Positions 1-56,810 of a stretch of 56,810 nt of DNA are shown piece after piece. Made by a program: the position numbers and the translations under genes. Below the pieces are notes generated by a model, which did no database searches, was not told where the DNA came from, and saw nothing but the letters and a program-made list of their open reading frames with translations. How positions within the stretch are numbered: position 1 is the stretch's first letter; every line of letters starts with the position of its first letter. The stretch is from contig CAILUG010000002.1 in the NCBI GenBank assembly GCA_903837345.1, positions 1 to 56,810 of the forward strand, written 5' to 3'. The stretch comes from an uncultured Gammaproteobacteria bacterium. GTDB lineage: Bacteria > Pseudomonadota > Gammaproteobacteria > Pseudomonadales > Pseudohongiellaceae.

Positions 1-28
1 TCTGGAAAGTTTTGCACGCTGATTAACA
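1..28. mobile_element. Terminus of an IS21-family-like element, cut by the window edge
   Basis: Read on the minus strand from position 28 outward, the sequence starts TGTTAATCAGCG and continues with CAAAACTTTCC. It nearly matches the element end at the right edge of the window (from 56673, TGTCAATCAGCG then CAAAACTTTCC), which is next to an IstB C-terminus. IS21-family ends begin with TG and carry repeated end sequences. The junction falls inside the integrase gene, so this is most likely the outer boundary of an inserted copy. Only 28 bases are visible, so the identity rests on the match to the right-hand end. Confidence 0.6.
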
Positions 29-601
29 TAATAGTCGTTTTGCGGTCTCCGTCTTAATATGCCACAAGTTCCCTCGGCTGCCATTCCGATGAGCGGTTTG
101 TTGCATCAAAACGTCAAGGATATGCCGCGTGCCTACATCTGCGACGATCAGTTTTCCGATAAGGGGGAAAGCGTAGGCTTTTAGTGTAGATGCCCACTGC
201 TTCCGGTGTTTCTCGTTGGTATAGTCCGAAGCGTGGGCTGACAGATAGGCGGCTGTACATTCTTGGAAGGTCTTCTGTCTTGAAGCTAATACGATGCTAT
301 CGCTTTTTCGTGCGCGTTTACGTCCTATCAAATTCACGCCGTTCCGCGCATCCGCAGAAAGCTCACGAGCCGCTTCCTTTGCCATTGCCAATGTAACCGT
401 TGGATATGACCCAAGCCCAATGACTTGCCGTTGCCCTGCAACACGAATACGAAGCACCCAAGACCGAGGCGGCGTTGTATTTGCGTGAATTGCTGGCCGT
501 ACTTGAAGCAATAACCCTGCGACACCTCCAACAGCATGCCACCCGGGCTTGATAAGGCGCTTCACCTCAAGGGCTACGAGCTCTTTCGCGATCTTCGGCA
601 T
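23..601 (-). pseudogene. P4-type tyrosine integrase, truncated by IS insertion
   Basis: The protein starts MPKIAKELVALEVKRLIKPG and shows the N-terminal arm-binding domain (DUF4102-like, with the family motif GLGSYPTVTLAMAKEAARE). A core-binding segment follows (KQWASTLKAYAFPLIGKLIV) up to KTETAKRLL. There the sequence runs into the IS21-like end and stops. The whole catalytic domain (R, H-x-x-R and Y residues) is absent from the window. P4-type integrases are normally about 400 residues and only about 190 remain, so this is a broken gene and a relic of an integrated island. An alternative start lies three codons upstream at 610. Neither start has a clear ribosome binding site. Confidence 0.82.
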
Positions 602-731
602 ACCATCCAACTGATCAAAAATATTGAAATTGCATGGTACTTAATGACACGGCGTGGAGCAATTAAAACCAGTAAATCCTTTAATAACAATAATTTACAA
701 TATTCTATCGTGTTGGGTGACACAATGCTTT

Positions 732-750
732 GGCGGACACCCTCTCCGCC
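732..750. terminator. Possible weak terminator hairpin between prc and the integrase remnant
   Basis: A 6-bp stem (GGCGGA / TCCGCC) with a 7-nt loop lies just downstream of the prc stop. It is followed by ATTTTC on the plus strand but lacks a T-run on the minus strand, the direction in which prc is transcribed. It is therefore only a weak candidate. Confidence 0.25.
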
Positions 751-761
751 ATTTTCGTCGC

Positions 762-2993
762 TCAGTTCTGTTTTGCAGCCACCGATATTTTCTTGCCGGT
801 TTGCAGCTCGCCCAGGTCGATCAGAATCTTGCCACTCTCGACCAGGTACGGGTCTGGTTCCTTCGGTTTGTCTTTGCCATCGGCGCCTTTCTTCGCGGTC
901 GAGGGTGCGCCATCCTTAAGCGCGGGTTTGGTCGCTTCGAAATCAGCAGACTTTTCATCCAGACTGTTACCGTCGGCGTCCTTGTTGCCATCCTTGTCCA
1001 TGGCCTTGACGTCGGCGAACAGCTCAAGCCCCTTGGCTTTGCGGCGCGTGTTTTCCTGTTTCAAACGCCACTCGTCGCGCTGTTTGCGTTCGGCCAGCAG
1101 TTTGGCTTCGTTCAATGGCAGCAGGTTGGTGGCCTGTTCGCGTTTGGCCTCGGCAATTTCGGCACGGATGAACACGAAATCCGGATCATCACGCAGACGT
1201 ACGTCATGCTTTGCGTTGAGTGAAGGCACCAGCAGACGGAAGTCGGCATAGGGACGATAGAAGTTCGCTACATCAATGGTGTCCCAGGGCAGGGCAGTGG
1301 GCAGCGCGTTCTCGCCGATGTCGTCGGACACATCGTACAGATCAGGGAACTTGATATTGGGTGTCACGCCCTTGTGCTGGGTGCTTTCACCGGAAATGCG
1401 ATAGAACTTGGAGCGGGTGATCTTGATCTGGCCTTCGCCCATCGGGATCAGCTCCTGCACGGTGCCTTTGCCAAAGGTCTGGCTACCGACGATCAGGCCG
1501 CGCTGATAGTCCTGGATGGCGCCGGCAAAAATTTCGGAGGCAGAGGCGCTGAGCCTGTTTACCAATACGGCCAGCGGGCCATCGTAGCTGGTATCGGAAT
1601 CAGGATTGCCCAGCACGGTGATTTCACCTTCAGCGTCTTTCACCTGCACAGTCGGTCCGCGCTTCACGAACAGGCCCACCAGTTCGCTGGCCTCGGTAAG
1701 GGAACCACCGCCATTGTTGCGCAGATCGATTACCAGTCCTTCGATATTTTCCTTTTTCAGTTTGGTCAACAACTGGTCCACATCGCGGGTGCTGCTTTTG
1801 TAATCGGGGTCGCGACGCTGCAGGGCTTCAAAATCCACATAGAAAGCCGGCAGTTCGATCACGCCGATCTTGTGCTTGACGCCACCGTATTCGACATCCA
1901 CGACTTCGCTCTTGGCAGAGGAATCTTCCAGTTTGACTTTTTCGCGGGTGATTCTGATTATTTTGGAATCCAGTTTGCTGCCCTTGGGCAGCACATTCAG
2001 GCGTACCACCGAGCCTTTTTCACCGCGCACCAGATCCACCACATCATCAACGCGCCAGCCGACCACATCGACAAAAGCCTTGTCGCCCTGGGCAACGCCA
2101 ACGATGCGGTCGTCAGGATGCAGTTCGCCGTTCTTGTCGGCCGGGCCGCCGGTGACGATGCTGACTACCTTGGTATATTCATCATCAGTGGTGAGCACGG
2201 CACCGATGCCTTCCAGTGACAGGCGCATGCTCATGTTGAAATTCTCGGCCGCGCGCGGTGCGTAATACTGGGTGTGCGGATCGAATGCCATCGTCATCGC
2301 ATCCATATAGCGCTGGTACACATCCAGCGTGTTGATGCGCAGCACCTGGCTCAATTGCGAACGGAAACGCTTGGCCAGCAGTTCACGCACTTCCTTGATC
2401 GGTTTGTCGGTAAGCTTGAGGCTGAGCACCGAGCTCTTTACCTGGCGACGCCAGAGATCTTCCAGTGCTGCATGGTCTGCAGGCCATGCTGCTTTCGAGC
2501 GATCGAGTTCTATGGATTCATCGGCAGTGAAATCGAAATCGGTAGGGTCGGTTTCCACCCGTTTGATCGAATACACCAGCCGTTCGATCAGCCGCTGGTT
2601 GTAGCGGTTGAACATCAGGTAACCGGTCTTCACGTCACCGGCTTTCAGTTGGTCATCCAGCTTGGTGCGATATTGCTCAAATTCGGCGATGTCAGTCTGG
2701 GTGAAATACATGCGGCTGCCATCCAGTGATTTGATATAGCCGTCCAGCATCTTGCCGGAAAAGCTGTCGTTGAACTGGATGTGCGAATAATGGTTACGCA
2801 GCAGCTGATCCATGATGGCCTGGGTGGTTTTGCCATACTCGGGCGCAGGCTGCATTGCATGGTAGACGGCGCTTACATCGAGCGGGATTTCGGCGGGCAG
2901 GATTGAAGCCGGCTGTGCTGCCAACAACCGTGTGCCCAGCAACAAGGAAAACCACAGGCCGGACAAGCGTGCGGTTCTGCCATTCATGAACAT
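762..2993 (-). CDS. prc: Carboxy-terminal processing (tail-specific) protease Prc
   Basis: Periplasmic serine protease of family S41 that degrades or trims proteins from their C-termini; in E. coli it processes PBP3 and the amidase regulator MepS. The 743-residue product has an N-terminal signal sequence (hydrophobic stretch LWFSLLLGTRLLAA, about residues 13-26), the Prc N-terminal domain, a PDZ domain at about 255-345, and the S41 core. The core holds LSASASEIF with the catalytic Ser at about 484, and TFGKGTVQ with the catalytic Lys at about 509; the 25-residue spacing equals that of E. coli S452/K477. A basic, lysine-rich C-terminal region follows. It is somewhat longer than the E. coli protein (682). 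The start at 2993 has GAGG eight bases upstream. It stands alone on the minus strand, downstream of the recombinase gene. Confidence 0.95.
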   Translation of the reverse strand: MFMNGRTARLSGLWFSLLLGTRLLAAQPASILPAEIPLDVSAVYHAMQPAPEYGKTTQAIMDQLLRNHYSHIQFNDSFSGKMLDGYIKSLDGSRMYFTQTDIAEFEQYRTKLDDQLKAGDVKTGYLMFNRYNQRLIERLVYSIKRVETDPTDFDFTADESIELDRSKAAWPADHAALEDLWRRQVKSSVLSLKLTDKPIKEVRELLAKRFRSQLSQVLRINTLDVYQRYMDAMTMAFDPHTQYYAPRAAENFNMSMRLSLEGIGAVLTTDDEYTKVVSIVTGGPADKNGELHPDDRIVGVAQGDKAFVDVVGWRVDDVVDLVRGEKGSVVRLNVLPKGSKLDSKIIRITREKVKLEDSSAKSEVVDVEYGGVKHKIGVIELPAFYVDFEALQRRDPDYKSSTRDVDQLLTKLKKENIEGLVIDLRNNGGGSLTEASELVGLFVKRGPTVQVKDAEGEITVLGNPDSDTSYDGPLAVLVNRLSASASEIFAGAIQDYQRGLIVGSQTFGKGTVQELIPMGEGQIKITRSKFYRISGESTQHKGVTPNIKFPDLYDVSDDIGENALPTALPWDTIDVANFYRPYADFRLLVPSLNAKHDVRLRDDPDFVFIRAEIAEAKREQATNLLPLNEAKLLAERKQRDEWRLKQENTRRKAKGLELFADVKAMDKDGNKDADGNSLDEKSADFEATKPALKDGAPSTAKKGADGKDKPKEPDPYLVESGKILIDLGELQTGKKISVAAKQN

Positions 2994-3099
2994 TTTTGCT
3001 ACCTCGGATTCAATACTTTGCTACGGGCTTGCTGGATGCCAGTATGCCGGATAATTGTGGATAAATTAGCTTATTTACTGCGGACTTGCATTGCCTTTT

Positions 3100-4329
3100 T
3101 CAACTGCTGCGATCAATGATTTTCTTGCGTGCTGATGCATGGCGTTCCTTCAATTCCACATCTATGTAGCGGTCGGTGATTGCGCTCGAGCCGTGACCGG
3201 CATCGTCCCGCACATGTTCCCTGGGCCTGAACTTCACATCTTCGGAAATGCCGGTATGCCGCAGCCAGTGCACCGTGGCCGCACCCAACTGGGTGGCTTC
3301 TTCCTGCATTCCTTCCTGTTCAAGCTTAAAGACCGCTTTATCGAAACAAAGTTGCACGATTGAGCGAATCTGACGCGTACTTGATATGCCGCCATCACCA
3401 CGGGTCTTGTGGACGAGCGGGGTGTTTTCGCCGGGTGAGGGCAGTTGACTGAGATTGCGGGACGCCCGGTAGCGTTTCAGTACCGCCAGCATGCTGTCAC
3501 TGACTGACACAACCCGCTCCTTGTTGCCCTTGCCTACGGTCCGGAACCACCAGTTTCCCTCCAGATCGCGTTCAAAGTCACCCATGCGCGGGGTCCAGCG
3601 CGGCGTTTCCACCAGCTCTGATATACGCAGGTACATGCCAAACAGTGCCTGCATGATGAACAAAGTTCGTTCATGGGTGGCGGGATCAGCTTCCGCCAGG
3701 TCCTTGGCGGTTTCCATCACCACGTTCCATTGCAGCTCCGACAAGCGCCGGATCGGCCGGGCGTGCTGGCTTTTGCGTACCAGTTTGTTCTTTTGGCGGA
3801 TCTGCGCCACCGGGTTGGCATTCAGATATTCCTCCTGAATCAGGAAGTTAAAGAAACTTCCTAAAACAGCCAGCAAGGACTGGATACCGCTTTGCGACAA
3901 GTTGTAAGGGGTGTTTTGCCGGTTCTCGGTGGCCACCACGTAGGGCCGCCAGTCCGGGTTGGGCACGCGCTGGCCCTGGTTCTCGATATAACGCGGCACG
4001 TTTTTGGTGCCTATCCAGGCCTTGGGTGGCTTTTTGGCAAAGTCGACATAATCCTCGATATCCTCGCGCCGTACGTCCTTGAGTGACTTGTCGCTGCACA
4101 ACCAGCACCAGTGCAGGAAATGTTCGATTTCACGCCGGTAAGTGGAAAAGGTATCGGGGCTGCCACGATAGCTGTAAAGGAACTCACTGGCGCACTGGTA
4201 GTCATCAACCGCATGGGCCGGTACTTGTTCCAGTTGCAGGTGATCGACGTTGGCAATGCGATGCCTGAATGGATTCTGCATGGATTCCAGCGTATCGAAA
4301 AACGGAATCGGAGCTTGTCGAGATGACAT
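3100..4329 (-). CDS. Orphan tyrosine recombinase (phage-integrase family)
   Basis: Site-specific recombinase of 409 residues with an N-terminal SAM-like core-binding domain (about 45-185, YQCASEFLYSYRG onward) and a complete catalytic domain. All family residues are visible: Arg in YLRISEL, Lys in VGKGNKERVV, HWLRHTG for H-x-x-R, the second His in GHGSSAITDR, and the Tyr nucleophile in TDRYIDV. It is not XerC or XerD by length (about 300) and is not fused to anything. There are no phage, transposon or conjugation genes beside it. Directly upstream lie a TATAAT box, a 12-bp palindrome and a 34-bp palindromic site with 13-8-13 geometry, which is a plausible recombination or operator site for this enzyme. 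Role unknown; candidates are resolution or inversion at that site, or a domesticated integrase. Confidence 0.88.
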   Translation of the reverse strand: MSSRQAPIPFFDTLESMQNPFRHRIANVDHLQLEQVPAHAVDDYQCASEFLYSYRGSPDTFSTYRREIEHFLHWCWLCSDKSLKDVRREDIEDYVDFAKKPPKAWIGTKNVPRYIENQGQRVPNPDWRPYVVATENRQNTPYNLSQSGIQSLLAVLGSFFNFLIQEEYLNANPVAQIRQKNKLVRKSQHARPIRRLSELQWNVVMETAKDLAEADPATHERTLFIMQALFGMYLRISELVETPRWTPRMGDFERDLEGNWWFRTVGKGNKERVVSVSDSMLAVLKRYRASRNLSQLPSPGENTPLVHKTRGDGGISSTRQIRSIVQLCFDKAVFKLEQEGMQEEATQLGAATVHWLRHTGISEDVKFRPREHVRDDAGHGSSAITDRYIDVELKERHASARKKIIDRSS

Positions 4330-4367
4330 TAAGTATATCCTTTAAATATCTGATAAATAACGGATAA

Positions 4368-4379
4368 AAGTAGCTACTT
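4368..4379. promoter_or_regulatory. 12-bp perfect palindrome in the recombinase leader
   Basis: AAGTAGCTACTT is self-complementary and lies between the candidate -10 box (4395-4400) and the recombinase start (4329). It could be an operator in the leader of the recombinase mRNA. No matching regulator is visible in the window. Confidence 0.4.
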
Positions 4380-4394
4380 AAAGTGAATTCTAGG

Positions 4395-4400
4395 ATTATA
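4395..4400 (-). promoter_or_regulatory. Candidate -10 box for the recombinase gene
   Basis: The minus strand reads TATAAT, a perfect sigma-70 -10 hexamer about 66 bases upstream of the start codon. No good -35 is found at the usual spacing, because that stretch is occupied by the centre of the 34-bp palindrome. Anything bound to the palindrome would therefore overlap RNA polymerase. Confidence 0.45.
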
Positions 4401-4401
4401 C

Positions 4402-4435
4402 ACTATTTCCGGTAATAAAGATTACCGGAAATAGT
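4402..4435. repeat. 34-bp palindrome with loxP-like 13-8-13 geometry
   Basis: The left arm ACTATTTCCGGTAAT (4402-4416) is perfectly inverted at 4421-4435 around the asymmetric centre AAAG. The total is 34 bp, so it can be read as 13-bp arms around an 8-bp asymmetric spacer, the layout of loxP-type sites bound by tyrosine recombinases. It lies between gor and the orphan tyrosine recombinase gene. A terminator for gor is the alternative, but the stem is AT-rich and no T-run follows on the minus strand. An operator is a third possibility because it covers the -35 region. Confidence 0.65.
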
Positions 4436-4478
4436 AAAGGGCAATAAAGCTCAGGTCAACTGGATTCTTCACACGCCC

Positions 4479-5837
4479 CTAACGGCTGCGGGTCCTCAAC
4501 GTCAACAGCTCTTCGGCCATGGTGGGATGAATGCCGATGGTGGCATCAAGTTGGGTTTTGGTGAGCCCGCAAGTCATTGCCACAGCAAAGCCTTGCATGA
4601 TTTCGCCGGCGTGTTCGCCGACCATATGAATCCCGAGCACCCGGTCAGTGCCGGTATCGACGATCACTTTCATATAGGCACGTTCGTCTCGGCCTGAAAG
4701 TGTATGGCGTAAGGGCCGGAACCCTGTCTCAAAGATGGCTATGGCTTGTGCCCTGTCGCGGGCTTCGGCTTCAGTGAAACCCACTGTGGCAATATTGGGG
4801 TGGCCAAACACGGCAGTGGCAATCCTGTGATAATCCAGCGTGTTGGCCGGTTCCTTGCCAAACAGCTGCCTCACGACCAGCATTGCTTCCGCCAAAGCTA
4901 CCGGCGTCAGGGCTTTATGGCCCACCACATCGCCAATGGCGTAAATGGTCGGCTCGGCGGTGCGGAAGCTGGTATCCACTTTGATTTTGCCATGCTGGTC
5001 GAGGCCGACCCTGGTGTTTTCCAGGCCCAGACCTTCCACGTTGGGTGTGCGTCCCAGTGCGGCCAGCACCTGGTCAACTTCGAGCGTGGAATCGTCGATG
5101 AAACTGGCCAACAGCCCGCCTTTGCCGTTGCTGACCAGTGACCGGATCTGTCTGCCCGGCAGCATCTGGCAATGTTTGCCGGCCTCAATCATGAAATGCT
5201 TGCGTACATCCTCATCAAAGCCTCGCAACGGCAGCTCACTGCGCCAGCTGAGCCAGGTCTTGACCCCCAGCCCGGCAAAAATGCCGGCAAATTCGACACC
5301 GATATAGCCAGCGCCGAGAATCAGTATGCGCCCAGGCAAGCTGGGCAAATCAAAGATCTGGTCTGAACTCAACGCCAGTTCACTGCCCTGAAAATGCGGC
5401 CGCTCCGGCCTGCTGCCGGTACAGATCAGGATAAAGCGTGTCTTGTACTGGTGGCCGTTGACTTCCACGGTAACGGAATCGAGCACGCGGGCATGGCCGG
5501 CAAACAGGCTGACTCCGGCTTTCACCAGCAGGTTCTCATAGATGGCATTGAGCCGGCTGATTTCACGGATCTTGTTGTCACGCAAGGTGGGCCAATCGAA
5601 ACTGATCTGCCCCAACTGCCAGCCAAACCCGGCTGCATCAGCAAAGTCAGCACTGTATTGGCTGGCATAGCTGTAGAGCTTCTTGGGCACACAACCCACA
5701 TTGACGCAGGTTCCCCCCAACTGTTTGTTTTCGGCAATAGCCACTCTGGCGCCCAGGGCGGCGGCTGTGCGGGCGGCCCTGACTCCGGCGGAACCGGCTC
5801 CGATCACAAACAGGTCAAATTCAGGAATAACGTGCAT
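4479..5837 (-). CDS. gor: Glutathione-disulfide reductase
   Basis: NADPH-dependent flavoenzyme that reduces oxidised glutathione in the cytoplasm. The 452 residues match the family length (E. coli 450). The N-terminus has the FAD-binding motif VIGAGSAGVRAA (11-22). The redox disulfide sits in GGTCVNVGCVPKKL (Cys44 and Cys49). The NADPH domain has GAGYIGVEFAGIFAG followed by arginines in WRSELPLRGFD, which favours NADPH over NADH. The C-terminal interface has the catalytic His in IGIHPTMAEEL. It is transcribed divergently from the regulator at 5980, with about 140 bp between the starts. It is followed by the 34-bp palindrome. Confidence 0.95.
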   Translation of the reverse strand: MHVIPEFDLFVIGAGSAGVRAARTAAALGARVAIAENKQLGGTCVNVGCVPKKLYSYASQYSADFADAAGFGWQLGQISFDWPTLRDNKIREISRLNAIYENLLVKAGVSLFAGHARVLDSVTVEVNGHQYKTRFILICTGSRPERPHFQGSELALSSDQIFDLPSLPGRILILGAGYIGVEFAGIFAGLGVKTWLSWRSELPLRGFDEDVRKHFMIEAGKHCQMLPGRQIRSLVSNGKGGLLASFIDDSTLEVDQVLAALGRTPNVEGLGLENTRVGLDQHGKIKVDTSFRTAEPTIYAIGDVVGHKALTPVALAEAMLVVRQLFGKEPANTLDYHRIATAVFGHPNIATVGFTEAEARDRAQAIAIFETGFRPLRHTLSGRDERAYMKVIVDTGTDRVLGIHMVGEHAGEIMQGFAVAMTCGLTKTQLDATIGIHPTMAEELLTLRTRSR

Positions 5838-5916
5838 AAGTAGGCAATTTTCTCAAAAAGGGTCTGGTAGCGTATTCATATCACGGATTATGATGCTGGC
5901 GTTGTTTCCGGCAGAA

Positions 5917-5945
5917 TTGAATTGTCACGCCCGATAAAGCATTAT
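5917..5945 (+). promoter_or_regulatory. Candidate sigma-70 promoter for the RHH regulator gene
   Basis: TTGAAT (5917-5922), a 17-base spacer and CATTAT (5940-5945) lie 35 bases upstream of the start codon at 5980. Each hexamer matches consensus at 4 of 6 positions. Called from sequence only. Confidence 0.35.
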
Positions 5946-5979
5946 CCTATCCAGAATTTTCCGAAAGGAGTAAAGGATC

Positions 5980-6381
5980 ATGACCAGCGACTTTGCAAGT
6001 GCAGCTGACAGCCCGGCACCGGTACCCGCAGCCAATGCCAGCAACCCTGCTGCCGAAAGCCATCAGGAACACCATGATTTTGACCAGCATGATCGCTCAC
6101 GCGGCCCGGCAATGGTGGAAAAATTTGTAATCCGCCTGCCCCTGGGTTTGCGTGACCAGATCAAGCAGCTGTCCGAGCATAACCGTCGCAGCATGAATTC
6201 CGAAATCATCATGGTGCTTGAGAGCTATATCAAGCAGCAATTGGTGCAGCAGATGACTGATGCCAATGAAGACGGCAATTTCCAGGTGGGTTTGAGACAG
6301 ACCACCGAAACTGATCTTGGCCGTGTGCTGGAAAATCTGCCACAAGAGAAAAAAGCAGCTCTTATCGAACTGTTGGGATAA
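5980..6381 (+). CDS. Arc-family ribbon-helix-helix DNA-binding protein
   Basis: A 133-residue likely transcription factor. Residues about 45-85 (VEKFVIRLPLGLRDQIKQLS, then RRSMNSEIIMVLESYI) match the Arc-like ribbon-helix-helix fold: one DNA-contacting strand followed by two helices. The first 43 residues are low in complexity (Ala, Pro, His, Asp rich) and probably disordered. The C-terminal 45 residues are acidic to neutral and may mediate oligomerisation. AGGAG sits nine bases upstream of the ATG. Its targets cannot be read from the sequence. The neighbouring alkB-like gene begins 18 bases after its stop, so the two are probably co-transcribed. Confidence 0.8.
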   Translation: MTSDFASAADSPAPVPAANASNPAAESHQEHHDFDQHDRSRGPAMVEKFVIRLPLGLRDQIKQLSEHNRRSMNSEIIMVLESYIKQQLVQQMTDANEDGNFQVGLRQTTETDLGRVLENLPQEKKAALIELLG

Positions 6382-6399
6382 GTCCTGCGTCCTGCTGCC

Positions 6400-7023
6400 A
6401 TGCAAGGCGCACTGCTCGCTCCTGTATTTAGTGAAGACGGCGAGCAGTTGTTGCTGGCTGATGCCACGTTAAACTATTACCCTGCCTTTTATGCTCCTGC
6501 CAGCTGCGCGGATTATCTTCAGCGTCTGCGCACGGAAATTCCCTGGCAACAGGATTCACTGAACTTCGGTGGCAAATCTGTGCCGGTTCCGCGCTTGCAA
6601 GCGTGGTTCGGTGACAAGACCAGTCACTATGGTTACTCAGGTCTCAGGCTCCGCCCCCATCCCTGGACTGCCCTGCTCGCTTCGATGCGCGCGGATCTGC
6701 AAAGCCGTTTGTCGCTGCCTTTCAATTCGGTCTTGCTGAACTGGTATCGCGATGGCGCCGACAGTGTGGCCTGGCACAGTGATGATGAACGTGAGCTGGG
6801 AGCTGATCCACAGATAGCATCGCTCAGTTTCGGAACTGCACGCAGATTCGAACTGCGGCACAAACAGCATGGCAACCTGCAAAAAATCAATCTGACGGAT
6901 GGTTCATTGCTGGTGATGGGCAGCGGCACCCAGCGGCATTGGCAGCACCGCATCCCCAAGCAGCGCGGCGTGGAGGGTGACCGTATCAATCTTACTTTCC
7001 GATTCATCCACACGATGGCATGA
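6400..7023 (+). CDS. AlkB-type 2-oxoglutarate/Fe(II) dioxygenase
   Basis: Oxidative demethylase family that removes alkyl groups from damaged nucleic acid bases (1-methyladenine, 3-methylcytosine) using Fe(II) and 2-oxoglutarate. The 207 residues carry the metal triad in WHSDDE (His126, Asp128) and HWQHRIP (His183). The 2-oxoglutarate-binding arginines are in DRINLTFR (Arg195, Arg201). The NWYRDGADSVAWHSD segment and overall length are closer to the ALKBH2/3-type group than to E. coli AlkB, so I give no symbol. It follows the RHH regulator gene by 18 bases. Confidence 0.88.
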   Translation: MQGALLAPVFSEDGEQLLLADATLNYYPAFYAPASCADYLQRLRTEIPWQQDSLNFGGKSVPVPRLQAWFGDKTSHYGYSGLRLRPHPWTALLASMRADLQSRLSLPFNSVLLNWYRDGADSVAWHSDDERELGADPQIASLSFGTARRFELRHKQHGNLQKINLTDGSLLVMGSGTQRHWQHRIPKQRGVEGDRINLTFRFIHTMA

Positions 7024-7093
7024 TGCGAACCAGACGGTTTGGCGCGGCGATGCTGCGCCTTGCCATTGCTTTAAGTAATCCAGTGGACCCGGA

Positions 7094-8773
7094 ATGAATC
7101 CAGTCAAATACCTCAGTCTTGGCGTTGCATTGCTGTTCGCAGTTTGTGTGCAGGCAGAAACCCGGTCAGGCCTTAACGGCATGGTGGCCTCGCGTTCCGC
7201 ACTGGCTGCGCAAATAGGCAGCAAAATCCTGCAGCAAGGCGGCAATGCAGTGGACTCGGCAGTGGCAACTGCATTTGCACTGGCTGTGGTGTATCCATCG
7301 GCAGGCAATCTGGGTGGTGGCGGTTTCATGATGATCGCGATGGCCGATGGCAGGGTCATGGCGCAGGACAATCGCGAGAAAGCCCCTGCTGCTGCCTCAC
7401 GTGACATGTTTCTTGATGCCAAAGGCAACGTCGATCGCAATCTGGCCGTCAACAGCCTGCAGGCATCGGGTGTACCGGGCACCGTGGCGGGATTGCTGGA
7501 TGCCCTTACCCGTTATGGCACGATGACAAGGCAACAAGTGCTGGCACCGGCAATTGAACTGGCCAGCAAAGGTTTTCCTCTCAACGACGATCTGGCCGGC
7601 CAGTTTGCCGAGAATCTGGAAGGCTTTCGCGCCCATCCGGCATCGCTGGCCAAATTCACACACGACGGCATGCCCTACAAGGCCGGCGATGTGTGGGTGC
7701 AGCGGGATCTGGCTGATACCTTGCAGCGCATTGCCGACCAGGGTCGTGACGGTTTCTACAAGGGCAAGGTAGCTGAACAAATCGTCAAGGAAATGCAGGG
7801 CAACAACGGACTGATCACGTTGAAAGACCTGGAACAGTATCAGCCGGTCTGGCGAGAACCCGTGCATGGCACCTATCACGGCTATGACATCTGGTCGATG
7901 CCACCCCCCTCTTCCGGAGGCGTGTTGCTGGTGCAGATGCTCAACATGCTCGAGCCCTACAACCTCGGCAAACTCGGCTATGGCAGCACGGCCGCCATGC
8001 ACCTGATGATTGAAGCTCAGCGGCGTGCTTATGCAGATCGCGCCGAATATCTGGGTGATCCGGATTTCGTGAAAGTGCCGGCCGCAACAATGGTTTCCAG
8101 GGAGTATGCGAAACAGCGCTTCAGTGATTTTGATCCCGACCACGCCACTGACAGCACCAAGGTCGGTGCCGGCAAATGGCCGGAAGAAAGTCTGCAAACC
8201 ACGCATTTTTCCGTGGTCGACAAAAACGGCAATGCAGTGGCGATTACTACTACGCTCAACCGCAGTTATGGCAATCGCATCGTGGTGCCTGGTGCCGGGT
8301 TTTTGATGAACAATGAAATGGACGACTTCTCCAGCAAACCCAACACGCCAAATTCCTATGGACTGATCGGCCGCGATGCCAACGATATCCAGCCTGGCAA
8401 ACGCATGCTGAGCTCGATGACTCCCACCATCATTACCCGCGATGGCAAACTGGTGATGGTCACCGGCTCGCCCGGAGGTTCCACTATCATCAACACCGTG
8501 CTGGAAGTGGTGGTTAATGTGCTGGATTACGGCATGAGTGCTGACAAGGCAGTGAGCAGCCCGCGTTTCCATCACCAGTGGATGCCCGACAATGTCCGCT
8601 ACGAAACCGGCGCCATCAGCGCTGAGGTGGCCGCTGAACTAGCCAAAATGGGACACAAGGGACTGAGTGGTTCCGGCTTCGGCATAGGTGATGCCAACAC
8701 CATCGTCAGAAAAGATGGTGTGCTGGAAGGAGTTTCTGATCCGCGCAATGTGGGTGGTGTGGCAGGTTACTGA
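7094..8773 (+). CDS. ggt: Gamma-glutamyltransferase, periplasmic
   Basis: N-terminal nucleophile hydrolase that cleaves gamma-glutamyl bonds of glutathione and transfers or hydrolyses the glutamyl group. The 559-residue precursor has a signal peptide (LSLGVALLFAVCVQA, about 7-21). It is expected to self-cleave before Thr369 in TTHFSVVDKNGNAV, the start of the small subunit as in E. coli T391. Substrate-binding motifs are present: DNREKAPAAA in the large subunit and SSMTPTII and TGSPGG in the small subunit. Its gene lies near gor, so two glutathione enzymes occur within 3 kb. It converges with glk, with a 44-bp gap that holds no obvious terminator. Confidence 0.95.
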   Translation: MNPVKYLSLGVALLFAVCVQAETRSGLNGMVASRSALAAQIGSKILQQGGNAVDSAVATAFALAVVYPSAGNLGGGGFMMIAMADGRVMAQDNREKAPAAASRDMFLDAKGNVDRNLAVNSLQASGVPGTVAGLLDALTRYGTMTRQQVLAPAIELASKGFPLNDDLAGQFAENLEGFRAHPASLAKFTHDGMPYKAGDVWVQRDLADTLQRIADQGRDGFYKGKVAEQIVKEMQGNNGLITLKDLEQYQPVWREPVHGTYHGYDIWSMPPPSSGGVLLVQMLNMLEPYNLGKLGYGSTAAMHLMIEAQRRAYADRAEYLGDPDFVKVPAATMVSREYAKQRFSDFDPDHATDSTKVGAGKWPEESLQTTHFSVVDKNGNAVAITTTLNRSYGNRIVVPGAGFLMNNEMDDFSSKPNTPNSYGLIGRDANDIQPGKRMLSSMTPTIITRDGKLVMVTGSPGGSTIINTVLEVVVNVLDYGMSADKAVSSPRFHHQWMPDNVRYETGAISAEVAAELAKMGHKGLSGSGFGIGDANTIVRKDGVLEGVSDPRNVGGVAGY

Positions 8774-8817
8774 CCAGAGGCGGCTATTTTGTTTTTGCAA
8801 GCAATTGTCGCTGTAAT

Positions 8818-9774
8818 TTATTGCTGCAATTCCAGAAACCGCCAACAACCTCTCAGCCCCGTGTCATGCGCCGTTACCAGTGCCAGCGGGATGCGGCTGC
8901 AATAGGCGCGGTAATTGTCCTTGTTGTTGAAGCTTTCGCGAAATCGGACCACATCGTTGAGGCTGCGCAGCTGGGCCTGCAGATCGCCGACGATGTAAAC
9001 GCCATCAACAGCTCCCATCAGCATTGCCACGTCGCTGGCGAAAGCGCCCAGGATGTCCAGGAAATCCTGGATCACGCCAACAGCAAAAGCATCACCGGCT
9101 TTGGCGGCCTTGCTGATCTCGGGAGCAGGTAGTTGCGCTTCCCTGCCCTGCAGTTTGGCATTGGCCCAGTACAGACGTTCGAGACCGGGACCGGACAGGA
9201 CTTTTTCGATTTCCATGCGCGGATACTTTTGCCACAAGGTTTGCAGCAGTGCCAGCTGATGCGGATTCTGCGGGGCGAAGCTGGAATGCCCTCCCTCGGA
9301 TGGAATCGCTTCGTGCCGTTCGGTCATGGCTCCCACACCCAAGCCGGTGCCAGGGCCGATCACTGCAAACACGCGGTTGCCGTGTGGACGTGGTTCACCC
9401 AGCCATTCGATTTCGTTGCTGGTCAGCGTGGCGATGCTGTGGACTTGTGCCGTGAAATCGTTGATGAACCGGATCGGCAGACCGATGGCCTTGCAGAGTG
9501 CCTGCTGGCTGAAGGTCCAGCCGCGGTTCGGCATGTAGATGGTGTCCTGCTCGACTGCACCGGCGATGCAGATACAGAACTCGCGCACATCTGTATGCGC
9601 CGGCAAGGTCTGCAGGTAGGCGCGACAAAGCAGCTCAATGTCCTTGAAGTCGGCACAGCGGTATTTCTGCTCCTGCAATAGCCCGGCAGCTGATGGCGGC
9701 TGGCTCAGGTCCACTGTGGTGAAGCGTGCGTTGGTGCCGCCGATGTCGGCAACAATATGAACAGGTTGATTCAT
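8818..9774 (-). CDS. glk: Glucokinase, E. coli Glk type
   Basis: ATP-dependent phosphorylation of glucose to glucose-6-phosphate in the cytoplasm. The 318 residues contain the phosphate-binding motif ADIGGTNARF (9-18). They also contain INDFTAQVHS with the catalytic Asp, GPGTGLGVGAM, SEGGHSSFAPQ and LSGPGLERLY, all diagnostic of the bacterial glucokinase family. The usual adenine-loop GGI is replaced by VGDLQAQL, a minor variation. It is the last gene of the minus-strand glycogen/Entner-Doudoroff array, 53 bases after eda. It would feed free glucose released from glycogen or malto-oligosaccharides into zwf. Confidence 0.93.
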   Translation of the reverse strand: MNQPVHIVADIGGTNARFTTVDLSQPPSAAGLLQEQKYRCADFKDIELLCRAYLQTLPAHTDVREFCICIAGAVEQDTIYMPNRGWTFSQQALCKAIGLPIRFINDFTAQVHSIATLTSNEIEWLGEPRPHGNRVFAVIGPGTGLGVGAMTERHEAIPSEGGHSSFAPQNPHQLALLQTLWQKYPRMEIEKVLSGPGLERLYWANAKLQGREAQLPAPEISKAAKAGDAFAVGVIQDFLDILGAFASDVAMLMGAVDGVYIVGDLQAQLRSLNDVVRFRESFNNKDNYRAYCSRIPLALVTAHDTGLRGCWRFLELQQ

Positions 9775-9827
9775 CAGTCAGTCACCAGCCAAAGGTCAGC
9801 AAATCAAGTAGCTGGATTGTGCGGCAT

Positions 9828-10460
9828 TCAATGGCTGCGCGGCAATGCTGCAGCCAGGTGGGAGAGACGTTCAATTTCATTCCATTGATGTCCATCAACC
9901 AGTTTCTTGCTGACCATCCATGATCCTCCGATGCATACCACATTCGGAAGACCCAGATAGTTCAGCGCATTGTCAGGGGTAAGCCCGCCGGTGGGACAGA
10001 AGCGGATTTTCGACAAAGGCGCCGCCAGCGAGCGCAACATGTCGATGCCGCCTGCTGCTTCGGCCGGGAAAAATTTCTGCACTTCAAAGCCGCGCTCTGC
10101 CAGACGCATCATTTCACTGGGAGTGGCAGCTCCAGGCAAATATGGCAGACCGCTGTTTGCTACTGCATCAACCAGGTTGTCGGTAGTGCCAGGGCTGACA
10201 ATGAATTGTGCTCCTGCATCGATGGCTTGTTGCAGCTGTTTGGCATCCATGACAGTACCGGCACCGACGATTGCTCCCGGAAACTGCTTGCGCAGCTGGC
10301 GTATGGCATCCAGTGCGACCTTGGTACGCAACGTGAGTTCAAGCACGACCAGTCCGCCTGTCACCAGCGCAGTTGCCAGTGGTTTGCAGTCTTCGAGCTT
10401 TTCAATGGTGATGACAGGGATCACGGGTGAACGTGTGATGATGTCTTCAACTGTCAGCAT
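9828..10460 (-). CDS. eda: KDPG aldolase
   Basis: Cleaves 2-keto-3-deoxy-6-phosphogluconate to pyruvate and glyceraldehyde-3-phosphate, the last Entner-Doudoroff step. About 210 residues from the start MLTVEDIITRSPVIPV. The frame is open 40 codons further upstream into edd, but the ATG at 10460 has GGAG eight bases upstream and gives the family length. The catalytic Glu is in LELTLRTK and the Schiff-base Lys in VQKFFPAEAAGG. Phosphate-binding RFCPTGGLTPDN is present. It starts 31 bases after the edd stop, so edd-eda are coupled as in many proteobacteria. Confidence 0.95.
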   Translation of the reverse strand: MLTVEDIITRSPVIPVITIEKLEDCKPLATALVTGGLVVLELTLRTKVALDAIRQLRKQFPGAIVGAGTVMDAKQLQQAIDAGAQFIVSPGTTDNLVDAVANSGLPYLPGAATPSEMMRLAERGFEVQKFFPAEAAGGIDMLRSLAAPLSKIRFCPTGGLTPDNALNYLGLPNVVCIGGSWMVSKKLVDGHQWNEIERLSHLAAALPRSH

Positions 10461-10491
10461 GTAATGCACTCCACTCTTGCAAAATAAACTG

Positions 10492-12300
10492 TCAATCAAA
10501 CAGCGTGCAGGCACCCTGTTCAGCCGTTCCCGCCCGCTGCCGGAAGCCGGCGAACAATTCACGACCGCAGCCACTGGCATGGGAAGTGGGCGCAGTACTG
10601 GCTGCTATGCGGGATGACAACACGGCAGTATCAACCAGCAATTCCAGCGTCCCCGCTTCGGCATCCAGACGGATGCGGTCACCATTATGCACATAGGCCA
10701 AAGGTCCGCCGCCTATGGCTTCAGGCGACATATGCAACACTGCCGGCACCTTGCCGGAGGCGCCCGACATGCGCCCATCGGTAACCAGCGCCACTTTGAA
10801 ACCCCGATCCAGCAGCACCCCCAGCGTCGGTGTCAGCTGATGCAGCTCCGGCATGCCGTTGGCGCGCGGGCCCTGGTAACGCAGCACCGCAATGAAATCC
10901 TGGTTGAGTGCGCCGGCCTTGAAGGCGTTGATCAATTCTTCCTGCTCGGCAAATACCAGTGCCGGCGCTTCGATAAAACGATGTTCAGCTTTCACCGCAC
11001 TGAGTTTGATGATGCCGCGGCCAAGATTGCCGGTGACCAGATGCAATCCACCAGTGGGAGCAAACGCGTTTTTGCAGTCACGTAACACGTTGTCATCCAG
11101 CGAAGCAGCCGGGGCTGGTTCCCAGCCAATGCCCGCACCAGCCAACAACGGGGCACGGCTGTATTGGTGCATGCCATGCTCACAGGCACTGGTCAGCACA
11201 TCCTCATGAATCAATCCGGCATCCAGCAGGTAACTTGTCAGCACTGCCATGCCACCGGCGGCCTGGAACTGGTTCACGTCGGCTTCACCGTTGGGATAGA
11301 TGCGTGTCAGCAATGGTGTCACCCTGGACAGTTGCTCCAGGTCATTCCAGTTGATCAGGATGCCGGCAGCCCGGGCGATCGCCACCAGATGAATGGTGTG
11401 ATTGGTGGAGCCGCCGGTTGCGATGAGTCCGACAATGGCATTGACGATGGCTTTTTCGTTGACTACCAGTCCGAGTGGACGCGCAGCTTCACTGGCCAAT
11501 TGCACAATCTGGCGGGCAGCAGCACGATTCAGCGCGGTACGCAGTTCGGTACCGGGATTGACGAAGGAGCTGCCCGGCAATTGCAAACCCATCAGCTCCA
11601 GCAGCAACTGGTTGCTGTTGGCTGTGCCATAAAACGTACAAGTACCGGGACTGTGGTACGAAGCCATTTCCGACTGCAGCAAATCGGCACGTCCGGCTTT
11701 GCCCTCGGCATAGAGTTGTCGCACCTGCTGTTTCTGCTTGTTGCTGATGCCGGACGGCATCGGGCCGGCCGGCACAAACAGGGCCGGCAAATGTCCGAAA
11801 CTGAGAGCGCCGATCAACAGCCCTGGCACGATCTTGTCGCAAATGCCCAGCAGCAGCATGCCGTCGAACATGTTGTGACTGAGTGCGACAGCCGTGCTGA
11901 GCGCAATTACATCGCGGCTCCACAATGACAATTCCATGCCCGCCTGCCCTTGTGTGACGCCATCACACATTGCCGGAACGCCACCCGCCACTTGCGCTAC
12001 TGCCCCGGCTGCTGAAATTTCCGCTTTCAGCAGAGCCGGATAGTCGTGATAAGGCTGGTGTGCCGACAGCATGTCGTTGTAGGCGGTAACGATGGCGATA
12101 TTGGCCTGATCAGTGGCAGCCAGCACCTGTTTGTCCGGATTGGTGCAACCGGCGACTGCATGCGCCAGATTGCCGCAGGCAAGATGTCCGCGCTGGCGGC
12201 CTTGCTCGCGCCCGCCGGCTATTTTGGCCAGATAGGCTGCGCGCGTGGACAAGCTGCGTTCCATGATGGTGGTGGTGACTTGTTCGACCAGGGGGTTCAT
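10492..12300 (-). CDS. edd: Phosphogluconate dehydratase
   Basis: Dehydrates 6-phosphogluconate to KDPG; the committed Entner-Doudoroff step. 602 residues, the family length for IlvD/Edd proteins. Iron-sulfur ligand cysteines are visible in [23 protein letters not shown] and [10 protein letters not shown]. Conserved [14 protein letters not shown] and [15 protein letters not shown] mark it as Edd rather than dihydroxy-acid dehydratase. It lies between pgl (54-bp gap) and eda (31-bp gap). The Fe-S cluster makes the enzyme oxygen sensitive in related organisms. Confidence 0.96.
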
Positions 12301-12354
12301 CGCAGGATCACTCGGTCAGTTAACAGTTGGTGGTTGTGATTGATGATGCGCGCA

Positions 12355-13059
12355 TCAGGCGCACCAGAAAACGTCAATTGCCGCGGCCCGGTGCAACAAC
12401 AGACTCACCGGCCTTTGCTGGTCTTCACGCTCCCGTGCCGCCTGATAAACATGCCATTTGTCTTCGCCAGTAATCAACAACGCAGTGTGACGGCTCTGCA
12501 GCAAGGCCCACAGGGTCAGCGTCATGCGTTCAACACAGGGCCCGGTTATCTGCGAAGGCAACGCTTTGATGGCTGCGCAGAAACCTTGTGCATGTAAGGC
12601 ATGGTCAAGTCCGGTGGCGCCCGGAAACAGGGAAGCGGTGTGGCCGTCAGAGCCCATGCCAAGCACGGTCAAGGCAGGAGGCCAAGGCAGCGTGGCATAG
12701 CGCTGATTGCAAGTGTCCACTGCTGCACCGGCATGCTCATGCGGGGTTTTCATGGAGGTGAAGTTTTGCAAAACCTGCGGATTGCCGGCAAAGGCATTGC
12801 GTATTGCATGTTCATTGCTGAGTTCCATGTCGGCTGATATCCAGCGTTCATCGCACAGTGCCATTTGCAGACGTGACCACGGCAGCGGCGCTTGCGCCAG
12901 TCTGGCGTAAAAAGGCAGCGGCGTGCGTCCGCCGGACACCAGCATGCTCACCTGCTCATGCTGGTCAAATGCGCGCAGCAGGATGGCAAGGCTCCACTGG
13001 TACAACGCTTCATTCAGCGCCGCGACCGAGCCAAAGCGATGTTCGGTCAGTGATTTCAT
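12355..13059 (-). CDS. pgl: 6-phosphogluconolactonase, DevB type
   Basis: Hydrolyses 6-phosphogluconolactone to 6-phosphogluconate. The 234 residues belong to the DevB/SOL family rather than the YbhE beta-propeller type. Motifs are LVSGGRTPLPFYARLA, ALCDERWISADMELSNE and LGMGSDGHTASLFPG. The ATG overlaps the zwf stop by 4 bp (ATGA), which indicates translational coupling of the consecutive enzymes Zwf and Pgl. Confidence 0.94.
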   Translation of the reverse strand: MKSLTEHRFGSVAALNEALYQWSLAILLRAFDQHEQVSMLVSGGRTPLPFYARLAQAPLPWSRLQMALCDERWISADMELSNEHAIRNAFAGNPQVLQNFTSMKTPHEHAGAAVDTCNQRYATLPWPPALTVLGMGSDGHTASLFPGATGLDHALHAQGFCAAIKALPSQITGPCVERMTLTLWALLQSRHTALLITGEDKWHVYQAAREREDQQRPVSLLLHRAAAIDVFWCA

Positions 13060-14555
13060 CCGCCACCGGCAGTCTTGAGATTGCGAATATTGCTGTTGAA
13101 ACCATTGTTGTGCCAGGCGCGGCTGTCCTTGTGCAGAAGCGCGGCGGCGGCATCAGGTCCCCAGGTGCCGGCTTCATAAGTATGCATCGGCGGCTCATTG
13201 CGTCGCCAGGATGCCATGATCGGATCCACCCAGCTCCATGCCAGGAGTGATTCATCGACATGTGCAAACAGGCTGAGATCATCCTTGATCACATTGAGCA
13301 ACAAACGCTGGTAGGCGTCGCTGCTGAAATTGGCAAAGGTGTCGTGGAAGTTGAGATTGAGCGCCACTTGCTGCAGTTGCATCTCCACCTGGTTCATTTT
13401 CTTGGCCATCATCACCAGCTGGATGCCTTCGTCCGGCTGCAGCCTGATCACCAGCCGGTTGGGCTGCAGGGTGCCAACTGCATTGTCGAACACGTTGTGG
13501 GTGAGCGCCTTGAATTGGATGACGATCTCGGCACAGCGCTGACGCATGCGCTTGCCGGTGCGCAGGTAGAACGGCACGCCGCTCCAGCGCCAGTTGTCGA
13601 TGTGGGCCTTGATGGCGACAAAGGTTTCAGTGTCACTGTCATGGCCGAGATCCTCAATATAGGACGGTACTTCCTTGCCTTCCATGACGCCACGCGCGTA
13701 CTGGCCGCGCACGATGTGGCGCGGAATATCGTGGCCGGTGACCGGTCGCAGTGCCTGCAGGACTTTCAGCTTCTCGGTGCGGATCATTTCGGCCTGCAGC
13801 TTGTGCGGCGGTTCCATTGCCACCAGACACAACAGCTGCAGCAAATGATTCTGCACCATGTCGCGCATGGCACCGGTCTGGTCATAAAACACCTTGCGGC
13901 CTTCCAGCCCCACCTGTTCCGAGATGCTGATCTGGATGTGGTCAATGTGCTGGCCGTTCCACAGTGGTTCAAACAGTTCGTTGGCAAACCGCAGGGCGAT
14001 CAGGTTCTGGACGGTTTCCTTGCCAAGATAGTGGTCGATACGGAATATCTGTTTTTCGGGGAAGAAACTTGCCACGACCTGGTTGATGTCGAGCGCACTG
14101 GCCCTGTCATGTCCGAGTGGTTTTTCCAGCACCACCCTGGCGGTGGGTGTGATCAGTTGCAGTGCGGCGAGATTGACGCAAGTGTCATGGAACAGCGACG
14201 GTGGCATTGCCAGAAAGAAAATGCGCGAATGCTGCGGCTGTGCATTCAACAAGTCGGCCAGATGTTGCCAGTGTTCATCCTTGCACTGTACATCCACTGT
14301 CACCGGACACAGGCGCTGCGAGAAAACCTGCCAGTGCGAATCGGCACTTTCATTGCTGTCGAGTTGTTTGTGCAGCCATTGTTTGACTGCATTGACGTCT
14401 TTGCCTTCGACCCCTGCATGCGAGGAGGCCAGCAGCAAACGTGAACCCTCTGGCAGTTTGCCGGCGACCTCCAGCCGATAAAGCGCCGGCAGCAGCTTGC
14501 GCAGTGCCAGATCGCCAAAGCCACCGAAGATCACGATATCCAGTGCAGGATTCAT
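13056..14555 (-). CDS. zwf: Glucose-6-phosphate 1-dehydrogenase
   Basis: Oxidises glucose-6-phosphate to 6-phosphogluconolactone, making NADPH or NADH. About 499 residues from MNPALDIVIFGGFGDLALRK. The frame stays open 32 codons further upstream into glgA. The ATG at 14555 overlaps the glgA stop (ATGA) and has GGAG ten bases upstream, so it is preferred. The coenzyme motif is GGFGDLALRKL (the usual GASGDL has become GGFGDL) and the active-site signature is RIDHYLGKETVQN. It links the glycogen genes to the Entner-Doudoroff genes in one array. Confidence 0.95.
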   Translation of the reverse strand: MNPALDIVIFGGFGDLALRKLLPALYRLEVAGKLPEGSRLLLASSHAGVEGKDVNAVKQWLHKQLDSNESADSHWQVFSQRLCPVTVDVQCKDEHWQHLADLLNAQPQHSRIFFLAMPPSLFHDTCVNLAALQLITPTARVVLEKPLGHDRASALDINQVVASFFPEKQIFRIDHYLGKETVQNLIALRFANELFEPLWNGQHIDHIQISISEQVGLEGRKVFYDQTGAMRDMVQNHLLQLLCLVAMEPPHKLQAEMIRTEKLKVLQALRPVTGHDIPRHIVRGQYARGVMEGKEVPSYIEDLGHDSDTETFVAIKAHIDNWRWSGVPFYLRTGKRMRQRCAEIVIQFKALTHNVFDNAVGTLQPNRLVIRLQPDEGIQLVMMAKKMNQVEMQLQQVALNLNFHDTFANFSSDAYQRLLLNVIKDDLSLFAHVDESLLAWSWVDPIMASWRRNEPPMHTYEAGTWGPDAAAALLHKDSRAWHNNGFNSNIRNLKTAGGG

Positions 14556-16120
14556 GTGCTGCTTACTCCATACAGTTGATGCAGATAGTCTGTGACAGTT
14601 TGATCCCAGCCAAAGCGGGTGGCAGCAGCATTGCGGCACAGTTGGCGCCACTGCGGCAGGCGTCCATGATGAACCTGCAGCATTTCGGCCACGGAATTCA
14701 CCAGATTGATGGCCTGTTCCTGTTCATCCTTGCCAGTGAAACTGAAACCGTTGAAGCCTTGCTCCACAGTATCCGCCAGGCCTCCCACTGCATGCACCAG
14801 CACCGGTTTGCCGGCGCGCAGTGCCAGCAACTGGCTGATGCCGCAGGGCTCAAAACTGCTCGGCATCAGGAATGCATCACAGTAGTTGTACAAGGTCGTA
14901 CCCAGTTTTTCGTCATAGCCGCACATAAACAGGAAATTCGGATGCCGCAGCATGGCTTCCGTCATGAATTGTTCGCAAGCGGCATCACCGCTGCCAAGCA
15001 TCAGCAGGCAGCCTTCATGCAGCTGTTCCAGGACATGATCAAGCACATAACGGCCTGAGCCCAGTTTTATCTGCAACAGCCTGACTTTCTGCAGGGTAAG
15101 ACGACCAACGGAAGCCAGCACGAAATTGGGTGCAACCTTCATCTGGGCCCACGCTTCCACCCGTTGCCCGGCGTGAAACCACGCAGCCGGAATCCGGGTG
15201 CGCACGCCCACCCAATCCAGCAACGTCCGTTGCGCCTGCCTCAGCACTTGTTTGCGGGTGGGCTTGCGCACGGTCTTGCCTTCACTGTCGTATTCACAGC
15301 CGTTGAGTATGCCGTGCAAGCGGCCTTGTTCATGCAGCTCGATCAGATCAGCTTCCAGTCCTTCGCCACGGATCAGGCCGGATTCGGGATGGCTCGGCAA
15401 CAGGATTTCTGCCGCATAACGGGGCGAGACCACATGCACCTGATCGGCCAGGTTGATGCCGGTGCGCATCAGGTTGATGCAGTCGGGATGACGTGGATCA
15501 ACCACGCGGGAACGGTCGTAGCGCAAACGCGGAAACCATTGCGATGGTGAAGACCAGTTGTCATCAAAGGGTCGTACGCCTTGCAGTGACAGATTGTGGA
15601 TCGTGTACACCATCGGTATGGCTTGCAAGGCACGGTATGACTCATCGAACTTGCGCAACAACAGTACCAGCGCCGTGTGCCAGTCATGCAGGTGCACGAC
15701 ATCGACCTGTGGAATTGCTTGCGTAGCCACTACATGACAGACCGCAGTAGAAAACAACGCAAATTTGGCCGCATCGGTCGCGAAGGGTTCATGCAGGTCA
15801 TGACAGTAGATCGCCCCCACGCCGCAGGCAGCGAACAAGGGATGTTCCAGAGCCAGATGACGTACGCCACCGCCATTGTCTGCCGGAGTGACCTGGTACA
15901 AAGCGAGCGTTTCCAGCGCAGAGGCAAAACGGACGGTGATGGTCAGCAGGAATTGTGAACCGGGCAATTGCGACAGTGATTGATAGCCGGGAGTCAGCAC
16001 GGTTACCTGTTGGCCGGCTTGTACCAGGGCTCTGGGTGCATCACGTATCACATCACCAATTCCGCCCACTTTGGCAGCTGGCAATGCGCCGTTTTCTGCT
16101 GCCACCATCAGGATGTGCAT
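14552..16120 (-). CDS. glgA: Glycogen synthase, pseudomonad type
   Basis: Transfers glucose from ADP-glucose to the non-reducing ends of alpha-1,4-glucan (GT5). About 522 residues from MHILMVAAENGALPAAKVGG. A GTG four codons upstream (16132) is also in frame but overlaps the glgC stop, and GGTGG sits eight bases upstream of the ATG, so the ATG is chosen. The ADP-binding KVGGIGDVIRD stands for the usual K-x-G-G-L-x-D-V. The C-terminal domain has SVGRLTLQKVRLLQ, SSFEPCGISQLLALR and VGGLADTVEQG. It is longer than E. coli GlgA (477) and its second domain resembles the pseudomonad version. Starts one base after the glgC stop. Confidence 0.93.
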   Translation of the reverse strand: MHILMVAAENGALPAAKVGGIGDVIRDAPRALVQAGQQVTVLTPGYQSLSQLPGSQFLLTITVRFASALETLALYQVTPADNGGGVRHLALEHPLFAACGVGAIYCHDLHEPFATDAAKFALFSTAVCHVVATQAIPQVDVVHLHDWHTALVLLLRKFDESYRALQAIPMVYTIHNLSLQGVRPFDDNWSSPSQWFPRLRYDRSRVVDPRHPDCINLMRTGINLADQVHVVSPRYAAEILLPSHPESGLIRGEGLEADLIELHEQGRLHGILNGCEYDSEGKTVRKPTRKQVLRQAQRTLLDWVGVRTRIPAAWFHAGQRVEAWAQMKVAPNFVLASVGRLTLQKVRLLQIKLGSGRYVLDHVLEQLHEGCLLMLGSGDAACEQFMTEAMLRHPNFLFMCGYDEKLGTTLYNYCDAFLMPSSFEPCGISQLLALRAGKPVLVHAVGGLADTVEQGFNGFSFTGKDEQEQAINLVNSVAEMLQVHHGRLPQWRQLCRNAAATRFGWDQTVTDYLHQLYGVSST

Positions 16121-16121
16121 G

Positions 16122-17390
16122 TCAGAGGCCACCTACGCTCTGGCCCAGCATTGCGCGTGTCACCAGTGTCACACCACCTTCAGTCACGCGGAAGCCGCGC
16201 GCACGGTCAGCTTCGGCATCAAGGCCGATATTGGTGCCCGGCGGAATATGGCAACCACGGTCGATGATGGTTTTGCGCAAATGGCAGTTGCGGCCCACAT
16301 CCACTTCCGGCAGCAGCACTGACTCTTCAATGGTGGAATAGGAATGGGTCCTCACATTGGAATACAGCACGGATTGCACGATCTTGGAACCGGAAATGAT
16401 GCAACCCCCCGACACCAGCGAATCCACTGCATAGCCGCGGCGGTCATCGTCATTGAACACGAACTTGGCCGGTGGCAACTGTTCCTGGAAGGTCCAGATC
16501 GGCCAGCGTGGATCGTAAAGGTTCAATTGCGGGGTTGGTGTGGTCAGTTCGATGTTGGCCAGCCAGTAGGAATCCAGCGTGCCCACATCCTTCCAGTAGG
16601 CCTTCTTGGTTTTCACCGGATCGGCAAAACGGTAGGCATAGACCTTGTTGTCCTTGATGATCGAGGGAATGATGTTCTTGCCGAAGTCATGGTCTGACTG
16701 CAGGTTCTTGCTGTCGGCACGCAACTGCTCATACAGGAATTCGGTTCTGAAAGTGTAGTTGCCCATGGAAGCCAGACACATGGTGGGATCATTCGGCAGC
16801 GGTTTGGGGTTGGCAGGTTTTTCCTCGAAACCGATGATGCGGTAGTTGTCATCCACCTGCACTACACCGAAGCCGCCAGCCGCTTCTTTCACCGGGACCA
16901 CAAAACAGGAAACCGTCATGTCGGCATGGTGTTCGGTGTGGAAGGCCAGCATGTCGCCATAATCCTGGCGATAGACATGGTCGCCGGAAAGAATCATCAC
17001 ATTGGTGGGAATCTCGCCGCGGATGATGTCGACATTCTGGTACACCGCATCGGCCGTGCCCTGATACCAGTTGTCGGAATACCGTTGCGAGGCCGGCAAT
17101 ATCTCGATGCCCTCCCCCAGTTCCTTCTTGAAATGCCCCCAGCCCCTGACCAGATGCTTGATCAGCGAATGTGCCTTGTACTGGGTGACCACACCCACAC
17201 GCCGGATGCCGGAATTGATGCAGTTCGACAACGGAAAATCGATGATGCGGAATTTGCCACCGAAGAACAGCGCAGGTTTGGCCCGCCATTCCGTGAGTTC
17301 ATACAAACGCGAGCCACGACCGCCCGCAAGAATGATGGCGTAGGTATCGCGGGTGAGTCGGCTTACATAGCGGGCATTGCTGTCGGTCAT
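16122..17390 (-). CDS. glgC: Glucose-1-phosphate adenylyltransferase
   Basis: Makes ADP-glucose from glucose-1-phosphate and ATP, the regulated step of bacterial glycogen synthesis. The 422 residues contain the nucleotide loop [15 protein letters not shown] (19-33), [24 protein letters not shown], the glucose-1-phosphate-binding FEEKPANP and a C-terminal beta-helix. The position of E. coli Lys39, which binds the activator fructose-1,6-bisphosphate, is Trp here (TEWRAKPA against TNKRAKPA). Control by a different metabolite is therefore likely. The gene is nine bases after glgP and one base before glgA. Confidence 0.95.
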
Positions 17391-17399
17391 GGGCGTATC

Positions 17400-19901
17400 T
17401 CAGTGTTGTTTCAATGACGGTATTGGTGTCGGTGGTGGCAGTCGCCATATTTCCTGGGCATAGGAACGGATTGTGCGGTCACTCGAGAAAAATCCGCTGG
17501 CGGCAGTGTTGCGTATGCTCAATGTGGTCCAGTGCTCATGGTCGGCATAGGCCAGTGCAACTCTCGCCTGGGCTTCAACATAGGAGCGGAAATCGGCGGC
17601 TGTCATCCAGTGATCGTGTTGGCTGCGGATGCTGGCCGTGAGCGGGGCAAATATGCCACGTTCATTGGTGCTGAATACATCGGCTTCCAGCGCCTGCATG
17701 ACGTCATTGAGGTCGGGATCAGCAGCTATGATGGTGTCAGGCTGGTAATGGTTGCGCATGGCTTCCACTTCTGCGGCAGACAGGCCGAACAGGAAAAAAT
17801 TGTCGGCACCCACTTCATCGCGGATTTCAATATTGGCGCCATCAAGCGTGCCGATGGTAAGTGCGCCATTCATCATGAATTTCATGTTGCCGGTGCCGGA
17901 AGCTTCCTTGCCGGCAGTGGAAACCTGTTCCGACAGATCAGTGCCGGGGGCAATCACTTCCATTGCACTCACCTGGTAATTGGGAATGAAAGCAACGCGC
18001 AGCCATGCATGCGCGCGCACATCGCTGTTGACTACGGCAGCCACATTGTTGACCAGCTTGATGATCAGTTTCGCAATCGTATAACCAGGTGCCGCCTTGC
18101 CGCCAATCAGCACACAGCGCGGGACCATGCCGGCGGTATCACCTTTGCAGATGCGCAGGTAGAGATGGATCACATGCAGCACATTCAGCAGTTGACGCTT
18201 GTATTCATGGATGCGTTTCACCTGTACGTCATACATCATGCCGGGATCGAATTCCACATTGCTGCGTGCCAGCACCAGGGCAGTCAGTGCCACCTTGTTT
18301 TCTTGCTTGATGCGACGCCACTGGCGGCGGAAATCCTTGTCGTCGATGAAATCATTGAGCTGCTGCAACTGGTCGAGATCGCGAACCCACTCCTCGCCAA
18401 TGTATTTGTTGAGCAAATGACGCAGGCCGGGATTGCAGAATGCCAGCCAGCGGCGCGGCGTGACGCCGTTGGTCTTGTTGTTGAATTTCAGTGGCCACAG
18501 CTCATTGAAGGTAAGGAACAGGCCCGTTTTGAGCAGTTCTGTATGCAGTGCCGCTACCCCGTTGACGGAATGGCTGCCGATGATGGCGAGATAGGCCATG
18601 CGCAATTGCGGCTCCTGCCCTTCCTCGATGATGGAAAGTTCGCGCAGTTTGCCGACATCGCCCGGCCAGCGGGCTGCCACTTCCGCAAGAAAATGATGAT
18701 TGATCTCGTAGATTATTTCCAGCAAGCGCGGCAACAGTTTGCCGAACAGCGCCACCGGCCAGCGTTCGAGCGCTTCCGGCAACAACGTGTGATTGGTATA
18801 GGCCATGCAGGCGACAGTAGTACGCCAGGCTTCCGGCCAGGGCACCAGATAGTCATCCACCAGCAGCCGCATCAATTCAGCCACTGCCACCGCCGGATGC
18901 GTATCGTTCAGCTGGAAGCCGTTCTTTTCGGAGAAGCGGGCCAGATCGGTGGTGTTGTGGCGGAACCAGCGGGCCACCACATCCTGCAGGCTCGCCGAAG
19001 ACAGGAAATATTGCTGTCGCAGCCGCAACACCTTGCCGTTCATCGACACATCATTGGGATACAGCACCATCGAAATCTGCGCAGCTGCGTTTTGTTGCTG
19101 CACCGCCTCCTGATAGTCACCGGAATTGAATTCGGCCAGGCTGAGCTTGTCACTGGTATCCGCTTTCCACAGCCGCAAGGTATTGACGGTGCCGTTGTGG
19201 TAGCCGGGAATGGGGACATCATGCGCGATCGCCAGCACATCCACTTCACTCACCCAGCGCACACGGTAACGGCCTTGCTGGTCAGTCCAGCGTTCGGTAT
19301 GGCCGCCGAATTTGACGGTGCGGGTGTTTTCGGGTGACACGATCTCCCACGGTGTACCGGCTTCCAGCCAGTGATCCGGTACTTCTATCTGGTGGCCGTC
19401 ACGGATCTTCTGGTGAAAGATGCCGTAGTCATAGCGTATGCCATAGCCGGTGACCGGATAACCCAGCGTGGCACAGCTGTCGAGAAAACAGGCGGCGAGC
19501 CGGCCGAGACCGCCGTTGCCGAGTCCGGCATCCGGTTCCTGGTCCATCACCTCTTCCATGACGCAACCAAAGCTGCGCAGCGCCAGTTCCAGCGGATGTT
19601 CCAGATCAAGATTGAGCACTGCGTTGTTGAGTGCACGTCCCATCAGGTATTCGAGCGACAAATAGGCTATACGACGACCCTTGCTGGTGCGGTAGTGGTC
19701 GCGGGTGTCACGCCAGCGTTCAACCAGCCGGTCGCGCACAGCCAGGGCGGCAGCATGGTACAGATAGCGTTCCGGCAGATCGGACTGGCCACGACCCAGT
19801 GTCAGATGGTAGTGACGCAGCAGGTCCTTCTTGACGGCGCGTGCATCCATGCCAAGCCAGGGATAGTCGTCCTCGAAGTGTTTCTCGTTACTGCCTTTCA
19901 T
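17400..19901 (-). CDS. glgP: Glycogen/starch phosphorylase
   Basis: PLP-dependent phosphorolysis of alpha-1,4-glucan to glucose-1-phosphate (GT35). The 833 residues match the family. Evidence includes AYLSLEYLMGRALNNAVLNL near residue 80, DAGLGNGGLGRLAACFLDS, VKRIHEYKRQLLN, and the PLP-lysine segment EASGTGNMKFMMNGALT. The 56-bp gap to glgX and 9-bp gap to glgC place it in the same transcript. It produces substrate both for GlgC and, through a phosphoglucomutase not present in this window, for Zwf. Confidence 0.96.
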   Translation of the reverse strand: MKGSNEKHFEDDYPWLGMDARAVKKDLLRHYHLTLGRGQSDLPERYLYHAAALAVRDRLVERWRDTRDHYRTSKGRRIAYLSLEYLMGRALNNAVLNLDLEHPLELALRSFGCVMEEVMDQEPDAGLGNGGLGRLAACFLDSCATLGYPVTGYGIRYDYGIFHQKIRDGHQIEVPDHWLEAGTPWEIVSPENTRTVKFGGHTERWTDQQGRYRVRWVSEVDVLAIAHDVPIPGYHNGTVNTLRLWKADTSDKLSLAEFNSGDYQEAVQQQNAAAQISMVLYPNDVSMNGKVLRLRQQYFLSSASLQDVVARWFRHNTTDLARFSEKNGFQLNDTHPAVAVAELMRLLVDDYLVPWPEAWRTTVACMAYTNHTLLPEALERWPVALFGKLLPRLLEIIYEINHHFLAEVAARWPGDVGKLRELSIIEEGQEPQLRMAYLAIIGSHSVNGVAALHTELLKTGLFLTFNELWPLKFNNKTNGVTPRRWLAFCNPGLRHLLNKYIGEEWVRDLDQLQQLNDFIDDKDFRRQWRRIKQENKVALTALVLARSNVEFDPGMMYDVQVKRIHEYKRQLLNVLHVIHLYLRICKGDTAGMVPRCVLIGGKAAPGYTIAKLIIKLVNNVAAVVNSDVRAHAWLRVAFIPNYQVSAMEVIAPGTDLSEQVSTAGKEASGTGNMKFMMNGALTIGTLDGANIEIRDEVGADNFFLFGLSAAEVEAMRNHYQPDTIIAADPDLNDVMQALEADVFSTNERGIFAPLTASIRSQHDHWMTAADFRSYVEAQARVALAYADHEHWTTLSIRNTAASGFFSSDRTIRSYAQEIWRLPPPTPIPSLKQH

Positions 19902-19957
19902 GTGATTGCTCCTGCCGCTTCACGCCCAGAGGTTACTGTCTTCCATTTGCCTAGCAT

Positions 19958-22042
19958 TTACCGTGCCGCCTGCAACAACAAGGTACTGAACGCCGGTAAA
20001 ACCAGGCTGTCGCTGAGTCTGGACGCGACTGTCGGGAAGCCGCTCTGGAGTGTGGTATCCAGCAGTACATTCCAGCCGGCGACAGCATCACGCATTGGCA
20101 ACGTGAATTCGGCCAGGGCATCACTGGCATTGAACAGGCAGAAATAATGTTCATTGCCGTCAATGCCGGCCGGCGACACCATGTAGCCGAGGGTGCGGAC
20201 ATTGTGTTGCCCCCAGTGCCTGGGCTGCATCTCCTCACCATCGCTGTGGTACCAGCGAATGGCCGGGTCATGCGGATTGCCGGTCTCATGCAGGTAGGTG
20301 TTATGCCAGAGGCCGGGGTGGGTGGTCTTGAGGCTGAGCAAATAACTGGTGAATTTCAGCAAAGCCTGCTGATCAGTACCCACTTGATCCCAGGGCAGCC
20401 AGCTCAATGCAGTATCCTGGCAATAGGCATTGTTGTTGCCTTGCAACGAATGGCTGATTTCGTCACCGGCCAGCAGCATCGGAGTGCCCTGCGACAGTAT
20501 CAGCGTGGTCAGCAGATTGCGTTGCTGGCGCTGGCGCAGTGCTTCAATGAGCGGGTCATGGGTGGGGCCTTCTTCGCCATAGTTGCTGCTGTAATTTTCC
20601 GATTGTCCATCATGATTGTCTTCAAGATTGGCCGTATTGTGCTTGTTCTTGTAGCTGCAAAGATCACGCAACGTGAATCCGTCGTGGCAGGTCACGAAGT
20701 TGATGCAGGAGGAAGGCCGGCGGCCTGAATGCTCGAATATGTCACTGGAGCCATGCAAACGGCGGGCAAATTCCGGCAGCATGCCGGCATCCCCGCGCCA
20801 GAACCTGCGCACCGTGTCGCGGTAGCGGTCGTTCCACTCGCTCCAGCCGGGCGGAAAGTTGCCGAGTTGATAGCCACCGGGGCCGATGTCCCAGGGTTCG
20901 GCAATGAATTTCACAGCTGCCAGCACCGGATCCTGGTGCAAGGCATCGAGGAAACCGCTGCCACGATCAAAGCCGTGCGTCTCGCGTGCGAGCACAGTAG
21001 CCAGATCAAAACGGAAACCGTCCACACCCATTTCAGTGACCCAGTAGCGCAATGAATCCATCACCAGCCTGATCACGCACGAGTTGGAAAAATTGAGCGT
21101 GTTGCCGCAGCCGGTATCATTGATGTAATAACGCGGATTCTCGGCTTGCAAGCGGTAGTACGACAGGTTGTCGATGCCCCGCAAACTGAAGGTGGGCCCC
21201 ATCCTGCCGCCTTCGGCGGTATGGTTGTAGACGACATCAAGGATCACTTCGATGCCGGCATCGTGCAATGCCGATACCATGTCGCGGAATTCGTGCACGT
21301 TGCCGCTTTCCAGATAGGCACGGTGAGGGGCGAAAAAAGTCAGTGTGTTGTAGCCCCAGTAATTGCTCAAACCTTTTTCGACCAGAAACTGTTCGTCCAG
21401 ATAACCTTGTACCGGCAACAGTTCCAGACTGGTGATGCCGAGTTCGCGCAAATAGCGGATCAGCGCCGGATGGCCAATGCCATTGAAGGTGCCGCGCTGG
21501 GTGGTGGACAGGGCCGGATGCCGCATGGTCAGCCCTTTCACATGCGCTTCGTACAAAACCGTATCGCTTTTTCGCACACGGTTTTTGCGCGGCACCGGCA
21601 GGAAATTGGGCACTGCCACCACACATTTGGGCATGAATGCGGCATTGTCGCGTACATCGAAGCTCAGATCTTCATCGGCTGAATCCAGCTGGTAGGCGTA
21701 ATGCAGATTGCTCCACGAAAAATTGCCGGTCAGTTGGCGGGCATGGGGATCGAGCAGCAATTTGTGGTGATTGAAGCGATGGCCGAGTTCCGGCTGATAC
21801 GGACCATAGACCCGGTAGCCATAGACAGAACCTGCAGGCAAACCCGGCACATAACCATTCCAGACATGACTGGTGCAGTCTGGCAATTCCAGTCTTTGCA
21901 GCTCTTCAGTGCCGTCTGCACTGAACAGGCACAACACCACTTTTTCGGCATGTGCCGAATACAAGGCGAAGTTGACGCCATTGTCATCCCAACTGCTGCC
22001 CAACGGATGGATGATGCCGGGTTGAATCTGGTACTCGTTCAT
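19958..22042 (-). CDS. glgX: Glycogen debranching enzyme
   Basis: GH13 isoamylase-type enzyme that hydrolyses alpha-1,6 branches left by the phosphorylase. The 694 residues have an N-terminal CBM48-like domain (PLGSSWDDNGVNFALYSAHA, about 13-32). The catalytic barrel has DVVYNHTAEG, GFRFDLATVLARE (nucleophile Asp), KFIAEPWDIGPGGYQ (acid Glu) and NFVTCHDGFTLRD (stabilising Asp). It is preceded by a 391-bp gap with two hairpin repeats that separates it from glgB. Confidence 0.95.
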   Translation of the reverse strand: MNEYQIQPGIIHPLGSSWDDNGVNFALYSAHAEKVVLCLFSADGTEELQRLELPDCTSHVWNGYVPGLPAGSVYGYRVYGPYQPELGHRFNHHKLLLDPHARQLTGNFSWSNLHYAYQLDSADEDLSFDVRDNAAFMPKCVVAVPNFLPVPRKNRVRKSDTVLYEAHVKGLTMRHPALSTTQRGTFNGIGHPALIRYLRELGITSLELLPVQGYLDEQFLVEKGLSNYWGYNTLTFFAPHRAYLESGNVHEFRDMVSALHDAGIEVILDVVYNHTAEGGRMGPTFSLRGIDNLSYYRLQAENPRYYINDTGCGNTLNFSNSCVIRLVMDSLRYWVTEMGVDGFRFDLATVLARETHGFDRGSGFLDALHQDPVLAAVKFIAEPWDIGPGGYQLGNFPPGWSEWNDRYRDTVRRFWRGDAGMLPEFARRLHGSSDIFEHSGRRPSSCINFVTCHDGFTLRDLCSYKNKHNTANLEDNHDGQSENYSSNYGEEGPTHDPLIEALRQRQQRNLLTTLILSQGTPMLLAGDEISHSLQGNNNAYCQDTALSWLPWDQVGTDQQALLKFTSYLLSLKTTHPGLWHNTYLHETGNPHDPAIRWYHSDGEEMQPRHWGQHNVRTLGYMVSPAGIDGNEHYFCLFNASDALAEFTLPMRDAVAGWNVLLDTTLQSGFPTVASRLSDSLVLPAFSTLLLQAAR

Positions 22043-22121
22043 TCTTTTGCCTGGGTTGGTTCATCTTTCATCTGATTTCTTGGCATAGCCGGTGCAGGGT
22101 TCGTTGATGCCTGGTGCAGTC

Positions 22122-22225
22122 GGGCTTCTCCCTGAAGATTGCGGGGACACGCACGAGTACGTCCCTGTAGCTCCCTGCGGCAATCCCTGGCCGCAGAGGT
22201 CCCCTCCATCTTCAGGGAGAAGCCC
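22122..22225 (-). repeat. Long-stem intergenic hairpin repeat, copy 1 (minus orientation)
   Basis: Perfect 18-bp inverted arms, GGGCTTCTCCCTGAAGAT (22122-22139) and its complement (22208-22225), enclose about 68 bases. Read on the minus strand, the interior holds two smaller hairpins with loops AGGGAT (between GCGGC and GCCGC) and AGGGAC (in GCTACAGGGACGTACTCG). The same interior occurs in the copies at 22284-22395 and 45778-45879 with quite different outer arms. The gap 22043-22433 contains no gene I can support and is filled mainly by this copy and the next, in opposite orientation. Confidence 0.8.
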
Positions 22226-22283
22226 TCTTCCAAATGCAGTTTGCGTTCATTCCGGCACAGAAGAATTACGCACTGAATAGGAG

Positions 22284-22395
22284 AGCTTTGGGCAGGGATA
22301 CGCTTATGAAACCGTCTGAGGCCATGGATGGCCGAAGCCGAGCCTACAGGGACGTACTCGTGGCGTGTTTCAGAAGCGTATCCCTGCCCAAGGCT
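22284..22395 (+). repeat. Long-stem intergenic hairpin repeat, copy 2 (plus orientation)
   Basis: The core arms TTGGGCAGGGATACGCTT (22288-22305) and their exact complement (22374-22391) extend to a near-continuous stem of about 29 bp with one mismatch and one wobble pair. The interior has GGCC-ATGGAT-GGCC, then TAC-AGGGAC-GTA followed by CTCG, matching copies 1 and 3. No T-run follows the stem, so it is not a classic Rho-independent terminator. It lies between glgB and glgX transcribed on the minus strand and would interrupt or stabilise that mRNA. Confidence 0.8.
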
Positions 22396-22433
22396 GTTAG
22401 TTGAACCATACAAGGTGGTATGCACAAGCATCA

Positions 22434-24329
22434 CTATTGCTCCTTCACGAAATACAAAGTGCCCAATGAAGGCAAGGTCACACGCATGCTCCATTCCTGG
22501 CCATTGGCTGCGATAGGTTCTGCCAGCACACTGCCGCTGTTGCCCTGGTTGCCGCCTGCATAAACAGCTGCATCCGTGTTGAGGATTTCCAGATAGCGGC
22601 CGGGTGCAGGCACGCCGATGCGGAACAGTTTGTGTTCCATCGGGGTGAAGTTGGCGATGCACAATACGGATTGGGCGCCCTCGCCTGCGTGGCGCCAGAA
22701 ACTGAAGATCGAATGATGGTAATCATTGGCATCGACCCATGAGAATCCGGATTCGCTGGTGTCAAGGCGATACAGCGCCGGATTGCCGGCGTAGATATGG
22801 TTGAGGTCGCGCACCAGGGTTTGCACGCCGCTGTGCGAAGGATATTGCAGCAGATGCCAGTCGAGGCTCTGGTCGTGATTCCATTCGGCACGTTGCGCGA
22901 ATTCGATGCCCATGAACAACAGTTTTTTGCCAGGATGTGCCCACATGAACGCCAGATAGCTGCGCAAGGTTGCAAACTTTTGCCAGTCATCACCGGGGAT
23001 GCGGCCGATAATCGAACGCTTGCCGTGCACGACTTCATCGTGGCTGAGCGGCAGGATGAAATTTTCACTGAATGAATACAGCAAACTGAAAGTCATTTCA
23101 TTGTGGTGGAATTTGCGGTGTACCGGTTCGCGGGCGAGGTAGCGCAGAGTGTCGTTCATCCAGCCCATGTTCCATTTGTAGCCGAAACCGAGGCCACCAT
23201 GTTCGATGAGGCGGGTGACACCGGGCCAGGCAGTGGATTCCTCGGCTACCATCATGATGCCTGGCTGGTTGTGATACGCGCGGGAGTTGATTGTGCGCAA
23301 CAGTGCAAGTGCGCCCAGGTTTTCGCGGCCACCATGCGGATTGGGAATCCACTCGCCATGATTGCGGCTGTAATCGAGATAGAGCATGGACGCCACCGCA
23401 TCGAAACGCAGACCGTCGATATGGAATTCCTGCAGCCAGAACATGGCATTGCTGAGCAGGTAACTCTGCACTTCGGTACGGTCATAATTGTAGATGCAGG
23501 TGTTCCAGTCCGGATGGAAACCCTGGCGCGGATCAGCATGCTCGTACAGATGGGTGCCATCAAATCTGGCGAGACCATGTTCATCGGTCGGAAAATGCCC
23601 TGGCACCCAGTCGAGCAGCACTCCGAGCCCGAGCTGATGCGCGCAATCCACAAAATACCGGAAATCATCGGGTGTGCCGAAGCGACTGGTTGGCGCGAAC
23701 ATGCCCAGTGGTTGATAGCCCCAGGAGCCTTCAAACGGGAATTCAATGATCGGCATCAGCTGCAGATGCGTGAAGCCCTGTTGTTTTATATAGGGCAACA
23801 AGGTGGCGGCAAGCTCGCGATAGTCCAGTTGTTGCCAGCCCCCCTTGCGTTGCCAGGATCCTATATGCACTTCATAAATGCTGACAGGCGCATCATGGGT
23901 GGTGGCAGTGCGGCGCTGCTGCAGCCACGCTGCATCCTGCCAATGGAAAACTGAATCAGCCGGCACTATCGAGGCAGTTGCCGGAGGCCGTTCCATCTGG
24001 CGGGCATAAGGATCGGCTTTCAATGGCAACAAGTTGCCGGCAGCATCATGCAATTCGTATTTGTAACTGTTGCCTGCCTGCATGCCGGGTTTGAACAAGG
24101 CCCAGATGCCGCTCTGGCCCTGAGGCTGCATCGGGTCGAGACGACCATCCCAATGGTTGTGTTCACCTACCAGCGCCACTTGCGAGGCATTGGGAGCCCA
24201 CACTGCAAACCTTACGCCTGTGACTCCCTTGTATGTGCAATGGTTGGCTCCCAGCAAACGCCAGCCTTGTTCCAGCGTGCCATTGTTGAACAGAAAGAGA
24301 TCAGCGGGATCAAGCAACAACTCACTCAT
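22434..24329 (-). CDS. glgB: 1,4-alpha-glucan branching enzyme
   Basis: GH13 enzyme that moves alpha-1,4 chains to alpha-1,6 branch points during glycogen synthesis. About 631 residues. The N-terminal CBM48 region has GVRFAVWAPNASQVALVGEH. The catalytic domain has GVLLDWVPGHFPTDEHG, GLRFDAVASMLYLD (nucleophile Asp), MMVAEESTAWPGVT (acid Glu) and LPLSHDEVVHGK (third Asp). It is shorter than E. coli GlgB (728) because it lacks the extra N-terminal module. The start ATG overlaps the malQ stop by one base (TGATG). A GTG one codon upstream is possible, but AAGG is better spaced for the ATG. Confidence 0.95.
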   Translation of the reverse strand: MSELLLDPADLFLFNNGTLEQGWRLLGANHCTYKGVTGVRFAVWAPNASQVALVGEHNHWDGRLDPMQPQGQSGIWALFKPGMQAGNSYKYELHDAAGNLLPLKADPYARQMERPPATASIVPADSVFHWQDAAWLQQRRTATTHDAPVSIYEVHIGSWQRKGGWQQLDYRELAATLLPYIKQQGFTHLQLMPIIEFPFEGSWGYQPLGMFAPTSRFGTPDDFRYFVDCAHQLGLGVLLDWVPGHFPTDEHGLARFDGTHLYEHADPRQGFHPDWNTCIYNYDRTEVQSYLLSNAMFWLQEFHIDGLRFDAVASMLYLDYSRNHGEWIPNPHGGRENLGALALLRTINSRAYHNQPGIMMVAEESTAWPGVTRLIEHGGLGFGYKWNMGWMNDTLRYLAREPVHRKFHHNEMTFSLLYSFSENFILPLSHDEVVHGKRSIIGRIPGDDWQKFATLRSYLAFMWAHPGKKLLFMGIEFAQRAEWNHDQSLDWHLLQYPSHSGVQTLVRDLNHIYAGNPALYRLDTSESGFSWVDANDYHHSIFSFWRHAGEGAQSVLCIANFTPMEHKLFRIGVPAPGRYLEILNTDAAVYAGGNQGNSGSVLAEPIAANGQEWSMRVTLPSLGTLYFVKEQ

Positions 24330-26500
24330 CACGGCCTTTCCTTTGCCAGCACTTGCAGCATCGATTGCGCGGCCGGATCGGCAAATATTTCGGCAAGCGA
24401 GCGCGGCAGTCTACCGCGGCCTTCGGCAAGCGAGCGCGGCAGCTTGCGCCGCCAGTTGGGATATTCATTGCTGGTGCCGGGGATGTTGACCGGACTGTCG
24501 GCACCGGCCAGATCATCAAGTTGCAATGACAACAACAGTGAAGCACTGCGTCCGCAGGCCTGGGTCAACGCGGTTGCCAATGCCGCATCCATGGGTTGCC
24601 CGACATTGCGGGTTTGCCAGTTAACCGGCAGTAATTGCAGTTCAGAGAGCCACTGCAGCAATTGCTCCTTCTCGCCCTGGCGGTAATCCATTTCCTGCTG
24701 CAGTTTCCCATCATCGCCGGCAAGGCCGATGCGACGGCGCAACAGCAGATCGGTGCGATTCCACCAGGAGGCCAGGGGTGGCACATCATGATTGGCGATC
24801 ATCGCCAGTGCCTGTCGTTTATAGTGTTCGGGTTTGCGGAAATGCCAGCCATCATATTTCTCGAAATAGAATACACAGTTTGAATAAATGCCTGCGGGAT
24901 CAAGATAACTGCGAATTTCCGGCGGTACCACCCCCAGGTCCTCGCCAATCACCAGACAGCGGTTGCGCACGCTTTCCAGCCTCAGGATCGCAAACATCAC
25001 ATCCACCGGATAATGCACGTAGGCTCCTTCCGACGTTGCTGCATCATTGGGGCACCACCACAAACGCATCAGCGACATCACATGATCGATGCGCAACGCG
25101 CCGCATGACCGCATGTTGCCCTGCAACAGCGCGATGAAATGACTGAAGCGCTGTTGTACCAGCGCAACCGGACTGGGCGGTGGCAAACCCCAGTTCTGTC
25201 CCAATGGCGTGAAATGATCCGGTGGAGCACCGATACGGGCTGCATCGCAAAACAGCGCGCGATTGGTCTGTACTTCACTGCCGTCACTGCTGCTGCCAAC
25301 CGCGAGATCACGCACAATCCCAACGGCCATCTGCAATTCCATGGCCTTGTGCTGGCATGCCGCCAACTGCTCACTGGCAAGCCACTGCAAATAGAGATGA
25401 AGGCCGGGATCAGCAAAACCAGGTTCCGGCCTGATGCCAAGTCCCGACTGCATTGCTGCAAATTCATGCAACACTTTGCCACCAGCCGCCTGAAACTGCT
25501 GGAACCGCTGCCAGCGCTGCGAATTGGTACCGGTTTCATTGAGGCAAAATTGCCGGTACATCATGGCCAGGAGCGGCAATTTGAAAGCGGCGATGCCGGC
25601 ATAATCCACCAGCGCAGTCGCGCGCAAATTTGTCAGCCGTTGCTGGCTGCCGGGCTCATTGAACACTGCCTGCACCGGCAATGACAGGAAATCATCACAG
25701 ATCTGCAATGCGATATAGAGCGGATTCAGGAAGCGTCGGTCACTGGGACTGTAGGGGCTGGCATTGTCGGGATAACGCAGGTCGAGATAATGCAGCGGGT
25801 TCAGCAGTACAAACTCTGCCCCCGACTGTCGCGCCATGCCGGTTAGTGCCAGCAAATCGGCAAAATCGCCGATGCCCCAGTTCTGTTCGGAACGTACTGT
25901 GTAGAGCTGCACTGACAAGCCCCACAGCCGCTTGCCTGTTCGCAGCGGCTCGGGTTGCCAGCATTGCAGTGGAGCCACCACCAGCAGGGTCTGGCTGTGG
26001 CTGTCCCCATGCCAGAGCTCAAGAGAGTAATAGCCGGCATCAAGTTCGCCCACAGGAAATTCGCGGATTTCCCGCACCGAATCATCAAGGGTTTTTGTCT
26101 CCACCCGCAACAGCTGGTGCGGCTGGACCGCGCCTTGGGCGATTGAGGATGTTGCGGGGGTCAAATGCCAGCGCAATGGCAATTCATTGTTGTTGCCGGC
26201 CAGGTTTACCGGCAGTTTGCACTGTCCTGGTGCCAACACATAAACGGGTGGCAACAATTGGGTGCAAGTTGTGTGTTCGGATTGCGAGAGCAATCTGTCA
26301 ACGTCAGCAGCAGAAACCGGATTGATCCCCATGCTGCGCAGTATGCGCAAACGGTTCTGCAGACTGGTATGCGCCACGTTGCCGGAGAATTCGATAAACT
26401 CGCGCGCCACACCATAATTAAACAGCAAAGCATCAAGCCTGGGCGAATCAAGGGCGCTGTTGCCAACTGTATTGCTGTCTGTCACCGCGTTATGCCCCAT
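24329..26500 (-). CDS. malQ: 4-alpha-glucanotransferase (amylomaltase)
   Basis: GH77 enzyme that disproportionates malto-oligosaccharides, releasing glucose. The 723-residue product has an N-terminal beta-sandwich region (to about 190). The catalytic domain has RLWGLSVQLYTVRSEQNWGI, GALRIDHVMSLMRLWW (nucleophile Asp), LVIGEDLGVVPPE (acid Glu) and MIANHDVPPLASWW. Near the C-terminus the motif LPRSLAE occurs twice, 11 residues apart, from an in-frame 33-bp duplication (21-bp exact direct repeats at 24389-24409 and 24422-24442). It heads the glycogen/Entner-Doudoroff array. The glucose it frees is the substrate of Glk at the array's far end. Confidence 0.94.
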   Translation of the reverse strand: MGHNAVTDSNTVGNSALDSPRLDALLFNYGVAREFIEFSGNVAHTSLQNRLRILRSMGINPVSAADVDRLLSQSEHTTCTQLLPPVYVLAPGQCKLPVNLAGNNNELPLRWHLTPATSSIAQGAVQPHQLLRVETKTLDDSVREIREFPVGELDAGYYSLELWHGDSHSQTLLVVAPLQCWQPEPLRTGKRLWGLSVQLYTVRSEQNWGIGDFADLLALTGMARQSGAEFVLLNPLHYLDLRYPDNASPYSPSDRRFLNPLYIALQICDDFLSLPVQAVFNEPGSQQRLTNLRATALVDYAGIAAFKLPLLAMMYRQFCLNETGTNSQRWQRFQQFQAAGGKVLHEFAAMQSGLGIRPEPGFADPGLHLYLQWLASEQLAACQHKAMELQMAVGIVRDLAVGSSSDGSEVQTNRALFCDAARIGAPPDHFTPLGQNWGLPPPSPVALVQQRFSHFIALLQGNMRSCGALRIDHVMSLMRLWWCPNDAATSEGAYVHYPVDVMFAILRLESVRNRCLVIGEDLGVVPPEIRSYLDPAGIYSNCVFYFEKYDGWHFRKPEHYKRQALAMIANHDVPPLASWWNRTDLLLRRRIGLAGDDGKLQQEMDYRQGEKEQLLQWLSELQLLPVNWQTRNVGQPMDAALATALTQACGRSASLLLSLQLDDLAGADSPVNIPGTSNEYPNWRRKLPRSLAEGRGRLPRSLAEIFADPAAQSMLQVLAKERP

Positions 26501-26562
26501 TTTTGCACCAGGCCCGATTATGGTGCCTCAGATATGTGCAAACTCAATTAATGAATCGTAAA

Positions 26563-26573
26563 GGGCTCCGCCC
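26563..26573 (-). terminator. Possible weak terminator after the quinoprotein gene
   Basis: On the minus strand GGGC-GGA-GCCC is followed by TTTACG, downstream of the quinoprotein dehydrogenase stop and upstream of malQ. Stem and T-run are short, so only partial termination would be expected. The rest of 26501-26628 shows no gene. Confidence 0.25.
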
Positions 26574-26628
26574 TCAGGCCTGGACTGCAAGAAGCAAGCC
26601 CAAGTCGGAGGACGGGATTGGTGAAGGC

Positions 26629-28281
26629 TCAGTTTTCCAGTGCAAACACAAACAGGCCGGAGCCGGCAGACACTGCTATGTACTGTTTGCCATTGATTTC
26701 ATAGCTGATCGGCCCGGAAGCCACCTGGCCGCCCAGGTTGGCACGCCAGAGCTCTTCACCGGTGGTGGCATTGAGAGCATAGAAAAAGCCTTCCCTGCCG
26801 CCCGCGAACACCAGGTTGGCAGCCGTGCTGAGCACGCCGCTGTCGGTGACATCGGTCATTTCGTGCCGCCATTTCACATCGCCAGTGGCGGGATCAATGG
26901 CCTGGATTGCACCATAGCCTTCCTCATGCACACGCTGGTTGACCGTGCGCACACTCAGCGCCGGCACCGCCATGGTCGGATAGGCGCCGATATATTGCTG
27001 CCCTGGGGTATAAGTAACCGGTCGCTTGGTATAGACCGAATAGGTATCCATCCAGGTAGGCACATAGAACAAGCCGGTTTGCGGACTGAAGGACGGCGGA
27101 TACCAATTGGTGGCCCCCTGGTTATTGGGCATGATGAAGGTACCCGCCTCGGTTGGCGCCAGCGCCCGGATCGGCCGGCCATTCTTTTCAAAGCCGCTCA
27201 TCCAGTTTACCGAGACAAACGGTTTGCCCAGCAGGAAGCTGCCGTTGGTACGATCAATCACATAGAACACGCCGTTGCGGTTGGCAGTCATCACCACTTT
27301 GCGGGGCTTGCCATTGAAGTTGATGTCGGCCAGCACGGGTACTTGGGTGGCGTCGTAATCCATCTCATCGTGCGGTGTGAACTGGTAATGCCACACCAGC
27401 TTGCCTGTATCGGGATTCAGCGCCACCAGCGTATCGGTGTAGAGGTTGTCGCCGGGGCGGCTGTCACCATTCCAGTCAGGGCCAGGGTTGCCGACTCCCC
27501 AGTACATCAGATTGAGTTCAGGGTCATAGGAACCGGTGGTCCATATCGAGCCGCCACCGGTAAGCCAGGCTTCTTTGGCCGGATCTTTCCAGCTTTCAAA
27601 ACCCGGCTCACCCGGGCCAGGTACAGTATGGAATTTCCAGATTTCCTTGCCGGTTCCCACATCATAGGCAGCAATGAAGCCGCGAATGCCGAATTCACCG
27701 CCGGCAGGTCCCACGATCACCTTGTTGCCAATCACCAGTGGTGCCACAGTCACTGAATAACCAAGCGCAGCATCCCCGAGGGCGATGTTCCATTTGATCT
27801 GGCCACTTACTGTGTCTATAGCCAGCAGATGGCCATCAATGGCGCCCATGAACAGGGTGTCGCCATGTATGGCCAGGCCACGATTGACGCGGCCACAGCA
27901 GACGCGTGCTTCCGGCGCCGGTGTATACGCCAGGGTCCAGAACACTCGGCCGGTAAGCGGATCAAGCGCCACCACATCATTGGGGGCAGCGACTGTATAC
28001 ATTACCCCATCAGCCAGCAGCGGGGTGGCTTCAAATTTCTCTGACGCACCGCCGCGTGAACGCTGCTGCCAGATCCATTGCAGTTTGAGTTTGCCGACAT
28101 TGGCAGGCGTGATCTGCTTGAGGGCCGAATTGCGATGACCGTCATAGGATCCGTGATAAAGCAACCAGCTGCCTGGATCCGCTGCGGTATGCAGCAAACG
28201 TTCACTGGTGACCTGGGCCTGGGTGTGCAGTGTTGCCAGCGTGAGGATCAGCGCCCCGCTGTATTTGATAAAAGATTTCAT
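26629..28281 (-). CDS. PQQ-dependent quinoprotein dehydrogenase
   Basis: Periplasmic pyrroloquinoline-quinone dehydrogenase of the alcohol/methanol-dehydrogenase family. The 550 residues start with a signal peptide (YSGALILTLATLHTQAQ, about 7-23). An eight-bladed propeller follows, with tryptophan-docking motifs (LVWHY, WKFH) and the vicinal disulfide motif RVCCGRVNRGLA. PQQ/Ca-site elements are GGGSIWTTGSYDPELNLMYW, VGNPGPDW and HDEMDYDATQVPVL. It has no fused heme domain; the adjacent cytochrome gene overlaps it by 4 bp and should supply the electron acceptor. Substrate unknown; an alcohol or aldehyde is inferred from the family. No PQQ-synthesis genes are in the window. Confidence 0.88.
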   Translation of the reverse strand: MKSFIKYSGALILTLATLHTQAQVTSERLLHTAADPGSWLLYHGSYDGHRNSALKQITPANVGKLKLQWIWQQRSRGGASEKFEATPLLADGVMYTVAAPNDVVALDPLTGRVFWTLAYTPAPEARVCCGRVNRGLAIHGDTLFMGAIDGHLLAIDTVSGQIKWNIALGDAALGYSVTVAPLVIGNKVIVGPAGGEFGIRGFIAAYDVGTGKEIWKFHTVPGPGEPGFESWKDPAKEAWLTGGGSIWTTGSYDPELNLMYWGVGNPGPDWNGDSRPGDNLYTDTLVALNPDTGKLVWHYQFTPHDEMDYDATQVPVLADINFNGKPRKVVMTANRNGVFYVIDRTNGSFLLGKPFVSVNWMSGFEKNGRPIRALAPTEAGTFIMPNNQGATNWYPPSFSPQTGLFYVPTWMDTYSVYTKRPVTYTPGQQYIGAYPTMAVPALSVRTVNQRVHEEGYGAIQAIDPATGDVKWRHEMTDVTDSGVLSTAANLVFAGGREGFFYALNATTGEELWRANLGGQVASGPISYEINGKQYIAVSAGSGLFVFALEN

Positions 28282-29087
28282 TTGGCGCTTTCCTCGGATT
28301 TCAGGGTGAGCAAGTAGGCTACCAGGTCGGCGACCTGTGTCGGTGACAGCACATCCTGCGTGGATGGCATCGGGGAAGGCATCATGGCCTGTGCCGACAA
28401 ATCCTTTTTCAGCAGCGATACCAGTTTTTCCTTTTCATTCATCAGCTGGACGGAATGGGTGTCCTGGTTCATCAGTTTGCCGGTGATCACCACACCCGCT
28501 TTGGTGGTGACTTGCATGAAGCGGTTGCCCTCCCTCACTTCCTTGCGTGGATCCTGCAGGGATGTTTCCAGCGAAGCCGGCGAACGCTGTGAGCCGATGC
28601 CCGCCAGATCCGGTGACAGGCGGGAACCGCCTCCATTGACACCGTGACACTTGCTGCAACCGCCTTTGCCGAAGAACAGTTGCTGGCCGGCTTTGGCATC
28701 GCCGATTTTGACTTCACGCGTATCGGCAGCGGTCAGCACGCCACCGGTTTGCATGTTGCGCAGAAACGCCACCAGTGAGCGCAGTTCGCCATAGCTGAAT
28801 TGTGGCCGTGCAACCATCAGGGTGCTGGGAATGCCGGCACGGATCAGTGCGATCAGGTCTTCATCGCTGCTGGCATGACGGAAGCGGCCTTTGCCGAGAT
28901 TGACTCCCTCCACCGAATCGCCATTGTTGCCATGACAACCAAGGCAGTTGCCCTGATACAGGCCGCGGCCGTTTTCGATGTCACTGGGTGCGTAACTGTG
29001 TTCTTGCGCGTTGGCGGCAAAACCCAGGCCCAGCAAGCCCATGGTCAATGCGGCACGCAGCAGTTGTTGATATTGTAAACGCTTCAA
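28278..29087 (-). CDS. Periplasmic di-heme cytochrome c
   Basis: Electron carrier with two covalent heme sites, CLGCH and CSKCH, in about 269 residues. I choose a TTG start at 29087 (LKRLQYQQLLRAALTMGLLG), because GGGGG lies eight bases upstream and this gives a full signal peptide ending AANAQ. The open frame to 29294 would run into avtA. The second half (GKLMNQDTHSVQLMNEKEKLVSLLKKDLS) resembles the heme-binding region typical of cytochromes paired with sugar or alcohol dehydrogenases. The stop overlaps the quinoprotein start (ATGA), so the two are made together and probably act together. Confidence 0.86.
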   Translation of the reverse strand: MKRLQYQQLLRAALTMGLLGLGFAANAQEHSYAPSDIENGRGLYQGNCLGCHGNNGDSVEGVNLGKGRFRHASSDEDLIALIRAGIPSTLMVARPQFSYGELRSLVAFLRNMQTGGVLTAADTREVKIGDAKAGQQLFFGKGGCSKCHGVNGGGSRLSPDLAGIGSQRSPASLETSLQDPRKEVREGNRFMQVTTKAGVVITGKLMNQDTHSVQLMNEKEKLVSLLKKDLSAQAMMPSPMPSTQDVLSPTQVADLVAYLLTLKSEESAK

Positions 29088-29203
29088 TCGAAAGTCCCCC
29101 CCTGCAAATTTGCGGTTCTGGATGTAATGCCGCAATGGGGTGAGTATACACAGGAAAGAAAAGCACGTGCCAAGCCTGTTTGGCCCGGCAGGCTGGTTTC
29201 GAC

Positions 29204-30451
29204 CTACGCGAAGATGCGCCGCAGTACTTGCCCCAGAATGGCGCTGCCCTGCTGCAGGCATTGATCGGATACCGCATACGACAGCCGGATGCATTCGTGG
29301 CTGTGCTGCCAGGGTGAACTGAGGCCAAAGAAACTGCTGTCACCCGGAATTACCAGCAGTCCGGCGCGTTTCAATTCTTCATACAGTTGCAAGGTGCTGA
29401 CTGGCAGGCCAGGCAACCACAGCCACAGGAAAAAGGCTCCCTGCGGTTGATGTATATGACAAGGCACACCCTGCAAGGCAGTTCGCAACAGTTGCAGCGC
29501 GGTAGCGGCCTTGGCCTTGTACCAGGGTTGCAGTACTTCGCTGGCCAGTCGTTGCAATTGCCGCCCGGGCAGCAGGATGGAAGCCAGCGCCGGCCCGAGA
29601 TTGCCAACCGCCAGATTGAGAATGGTATTGGCGCGGCTGAAGGCTTCAACAAACTCTGGTGCTGCAATCATGAAGCCGCTGCGCACACCGGGCAGGCCCA
29701 CTTTCGACAAGCTCAACAACAATATGACGTTGTCGGTCCAGTAAGGATTGGTTTCGTTTGTGTAGTGCAAGGCCGGGAATGGCAAGCCATAGGCAGCGTC
29801 GATAATCAGCGGGATGCCTTGCTTGCATGCGGCTGCATCCAGCCATTGCAGTTCGGCGTCGCTCAGCACATTGCCACTGGGATTGGTGGGTCGCGACACA
29901 CACAGCGCGGCGGCATTGGCCGCAATGACCAGATCAGGATCAAGCGTGTATTTGAACAAGCCATCCGGCAACAAGTGAATAGCCGGTTGTGATGCCGAAA
30001 AACTGCCGTTTTCGATGCAGGCATCGGCATAGCCGATATATTCCGGTACCAACGGGAAATGGATGGTGCGATGGCCGCTGTCACTGTCGCCAGCCAGCAT
30101 GTTGGCAATGATCGCAAACGCGGATTGCCCGCCATTGGTCAATGCTATGTGATCAGCAGTAAGCGGCCAGCCATGATCCTCGGCCAACTGTTGTGCCAGC
30201 AGCTGCCGCACTGCCAGGTCACCTTTGGGGCCTTGATAGCGGCCCAACAGCGACTGCGACAGCGCAGCATCGCTGGCGATTTGTTGCAGCGCTTGCTGAT
30301 ACAACTTTTCAACTTCAGGAATTCGTGCCGGGCTGCCACCGCCCATCATCAGCATGTCGGGATTGTCGCGCAGTGCTGAGCCAAGATCGTCCATCAAGGT
30401 GACGATGCCGGATTGTCCGCTGTAACGATTGCCGTAGTGGGAGAGTTTCAT
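29204..30451 (-). CDS. avtA: Valine-pyruvate aminotransferase
   Basis: PLP-dependent class I/II aminotransferase that interconverts valine and pyruvate with 2-ketoisovalerate and alanine. The 415 residues align along their whole length with E. coli AvtA: MLMMGGGSPARIPE, ALTNGGQSAF, FPLVPEYIGYADA, CVSRPTNPSGNV, IPLIIDAAYGLPFP, SLSKVGLPGVRSG with the PLP lysine, and QGAFFLWLWLPGLP. The N-terminus MKLSHYGNRYSGQSG also aligns, so the start at 30451 is firm. Oddly, only six bases (GCTTTT) separate this ATG from the CCA end of the tRNA-Thr gene, leaving no Shine-Dalgarno once the tRNA is processed. Confidence 0.93.
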   Translation of the reverse strand: MKLSHYGNRYSGQSGIVTLMDDLGSALRDNPDMLMMGGGSPARIPEVEKLYQQALQQIASDAALSQSLLGRYQGPKGDLAVRQLLAQQLAEDHGWPLTADHIALTNGGQSAFAIIANMLAGDSDSGHRTIHFPLVPEYIGYADACIENGSFSASQPAIHLLPDGLFKYTLDPDLVIAANAAALCVSRPTNPSGNVLSDAELQWLDAAACKQGIPLIIDAAYGLPFPALHYTNETNPYWTDNVILLLSLSKVGLPGVRSGFMIAAPEFVEAFSRANTILNLAVGNLGPALASILLPGRQLQRLASEVLQPWYKAKAATALQLLRTALQGVPCHIHQPQGAFFLWLWLPGLPVSTLQLYEELKRAGLLVIPGDSSFFGLSSPWQHSHECIRLSYAVSDQCLQQGSAILGQVLRRIFA

Positions 30452-30457
30452 AAAAGC

Positions 30458-30533
<76 letters not shown>

Positions 30534-30616
30534 GTGTGGTGGTATCCAGGAGGCGGCTATTCTAGCCGAAAGCCTGTGCTTGCGGGCCAGCTCTTTTGCA
30601 GAATGAATGCGTGGAA

Positions 30617-31561
30617 TTACTTGCCTGGGCGCTTGCCAGCAGTTCGCTTTTTGGCAATGCCCTGCTTGTCAGCTGCCCCCACCCAGCTGATCCGGTAGAG
30701 GTCGCGTCGACGGTCCTGTGAATTACGCACCGAGCCGGAAGTGCGCACTTTGGCCAGTTTGTCGAGATCAAGCTCGGCCACCAGCACGGTTTCCACGTTG
30801 GCAGTGGCCTCGGCAACAATCGCGTCATGCGGGAAGCCGATATCCGAGGGCGAAAATATCGCCGATTGCCCGTATTGCACATCAAGACAAGCCAGTTGCG
30901 GCATGCAGCCGACACTGCCCGCCAGTACCACATAGATTTCATTTTCGATGGCGCGTGCCTGTGCACAGTAGCGCACTCGCTGATAACCCTGTCTGGAGTC
31001 AGTCCAGAACGGCACGAACAATATATCGATGCCCTGCTCTGCCAGCAGGCGCGGCAATTCGGGGAACTCGACGTCGTAGCAGATCAGCATGCCAATGCGG
31101 CCACAGTCGCTGTCGATGGTTTGCAGGCTGATGCCGCCCTGCATGTCCCAATCCGCTTTCTCACCCGGAGTCGGATGCAGTTTGGCCTGGTGTTCGATTT
31201 TGCCGTCGCGATGACAGAAGCAGGCAATGTTGAACAAGCGATGATCGCTCACCAGCGGCAACGAACCGGCAACCACATTGATTTTGTAGTGAACTGCCAT
31301 TGCTGAAATGGCGCCGATAATGGCCTGGCTGTGGGAGGCGAGTTCTCGCATCGCATACCAGGTATCCAGTTTGGGCGTCAGTGTCATCAACGGAGCCGAA
31401 AAAAATTCGGGGAATACCGCAAAGTCACAGCGATATGAAGCCAGCGAGGCCAGTTGCCATTCCACCTGTTGCAGGAAGTTGGCGACTGATACAAACGGCC
31501 GCATCTGCCATTGCACGCAACCGACCCGCGCTTGTCTTGCCCCAATGCCCTGTTTTTTCAT
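30617..31561 (-). CDS. Carbon-nitrogen hydrolase (nitrilase superfamily)
   Basis: Cytoplasmic amidase-fold enzyme of 314 residues with the complete Glu-Lys-Cys triad: Glu52 in VFPEFFSAP, Lys127 in QAKLHPTPGE and Cys161 in LICYDVEFPELP. The sequence resembles the nitrilase domain of proteins in which it is fused to a GNAT acetyltransferase, but here it stands alone. The last 45 residues (RTSGSVRNSQDRRRDLYRIS, then a Lys/Arg-rich tail) are basic. The substrate cannot be predicted; omega-amidase-like or polyamine-related activity are only possibilities. It sits upstream of the tRNA-Thr on the same strand and is divergent from the reductase at 31618. Confidence 0.85.
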   Translation of the reverse strand: MKKQGIGARQARVGCVQWQMRPFVSVANFLQQVEWQLASLASYRCDFAVFPEFFSAPLMTLTPKLDTWYAMRELASHSQAIIGAISAMAVHYKINVVAGSLPLVSDHRLFNIACFCHRDGKIEHQAKLHPTPGEKADWDMQGGISLQTIDSDCGRIGMLICYDVEFPELPRLLAEQGIDILFVPFWTDSRQGYQRVRYCAQARAIENEIYVVLAGSVGCMPQLACLDVQYGQSAIFSPSDIGFPHDAIVAEATANVETVLVAELDLDKLAKVRTSGSVRNSQDRRRDLYRISWVGAADKQGIAKKRTAGKRPGK

Positions 31562-31617
31562 GTTGTGTGCCTGTCGAGTGAAGCGGCGATTCTAAAGGTA
31601 ACAGCTGTCGGAGTAGA

Positions 31618-32766
31618 ATGCCGGAATACCAAACACTTCTTCAAGGAAAGCTCTTGACGGCAGTCAGTTCCAGCAGCAATCAATGGAATCGCGACCACCC
31701 TTATGCCTCCCGCCTGCTGCTCAAGCGGCCGCTTACCACAGTGGGAGCTGTCAAGCAGGTAATGCACATGGAGCTTGATCTCGGTGATTCAGGCCTGCGT
31801 TACCAGCCGGGCGATACAGTAGCGTTGCGTATCGAGAATGATCCTGGGCTGGTGCAGGAAATCCTGCAACTATGCGGTCTTGCCGGCGATCACGAGCTGG
31901 AGCTGGCGCTGCAGCGAGACCATGAGATAACCCAGGTGCACCCCGGGTTTTTCCGGAATTATGCGGCTTTTTGCCACAACCCTGATTTGCAGCAGCTGGT
32001 GAATGACAGCAAGCAACTGCGCACCTACCTGGAACACAAACAGATAGTGGATGTGTTGCGTGATTTTCCGGCCAGCCCGTCCAGGGACCAGTTGCGCAGC
32101 TGTTTGCGACGCTTGCAGGAGCGGCAATATTCGATTGCTTCCTCCCAATGCCAGACACCGGCATCAGTGGCTCTCACCGTGGGCATGTTGCAATTCGACA
32201 GCAATGGCCATGTTCGTCACGGCGCCGGTTCCGGGTTCCTGTCCGGGCGGGTCACTGCCTCGACCACGTTGTTGATGCATATTGTCGACAATCCGAATTT
32301 CCGGTTGCCGGCTGATCCGGCCACTCCCGTCATCATGATAGGCCCCGGCACCGGCATTGCCCCGTTCCGCGCATTTCTGCAGGAGCGCCAATGTCGTGGC
32401 GCCAGTGGTCGCAACTGGTTGTTTGCCGGCAATCGTCGCCGTAATGATGATTTTCTTTATGGCGATGAGTTGCTGGCCTGGCAGGCCAGCGGCGTGCTGA
32501 CGCGTCTGGATGTGGCATTTTCCCGGGATCAGCCGGATACAATCCATGTGCAGCATCTGCTGTTGCAGCAGGCCCCCGCAGTCCATGCCTGGTTGCAGGA
32601 AGGTGCGCATATTTATGTGTGCGGCGATGCCCGCCATATGGCGGAGGATGTGCAGAAAACCCTGCTGGCAATTCTTGAACAACAAGGCGGTCTTGCTGCC
32701 GAGCCGGCACGCCAGTATCTGACCGGACTCAGGCAGCAACACCGCTATCAGCGCGATGTATATTGA
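31618..32766 (+). CDS. CysJ-like FAD/NADPH reductase lacking a flavodoxin domain
   Basis: Oxidoreductase of 382 residues resembling the C-terminal two-thirds of the sulfite reductase flavoprotein / cytochrome P450 reductase family. There is an FAD domain with YQPGDTVALRIEN and the FAD motif RQYSIASS, then GHVRHGAGSGFLSGR. The NADPH domain has IGPGTGIAPFRAFLQER, CGDARHMAEDVQ and the terminal aromatic in RYQRDVY. The usual N-terminal FMN flavodoxin domain is absent and the frame does not extend to one, so electrons must leave FAD to a separate partner. GGAG is four bases before the ATG. Followed closely by the epimerase-type gene. Partner and role unknown. Confidence 0.82.
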   Translation: MPEYQTLLQGKLLTAVSSSSNQWNRDHPYASRLLLKRPLTTVGAVKQVMHMELDLGDSGLRYQPGDTVALRIENDPGLVQEILQLCGLAGDHELELALQRDHEITQVHPGFFRNYAAFCHNPDLQQLVNDSKQLRTYLEHKQIVDVLRDFPASPSRDQLRSCLRRLQERQYSIASSQCQTPASVALTVGMLQFDSNGHVRHGAGSGFLSGRVTASTTLLMHIVDNPNFRLPADPATPVIMIGPGTGIAPFRAFLQERQCRGASGRNWLFAGNRRRNDDFLYGDELLAWQASGVLTRLDVAFSRDQPDTIHVQHLLLQQAPAVHAWLQEGAHIYVCGDARHMAEDVQKTLLAILEQQGGLAAEPARQYLTGLRQQHRYQRDVY

Positions 32767-32793
32767 CAACAATTGGGAAAGAACAGGCTACAC

Positions 32794-33735
32794 ATGCATG
32801 TATTGATCACCGGCGCCAACGGCTTTATTGGCAAACACCTTGTGCTGGCGTTACTGGCAGCTGCACAGCAAGAACCGCTACGCTGGCCGATAACCCGGGT
32901 CAGCGTGGTGGATTTGTCGCTGGAGCAATTGCCGCAGCATCCGCTGCTGCAGCCGATTGCCGGCAGTTTTGCCGATGCCGGCACGCTGACAAAGGCACTG
33001 GCTGTGCCAGCCGATCTGGTGTTCCATCTGGCCTCGGTACCGAGCGGCCGCAGCGAAAGTGACCCGGCCTTTGGCATGGAAGTGAATGTGCTTGGCACCG
33101 TGCGTCTGCTGGATGCGCTCAAAGCCCAGAACAACCAGGTCAAGCTGGTGTTTGCCAGTTCAATTGCTGTCTATGGCAAACCACAAGTGCCGCTGGTTAC
33201 CGACGATACCTTGCCGACACCAACCCTCAGCTACGGTGCCCACAAGGTTATTGGCGAAGTGCTGGTGAACGACTATGTGCGACGCGGCTGGATTGCCGGC
33301 TGTTCGCTGCGTTTGCCCGGCATCGTCACGCGACCTCCTGAACCTAATGGCGCGGTTTCCATCTTCCTCAGTAACCTGATCCGCGAACTCAGTGCCGGCC
33401 GGCCGTTCGTCTGTCCAACTTCTGCTGACGCTCGTACCTGGCTGATGTCGGTGGGCTGTTGTGTCGACAACCTGCTGCATGCGGCGCAACAGCAATTCAG
33501 CGGGCACCGCACCTTCATGCTGCCACCGCAGCATGTGCATCTTGGCAGTCTGGTGCAGGCCATTGCCAGCGAGTTCAACATCGGCAACATGGATGAATTG
33601 ATCAGCTGGCAGCCCAACGAGTGGGTGCAGTTCAACTTCGGCAGTTATCCGCCGGTGGAGTTGCCACGCGCGCTTGCCCATGGCTTCCATGCCGATCCCG
33701 ATCTGAAAAGCCTGGTGCGTCGCTCACTGGTTTAG
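32794..33735 (+). CDS. NAD-dependent epimerase/dehydratase family protein
   Basis: Extended short-chain dehydrogenase of about 313 residues with the NAD motif TGANGFIGKHL near the N-terminus, FHLASVPSGRSE and the catalytic YGAHK (Tyr-x-x-x-Lys) following FASSIAVYGKP. The segment SDPAFGMEVNVLGTVRLLDAL and the C-terminal layout resemble D-erythronate dehydrogenase (DenD)-like proteins, but I cannot assign the substrate. The ATG at 32794 (MHVLITGANG) is chosen over a TTG seven codons earlier because it has AGG upstream and gives the typical N-terminus. It begins 27 bases after the reductase stop. Confidence 0.8.
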   Translation: MHVLITGANGFIGKHLVLALLAAAQQEPLRWPITRVSVVDLSLEQLPQHPLLQPIAGSFADAGTLTKALAVPADLVFHLASVPSGRSESDPAFGMEVNVLGTVRLLDALKAQNNQVKLVFASSIAVYGKPQVPLVTDDTLPTPTLSYGAHKVIGEVLVNDYVRRGWIAGCSLRLPGIVTRPPEPNGAVSIFLSNLIRELSAGRPFVCPTSADARTWLMSVGCCVDNLLHAAQQQFSGHRTFMLPPQHVHLGSLVQAIASEFNIGNMDELISWQPNEWVQFNFGSYPPVELPRALAHGFHADPDLKSLVRRSLV

Positions 33736-33747
33736 CAAGGACAGGGT

Positions 33748-34209
33748 TCAGGACTGGTTCCTGGGTTTGTGCACCCGGTATTTCCCGAACCGGAACGACA
33801 AGGCACTGATGTCGATCTCGTGCAGAAAGGTCAGGAGCCCGAAGCTGAGACAGCCCAGTGCCACCATGAACATGATCGCGATAAAGAGCTGTAGCTGGAA
33901 ATTCAGCAACACCTGCAAAAACAGCGCAATAATCACCACGCAGATAAACAGCGCACTCACCGTGCACATCATGATGGAACGATGGATCAGTCGGGCTCTG
34001 GTCGCCAGTGATCGCTGCTCGTGGTCAACCTCTTCGGCGTGTGGTGTATCCGCAATCACGTGTTCTTCATTGAGTTTGCGACCACGGTCAATGATGCGGC
34101 TGAGACGCACACCCAGCACGTTGAGCATCCCGCTGATACCAGTAAGCAGAAATACCGGCGCCACTGCCAGATTGATGACCCGGGGAATATCTTCGTTGGC
34201 AAAAAACAT
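33748..34209 (-). CDS. DUF2721 family membrane protein
   Basis: A 153-residue inner-membrane protein matching the DUF2721 pattern: an N-terminal hydrophobic segment (VINLAVAPVFLLTGISGMLNVL, about 11-32), the motif RLSRIIDRGRKL, a cytoplasmic stretch with LATRARLIHRSI, then two further membrane segments (about 78-100 and 106-128). Function of the family is unknown. It converges on the epimerase gene with a 12-bp gap and is followed upstream by the FKBP gene on the same strand. Confidence 0.78.
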   Translation of the reverse strand: MFFANEDIPRVINLAVAPVFLLTGISGMLNVLGVRLSRIIDRGRKLNEEHVIADTPHAEEVDHEQRSLATRARLIHRSIMMCTVSALFICVVIIALFLQVLLNFQLQLFIAIMFMVALGCLSFGLLTFLHEIDISALSFRFGKYRVHKPRNQS

Positions 34210-34245
34210 TGTGGTGCTCCTGGCGAATGGGGCTGCGCTGACTAC

Positions 34246-34728
34246 TCAGTGATGATGCCCGCCCGGACCATGGGCATGACCATGGGAGAGCTCTTCAGCC
34301 GAAGCTGGACGTACATCCGTTACTTCAATATCAAACATCAGGGTCTTCCCGGCCATAGGATGGTTGGTGTCAACCGTGGCCATGGTGTGCCCCACTTTCA
34401 CGATGGTAACCTGCTGGTGGCCCTGGGGAGTCTGGATCACCGCCTGCATGCCGGGTTCCCATTTTTTGGAGCCCTTCAATTGACTGATCGGAATGCGCAT
34501 TTCGCTGTCGGGTTGCAGTTCGCCAAAAGCCTGGTCCGGTGCCAGCGTGATGGAGAATTTGTCGCCGGTGTTTTTGCCATCCAGGGCTTGCTCGAGGCCG
34601 GGCAGCAGCGAATTGCGCCCGTGCAGATAGGTCATCGGTTCGCTGCCACTTGAACTTTCCAGCTGGGTGCCGGTGCCATCCTTGAGTGTGTAGTGAAACT
34701 GCACCACCATGTTGGTTGTAATTGCCAT
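34246..34728 (-). CDS. SlyD-like FKBP-type peptidyl-prolyl isomerase
   Basis: Cytoplasmic prolyl isomerase/chaperone of 160 residues. The split FKBP domain (MVVQFHYTLKDGTG, PMTYLHGRNSLLPGLEQAL) is interrupted by the insert-in-flap region (FGELQPDSEMRIPISQL) and closes with MAGKTLMFDIEVTDVR. A His-rich tail (HGHAHGPGGHHH) suggests metal binding as in SlyD. The frame remains open upstream to 35829, but that stretch is the antisense of the histidine kinase. The ATG at 34728 has GGAA seven bases upstream and starts the family domain. Confidence 0.9.
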   Translation of the reverse strand: MAITTNMVVQFHYTLKDGTGTQLESSSGSEPMTYLHGRNSLLPGLEQALDGKNTGDKFSITLAPDQAFGELQPDSEMRIPISQLKGSKKWEPGMQAVIQTPQGHQQVTIVKVGHTMATVDTNHPMAGKTLMFDIEVTDVRPASAEELSHGHAHGPGGHHH

Positions 34729-34746
34729 ATGCGTTTTCCGTAATAA

Positions 34747-35823
34747 TTGAGAAAGGGTGATTGTCCCAGAATTCCTATTCAGGTGCACAGGGCATATCAT
34801 GGCCCGGATGTGCCATCTCCTGCCCCGCTCGCTGACCCCGTGAAATTTCCCCGCTATTCCGCCTTGCTGCGCACCCTCCTGATCCCGCTGGTTCTGGCCG
34901 GTGGTGCTGCTGTACTCGCCTGGATGGAAGGCGATTGGCCGCTGTACTCGATGTTTGTAGTGATCTGTTACCTGCTGGGCCTGCAGATGCAGCGCAATGA
35001 ACAGCTGCTGCGTTTCAACCAGGAGCAGGACCTCGCCATCAAGGAAGCGCGCCGCAAGCACGATGAAGAGAAGCTGCGTACCGCCCTGCTCTCCTCGGTA
35101 TCCCATGATCTCAAAACCCCGCTGGTGACGATGCTGGGAGCCGCGACCTCCCTGCGCGATCTGCGCAAGGATCTCAACGAGCAGGATCGTGCGGAATTGC
35201 TGAATTCGATCATCAGCGAAACCCAGCGACTCGAGTCCTACATCCAGAACCTGCTCGACATGACGCGGCTTGGGCATGGCAAGCTGTCGCTCAGTCGCAG
35301 CTGGGTCAGCGTTTCCGAAATCTACAATGTGGTCAGCAAGCGCATCCTCCGACAGTTTCCGCAGCAGAAGATGCTGCTGGAAATGCCGGAGAATCTGCCG
35401 CCTTTGCATGTGCATGCGGCACTGATCGAGCAAGGCTTGTTCAACGGACTCGAAAACGCCTGCAAGGCTGGCGGCCCTGACAGCACCGTACTGGTACAAG
35501 CCAGCACGGATATCAACACTGACCCCACCTCGCAGTTCCACAACATGCCGATGATCAGCATCAAGATCTGTGACCAGGGGCCGGGTCTGCCCTCCAGTGA
35601 ATGGGATCTGGTGTTTGACCAGTTCTATACCTTCAACCAGGGGGATCGTTACGAAAAAGGGACGGGGCTGGGGCTCAGTATTTGCCGCAGCATCTTCCGC
35701 GTGCACGGTGGCGAAGCGAAAATTGTGCTGTCGCCACGCGGCTACAATCATTGTCTGCTGTTGCGGTTGCCGGCACTCGACAAGGACAAGTTGATGGACA
35801 AACCGACCAGCTATTACGTTTGA
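34747..35823 (+). CDS. Truncated KdpD-like sensor histidine kinase
   Basis: Sensor kinase of up to 358 residues. It has a short hydrophobic region (about 41-80) and a linker coiled coil. The dimerisation/phosphoacceptor motif is SSVSHDLKTPL (His120 when counted from the first possible start). The ATPase domain has LENACKAGG, DQGPGLP and GTGLGLSICRSIF. The kinase core resembles the C-terminal part of KdpD. The large N-terminal KdpD and USP sensor domains and the four-helix membrane region are missing. The start is uncertain: no ATG is in frame, and TTG 34747 or GTG at 34783, 34810 or 34840 are possible. The response regulator gene begins 42 bases after it. No kdpFABC genes are in the window. 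Confidence 0.82.
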   Translation: MRKGDCPRIPIQVHRAYHGPDVPSPAPLADPVKFPRYSALLRTLLIPLVLAGGAAVLAWMEGDWPLYSMFVVICYLLGLQMQRNEQLLRFNQEQDLAIKEARRKHDEEKLRTALLSSVSHDLKTPLVTMLGAATSLRDLRKDLNEQDRAELLNSIISETQRLESYIQNLLDMTRLGHGKLSLSRSWVSVSEIYNVVSKRILRQFPQQKMLLEMPENLPPLHVHAALIEQGLFNGLENACKAGGPDSTVLVQASTDINTDPTSQFHNMPMISIKICDQGPGLPSSEWDLVFDQFYTFNQGDRYEKGTGLGLSICRSIFRVHGGEAKIVLSPRGYNHCLLLRLPALDKDKLMDKPTSYYV

Positions 35824-35865
35824 CAGCACTGTTGCCAGAGCATATGCAAGAACATGAGGAGTACC

Positions 35866-36561
35866 ATGCAGAAGATCCTGCTTATTGATGACGAACCGCA
35901 GATTCTCAAGTTTTTGCGGATCAGTCTGAGTTCACAGCACTACGAAGTGCTGATGGCGGAGAACGGCCACCGCGGCATTGCCATGGCGCTGGAAGCCCAT
36001 CCGGATCTGATCATTCTTGATCTTGGCCTGCCCGATCTTGATGGCAAGCATGTGTTGCAAAGGCTGGTTGGTGAAACCCGCATTCCGGTGGTGGTGCTGT
36101 CGGTGCGTGCCAATGAAAATGAAAAAGTGGCGTGCCTGATGATGGGCGCCCATGACTATGTAGTGAAGCCGTTCAGCGTGAATGAGCTGCTGGCCAGGAT
36201 ACGGCGCACACTGCAGATTCGTGCGGAAAACCAGCCGGCGCAGGCCCGGACCTTTGAAGAAGGCTTGTTGCAGATTGAAGAAGCCCAGCGTCGCGTGTCA
36301 CTCAATGGGGAGGTCATCCCGCTGACCCGCAAGGAATGGGCAGTATTGCTGCATCTGGTGCAAGCGAATGGAGGTCTGGTGACCCAGACCAGCCTGTTGC
36401 AGCAAATCTGGGGTGCCACTCATCTGGAAGACACGCAGTATCTGCGCAACGTGATCCAGAAATTGCGGCAGAAACTGCATGATGATGCAGCCCATCCGCG
36501 TTTCATCGAGACTGAACCAGGTGTTGGTTACCGGTTCATCCCTGGCCAGGCCAGGGAATAA
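35866..36561 (+). CDS. KdpE-like OmpR-family response regulator
   Basis: Two-domain transcription factor of 231 residues. The receiver domain has the acidic pair IDDE, phospho-acceptor Asp52 in ILDLGLPDLDG, and the Lys in YVVKPF. The winged-helix domain has LTRKEWAVLLHLVQANGG, TQYLRNVIQKLRQKL and the C-terminal EPGVGYRFI, closest to KdpE. The ATG at 35866 (MQKILLIDDEP) follows GAGGAG by four bases; an in-frame ATG four codons earlier lacks a site. It pairs with the kinase upstream. Targets unknown because no potassium transporter genes are nearby. Confidence 0.9.
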   Translation: MQKILLIDDEPQILKFLRISLSSQHYEVLMAENGHRGIAMALEAHPDLIILDLGLPDLDGKHVLQRLVGETRIPVVVLSVRANENEKVACLMMGAHDYVVKPFSVNELLARIRRTLQIRAENQPAQARTFEEGLLQIEEAQRRVSLNGEVIPLTRKEWAVLLHLVQANGGLVTQTSLLQQIWGATHLEDTQYLRNVIQKLRQKLHDDAAHPRFIETEPGVGYRFIPGQARE

Positions 36562-36567
36562 GCTGCA

Positions 36568-37327
36568 GTGGCGGCCCAGTCCAGCTTTATGCAACCCATC
36601 GCCTATCTACGCAGCCCCTACCGCCAGAAATTTGCGATCCCGCGCCAGCCCAATCTGGTGAAGGAAGCCATTGGCGATATTTGTTTCACTGAGCCTTATG
36701 CAGATGCCAATGCCTTGCGCGGGCTCGAGGGGTTTTCGCATGTATGGCTGCTGTTCCTGTTTCATGAGACTGCCGGCAAACCCTGGTCGGCAACAGTTAC
36801 GCCGCCGCGTTTGGGCGGCACTGAAAGAGTCGGAGTGTTTGCCTCGCGCTCGCCTTATCGTCCCAACCCGATAGGCCTGTCTGTGGTAGAAATAGTGTCA
36901 ATCCTGCAGCAGGGCAAAGAGTTGCGGCTGCGGGTCAGAGGCATGGATCTGCTCGATGGCACTCCCATACTCGACATCAAACCCTACCTGCCCTATGCCG
37001 ATGCGATCCCGAACGCCAGAAGTGGTTATGCCGAATTGGCGCCAGCCGCCCCCCGGCGGCCCACAATTCACTGTAGAATTCACAGATATCTCCTTGAATC
37101 AAATAGATAAAATAGATTTCAAGATCTGTGATCTCAAAGCATTCATACAGAGCGTGCTGGAGCAGGATCCACGCCCGGCCCAGCATGTACGCAACGATGA
37201 AAGCCGCGAATACGGCATGCAACTTTATGACTTCAATATCCGCTGGCGAGTCACTGGCAGCCACATGCAAGTGTTGAGTGTGGACACCATCCGGCTGGAG
37301 GACGGGCTGCCACCATGGAAAACCTGA
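36568..37327 (+). pseudogene. trmO: tRNA m6t6A37 methyltransferase TrmO, frameshifted as given
   Basis: TrmO (TsaA/YaeB) methylates t6A37 of threonine tRNAs. The first frame (36568-37110) carries the core: YLRSPYRQKFAIPRQPN, GLEGFSHVWLLFLFHET, GVFASRSPYRPNPIGLSVVE and DGTPILDIKPYLPYAD. After APAAP this frame becomes unrelated sequence and stops. The C-terminal half continues in the next frame up to 37327, with FIQSVLEQDPRPA and YDFNIRWRVTGS, both typical of TrmO. The frames meet at a run of six C (37049-37054), so one extra C explains the break. This may be a real mutation, a homopolymer sequencing error or ribosomal frameshifting. GTG start at 36568 with GGAA upstream. Follows the response regulator by six bases. 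Confidence 0.85.
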
Positions 37328-38076
37328 TACTCACACCTGAGCTGTTGGTGCTGTTGTTTGCAGTTGCTTTGATTGCAGGTTGCCTGGATACGCTGGTGGG
37401 CGGTGGCGGCCTGATCTGCCTGCCGGCACTGGTACTGGCAGGCATGCCACCGCTGCAGGCGCTCGGGACCAACAAGCTGCAAGGCACTATCGGCACTGCT
37501 ACTGCCAGTTTCATGATGCTGCGTCATCGCAAGGTGCGTTTCGCTGATGCGAAATATCTGATGCTGGCCGCCTTTTTCGGCGCGGCGGTGGGTTCCTTGC
37601 TGGTCCAGATGCTTGATACCGCCTTCTTGCGGTTCATGATTCCGGTGGTGCTGATCGTGGTGGGAGGGTATTTCCTTTTGTCGGGTTACCTGTTCAAGCA
37701 TTTACCGAAGGTGCTAGTGGCACCTGCCTGGTTTTCTCGACTGATGGTTCCGCTGATCGGGCTCTATGACGGTATGTTCGGGCCAGGTACCGGCTCGTTC
37801 TTCTCCATGTCTGGTGTGGCATTCAAAGGTCTGCCCTTGCTGGAAGCAACTGCGCTTGCCAAAACCCTGAACTTTGCCACCAACTTTGCCTCTCTGCTTG
37901 TGTTTGTCAGTGCCGGCAATTTTGTCTGGCAGGCCGGCTTGTGCATGATGATTGGCCAGATGCTGGGTGCCTACGCAGGCTCCCATATCCTTTTTAGAAT
38001 CAATCCTTTGTATCTGAGAGCTCTGATAGTTCTTATCTGTCTGGCAATGTTGGGACGTTATTTTTTCAGCTCTTGA
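37315..38076 (+). CDS. TSUP-family sulfite exporter / anion permease
   Basis: Inner-membrane transporter of 253 residues of the TauE/SafE (TSUP, YfcA-like) family. About eight hydrophobic segments are visible, with the family motif GGGGLICLPALVLAG in the first repeat and GLYDGMFGPGTGSF in the second. The substrate is probably a sulfur-containing or other organic anion; it is not predictable from sequence. The ATG overlaps the last 13 bases of the trmO second frame, which supports that trmO reading frame being real. Confidence 0.88.
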   Translation: MENLILTPELLVLLFAVALIAGCLDTLVGGGGLICLPALVLAGMPPLQALGTNKLQGTIGTATASFMMLRHRKVRFADAKYLMLAAFFGAAVGSLLVQMLDTAFLRFMIPVVLIVVGGYFLLSGYLFKHLPKVLVAPAWFSRLMVPLIGLYDGMFGPGTGSFFSMSGVAFKGLPLLEATALAKTLNFATNFASLLVFVSAGNFVWQAGLCMMIGQMLGAYAGSHILFRINPLYLRALIVLICLAMLGRYFFSS

Positions 38077-38209
38077 AGCGGATACATACAGACCTTCCCG
38101 GCAAGACTATTGGTATCGTCTACCAAGTATTGGGGTATACGGCATGTAATATTCTAGAAATTAGTTTAAACATATTATTTATCTAATTGAATATTATCAT
38201 TATTAATTA

Positions 38210-38226
38210 TTGGCACTGTGCTTGCT
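38210..38226 (+). promoter_or_regulatory. Sigma-54 type (-24/-12) promoter
   Basis: TTGGCAC-TGTGC-TTGCT matches the RpoN consensus, with the invariant GG (38212-38213) and GC (38224-38225) exactly 12 bases apart. Transcription would begin near 38237, about 50 bases before the start codon at 38286. The 60 bases upstream are strongly AT-rich and could accommodate DNA bending or enhancer contact. No RpoN enhancer-binding protein is encoded in the window. Confidence 0.72.
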
Positions 38227-38285
38227 ATGTTGATTGGGGAAGATCGTTCGCTCGATAACCTCAATCAACTACAACGGAGCCAACC

Positions 38286-38936
38286 ATGCAAACCAATACC
38301 CGCAGTACTCTCGCTGTGCTGCTATTACTGCTGTCAATCACCCCGGTTGCGGCTACATACGCCGCCAAAGTGAAGGTGAAGGAATACACGTTTGACCTTG
38401 CCGACATCGACAAGGTAGATATTCATGCTTCAGTGGGTTCAATCAACATCATCCATACTGACACCAAAAAAGCCTCGGTCGTGCTGGAGATCCGGCAGCA
38501 GAACCGGCACTGGTACCAGAGCGATATCGATCTCGATGCAGTTGAGCTGGACAGCCACACCCGCGGCAAGGGTCTGGTGCTGCGCCAGGATGACAATGAC
38601 CTGAATATCGACTGGACCATTGAACTACCAACTGTTGCCGATACTTCCATCGAGCTGGGTGTTGGCAAGATCGAAGGCAAACTGGGAGATACCAGGCTTT
38701 ATGTCAATCTGGGTGTAGGTGACGTGGATCTCGGCATGCCGCTGGCAACCACCGGGGACATCGATCTTGCTTCTGGGGTTGGCCAGGCCAGTTTGCGGGG
38801 CGCTGAATCGAACTCGCACAAACATTCATTTGTGTCGCAGAGTGTTGAAGGACATGGCAATGGCGACAACAATGTGCGCATCAAAGTGGGTGTCGGCAAT
38901 GCCGGTTTGCGGCTGGAGCACACCACCAAACCCTGA
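38286..38936 (+). CDS. Exported DUF4097-like (toastrack-type) protein
   Basis: A 216-residue exported protein with a signal peptide (STLAVLLLLLSITPVAATYA, about 7-26). A repetitive beta-rich region follows in which short Gly-Val-Gly motifs recur (ASVGSINI, GVGKIEGKL, GVGDVDLG, GVGQASL, GVGNAGL), the stacked strand pattern of DUF4097/DUF2154 proteins. Such domains are known next to phage-shock-type genes. It is periplasmic or surface-bound; no catalytic motif is seen. GGAG lies six bases before the ATG, and a sigma-54 type promoter is about 50 bases upstream. It stands alone on the plus strand and converges on the GMC oxidoreductase. Confidence 0.75.
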   Translation: MQTNTRSTLAVLLLLLSITPVAATYAAKVKVKEYTFDLADIDKVDIHASVGSINIIHTDTKKASVVLEIRQQNRHWYQSDIDLDAVELDSHTRGKGLVLRQDDNDLNIDWTIELPTVADTSIELGVGKIEGKLGDTRLYVNLGVGDVDLGMPLATTGDIDLASGVGQASLRGAESNSHKHSFVSQSVEGHGNGDNNVRIKVGVGNAGLRLEHTTKP

Positions 38937-38958
38937 CACATGCCATGGGTAAATTTGC

Positions 38959-40674
38959 TCAAGCGTGGCGCAGGGTTCTGACCAGTTGTTCGGCAGTACG
39001 CCACGCCAGCGCCTGTATCGTCTGTGTGGGATTGCGTGCACCGGCGGTGCACATCACCGAGCCGCCAATCACTCCCAGGTTGGGGCAGTCATGCACGAAG
39101 CCGAAGGGATCTGTGACGCTGGTGGCCGGATTCACACCCATGCGAGTGCCACCATGTGCGTGCGTGGACAAGACCGGACCGGTGCCGCCCTGCCCGCCCA
39201 CGATCTCGGTGGCACCGGCGGCCCGGAACCATTCAATCATCTTGCCGGAAGTAAACGTTGCTGCTTTGGGTTCGTTGACTTTGGGGCCTGACGTGATACG
39301 CAACACCGGATCACCGAAAGGATCGCGCACATTGGGATCCAGATCAGCCCAGGTGTTGCTGTAGGGCAAGGTATTTGTCTGTATGTAAGCGGTAGTCCAG
39401 CGTCCTGCATTTTCCGCAATAAAACGTTTCCATTCGCTGCCCCAGCGTTTGGGCACTTTGCCAAAAGTGCCCATGGCGGCTGCAGCGATCGGATGCTTCT
39501 CGGTATAGGCATGCATTGATGAGCCGCCGATGAAACCGAGACCTTTGTGATCAAAATTGTCATCGGCCCAGTCATCCACCATCACACCCTGTGCAATGGC
39601 GCCGTACCAGATGTTGAGATCGAACGGGAACAACGCAGAGACGGCCACTCCGGCCTGGATGTCCCAGTGCCCGAAATGATGTTTGCCGACCTGGCCGCGA
39701 TTGTTGCCGAGCCCGTTGGGATGGAACGATGATTGTGACAGCAACAGCAGACGGATGTTTTCGTAGGCATAGGTACCCAGCAAAACTGCGCGTGCCGGCT
39801 GGAAATATTCTTTGCCATCGCGCAAATAAGTGACACCTGTCGCTTTGCCCGTATTGTCGGTTTCGATGCGGCGCACATTGGCATTGTCGACCACGCGCAG
39901 GTTGCCGGTGGAAACTGCCCGCGGAATGGTAGTGACATCAGTTGAGCTCTTGGCACGGATATGACAGCCGCCGCGATCGCACCAGCCGTGAAAGGCACAA
40001 CCAGGCCGGCCCTGGTATGGCTGTGAATTGATGGCAGCCGGCCCGCGATACGGGTGGTAGCCAAGCGCGCGTGCTGCCTGGGTCATGTGATCAACAAACT
40101 CGCATGATCGCAGCGGCGGCATCGGATATTCACGCTGGCGCGGCCCTTCAAAAATGTTGCCGACCGGATCGATCTTGCCCTTGATATTGCCGGCTTTGCC
40201 GCTAACCCCTACTTCATATTCAATATGATCGTAGAACGGTTCCAGATCTTCATAGCGCAGCGGCCAGTCTTCCACTGTCGACCCTTCCGGCAAATAGGAG
40301 GCTCCATAGCGCTGGACTGTTGCACTCTTGACCTTGAAATCCCAGGGATTCAAACGCCAGCTCTGTGCGTGATAGTGAATGGAGGTTCCACCAACCGCAT
40401 TCATCATCGGGTGACGCGGCTGCTGACGCGCTACATGGTCGGGCGCAGTACGAAAGGTAGGCACTTCATTGGCAACCTTGTTGCCGGTGGTGACGAGTGA
40501 TCGCACATTATTGTGGATTTCATCCGGTTTGTAGTCCTGGCCGGGGTTCATCCAGGTACCGGCTTCGAGTCCGATCACTTTCAATCCGGCCCAGGCCAGC
40601 GGCAGCACTGCCACACCGCCGGCGGCGCCAAGTCCGACCACCACTACATCGGTTTCCGGCAGCTTAATGGCCAT
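38959..40674 (-). CDS. GMC oxidoreductase, gluconate 2-dehydrogenase-like large subunit
   Basis: FAD-dependent dehydrogenase of about 571 residues. The N-terminus has the dinucleotide motif VVVVGLGAAGGVAVLPLA; GTSIHYHAQSWR follows. The C-terminal catalytic region is HAHGGTRMGVNP, CPNLGVIGGSVMCTAGARNPTQTIQAL with the active-site His/Asn pair. The ATG at 40674 is preceded by GGAG at eight bases and overlaps the end of the small-subunit gene by 11 bp. The family oxidises sugars or sugar acids at the periplasmic face. Having no signal peptide of its own, it is probably exported with its Tat-signal partner. No cytochrome third subunit is adjacent. Confidence 0.88.
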   Translation of the reverse strand: MAIKLPETDVVVVGLGAAGGVAVLPLAWAGLKVIGLEAGTWMNPGQDYKPDEIHNNVRSLVTTGNKVANEVPTFRTAPDHVARQQPRHPMMNAVGGTSIHYHAQSWRLNPWDFKVKSATVQRYGASYLPEGSTVEDWPLRYEDLEPFYDHIEYEVGVSGKAGNIKGKIDPVGNIFEGPRQREYPMPPLRSCEFVDHMTQAARALGYHPYRGPAAINSQPYQGRPGCAFHGWCDRGGCHIRAKSSTDVTTIPRAVSTGNLRVVDNANVRRIETDNTGKATGVTYLRDGKEYFQPARAVLLGTYAYENIRLLLLSQSSFHPNGLGNNRGQVGKHHFGHWDIQAGVAVSALFPFDLNIWYGAIAQGVMVDDWADDNFDHKGLGFIGGSSMHAYTEKHPIAAAAMGTFGKVPKRWGSEWKRFIAENAGRWTTAYIQTNTLPYSNTWADLDPNVRDPFGDPVLRITSGPKVNEPKAATFTSGKMIEWFRAAGATEIVGGQGGTGPVLSTHAHGGTRMGVNPATSVTDPFGFVHDCPNLGVIGGSVMCTAGARNPTQTIQALAWRTAEQLVRTLRHA

Positions 40675-41323
40675 CGTGCTCGGCTCCATGGCCGGAGGTG
40701 TGCAACATCGGCAGACGCGCCCGCATTTTCTGCATGTCAGGAGTGCTGGCCAGCACGGCGCCCGGATAACCAATCAGGTCCCAGCCCGCGTATCCGGCAT
40801 TGCCGCCGTAATAGGGATCGCTGAACATGCCCTCAAGCGTGAGGCGCAGCAAACGGTTGAACAGGAGCTGTCCATTCGCCACTTTGTCGAGTCGCCCTGT
40901 TTCCAGTTCAGTGAGAATCAGATCCTGCTGTTCGGCGGTGAGCGCAGCGAATTCATAGGAGTGACGGGCAATCGCCACTTCATTGATGTCGGCGAGGCCT
41001 TGTCGGAGCATGGGCAGTTCCGCCTGATTCCATTCAGCCAGACTGCGATTGATGTAATGAACCACGCCGGCGGCGCTGGCACCAGGGCCTAACTCGTCAG
41101 CCGGCAGGATACGATCAGCTGCTGCAGCAAGTGTACGGTCGTGGTCTGCGCCCAGCGGAGTAGCAACAGGTGGGGGGGGTGCTTCGGTGGTGCACCCGGA
41201 ATCAACCAGCGGGATCAGTGCAACTGCACCCGCCTTGATGCCGGTTTCCAGTAACTCCCTGCGATTCATTCCGCGGTTCACCGACCCGCCAGCTGGCAGA
41301 TTGCTGCCGGATTTCTTGTTCAT
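40664..41323 (-). CDS. Gluconate 2-dehydrogenase subunit 3 family protein
   Basis: Small partner subunit of 219 residues. It has a twin-arginine-like signal (MNRRELLETGIKAGAVALIP) that ends at VDSGC, a possible lipoprotein cysteine. A mainly helical domain follows (ADRILPADELGPGASAAGVVHYI, ELPMLRQGLADIN, DPYYGGNAGYAGWDLIGYPG). The last motif is typical of gluconate 2-dehydrogenase subunit 3. The ATG at 41323 follows GGGGGAAC. It overlaps the GMC gene by 11 bp, indicating a stable complex in which this subunit carries the export signal. Confidence 0.87.
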   Translation of the reverse strand: MNKKSGSNLPAGGSVNRGMNRRELLETGIKAGAVALIPLVDSGCTTEAPPPPVATPLGADHDRTLAAAADRILPADELGPGASAAGVVHYINRSLAEWNQAELPMLRQGLADINEVAIARHSYEFAALTAEQQDLILTELETGRLDKVANGQLLFNRLLRLTLEGMFSDPYYGGNAGYAGWDLIGYPGAVLASTPDMQKMRARLPMLHTSGHGAEHDGH

Positions 41324-41345
41324 GTTCCCCCCATGCCTGCACCTG

Positions 41346-42272
41346 CTACTGAATCTGGTCGCGGCCTCCATCTTTGGCTTTGTAGAGATTCTGGTCGGCA
41401 CGTGCCAGCAGCTTGTCGAGTGTATCACCCGCTGCTGCTTCAGCTACGCCCATGCTGACGGTAATGCGCTGGCCGGGCAACAATGCCGACCAGTCATGGG
41501 TGGAGAGATTCTGGCGCAAGCGTTCACCCAGCATGCGCGCCTTGGCAGCATTGGTATTGGGGAACATGATGACAAATTCGTCACCACCGATGCGGGCTGT
41601 GAGATCAGAGCCACGGGCAGAGTCTGACAACAAGGTGCCAATCTGCCGCAGTGCATGATCCCCTACCTGGTGCGAAAACTTGTCGTTGACGTCCTTGAAA
41701 TGATCTATGTCGATATAGACCATCGCAATCGGTTCTTCATAGCGGGATGCGCGAATCAGCAGCAAATCCGCCTGTTCTGTGAAAAAGCGGCGGTTGTACA
41801 GGCCGGTGAGCTCGTCTCGTATGCTCATCTCATGCATGTTGTGCAGCATGCTGTGCAGTTTTTTCAACGCACCCTGGGTGTTGTTCATGAGCTCGCCGAT
41901 TTCATCGTTGGAGCCTTTGGGCAAATCAGGTGCGGTGTCCTGCAACGTGAAATTCTGCAATGCCTTGCGAACTGCAGTTACCGGCTCTGTGTAATCCAGC
42001 AGAACCATCACTGTGGAGGCCGAACCGAGCAAGGCGGTGATCAATACAATACTGACAGTGGTCAGGATCTCGGCTGTCATTCCCACATTCATGACTACAT
42101 AGAGCAACAGCGCAAACATCGGCAGCTGGGTGCCGATGAATGAAAACATGAAAATCTTGATGGCAAAATTCTTGGGCCCGGGCAGCCGGTTTACCAGGTT
42201 ATAGAGTGGCAACTTGATAGAACTTTCCGCACTCTTGTCTGGGGAGGCTTCTTGTGTGGCTGAAGTTGTCAT
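41346..42272 (-). CDS. Membrane-bound diguanylate cyclase (GGDEF)
   Basis: Makes cyclic-di-GMP. The 308 residues have two membrane segments (about 37-64 and 70-92), a short HAMP-like linker (EPVTAVRKALQNFTL to LMNNTQGALKKLH) and a GGDEF domain starting at MSIRDELTGLYNRRFF. The active site is RIGGDEFVIM. An RGSD lies five residues before it, fitting the RxxD product-inhibition site. There is no EAL domain and no recognisable ligand-binding domain between the membrane helices. Same strand as the GMC pair, 22 bases downstream of which it ends. Confidence 0.92.
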   Translation of the reverse strand: MTTSATQEASPDKSAESSIKLPLYNLVNRLPGPKNFAIKIFMFSFIGTQLPMFALLLYVVMNVGMTAEILTTVSIVLITALLGSASTVMVLLDYTEPVTAVRKALQNFTLQDTAPDLPKGSNDEIGELMNNTQGALKKLHSMLHNMHEMSIRDELTGLYNRRFFTEQADLLLIRASRYEEPIAMVYIDIDHFKDVNDKFSHQVGDHALRQIGTLLSDSARGSDLTARIGGDEFVIMFPNTNAAKARMLGERLRQNLSTHDWSALLPGQRITVSMGVAEAAAGDTLDKLLARADQNLYKAKDGGRDQIQ

Positions 42273-42505
42273 TAGTCTGACCGGTCCTTTTCATATGAAA
42301 AATCAGTATTTGCCGTAACACAGGGGCACTGTGCCGCCCGATTATCAATCAAAAAAACAATGGTTTACAAACATTGTTTTAAGAATAGCCTCAAGTTGGG
42401 AGACCAATCACAAAGGCCTCCAACCCGGGAAATGTTCCCTTGCTTGTTATCATGAGCCTTGTATAGCGTCGTGTGGTTTTGCCGTTCCAGCATATAGAAA
42501 TAATT

Positions 42506-43390
42506 ATGCCCGAAAAAGCCCTGTTATTGCTGTGGTTTCTGCTGCTTGCCATAGCGAGCAGCCAGGCCGAAGCGTGGGGCTCCCGCGGGCACCGCATCAT
42601 TGCCGCGCTGGCTGAACAACAGCTGGATTCCGGTACCAAAGCAGCAATTGCATCCCTGCTGGGCCCCGAAGATCTGATTGCTGCCGCCACCTGGGCCGAC
42701 GAGATGCGGTCAGCACAGGATAATCCGCCATTCTGGAATGAGTTTGCCAATCACTGGCATTTTGTGAATTTGCCAGTTGCAGGCAATTATGCGGAAAGCG
42801 CTGGAAATCCCCATGGGGATGCGGTGGCTGCATATCGCACTTTCTCAGCCATATTGCTGGACCAGCCTTTACCGGATGGTCCGGTGCAGACCGGTTTGAG
42901 GCTGTATTTCGGACCCGGTGATTTGCACTCCCTGCCGGTCAAGCGCTTTGCGCTCAAATTCCTGATCCATATAGTCGCGGATCTGCATCAACCCTTGCAC
43001 AGTGGTTACGCCAGTGATCATGGCGGCAATGACATCAAGCTGAGCTGGCATGGCAAAGACACCAACCTGCACGCGCTATGGGACAGCCAGTTGCTTGAAC
43101 ATGAAAAACTGAGCGAAGCCAACTATTGCAAACGTCTCCAGTACCGTATCTCGCACACGCAAGCGGCTGATCTCCGGCACATGCAGAGCATTGATGCCGT
43201 GCAATGGCTGCAGGAAAGCAGTGAGTTGTTGTTGCGAATACATGCACGCCAGCCGCAGGCAGCAGTGGAGGACAGCGGCTATATGGATGAATTCGTCCCC
43301 ATTGCCGAAAACCAGTTGATGAAAGCAGCTGTGCGCACTGCCTACGTTCTCAATAACCTGTTTGCCGGTCGGCCAGCCGGAACCCGGTAA
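42506..43390 (+). CDS. S1/P1-type zinc nuclease, exported
   Basis: Periplasmic or secreted single-strand nuclease family with a trinuclear zinc site. About 294 residues. A signal peptide (ALLLLWFLLLAIASSQAEA) is followed by mature WGSRGHRIIAALA, where the N-terminal Trp and first His bind zinc. Other ligand motifs are AATWADE, HWHFVNLP, LKFLIHIVADLHQPLH and DHGGNDIKLSW, then NLHALWDSQL. The ATG at 42506 gives a proper signal peptide; eleven extra codons upstream in frame do not. The 233 bases between it and the divergent GGDEF gene hold no feature I can name. Confidence 0.9.
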   Translation: MPEKALLLLWFLLLAIASSQAEAWGSRGHRIIAALAEQQLDSGTKAAIASLLGPEDLIAAATWADEMRSAQDNPPFWNEFANHWHFVNLPVAGNYAESAGNPHGDAVAAYRTFSAILLDQPLPDGPVQTGLRLYFGPGDLHSLPVKRFALKFLIHIVADLHQPLHSGYASDHGGNDIKLSWHGKDTNLHALWDSQLLEHEKLSEANYCKRLQYRISHTQAADLRHMQSIDAVQWLQESSELLLRIHARQPQAAVEDSGYMDEFVPIAENQLMKAAVRTAYVLNNLFAGRPAGTR

Positions 43391-43516
43391 TTTCAGCGAA
43401 ACCGGCATTGGCCAAATTCACCAATCACTGGGGATTTACGCTGGCCTGCAAGACCAGTAATGAATTTCCGGATAATTTTCTTGAGAGATTTCAATTGCTT
43501 GGAAAGGTCTGTACTC

Positions 43517-43532
43517 TGGCACAGTCCCTGCT
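43517..43532 (+). promoter_or_regulatory. Sigma-54 type (-24/-12) promoter before the PspB-like gene
   Basis: TGGCAC-AGTCC-CTGCT has GG at 43518-43519 and GC at 43530-43531, the required 12-base spacing. Predicted start is near 43543, about 50 bases before the ATG at 43593. That arrangement is almost the same as at 38210-38286. The -12 element is CTGC instead of the preferred TTGC. Confidence 0.62.
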
Positions 43533-43592
43533 AGTTCTGTTGCAAGCAAGTAATGCTACTTGTAACCACAAAATAACCAACGAGGATGTGCC

Positions 43593-43895
43593 ATGTTCAA
43601 CTCACCTTTCAACTCGCCGTTCATTGTCCCGGTCATGGCCATGTTTGCCTGGGTGTGTGTTACCTGGGTACGCGCCCATTATGGCTACAGCAAACAACAT
43701 GGCTGGGGTCCCAATAGCGAGAACATGGCAGTACCACCGATGTTCCAGAAGCTGCTGGAAAAGGCGATGGCAGAGCGTGATACCGAAATCCAGCTGTTGC
43801 GTGAACGTATTGAGGTGCTCGAGAAAATCGTGACTGATGGCCACAAGTCACACTCGCTGGCTGACGAGATTGAACGACTGCGCGACAAGGCTTGA
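43593..43895 (+). CDS. PspB-like small membrane protein with coiled coil
   Basis: A 100-residue protein with one N-terminal membrane segment (FIVPVMAMFAWVCVTWVRA, about 10-28) and a long cytoplasmic amphipathic helix (about 50-98). The helix contains LLRERIEVLEKIVTD, which resembles the end of PspB, a membrane partner in the phage shock response. It is longer than E. coli PspB (74) because of a 20-residue linker, and it lacks PspA and PspC neighbours. GAGG is seven bases before the ATG and a sigma-54 type promoter lies about 50 bases further up, as expected for a PspF-controlled gene. Confidence 0.68.
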   Translation: MFNSPFNSPFIVPVMAMFAWVCVTWVRAHYGYSKQHGWGPNSENMAVPPMFQKLLEKAMAERDTEIQLLRERIEVLEKIVTDGHKSHSLADEIERLRDKA

Positions 43896-43902
43896 TCAGC
43901 GT

Positions 43903-45717
43903 TTATTTCCCGATCTGAAACGCCAGCAGCACATTGCCAGGCCGGCCCACAAATCCGGAATTGCCTGACAACACATAGAGCATGTCACCCACTATTACCG
44001 GGCCGGCGCCATCAAAAGAGGCGCCATTGGCAACCACGCCATTGATGGTTTCGAAGTCATGGTTGGCATCGAAGGTCCACAGCACTGCTCCCGATTTCGC
44101 GTCATAAGCCCGCATGCCACCATCCTGGGAACCGGAAAATACCGCGCCAGGTACTGCAGTCACAGCTGCTGACTGGGTGCCACCACAACCAGCACCAGCT
44201 GCACACAGCAAGGGTTGGGCTGGGGTAAACCACAAGCGTTTGCCACTTTCAACGTCGATGCCATGAATGCCACCAGGTTCGGCAACGCGGTAACCACCCA
44301 CAGGCACAAACGCGACACCATCGGCGACGGCAGCGCCCCAAACGCCGCCTACTGCACTGCCGGTGCCGGCGCGATATTGCCACAGCAACTCGCCACTCCT
44401 GGCAGGATCGAGGGCGTAAACCAGTCCTGATTTCTGCGGGATTACCAGCACTTCCTTGCCACTCTTGCTGTGGCTGAGCACAGTTGAAGCCGAAAAATCA
44501 AAATCGGGACCCACTTGTGCAGGACAGTTGGCATTGGGTTTGCCGGCTGCACAGCCGCCTATCCACACATCAACGGGTGCAGTCAGCTGCCGGCTCCACA
44601 CCAGCACACCTTTGTCCATGCTTACTGCCAGTACGGCATCGGCTGTCACTGGTGCCGGATCAGCATAGGCATTGCCGGTGGCAACATAAATCAGGCCGCG
44701 CTTTTCATCGACGGTGGGTGCACTCCAGATACCGACGCCAGCGGGTCCGAACAACGGCTTGCCATTCGCGCTGGTGCCACGCGGCTGTGGTTCTGGCACC
44801 GTATAGAACTTCCAAACCAGTTTGCCGGTACGTGCATCAAGTGAACTAAGGCTGCCACGGAACGTGCAACACGAATAATCCGGATTTGAGGCAGAGTTCT
44901 CTTCATTGACACCTGTCATCGGTACATAGACGCGTCCATTGTGGACCGTCACCGAACCGGTGCCGCGCACGGAAGCGTTGGTTTCAACCCGGTTCTGCCA
45001 GATCAGTTCACCGCTTTGGGCATTGACGGCATAGACATTGGCCAGCATGTCGACGAAATACACGGCATAGCCTTGTTTGCCGTCTGGCAACGTAATTGCA
45101 GCGACCGAAGTGGCACTGCGAATGCCGGCACGTGGCAAAAAGGTCCAGTACGTGCAGCCACTGATGGCATTTACGGAGTAAAGCGCACCGGCGCGATTGC
45201 CCACAAACAAGCGCCCGCCCACCACTGCCGGCTGGCCACGCGCCTGACTTTCACCAGGCAGTCCGTAGGCCCAACGCAATTTGAGCTTTGCCACCGTGTC
45301 TGCAGTGATTGCTGAGTTGCCGGCATAGCGACCATTGTGGATATCAGGTCCCCAGCCATTCCACTCTGGAGCATTGGCGGCAATCCGCAGCGGTGGATTG
45401 CTGCTGCACCGATTCACGGTGATTTGCAGATTCACGTCCGTCACCTGCTTGCCGGTCAGCCAGGCTGCCACTGCACGTCGATCCGCGTCGCTGAGTGTGG
45501 AGCCTTGCAAACGCATCAGGCCATCGGTGAGTGCAGCATGCACCACATTGGGCGTGAATTGCTTCATGTCCTCGCGGCTGGGCGCATGCGCATTGTCCTG
45601 CGGATTCGGATTCAAATGACAAGCCGCACAGCGTGCAGTGAAGATTGCCTCTCCGTCCTGCGCGTATGCCAACTTCGCACACAGTAAAAATCCGGAGATC
45701 ACCAGCCACTTATTCAT
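43903..45717 (-). CDS. Cytochrome c-PQQ quinohemoprotein dehydrogenase, PVA-dehydrogenase-like
   Basis: Periplasmic quinohemoprotein of 604 residues. Order: signal peptide (LVISGFLLCAKLAYAQ), N-terminal cytochrome c domain with CAACH (about residues 30-34), then a PQQ propeller with repeated tryptophan motifs (YWTFLP, LIWQNRV, LVWKFYT, LLWQYRA, VLWTFDA) and the motif YSCCTFRGSL. The N-terminal heme plus propeller order resembles polyvinyl-alcohol dehydrogenase rather than type II alcohol dehydrogenases, which carry heme at the C-terminus. Likely oxidises secondary or polymeric alcohols, but the substrate is unproven. It converges on the PspB-like gene (8-bp gap). A long hairpin repeat lies upstream. 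Confidence 0.83.
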   Translation of the reverse strand: MNKWLVISGFLLCAKLAYAQDGEAIFTARCAACHLNPNPQDNAHAPSREDMKQFTPNVVHAALTDGLMRLQGSTLSDADRRAVAAWLTGKQVTDVNLQITVNRCSSNPPLRIAANAPEWNGWGPDIHNGRYAGNSAITADTVAKLKLRWAYGLPGESQARGQPAVVGGRLFVGNRAGALYSVNAISGCTYWTFLPRAGIRSATSVAAITLPDGKQGYAVYFVDMLANVYAVNAQSGELIWQNRVETNASVRGTGSVTVHNGRVYVPMTGVNEENSASNPDYSCCTFRGSLSSLDARTGKLVWKFYTVPEPQPRGTSANGKPLFGPAGVGIWSAPTVDEKRGLIYVATGNAYADPAPVTADAVLAVSMDKGVLVWSRQLTAPVDVWIGGCAAGKPNANCPAQVGPDFDFSASTVLSHSKSGKEVLVIPQKSGLVYALDPARSGELLWQYRAGTGSAVGGVWGAAVADGVAFVPVGGYRVAEPGGIHGIDVESGKRLWFTPAQPLLCAAGAGCGGTQSAAVTAVPGAVFSGSQDGGMRAYDAKSGAVLWTFDANHDFETINGVVANGASFDGAGPVIVGDMLYVLSGNSGFVGRPGNVLLAFQIGK

Positions 45718-45777
45718 TTATCACCTGTGAAATGTCCGAATCGAGTGCAAGGAATTCGCGCAGATATTGAAGAGTCG

Positions 45778-45879
45778 GGAGCAAATTATGGCTTCTGCAA
45801 CTGTCTGAGGCCAGGGATGGCCGAAGACAAGCCTGCAGGGACGTACTCGCGGCGTGTTGCAGAAGCCATAATTTGCTCC
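45778..45879 (+). repeat. Long-stem intergenic hairpin repeat, copy 3
   Basis: A perfect 24-bp inverted repeat (GGAGCAAATTATGGCTTCTG at 45778-45797, arm continuing to 45801; partner 45856-45879) encloses 54 bases. The interior has GGCC-AGGGAT-GGCC and a second loop AGGGAC followed by GTACTCG, closely matching the copies at 22122-22225 and 22284-22395. The outer arms share little with the other copies. No T-run follows. It sits between the gene at 45912 and the quinohemoprotein gene, both on the minus strand. Confidence 0.82.
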
Positions 45880-45911
45880 TGGCTCCTGCAACAACCCCAA
45901 CAAATGAAAAA

Positions 45912-46586
45912 TTAACGCGCAACCACATTGGCATAAACGCGGACAACGCCGACATCCGACCAGCCACCCGGCCCATGATCCGATCCAGGCATCAGATCAG
46001 TAAAGCCAATCTCGTCAACCTTGCTCAAATCTATTTCCTTCACCAGATTGCCCTTGGTGACACCAAGCTCGGTGTTGAACGCAATCCACTGCACCTGCTC
46101 AATACGGAATTCGTCAAACAGGAAGTCGGTGGTCTGGCCAAGTTCAATATCGCCGACATAGGTTTTGCCATCAGCCAGTTTGATGAACGGATGGATTTTG
46201 TGGAAACCGGAAGTTTTCGATTGCACCATGATGCGTGCGCCTTTGCTGAAATCGGCAAAACCCTTCTTGTTGCGGAACGCAAAGGTGCAACCGGCGCCGC
46301 ACAGACCTGTCCAGGTGTGGGTGGGATTGGCGTCGTTGCCGTCAAAGCCTGTCACCTGCAGTTGATCACTCTTGGGACCGTACAGCTTCAGCTCCAGATT
46401 GGCATTGGCCACATGCGCCTGCGACAGCGCGTTTTCACCACCCTTCGGCACCTGCTTCCAGTTTTCTTCGAAAAACAAACCCGGACGTGGTGGCGGCGGA
46501 GTACCGGGACCTTCAGCGGCAAATGCAGATGCAACCGATAGTGACAATACACTCGCACAGGTCAGCTTCAACAGAAGTTTTTTCAT
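45912..46586 (-). CDS. Exported protein of unknown function
   Basis: A 224-residue protein with a clear signal peptide (LLLKLTCASVLSLSVASAFAA). A Pro-rich start to the mature part (GPGTPPPPRPGLFFEENWKQ) precedes a beta-rich domain that could be a concanavalin-like sandwich (LELKLYGP, ARIMVQSKTSGF, VQWIAFNTELGV, DVGVVRVYANVV). One cysteine pair (GLCGAGCTF) may form a disulfide. I do not recognise the family and propose no function. It is on the same strand as the quinohemoprotein gene, separated by the hairpin repeat. Confidence 0.7.
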   Translation of the reverse strand: MKKLLLKLTCASVLSLSVASAFAAEGPGTPPPPRPGLFFEENWKQVPKGGENALSQAHVANANLELKLYGPKSDQLQVTGFDGNDANPTHTWTGLCGAGCTFAFRNKKGFADFSKGARIMVQSKTSGFHKIHPFIKLADGKTYVGDIELGQTTDFLFDEFRIEQVQWIAFNTELGVTKGNLVKEIDLSKVDEIGFTDLMPGSDHGPGGWSDVGVVRVYANVVAR

Positions 46587-46722
46587 CGATGATCCCCCTC
46601 AGGATAAAGTGTTGGTTAATGCAGCAATATATGGTTGTTGTCGGAATGCTTTGTCGCCGGATGATAGTCGCACTGGCTTGGCCCCCTCAATCAATATGTG
46701 ACTCATGGCACCGAGCCTGCCT

Positions 46723-47601
46723 TTACTGCTTGTCGAGAAAGTCGAATATGCCGGCTGCGTCTTTCAGGTAAGCGTTGAGATGTTCACCGCCAGGTACCAG
46801 GTGAAATTCAGTCTTGATGCCATGTTGCTGCAATTCGCGCACCATGCGCTCGGAGGCAGTAACCAGGTTCTGGCTGTCCTTGTCTCCATGCAGCATCAAT
46901 ACATTCACTTTCCCCTGCAGTTTTTCAAATGGATAGCCGGCAGTAATGATCGGGCCTGAACTGACCACGATGGCCTTGAACAGATCCGGATACCTGGCAG
47001 CAAAATAAAATGTCGCCGAACCTGAGGGATTCTGGCCGTGCAGAAAAATACGGCGGGTGTCAGCGCTGTATTCGGTGGCCACGATATTGAGGACATTCAG
47101 TACATCCTGTTCCGCTCGCTGGTTGTCTTCGGCACTCCATCCAGCGGCAGGTGTTGAAGGTCCGCCCGGACGATCAACCGGATAAGGGCTGCCGTAGTAA
47201 GGCTGGGTATAGCCACGATAGCCAAGTGGTGAAATCACGATGTAACCGCGTTGCCTGGCTTGTACGACCAGATCATTGCCTTCACGGTGATTGTTGTTGA
47301 TGCTGTTGCCGGCACGCAGCGTTACCAGAACCGGCAGATGTTGGGAGGGACTCCAGTTTTCCGGCACATACAGACGATAGGGAATCGATTCTCCGGTGCC
47401 CGGAAATTCATAGGCCCGATACTGCTCACCGGTATGCCGGTACATGGGTAAAGAAGTATTTGGTAACGGCAGCTGAACGTTTTGCAGTGCAGGCAGCGTG
47501 GATGCAGGCAGTGCGGGTGCAGAAGCTGTTGCGGATTGCGCGTCGACAACCAGCGAGCAAGTTATCAAAGCTGCAGCAACCATAGCTCTTGCAATCAACA
47601 T
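46723..47601 (-). CDS. Exported alpha/beta-hydrolase with the nucleophile serine replaced
   Basis: A 292-residue exported protein (signal LIARAMVAAALITCSLVVDAQ) with the poly(3-hydroxybutyrate)-depolymerase/LpqC-like alpha/beta-hydrolase fold: YRLYVPENWSPSQHLPVLVTL, then RRIFLHGQNPSGSATFYFAARYP. The elbow, normally Gly-x-Ser-x-Gly, reads GQNPSG, which puts Asn191 at the nucleophile position. The other triad members appear present: Asp242 in HGDKDSQN and His274 in PGGEHLNAY. The neighbouring Ser194 could serve in a shifted elbow, or the protein may be inactive or a binding protein. It lies among exported oxidases and a tannase-type esterase. Confidence 0.78.
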   Translation of the reverse strand: MLIARAMVAAALITCSLVVDAQSATASAPALPASTLPALQNVQLPLPNTSLPMYRHTGEQYRAYEFPGTGESIPYRLYVPENWSPSQHLPVLVTLRAGNSINNNHREGNDLVVQARQRGYIVISPLGYRGYTQPYYGSPYPVDRPGGPSTPAAGWSAEDNQRAEQDVLNVLNIVATEYSADTRRIFLHGQNPSGSATFYFAARYPDLFKAIVVSSGPIITAGYPFEKLQGKVNVLMLHGDKDSQNLVTASERMVRELQQHGIKTEFHLVPGGEHLNAYLKDAAGIFDFLDKQ

Positions 47602-47668
47602 GGTTCTCCCCGCTTGCCTGGACTACAGCAGGAAACCGGTGCAAAGGATTGCACCGGTTTCTGCCTCA

Positions 47669-48682
47669 TTATTGATTCAGGAATTTCTGCGCAGTCTTGA
47701 TATCACATTTTTCATTGGATGTTTTCATGCCGGGGCGATAGAGCCAGGTGCCACTCCATTCCAGTGGCGCTTTCAGATATTCCGGATCTTCAACCTTGCC
47801 AGAGTAAACCATACCTTTGCCGTCTTCACTGATCGCGAAGCGTTCAGTCAGATGTTTGCCGGTGCTGCTCGGCAAGGAAGTGGACAAGCCGATCGGATTG
47901 GCTTTGAAGTTGGTGGAGTCCACCACCAGCGTGGTGCCTTCGAAATGACCCACCGAGTGACCATGCGGGAAAGATTCAGTGGCCGCCGGATGCGCGCGAC
48001 CATCAAGCCAGATGGTACGTTCGGAATCCAGCCAGTCCACATGCATGTCGACCCTGTCCTTCTTCACATCAATCACGGTGGCGACCGGATAAAACATCAG
48101 CGCAGGTTCGCCGATCGGCAGGCAATCCTTTTGCGGTGTTGGCAAGCTGGCTGATTTGGCAATCGCATCCTTGCCGGCATCAGTCACTTGCCAGCCGCGT
48201 TGGCCGCCGAGGAAGGCGAAGAAAGAAGTGCGTGGTGAAAACCAGGTTCCGCCGATGCTGGTGGCTTTGGCATCTGTCTCTTTGTAAATGCTGCGTGAGC
48301 CAATGTACATCGGATAATAAGTGCCGTCTTCCTTGTAAAGTTCCTTGCCGAGAAACAGTTTCTCGCCATCTTTTTTGGAGGCATTGCCGACGATACTGAC
48401 CTTGTCGCCGACTTTGACTGCATCACGAGTGAAGCCAAGCGGGCTCAACACGGAACCGGCCCCCGCTTCCACCTCTGAAGTGACCGTGGTGCCATCAGCC
48501 TTTTTGACGTCGAGCTTCATGTAAACATGGGGATTGCCGAAACGGTATTCAGTGACGGTGCCCATGATGGTGGATTCGACATCGGTGTTGAATGCAGCTG
48601 CGCTGTGATGAGCCATCACGGCAGTGCTGCAACTGGCTGCCAACACGCAGGCAACCAATGTTTTGGTAGTGAAACGGATCAT
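47669..48682 (-). CDS. Exported DUF6152 family protein
   Basis: A 337-residue protein with a signal peptide (TLVACVLAASCSTAVMAHHSAA). The mature N-terminus HHSAAAFNTDVESTIMGTVTEYRFGNPHVYM is the DUF6152 signature, an OB-like domain of about 90 residues. A longer C-terminal region (YPVATVIDVKKDRVDMHVDW, RTIWLDGRAHP, GHSVGHFEGTTLVVD) is typical of proteins found with quinoprotein and carotenoid-oxidase genes in environmental proteobacteria. Function unknown. GGAGG lies eight bases before the ATG at 48682; the frame is open 65 codons further, but without a ribosome site. Divergent from the lipoprotein gene at 48967, with 284 bases between. Confidence 0.78.
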   Translation of the reverse strand: MIRFTTKTLVACVLAASCSTAVMAHHSAAAFNTDVESTIMGTVTEYRFGNPHVYMKLDVKKADGTTVTSEVEAGAGSVLSPLGFTRDAVKVGDKVSIVGNASKKDGEKLFLGKELYKEDGTYYPMYIGSRSIYKETDAKATSIGGTWFSPRTSFFAFLGGQRGWQVTDAGKDAIAKSASLPTPQKDCLPIGEPALMFYPVATVIDVKKDRVDMHVDWLDSERTIWLDGRAHPAATESFPHGHSVGHFEGTTLVVDSTNFKANPIGLSTSLPSSTGKHLTERFAISEDGKGMVYSGKVEDPEYLKAPLEWSGTWLYRPGMKTSNEKCDIKTAQKFLNQ

Positions 48683-48966
48683 GCAGGATACCTCCGGAAC
48701 AAACTTTATAAGCTGAATAGTTATTGTTGTTGTGTGTAGTGGCATTTCCCTTGAAGCTGCGGGATTGTCCCACTCGCAACAGTCAAAGTTCAAGCGCAAA
48801 CCAGCCTGGACCAATCGTGCAAATACCAAGCAAGTTGCGGACACAGCGAGAGTGCCGGTTCTCCCTTGTTGTCGCATTGCAGGTGCTTTGCTAGTCTGGT
48901 CCGGCGCCAGTAGTCTGCCAGAGTGTGCAGGGCTTCATATCTCCACCAGAAGGGGTAGAAATCGTC

Positions 48967-51144
48967 ATGAAAACGCATAATGCATTGCTTGTCGTTACCG
49001 CACTCGCAGCTTCCGTCGCAGTTGCCGCCTGCAGTAAACAGGCTGACAACGCCAAGGCAACCAATGCTCCTGCAGCCACAGCCGGTTCCAAATCCATACA
49101 TGGTCATGTCAGCAGCAGCGCCGGCGCCGAAGCCGGTGTGTGGGTAATTGCCGAAACCCGTGATTTGCCGACGCGCTTTGCCCGTACAGTTGTCACCAAT
49201 GACAATGGCGAATACCTGATTCCTGATTTGCCGGCCGCCAGCTATGACCTGTGGGTGCGAGGCTATGGCCTGGTGGATTCCGACAAAGTGAAAGCCAATC
49301 CAGGCCAGTTGCTCGATCTGAATGCCAAAGTAGCACCTGATGCCAAGGCAGCTGCTGACTATTACCCGGCCGGCTACTGGCTGTCATTGCTGGAAATTCC
49401 CGACGAATCACAGTTTCCCGGCACCGGGCCTGCCGGCAACGGTATCTCGCCACTGATGAAACAGCAGGCTGATTACATCCGCATGATTACCTCCGGAGGC
49501 TGTGTGGTGTGTCACCAGCTAGGCAACAAGGCCACCCGTACCATCCCTGCCCTGTTCAGTGGTTATGACAGCAGCAAGGCCGCGTGGGCACGCCGCATCC
49601 AGTCAGGACAGGCGGGTTCTTTCATGACTCGCACAATTTCAACCATGGGACTGGAAGCCACCACCCGTATGTTTGGCAACTGGACTGATCGCATTGCTGC
49701 TGGCGAGTTGCCGCCAGTGCCCAAACGTCCGCAAGGCCAGGAGCGCAATGTGGTGATCACGCAATGGGATTGGGCCGATCCCACCGCTTATCTGCATGAT
49801 GTGACCTCAACTGATCGTCGCAATCCCACTGTCAACAGTTACGGCAAACTCTACGGATCCCTCGAAGAAAGCCACGATTACCTGCCGGTGCTGGATCCGG
49901 TCACCAACACCATCAGTCGCGTGCCGCTGACCATGATGGATCCGAATGCCGGGCCGGTGCCGGATTTGCCGGTGGCGGATTCCCCGAACTGGGGAACCGA
50001 ACTGCCCTGGGATTCGCGTGCCAACGTGCATAACCCGATGTTTGACCAGGATGGTCGCCTGTGGATTACCGCGCGTGTGCGCAGTCGCGACAATCCGGAT
50101 TGGTGCAAGGCAGGTTCAAGTCATCCCGCAGCCAAAGCCTATCCGCTTGACGGCAACAACCGTCAGCTCGGTCTCTATGATCCTTCGAGCGGCGAATACA
50201 AACATATCGATACCTGTTTCGGCACCCATCATCTGATGTTTGCAGAAGACGCCGACAATACCTTGTGGACCAGTGGTGGTGGCCCGGTGATCGGCTGGCT
50301 CAACACCAGACAATATCTGGCCACCGGCGATTACAAGGCGGCGCAAGGCTGGACCCCGTTCATCGTCGACACCAATGGCAATGGCAAACGCGATGCGTTC
50401 CAGAAACCTGGTGACAAACCTGATCCCAGCAAGGACACTCAGATACTGCCGGGCTTCGGCTTCTATGCAGTTAGTCCTGCAGTTGATGGTTCCATCTGGG
50501 GCTCCATTCTCGGTTTTCCCGGCGGTATAGCGCGACTGGTACCAGGCAGTGATCCGGTCAATACAGCTCTCACCGAATATTATGAATTGCCGCTGGGCGC
50601 TGACGGCAAACCCGTTGCCGGATATTCGCCACGCGGCATGGATATCGATCGCAACGGAGTGGCGTGGGTGGCGTTGGCGAGCGGTCATCTGGCCAGCTTT
50701 GATCGCCGTCTCTGCAAAGGCCCGCTCAATGGCCCCAAGGCCACCGGTCAGCAATGTCCGGAGGGCTGGAATTTCTATACTGAGCCGCTGCCGCAATACA
50801 AGAATGTAAAACGGCCCGGCAGTGCCGAAGGCAGTTATTTCACCTGGGTTGATCAGCGGGATGCTTTGGGTCTGGGTGCCAACACACCAGTGGATACCGG
50901 CAACGAGAGCGGCGCCCTGTTGGCACTCAACAAGGGCGAATGGGTGCGCATGATTGTGCCCTACCCGCTCGGGTTCTATACCAAGTGGATGGATGGCCGC
51001 ATTGACGATGCCAATGCCGGCTGGAAAGGCCGCGGCATTTGGGCCACTTACAGCAGCCGCGCACCGTTCCATATGGAAACCGGCAAGGGCTCGACTTCCA
51101 TTGTCTATCACTTCCAGTTGCGGCCTGATCCGCTGGCAGAGTGA
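48967..51144 (+). CDS. Lipoprotein with CarboxypepD_reg-like, cytochrome c and propeller regions
   Basis: A 725-residue exported lipoprotein. The signal MKTHNALLVVTALAASVAVA ends at the lipobox VAAC. A carboxypeptidase-regulatory-like beta-sandwich follows at about 43-110 (HGHVSSSAGAEAGVWVIAET, NDNGEYLIPDLPAASYDLWVRG). A single c-type heme site CVVCH lies at about residue 182. The rest (about 300-725) has repeated six-bladed-propeller-like strands, as in virginiamycin B lyase/NHL folds (DGRLWITARVR, DNTLWTSGGGP, DGSIWGSILGF, NGVAWVALASG). The combination suggests a periplasmic oxidoreductase or redox-linked lyase acting on a large substrate. No symbol assigned. The ATG at 48967 is chosen because it begins the signal peptide. 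Confidence 0.75.
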   Translation: MKTHNALLVVTALAASVAVAACSKQADNAKATNAPAATAGSKSIHGHVSSSAGAEAGVWVIAETRDLPTRFARTVVTNDNGEYLIPDLPAASYDLWVRGYGLVDSDKVKANPGQLLDLNAKVAPDAKAAADYYPAGYWLSLLEIPDESQFPGTGPAGNGISPLMKQQADYIRMITSGGCVVCHQLGNKATRTIPALFSGYDSSKAAWARRIQSGQAGSFMTRTISTMGLEATTRMFGNWTDRIAAGELPPVPKRPQGQERNVVITQWDWADPTAYLHDVTSTDRRNPTVNSYGKLYGSLEESHDYLPVLDPVTNTISRVPLTMMDPNAGPVPDLPVADSPNWGTELPWDSRANVHNPMFDQDGRLWITARVRSRDNPDWCKAGSSHPAAKAYPLDGNNRQLGLYDPSSGEYKHIDTCFGTHHLMFAEDADNTLWTSGGGPVIGWLNTRQYLATGDYKAAQGWTPFIVDTNGNGKRDAFQKPGDKPDPSKDTQILPGFGFYAVSPAVDGSIWGSILGFPGGIARLVPGSDPVNTALTEYYELPLGADGKPVAGYSPRGMDIDRNGVAWVALASGHLASFDRRLCKGPLNGPKATGQQCPEGWNFYTEPLPQYKNVKRPGSAEGSYFTWVDQRDALGLGANTPVDTGNESGALLALNKGEWVRMIVPYPLGFYTKWMDGRIDDANAGWKGRGIWATYSSRAPFHMETGKGSTSIVYHFQLRPDPLAE

Positions 51145-51182
51145 TCGAAGCGCGCTTGCAGCGGCAGATAAATATTGGCGAT

Positions 51183-52553
51183 CTAGGCAGTGGCAGTGGC
51201 AGTGGCGACGGCATGGTGCGCATGCGCTTTCAGCCGGATTTCACGCTGCACCAGCGTATAGCTCACCACTGCCTGGATGACGACAGCCAGCATCGAGACA
51301 TACCAGATCTGATGCAGCTGGAAACCGGCGCGATGGGCAATGACAAATGCCACCGGGATGAAGATCAGCAGGCGTATGGTGGAGCTGAGCAAGGCCGGAC
51401 GGGTATTGCCCAGACCCTGAAAAATGCCGGAACACGAGAACACCACGCCCTGCGCAATGAAGTTAAGTGAAATGATGCGCAGGAAATCACCGCCAACTTC
51501 CAGCACGGCAGGTTCCTGGGTGAAGCCACGCATCAGCAATTGCGGATTGATCTGCACCACAATCGTCACCACCAGCATCACGGCAGCATTGAGGATGATG
51601 CCCGTCTTGCAGGCTTCCTTGACCCGATCGATGTGCCCGGCACCGTAGTTCTGGCCCACGATTGGCCCGATTGCAAACGCTATTGCCATGGTCGGCATGA
51701 AAATGGATTGCATGATGCGGCCACCAATGCTGAAGCCGGCTTGTGCCGCCGCACCAAAATCCTGGATCACCATGTAGATGACGGCAAAGTACACAAACAT
51801 CAGCAGCATTTCTCCGCCAGCAGGCAAACCGATATCCAGCATGCGTTTCCACACAGCAAAATCGGGAGAGAACTGTTTGGTATCAAACTGCACATATTTT
51901 TCCTGCTTGATGAAGTAGTACACCAGGATCACGATGCCGATTGTCACCGAGATCGAGCTGGCCAGCCCGGCCCCCATCACGCCCATGGGCACACCAGTGC
52001 CCCAACCTGCTATCAATATTGGTGCGAGGATGGTGTTGAGGATCACCGTCACCATTTGCACCAGCATGCCGGGTTTGACTATGCCGGTGGCACGCAAAGC
52101 CGACGCCATTGCCATCAACGCAAATTGCATCGACATGCCGGGGATGAACCAGCGCAGAAAGGTGGCGCCCTGTTCGCGCGTGGGAGCATCGGCAGCGATC
52201 TGGCCCATGTAGGCATCGGCTGTCAGCAATCCTCCCGCCAAAGTGAGCACGCCCAGCACAATGGCCAGCGCCATTGACTGGTTGAATACCTTGTTGGCCT
52301 CGGCCTGTTGTTTGCGGCCAACCGACTGCGACATCAGACTCACCGTGCTGACGCCGAGAATCTGGGTGATGGCCATTACCATGAACATCAGGGTGCCGGC
52401 CGAACCCACGCCAGCAATGGCAGCATCACCCAGCTTCGATACAAAAAACAGGTCAACCAGCAAGTACAAGGTCTGGAACAACATACCAGCCGCTACCGGT
52501 GCTGCCATGGCTATGATGGTTTTGGTTATCGGTCCCTGGGTTAAATCACGCAT
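51183..52553 (-). CDS. MATE-family multidrug efflux transporter
   Basis: Inner-membrane Na+ or H+ antiporter of about 456 residues with twelve hydrophobic segments in two halves. The family signature is PVAAGMLFQTLYLLVDLFFVSKLGDAAIAGVG near the start, and PVGGQNYG-like VGQNYGAGHIDRVKEAC opens the second half. Within the family it is nearest the NorM/DinF-like bacterial transporters. The ATG at 52553 has AGGA upstream and starts the first domain; the longer frame to 52631 is not needed. The C-terminus ends in ATATA encoded by three GGCAGT units (51186-51203), a short hexanucleotide repeat that may vary in length between strains. Confidence 0.92.
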   Translation of the reverse strand: MRDLTQGPITKTIIAMAAPVAAGMLFQTLYLLVDLFFVSKLGDAAIAGVGSAGTLMFMVMAITQILGVSTVSLMSQSVGRKQQAEANKVFNQSMALAIVLGVLTLAGGLLTADAYMGQIAADAPTREQGATFLRWFIPGMSMQFALMAMASALRATGIVKPGMLVQMVTVILNTILAPILIAGWGTGVPMGVMGAGLASSISVTIGIVILVYYFIKQEKYVQFDTKQFSPDFAVWKRMLDIGLPAGGEMLLMFVYFAVIYMVIQDFGAAAQAGFSIGGRIMQSIFMPTMAIAFAIGPIVGQNYGAGHIDRVKEACKTGIILNAAVMLVVTIVVQINPQLLMRGFTQEPAVLEVGGDFLRIISLNFIAQGVVFSCSGIFQGLGNTRPALLSSTIRLLIFIPVAFVIAHRAGFQLHQIWYVSMLAVVIQAVVSYTLVQREIRLKAHAHHAVATATATA

Positions 52554-52664
52554 GGCAGATTCCTGGTTTGGAAGAAAACAGCAGATCCATCGCTTGCATG
52601 GTTTGATGCACAAGCGATTTGGAGCAAACACTAATACGATGAGAGCAATAACCCGGATTTATAG

Positions 52665-53144
52665 TCAATTGCCCGGGCAAGTCACCAGTCCGACCAGCAG
52701 ATTATTTTCAATTTCCTTGTCGGTACAGCCCGGATGCATGTCACCAACATGGGCATCAGCGACGGCATTGCAGTCGCGCTTGACGACAGAGCCTGGTTCC
52801 ATGACTGAACCCAGCACTGTTCCACTGCCTTTCTCGCAGATCAGCTGAATCCGGGACTGACAATTGGTGCCATTCAACTCTGTGCAAGCGAACAATTGCA
52901 CGCTTTTGCCATTGCCCAGTCTGTAACCCCAGAATACCAGTTCATTGCCGACCCGACCATTCACATGGGTAGCAACGGCTCCCTTGAGCTCGGGAATGAG
53001 TTCCACCACTGGCCGCTCAAAAACCCGCTCCGGTCCGATATTGACTCCCATCTTTCTCACCGGTTCTTCTGCCAGCGCTGTTATTGGCAAAACCAGTGTA
53101 CCCAACAGCAAAAACAGGCATTTTTCATGACTCTTGCGATTCAT
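52665..53144 (-). CDS. Small exported cysteine-containing protein, unknown function
   Basis: A 159-residue protein with a signal peptide (CLFLLLGTLVLPITALAEE). The mature domain has six cysteines (FACTELNGTNCQSRIQLICE, KRDCNAVAD, MHPGCTDKE, LVTCPGN) likely paired in disulfides. GGAGG is seven bases before the ATG at 53144. I do not recognise the family. It is 111 bases upstream of the MATE gene on the same strand and divergent from the tRNA-Arg gene. Confidence 0.68.
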   Translation of the reverse strand: MNRKSHEKCLFLLLGTLVLPITALAEEPVRKMGVNIGPERVFERPVVELIPELKGAVATHVNGRVGNELVFWGYRLGNGKSVQLFACTELNGTNCQSRIQLICEKGSGTVLGSVMEPGSVVKRDCNAVADAHVGDMHPGCTDKEIENNLLVGLVTCPGN

Positions 53145-53174
53145 CACCTTGCCTCCAATTGTATTAACTGGGAA

Positions 53175-53203
53175 TTGACACTTCCGGCCTCTTGCCAGAC
53201 AAT
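53175..53203 (+). promoter_or_regulatory. Sigma-70 promoter of tRNA-Arg with GC-rich discriminator
   Basis: A perfect -35 (TTGACA, 53175-53180), a 17-base spacer and a -10-like GACAAT (53198-53203) are followed directly by GCGCGCC. A GC-rich discriminator after the -10 is a hallmark of stable-RNA promoters under stringent (ppGpp) control. The start point would be near 53210, 13 bases before the tRNA. Confidence 0.75.
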
Positions 53204-53222
53204 GCGCGCCTTTCCGGAACAC

Positions 53223-53299
53223 GCACTTGTAGCTCAGTTGGATAGAGTATCTGGCTACGAACTAGAGGGTCGCAGGTTCGAATCCTGCCAAGTGCGCCA
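53223..53299 (+). tRNA. tRNA-Arg (anticodon ACG), with encoded CCA
   Basis: Cloverleaf with acceptor GCACTTG/CAAGTGC, D arm GCTCAGTTGGATAGAGT and anticodon stem TCTGG/CTAGA around CTACGAA, giving anticodon ACG (read as ICG after deamination). The T arm is GCAGGTTCGAATCCTGC, with discriminator G and CCA encoded. It has its own promoter upstream and a strong terminator downstream, so it forms a single-gene unit. tRNA-Arg genes are frequent integration sites, but no intact integrase is adjacent. Confidence 0.97.
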
Positions 53300-53311
53300 G
53301 AATTAATAAAG

Positions 53312-53342
53312 GGGTCCAAGCGTCTGCTCGGACCCTTTTTTT
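53312..53342 (+). terminator. Rho-independent terminator after tRNA-Arg
   Basis: The stem GGGTCC (53312-53317) / GGACCC (53330-53335), strengthened by an inner AGC/GCT pairing, is followed immediately by seven T. It ends the tRNA-Arg transcript. The remaining bases to 53540 hold no gene. Confidence 0.92.
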
Positions 53343-53540
53343 ATTCTAGTGTATTTCGGTTTTGGCAGAGAACTTCATTCGACAAGCAGCAAACAAAGTT
53401 TGCTGCGCTGGATGCTTTTCAGGTCGTGCCGAGGAGGTAAGCGGCTCCACCGTGCAGCTCAGCAGTACACCTGCCCGATTGACACAGCCAAACCTTCAAA
53501 CGTGTAATGCCTGCAATTTCCCCCTTTGCAGGAATCAGCC

Positions 53541-55163
53541 ATGTCCAAGCAACTCTTAGCCAGACTCCCATCGCGATTCCCGTTGACAGCTGCATTGCTC
53601 ACCGCTTCCCTCGCTCTCTCCAGTCAGTCAGCCTTTGCCCAGGCTTTCGCAAATGCTGCCGGTTCCGTCACCGGTTTTCCCCAGGGCAGGATAGCACCGC
53701 AACAAGCCTGTGCAGATCTCGCCAGGCTGAAGCTGCCTGAACTCGTCAGCATTTCTGCGCAACTGATCTCTGCCAATGGCCTGGTTCCCGCGCATTGCCG
53801 TGTCAACGGCGTGCTCGAGCCCGAGATTGCTTTCCAGGTGAATCTGCCGGAAGGATGGAACCAGCGTTTCTACATGGTGGGCAATGGTGGCCATGCAGGG
53901 CAGCCGCCGGATGATCCCTTCAACGTGGCGTTGCGCAATGATGCGCTCACCAACCATTTCGTGATGGCGGCCACCAATACCGGCCATGATGCAGTCAAGG
54001 AGCCTGGTGCCACTTTTGTACTCAGCAATCCGCAAAAAGCGATCGACTATGCTTATCGTGCAGTACACATGACAGCTGTTACAGCCAAGGCCATTGCCAT
54101 ACGGTACTACGGACAACCGGTTGCGTACTCGTATTGGAATTCCTGTTCCAACGGCGGGCGGCAGGGTTTGCTGGAAGCTGAACGCTATCCCAATGACTTC
54201 GACGGTATAGTTGCCAATGCACCATGGGTGAGTCAGACCGGCTTCACCATTGGTGGCATGTGGAACCAGAAAGCATTGAGTGAAGCGCCGGTGACGCCAG
54301 GCAAGCTGGCACTGCTTGCCAATGCAGTCATGAAAAAATGCGATGCAATCGACGGCCTTGTTGATGGCCTTATCAATGATCCACGTGCTTGTGCGTTCAA
54401 CGTGGCCAAGGATGTGACGAGTTGCCCGGCCGGCAAGGATGATGATACTTGCCTGACTCCGGCACAGGCAGCAGCAATACAGAAAATCTACCAGGGTCCG
54501 CGCGACAGCAAGGGCCACCAGCTGTTTCCGGGTTACATGCCGGGCAGCGAAGCGCTGGTGCCAGGCGCCAACGGCACTTCTGCCAGCGGCTGGCTGGGGC
54601 TGATCGCACCCGCTGCAGCTGGAGCCAAACCTGCGGATTTCAATCTGGCAGAAGGCACCATGCGCTATCTGGCGTTCCAGCCGCCGCGCCCGGATTACGA
54701 CTACCGCCAGTTTGATTATGACCGCGATGCGGAATTGCTCGATCGCTGGAGTCGTCTGGCCGATGCCACCGATACCAACCTCAGTGCGTTCAAGAAACGT
54801 GGGGGCAAACTGATCATTACTTATGGCTGGGCCGACAGCATCCTGCAACCGTTGGCAGGAGTGAATTACTATGAACAGGCCGTGGCCGCCAACGGACCAA
54901 ATGCGACTGGCTTCATGCGCCTCTTCATGGTGCCAGGCATGGCGCATTGCGCGAATGGTGTTGGGCCCGACCAGAATGATGCAGTAACTGCAGTCATCGA
55001 TTGGGTGGAAGCCAACAAGGCACCAGAATTGCTGGTTGCCAAAAAAATCCAGAATGGAGTTGTCACCCGCTCACGCCCGCTGTGCCCTTACCCGCAAGTC
55101 GCGCATTACAAGGGCAAGGGCAGTATCGACGAGGCGGCCAACTTCCAGTGTGCGGCGCCGTAG
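53541..55163 (+). CDS. Tannase/feruloyl esterase family protein, exported
   Basis: Exported serine esterase of 540 residues that would release phenolic acids from esters (gallic or hydroxycinnamic). A signal peptide (LTAALLTASLALSSQSAFAQ, about 15-34) precedes the hydrolase. The family CS-D-HC motif is visible: Cys202-Ser203 in YWNSCSNGGRQGL, Asp in YGWADSILQP and His-Cys in MAHCANG; the two cysteines are expected to form a disulfide. The lid domain has several further cysteines (KKCDAIDGLVDGLINDP, CAFNV, CLTPAQAAAI), and the first of these segments resembles the family's calcium-binding motif. AGGA lies before the ATG at 53541. It follows the tRNA-Arg terminator. The ABC ATPase gene begins 15 bases after its stop. 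Confidence 0.9.
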   Translation: MSKQLLARLPSRFPLTAALLTASLALSSQSAFAQAFANAAGSVTGFPQGRIAPQQACADLARLKLPELVSISAQLISANGLVPAHCRVNGVLEPEIAFQVNLPEGWNQRFYMVGNGGHAGQPPDDPFNVALRNDALTNHFVMAATNTGHDAVKEPGATFVLSNPQKAIDYAYRAVHMTAVTAKAIAIRYYGQPVAYSYWNSCSNGGRQGLLEAERYPNDFDGIVANAPWVSQTGFTIGGMWNQKALSEAPVTPGKLALLANAVMKKCDAIDGLVDGLINDPRACAFNVAKDVTSCPAGKDDDTCLTPAQAAAIQKIYQGPRDSKGHQLFPGYMPGSEALVPGANGTSASGWLGLIAPAAAGAKPADFNLAEGTMRYLAFQPPRPDYDYRQFDYDRDAELLDRWSRLADATDTNLSAFKKRGGKLIITYGWADSILQPLAGVNYYEQAVAANGPNATGFMRLFMVPGMAHCANGVGPDQNDAVTAVIDWVEANKAPELLVAKKIQNGVVTRSRPLCPYPQVAHYKGKGSIDEAANFQCAAP

Positions 55164-55178
55164 CGACCAGAGCCAGTC

Positions 55179-56573
55179 ATGACCTTGTCTGCAGCACCGC
55201 TGATTGCCAGCGGGATTGTCACGCCCCATCTGGTCATCAACCAGTGGCAGGTGAATCCGGGCGAATGCTGGGCGGTGATCGGCCGCAATGGTGCCGGCAA
55301 GCAATATCTCACCCGGTTGCTGACAGGCAAGTCGCCGCTGCCGCACGGCACTGTTTCCCATGGTTTCCACAAGATCGGCCTGTTGTCGTTCGAGATGCAG
55401 CAGCAATTCTTTGAACAGGAACTCCGCAATGACGACAGCGAATTCATGGAAGGTACTGATATCGGTACTACAGTGCAGGAATTGCTGAATCTGCCATCTG
55501 CTGTGCCTGCGGAGCTGGCGTTTCTTGGACTCGAACCATTGTTGCAACGTGGTTACCGGCAACTCAGCAGTGGCGAAGCCCGCAAGGCTCTGCTGGCATG
55601 GCAGTGGTTGCAGCAGCCTGATTTGCTGGTGCTGGACGAACCGTTTGACAGTCTCGACAGCGAAGCCAGGCAAAACCTGGCAGCCTTTTTTGCCAAAGCA
55701 GTTGCCGGGCAAACCACCACACTGCTGTTTCTGCTGAATACACTTGAAGACATTTTTCCCTGGCATAGTCATGTAGCCGTGCTCGACAAGGGTGAGTTGT
55801 TGGTCGCGGGCCCGGCTGTCAACTTGCTGGATGATCCATCCGTGCGAGCCTTGCTGGAATTTGATCCCGCGCAGTTGCCGCCATGGCCCGAACCTTTGCT
55901 GCGACAGCAGCCTGCTGATCCGCTCATCGTGCTGCGCAACGGCAAGGTCCGTTATGAAGAGAAGGCTGTATTCGAAGGCCTGGACCTCGAGGTGCGCCGT
56001 AGTTCCCACACATTGATTACCGGGCGCAATGGTTCAGGCAAATCCACTTTGCTCAGTCTGCTGACTGGCGACAACCCGCAATGCTATGGCAACGATCTTC
56101 TGCTGTTCGGCATCAGGCGAGGCAGTGGTGAAACCATCTGGGAGCTCAAAAAGCAGATGGGCATCGTTTCGCCGGCCCTGCATCGTGATCACCGGGTGGC
56201 TGGTTCGGCACTGGAAATCACCTTGTCAGGTTTTTTCGACACTATTGGCTTGTATGACAGTGTCGAAGCCTCTCAGGTTCGTCATGCCCGCACCTGGCTG
56301 GCGCTGGCAGGTTTGGCCGGGCGGGAAGAAGTGCCATTCAAGCAATTGTCATACGGTGAACAAAGACTGGTGCTGCTGGCACGAGCCCTTGTCAAGCAGC
56401 CGGCACTGCTGATACTGGACGAGCCGACCCAGGGCCTGGACGATATCAACCGCAGCCGGGTCAAATATTTTCTCGAGCATCTTGCCACCCAGACCACAAC
56501 TACGGTTCTGATGGCCAGCCACAGGGAAGATGAGTTCCTTTCACTATTCACCCAGCACATTCATCTGAAATAG
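55179..56573 (+). CDS. ModF-like tandem ABC ATPase
   Basis: Cytoplasmic protein of 464 residues with two ABC ATPase domains and no membrane segments, matching the ModF (PhrA) group. Domain 1 has Walker A GRNGAGKQ (about 37-44), signature QLSSGEARK and Walker B LLVLDEP. Domain 2 has Walker A GRNGSGKST, signature QLSYGEQR and Walker B LLILDEPTQGLDD. In domain 1 the residue after the Walker A lysine is Gln instead of Ser/Thr, which normally coordinates magnesium, so that site may be weak. No molybdate transporter genes are adjacent. Its role is therefore uncertain. It may be co-transcribed with the tannase-type gene. Confidence 0.85.
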   Translation: MTLSAAPLIASGIVTPHLVINQWQVNPGECWAVIGRNGAGKQYLTRLLTGKSPLPHGTVSHGFHKIGLLSFEMQQQFFEQELRNDDSEFMEGTDIGTTVQELLNLPSAVPAELAFLGLEPLLQRGYRQLSSGEARKALLAWQWLQQPDLLVLDEPFDSLDSEARQNLAAFFAKAVAGQTTTLLFLLNTLEDIFPWHSHVAVLDKGELLVAGPAVNLLDDPSVRALLEFDPAQLPPWPEPLLRQQPADPLIVLRNGKVRYEEKAVFEGLDLEVRRSSHTLITGRNGSGKSTLLSLLTGDNPQCYGNDLLLFGIRRGSGETIWELKKQMGIVSPALHRDHRVAGSALEITLSGFFDTIGLYDSVEASQVRHARTWLALAGLAGREEVPFKQLSYGEQRLVLLARALVKQPALLILDEPTQGLDDINRSRVKYFLEHLATQTTTTVLMASHREDEFLSLFTQHIHLK

Positions 56574-56665
56574 CCAGTTGCGCGCCAGCGGCATTCGAAA
56601 CCCAAACAGAGAGTAGATGACCAATTGCGCCCGCGGCTTTCGAAGCCCACACAGCGGCCAGATGA
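56574..56665. repeat. Imperfect ~46-bp tandem repeat beside the IS end
   Basis: Two units, 56574-56620 (starting CCAGTTGCGC) and 56621-56665 (starting CCAATTGCGC), share ATTCGAAACCCA/TTTCGAAGCCCA and both end in AGATGA. A third unit seems to begin at 56666 (CCAATTG) and is cut by the IS end at 56673. The repeat starts directly after the ABC gene stop. It may be part of a mobile element's outer sequence or an independent repeat. Confidence 0.6.
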
Positions 56666-56672
56666 CCAATTG

Positions 56673-56810
56673 TGTCAATCAGCGCCCAAAACTTTCCACC
56701 TGTCAGCGTCCAAAACTTTCCAGTCTAGCGACCTTTCTTGGCACCACTTTTATGGTGTTTGAAGCGGTAAGAGTCATTGCCGGTTTCCAGGATGTCGCAA
56801 TGATGGGTAA
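56673..56810. mobile_element. IS21-family element, terminal part, cut by the window edge
   Basis: Starts with TGTCAATCAGCGCCCAAAAC, followed by a second related end repeat TGTCAGCGTCCAAAACTTTC at 56701. Multiple end repeats of this kind are typical of IS21-family termini. The 3' end of istB follows on the minus strand. The element continues beyond the window. Confidence 0.82.
56725..56810 (-). CDS. istB: IstB-like transposition helper ATPase, C-terminal fragment
   Basis: The last 27 codons before the TAG at 56725 read THHCDILETGNDSYRFKHHK, then SGAKKGR. The HHCDI-ETGNDS-RF pattern is the conserved C-terminus of IstB, the AAA+ helper protein of IS21-family transposition. The frame is open to the window edge, so the gene is partial here, not necessarily broken. 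Confidence 0.88.
   Translation of the reverse strand, partial: THHCDILETGNDSYRFKHHKSGAKKGR

Follow-up and report, generated by a model that had tools for sequence, protein, structure and literature searches.

The 34-bp palindrome at positions 4402–4435 of the window (the whole stretch of 56,810 nt analyzed here) is very probably the recombination site of the tyrosine recombinase encoded next to it. Judged from genome sequences, site and recombinase in all likelihood form a single-recombinase dif/Xer system for chromosome dimer resolution. This interpretation is based on the co-occurrence of gene and site, the usual presence of one site, its position at the replication terminus in closed relatives, a flip of KOPS polarity there in one of them, and the lack of XerD and of a canonical dif. 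The closest described system appears to be XerL/dif of the Legionellales. A preliminary description of this DNA had paired the palindrome with the recombinase, and conserved co-occurrence bears this part out; its labels of an orphan enzyme, a loxP geometry and autoregulation did not stand, as shown below. The features are as follows.

3100–4329, minus strand: XerL-like tyrosine recombinase, 409 aa, with catalytic residues R235, K267, H354, R357, H379 and Y388
4402–4435, no strand assigned: 34-bp perfect palindrome (15-4-15), the outer 3 bp on each side being less conserved
4405–4432, no strand assigned: 28-bp dif-like site, ATTTCCGGTAAT-AAAG-ATTACCGGAAAT, with 12-bp arms and a 4-bp asymmetric centre; it can also be read as 11-6-11
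4479–5837, minus strand: glutathione-reductase-like gene (gor in the preliminary description), upstream neighbour, outside the system
762–2993, minus strand: large open reading frame, downstream neighbour, outside the system

The gene at 4479–5837 is taken to be gor after its earlier name, and the open reading frame at 762–2993 presumably resembles a C-terminal processing protease. The recombinase gene is complete and lies at the distance first reported: bases 4330–4401 (72 nt) separate the site from the ATG at 4329. The absence of phage or transposon neighbours was also reported, which is not entirely accurate as regards phage. A truncated P4-type integrase is present at positions 23–610 (minus strand), near the contig start; it shows matches to Arm-DNA-bind_3 and Phage_int_M only, and a match to the catalytic domain is missing from this remnant.

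The catalytic residues of the recombinase are invariant in 37/37 aligned sequences (the window, 23 from the window's family and 13 from other families of the order). Pfam searches gave Phage_int_SAM_1 above cut-off and Phage_integrase just below it. The NCBIfam models of XerC, XerD, XerS and XerA all give scores far under their cut-offs, with 65.8 and 62.6 bits for XerC and XerD (cut-offs 335.15 and 329.6) and 34.8 bits for XerS (cut-off 267). A PDB sequence search at E ≤ 1 yielded only the XerA-like 4a8e and XerD 1a0p; Cre is absent among these matches.

The palindrome reads ACTATTTCCGGTAAT-AAAG-ATTACCGGAAATAGT, with 15/15 complementary arm positions, as previously noted. About 0.003 perfect 15/4/15 palindromes are expected by uniform chance in a genome of 3.26 Mb. 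At ≤3 mismatches the 34-mer occurs once in the window genome, and so does the exact core (CCGGTAATNNNNATTACCGG), for which the next-best place has 2 mismatches. Core-like places at ≤3 mismatches number 51, vs. 16 for the control, and copies of a single 20-mer account for at least 14 of the 51.

An alignment of 44 sites was made from the window and from those 43 of 80 family loci that carry the exact core; the other 37 loci, some with near-matches, were left out. The arms are complementary in 43–44 of the 44 sites out to 12 bp from the centre, and in 39, 30 and 22 sites at the final three arm positions of the 34-mer. Invariance of the inner core is by construction, because the core served to select the sites. 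The next positions outside the core played no part in the selection, and two of them change in step on both sides. Complementarity drops beyond 12 bp, and therefore 28 bp is a better unit than 34 bp. This favours a conserved unit of about 28 bp, the size of dif, readable as 11-6-11, over the 34-bp (13-8-13) loxP geometry put forward at first. Among the 43 family loci with the exact core, 39 have AAAG as their centre. A second palindrome mentioned in the same description, AAGTAGCTACTT, is indeed present in the leader, and was found in none of 14 relatives examined (chosen from the 43).

The recombinase gene is found in 118/137 genomes of the family and in 90/92 near-complete ones; thus it belongs to the core of this family and is no orphan. 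The main copy is 64%–93% identical. Pseudohongiella, OM182 and SAR86-labelled genomes are represented among the named loci, which come from the best 80 of 121 relatives. An extra, more distant copy (45%–57% identical) is present in seven family genomes (G080, G094–G098 and G134).

The site core at ≤1 mismatch is present in 116/137 family genomes, with a backwards control of the core found in 6/137. Exactly one copy occurs in 93 of the 116. Among near-complete family genomes, 89/92 have the core. Gene and site are both present in 113 of the 137 genomes and both missing from 16, by hand comparison; in drafts, the loss of a single contig may account for part of this joint absence. The site occurs without the gene in three genomes (G062, G063, G114) and the gene without the site in five (G022, G052, G088, G090, G118), all eight being multi-contig drafts.

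Two of the latter, G052 (G052:C9:119384-120289) and G088 (G088:C70), have a recombinase gene that is interrupted by several stops or lies in pieces on one contig, and the site is also missing. Loss of the site with a broken gene is no rule, because other genomes with a damaged gene keep it: G071, G091, G100 and G107 show one stop inside the gene match, and G032, G069, G084 and G128 show pieces or part-matches at other places.

The dif-like site, usually one per chromosome, is at the replication terminus in closed relatives. The terminus position comes from these relatives. The window genome is a 63-contig draft; GC skew in the window is flat and uninformative about the terminus, and only 1 top-strand and 6 bottom-strand KOPS lie to the right of the site. 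One closed relative, G033 (3,345,119 bp), has dnaA at base 208 and the site at 1,677,509. The cumulative GC-skew maximum, from a dense sample of 400 kb, is at 1,673,281, i.e. 4.2 kb from the site, and 20 sampled stretches of this chromosome show positive skew up to the 1.66 Mb stretch and negative skew from 1.825 Mb on. KOPS polarity flips at the site, with 19 top and 0 bottom motifs on the left and 5 top and 32 bottom on the right. The motif used was the E. coli version of KOPS.

The noisy sampled skew of G136 switches sign at about 3.31 Mb, where both the recombinase (3,311,179) and the core site (3,308,195) are found; about 0.22 Mb separate the recombinase and the point opposite dnaA. The noisy sampled skew maximum of G135 is the stretch that holds the site (2,564,381), with about 12 kb between this site and the point opposite dnaA. 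In G134 the gene is about 34 kb from the corresponding point (chromosome length from a record with the same coordinates). Outside the family, terminus position was sampled in G372 of family f6 only, whose site (1,731,693) is flanked by the last sampled stretch with positive skew and the first with negative skew.

The FtsK gamma domain is present over cut-off in 10/10 genomes searched. It is 9–34 kb from the recombinase in all seven of the ten that have both on one contig (G033, G134, G135, G136, G026, G019 and G081).

No family genome has a XerD match over cut-off (0/137), vs. 263/390 genomes of the order. Being below cut-off is by itself a strict test, because it is reached by just 4 of 14 named control genomes; the argument for XerD absence is carried by the low best scores and not by the cut-off alone. 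Absence of XerC rests on cross-detection by the XerD model. The canonical 28-bp dif core at ≤3 mismatches is found in 2/137 family genomes and is absent from the window genome. Three XerD-like genes of 229–239 bits are present in G002, and by eye these look like mobile-type integrases.

The order sample consists of 390 genomes, 17 of them from the window's family. By XerD match, 111 were classed as absent (best E-value weaker than 1e-55 or no match), 16 as intermediate and 263 as present. According to lists transcribed by hand, a recombinase homologue (E ≤ 1e-56) is found in 130 genomes: 100/111 of the XerD-absent, 7/16 of the intermediate and 23/263 of the XerD-present class. The 100 XerD-less genomes with a homologue comprise 70 with a close one (E ≤ 1e-93) and 30 with a more distant one. 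The degenerate site pattern fits essentially none of these 30, so the dimer-resolution interpretation is weaker for them.

This degenerate palindrome, TTCCKRTAWTNNNNAWTAYMGGAA, is present at ≤1 mismatch in 79/390 order genomes, vs. 8/390 for a backwards control. Among genomes outside the family, it is found in 54/69 of those that have a close homologue (E ≤ 1e-93) but in 8/304 of the rest; the pattern was written after reading the loci of 20 of the 69, and with those 20 excluded the count is 37/49. No site is seen in 15/86 order genomes with a close homologue. Other arm versions are TTCCTGTAAT in f6 and TTCCGATAAT in f39, with a near variant in f27. Seven of the 11 XerD-less genomes without a homologue belong to one family, f8, in which G185, G245, G354, G373, G461, G478 and G494 lack a strong match to either XerD or the recombinase. 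Another system may act in f8.

The proposed process is as follows. The 28-bp palindrome would be the dif of the chromosome, and a dimeric chromosome trapped at the division septum would bring two dif sites together. Copies of one recombinase may then bind the identical arms of both sites, and with activation by FtsK, strand exchange at cut positions predicted within the asymmetric centre would convert the dimer into two monomers. In bacteria without the usual pair of enzymes, a single one would thereby split chromosomes joined by accident before the cell divides.

The XerL/dif system of the Legionellales, as described in PMC9765430, has a single recombinase and a dif with perfectly symmetric arms of 10 and 12 bp. 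That dif sits near the GC-skew inflection, and the known XerC and XerD are described as missing (PMC9765430). The resemblances to the present system are a single tyrosine recombinase, with catalytic Y387 and Y389 there and Y388 here; inverted-repeat arms that are long and unbroken, with 12 bp here as against 10 and 12 bp there; and a site near the skew switch in genomes without the known XerC/XerD (PMC9765430). The host, however, belongs to a different order than the Legionellales, and the dif here is often ≤4 kb from the gene, whereas in L. pneumophila the distance is given as >400 kb (PMC9765430).

The best matches of the recombinase in a plasmid collection are replicons of Legionella adelaidensis (55% identity, 93% covered) and L. 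fallonii (47%), whose recombinases may or may not be XerL itself. Homologues with 38%–44% identity are present on large replicons of Pseudoalteromonas (chromids), Pseudomonas (megaplasmids) and Vibrio. These are possibly the resolvases of their replicons. A matching palindrome was not found within 8 kb on each side of the homologue loci on two replicons of Pseudoalteromonas and a plasmid of Pseudomonas nitroreducens.

With XerCD/dif the present system shares a 28-bp site at the terminus, KOPS polarity and FtsK gamma, but it has one recombinase and identical arms, with no XerD over cut-off and almost no canonical dif. XerS/difSL and XerH/difH also have a single recombinase and a site near the gene; those sites, however, are characterized as only partially dyad-symmetric (PMC9765430). 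The recombinase also differs from XerS in its score with that model (34.8 bits against a cut-off of 267). Cre/loxP is similar in its palindromic arms, asymmetric centre and single recombinase; it is unlike the present system, which has a unit nearer 28 than 34 bp and no PDB sequence match to Cre, and is a chromosomal core system.

Other functions of the palindrome were considered. One is that of an autoregulatory operator, in which the palindrome overlaps a promoter and the recombinase, or another repressor, controls recombinase expression. The arrangement in the window, with the site 72 bp upstream of the ATG and a TATAAT just downstream of it, would agree with this, as would the gap of 66–180 nt in 16/43 loci with the core. 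The gap, however, measured within about 4 kb upstream, varies from 66 to 3742 nt over the 43/80 family loci. It is about 0.46–0.47 Mb in G338 and G413 (f16), and in four closed f27 genomes (G200, G231, G258, G417) the site is 108–210 kb from the gene and therefore not tied to its promoter. A TATAAT ≤25 nt downstream of the site was found in 1 of 14 relatives examined (chosen from the 43). In 4250–4600 a single promoter-like match was found where 0.8 would be expected by chance, and within the family the site centre can face either way with respect to the gene. Autoregulation by the site, proposed originally, is thus unsupported and an operator quite improbable as the explanation of the palindrome; a secondary regulatory role of the site in this genus is possible.

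A second alternative is that the palindrome is the attachment site of an integrative element and the recombinase its integrase. The tyrosine recombinase domains, the truncated P4-type integrase 2.5 kb away and the homologues on plasmids and chromids are in keeping with a mobile element. On the other hand, the gene is a core gene of the family whose main copy is conserved at 64%–93% identity, the site is usually single and unduplicated, the distribution of the recombinase is complementary to that of XerD, and closed relatives have the site at the terminus. An attachment site is considered very unlikely.

Still less credence can be given to a loxP/Cre-like site that serves inversion or plasmid-dimer resolution and not chromosome dimers. 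Such a site would have palindromic arms and an asymmetric centre, homologues do occur on large plasmids and chromids, and 23 order genomes hold both XerD and a homologue. But the window genome and most relatives have one site, so that a partner for inversion is lacking, the conserved unit is nearer 28 bp than 34, and the PDB sequence search returned 4a8e and 1a0p, not Cre.

An intrinsic terminator of gor, which the preliminary description had named as a possible refutation of its own interpretation, has a negligible probability: the site is directly downstream of the gor-like gene and could form a hairpin, but neither a hairpin with T-tract nor anything else terminator-like was found in 4250–4600, a T-tract beside the palindrome is missing on either strand, and copies of the sequence in other genomes lie at widely differing distances from the recombinase.

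The arms of the proposed dif are also found in phages. A scan of IMG/VR for the core gave at least 120 viral contigs (L207–L326; e.g. L208:8905-8924). Among the matches listed, 101/120 contigs have the longer TTCC...GGAA arms, often with 14–15 bp identical to the arms of the window; the AAAG centre is seen in 0/120 and the rarer chromosomal centre AATA in 2/120. The 24-mer with an AAAG centre and a scrambled control palindrome each gave 0 viral contigs. The f6 and f39 arm versions are present in four viral contigs each. Against annotated phages the 34-mer gave partial matches only (E-values 1–4).

A homologue of one phage terminase large subunit is present in the contig DNA examined for 80/101 of the contigs among the matches listed; many of these 80 could be nearly identical to one another. 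In all 80 the site is upstream of the terminase, and in 62 it is within 600 nt. The terminase shares 76% identity with that of phage DSL-LC04 and 56%–57% with those of Pelagibacter phages HTVC027P and HTVC023P. The site is missing from the terminase region of the related phage DSL-LC04, and no homologue of the terminase was seen in the DNA examined of the contigs with the f6 and f39 arm versions. No recombinase homologue was found in the phage DNA examined, nor by pattern in the viral contigs.

Use of the host recombinase by the phages is hypothesized. A broader and rather doubtful scenario, which is offered tentatively, is that a XerL-type system displaced XerCD over a large part of the order, and that tailed phages with a terminase related to those of HTVC023P and HTVC027P copy the dif arms of the host with a different centre. 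They might recruit the host recombinase for dimer resolution or packaging, and the mismatch in the centre would forbid recombination with the chromosome.

Large genomes without dif/Xer were listed for the Legionellales, Saccharophagus degradans and Colwellia psychrerythraea by Carnoy and Roten (PMC2731167), and that 2009 survey left dimer resolution in these large-genome proteobacteria open (PMC2731167). XerL gave the answer for the Legionellales in 2022 (PMC9765430). Related literature includes Kono et al. (PMC3025954) and Smyshlyaev et al. (PMC8138268). A further account of this system beyond the Legionellales was not found among the papers listed from the open-access literature searched. 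The present analysis predicts how dimers are resolved in one family and, with less certainty, in several further families of its order. Both site and enzyme are named, and the prediction can be tested in cultured strains. A near-perfectly palindromic dif with one enzyme offers a simple substrate with which to study what directs Xer recombination, and the phage copies suggest a testable interaction of mobile elements with the dif/Xer system.

A minor observation concerns the other end of the window. The sequence GCGGTAAGAGTCATTGCCGG, at window positions 56764–56783, occurs at at least 14 places in the genome, and 8 of the 14 places listed are ≤120 bases from a contig start. Its frequent position at contig starts suggests a repeated element that broke the assembly.
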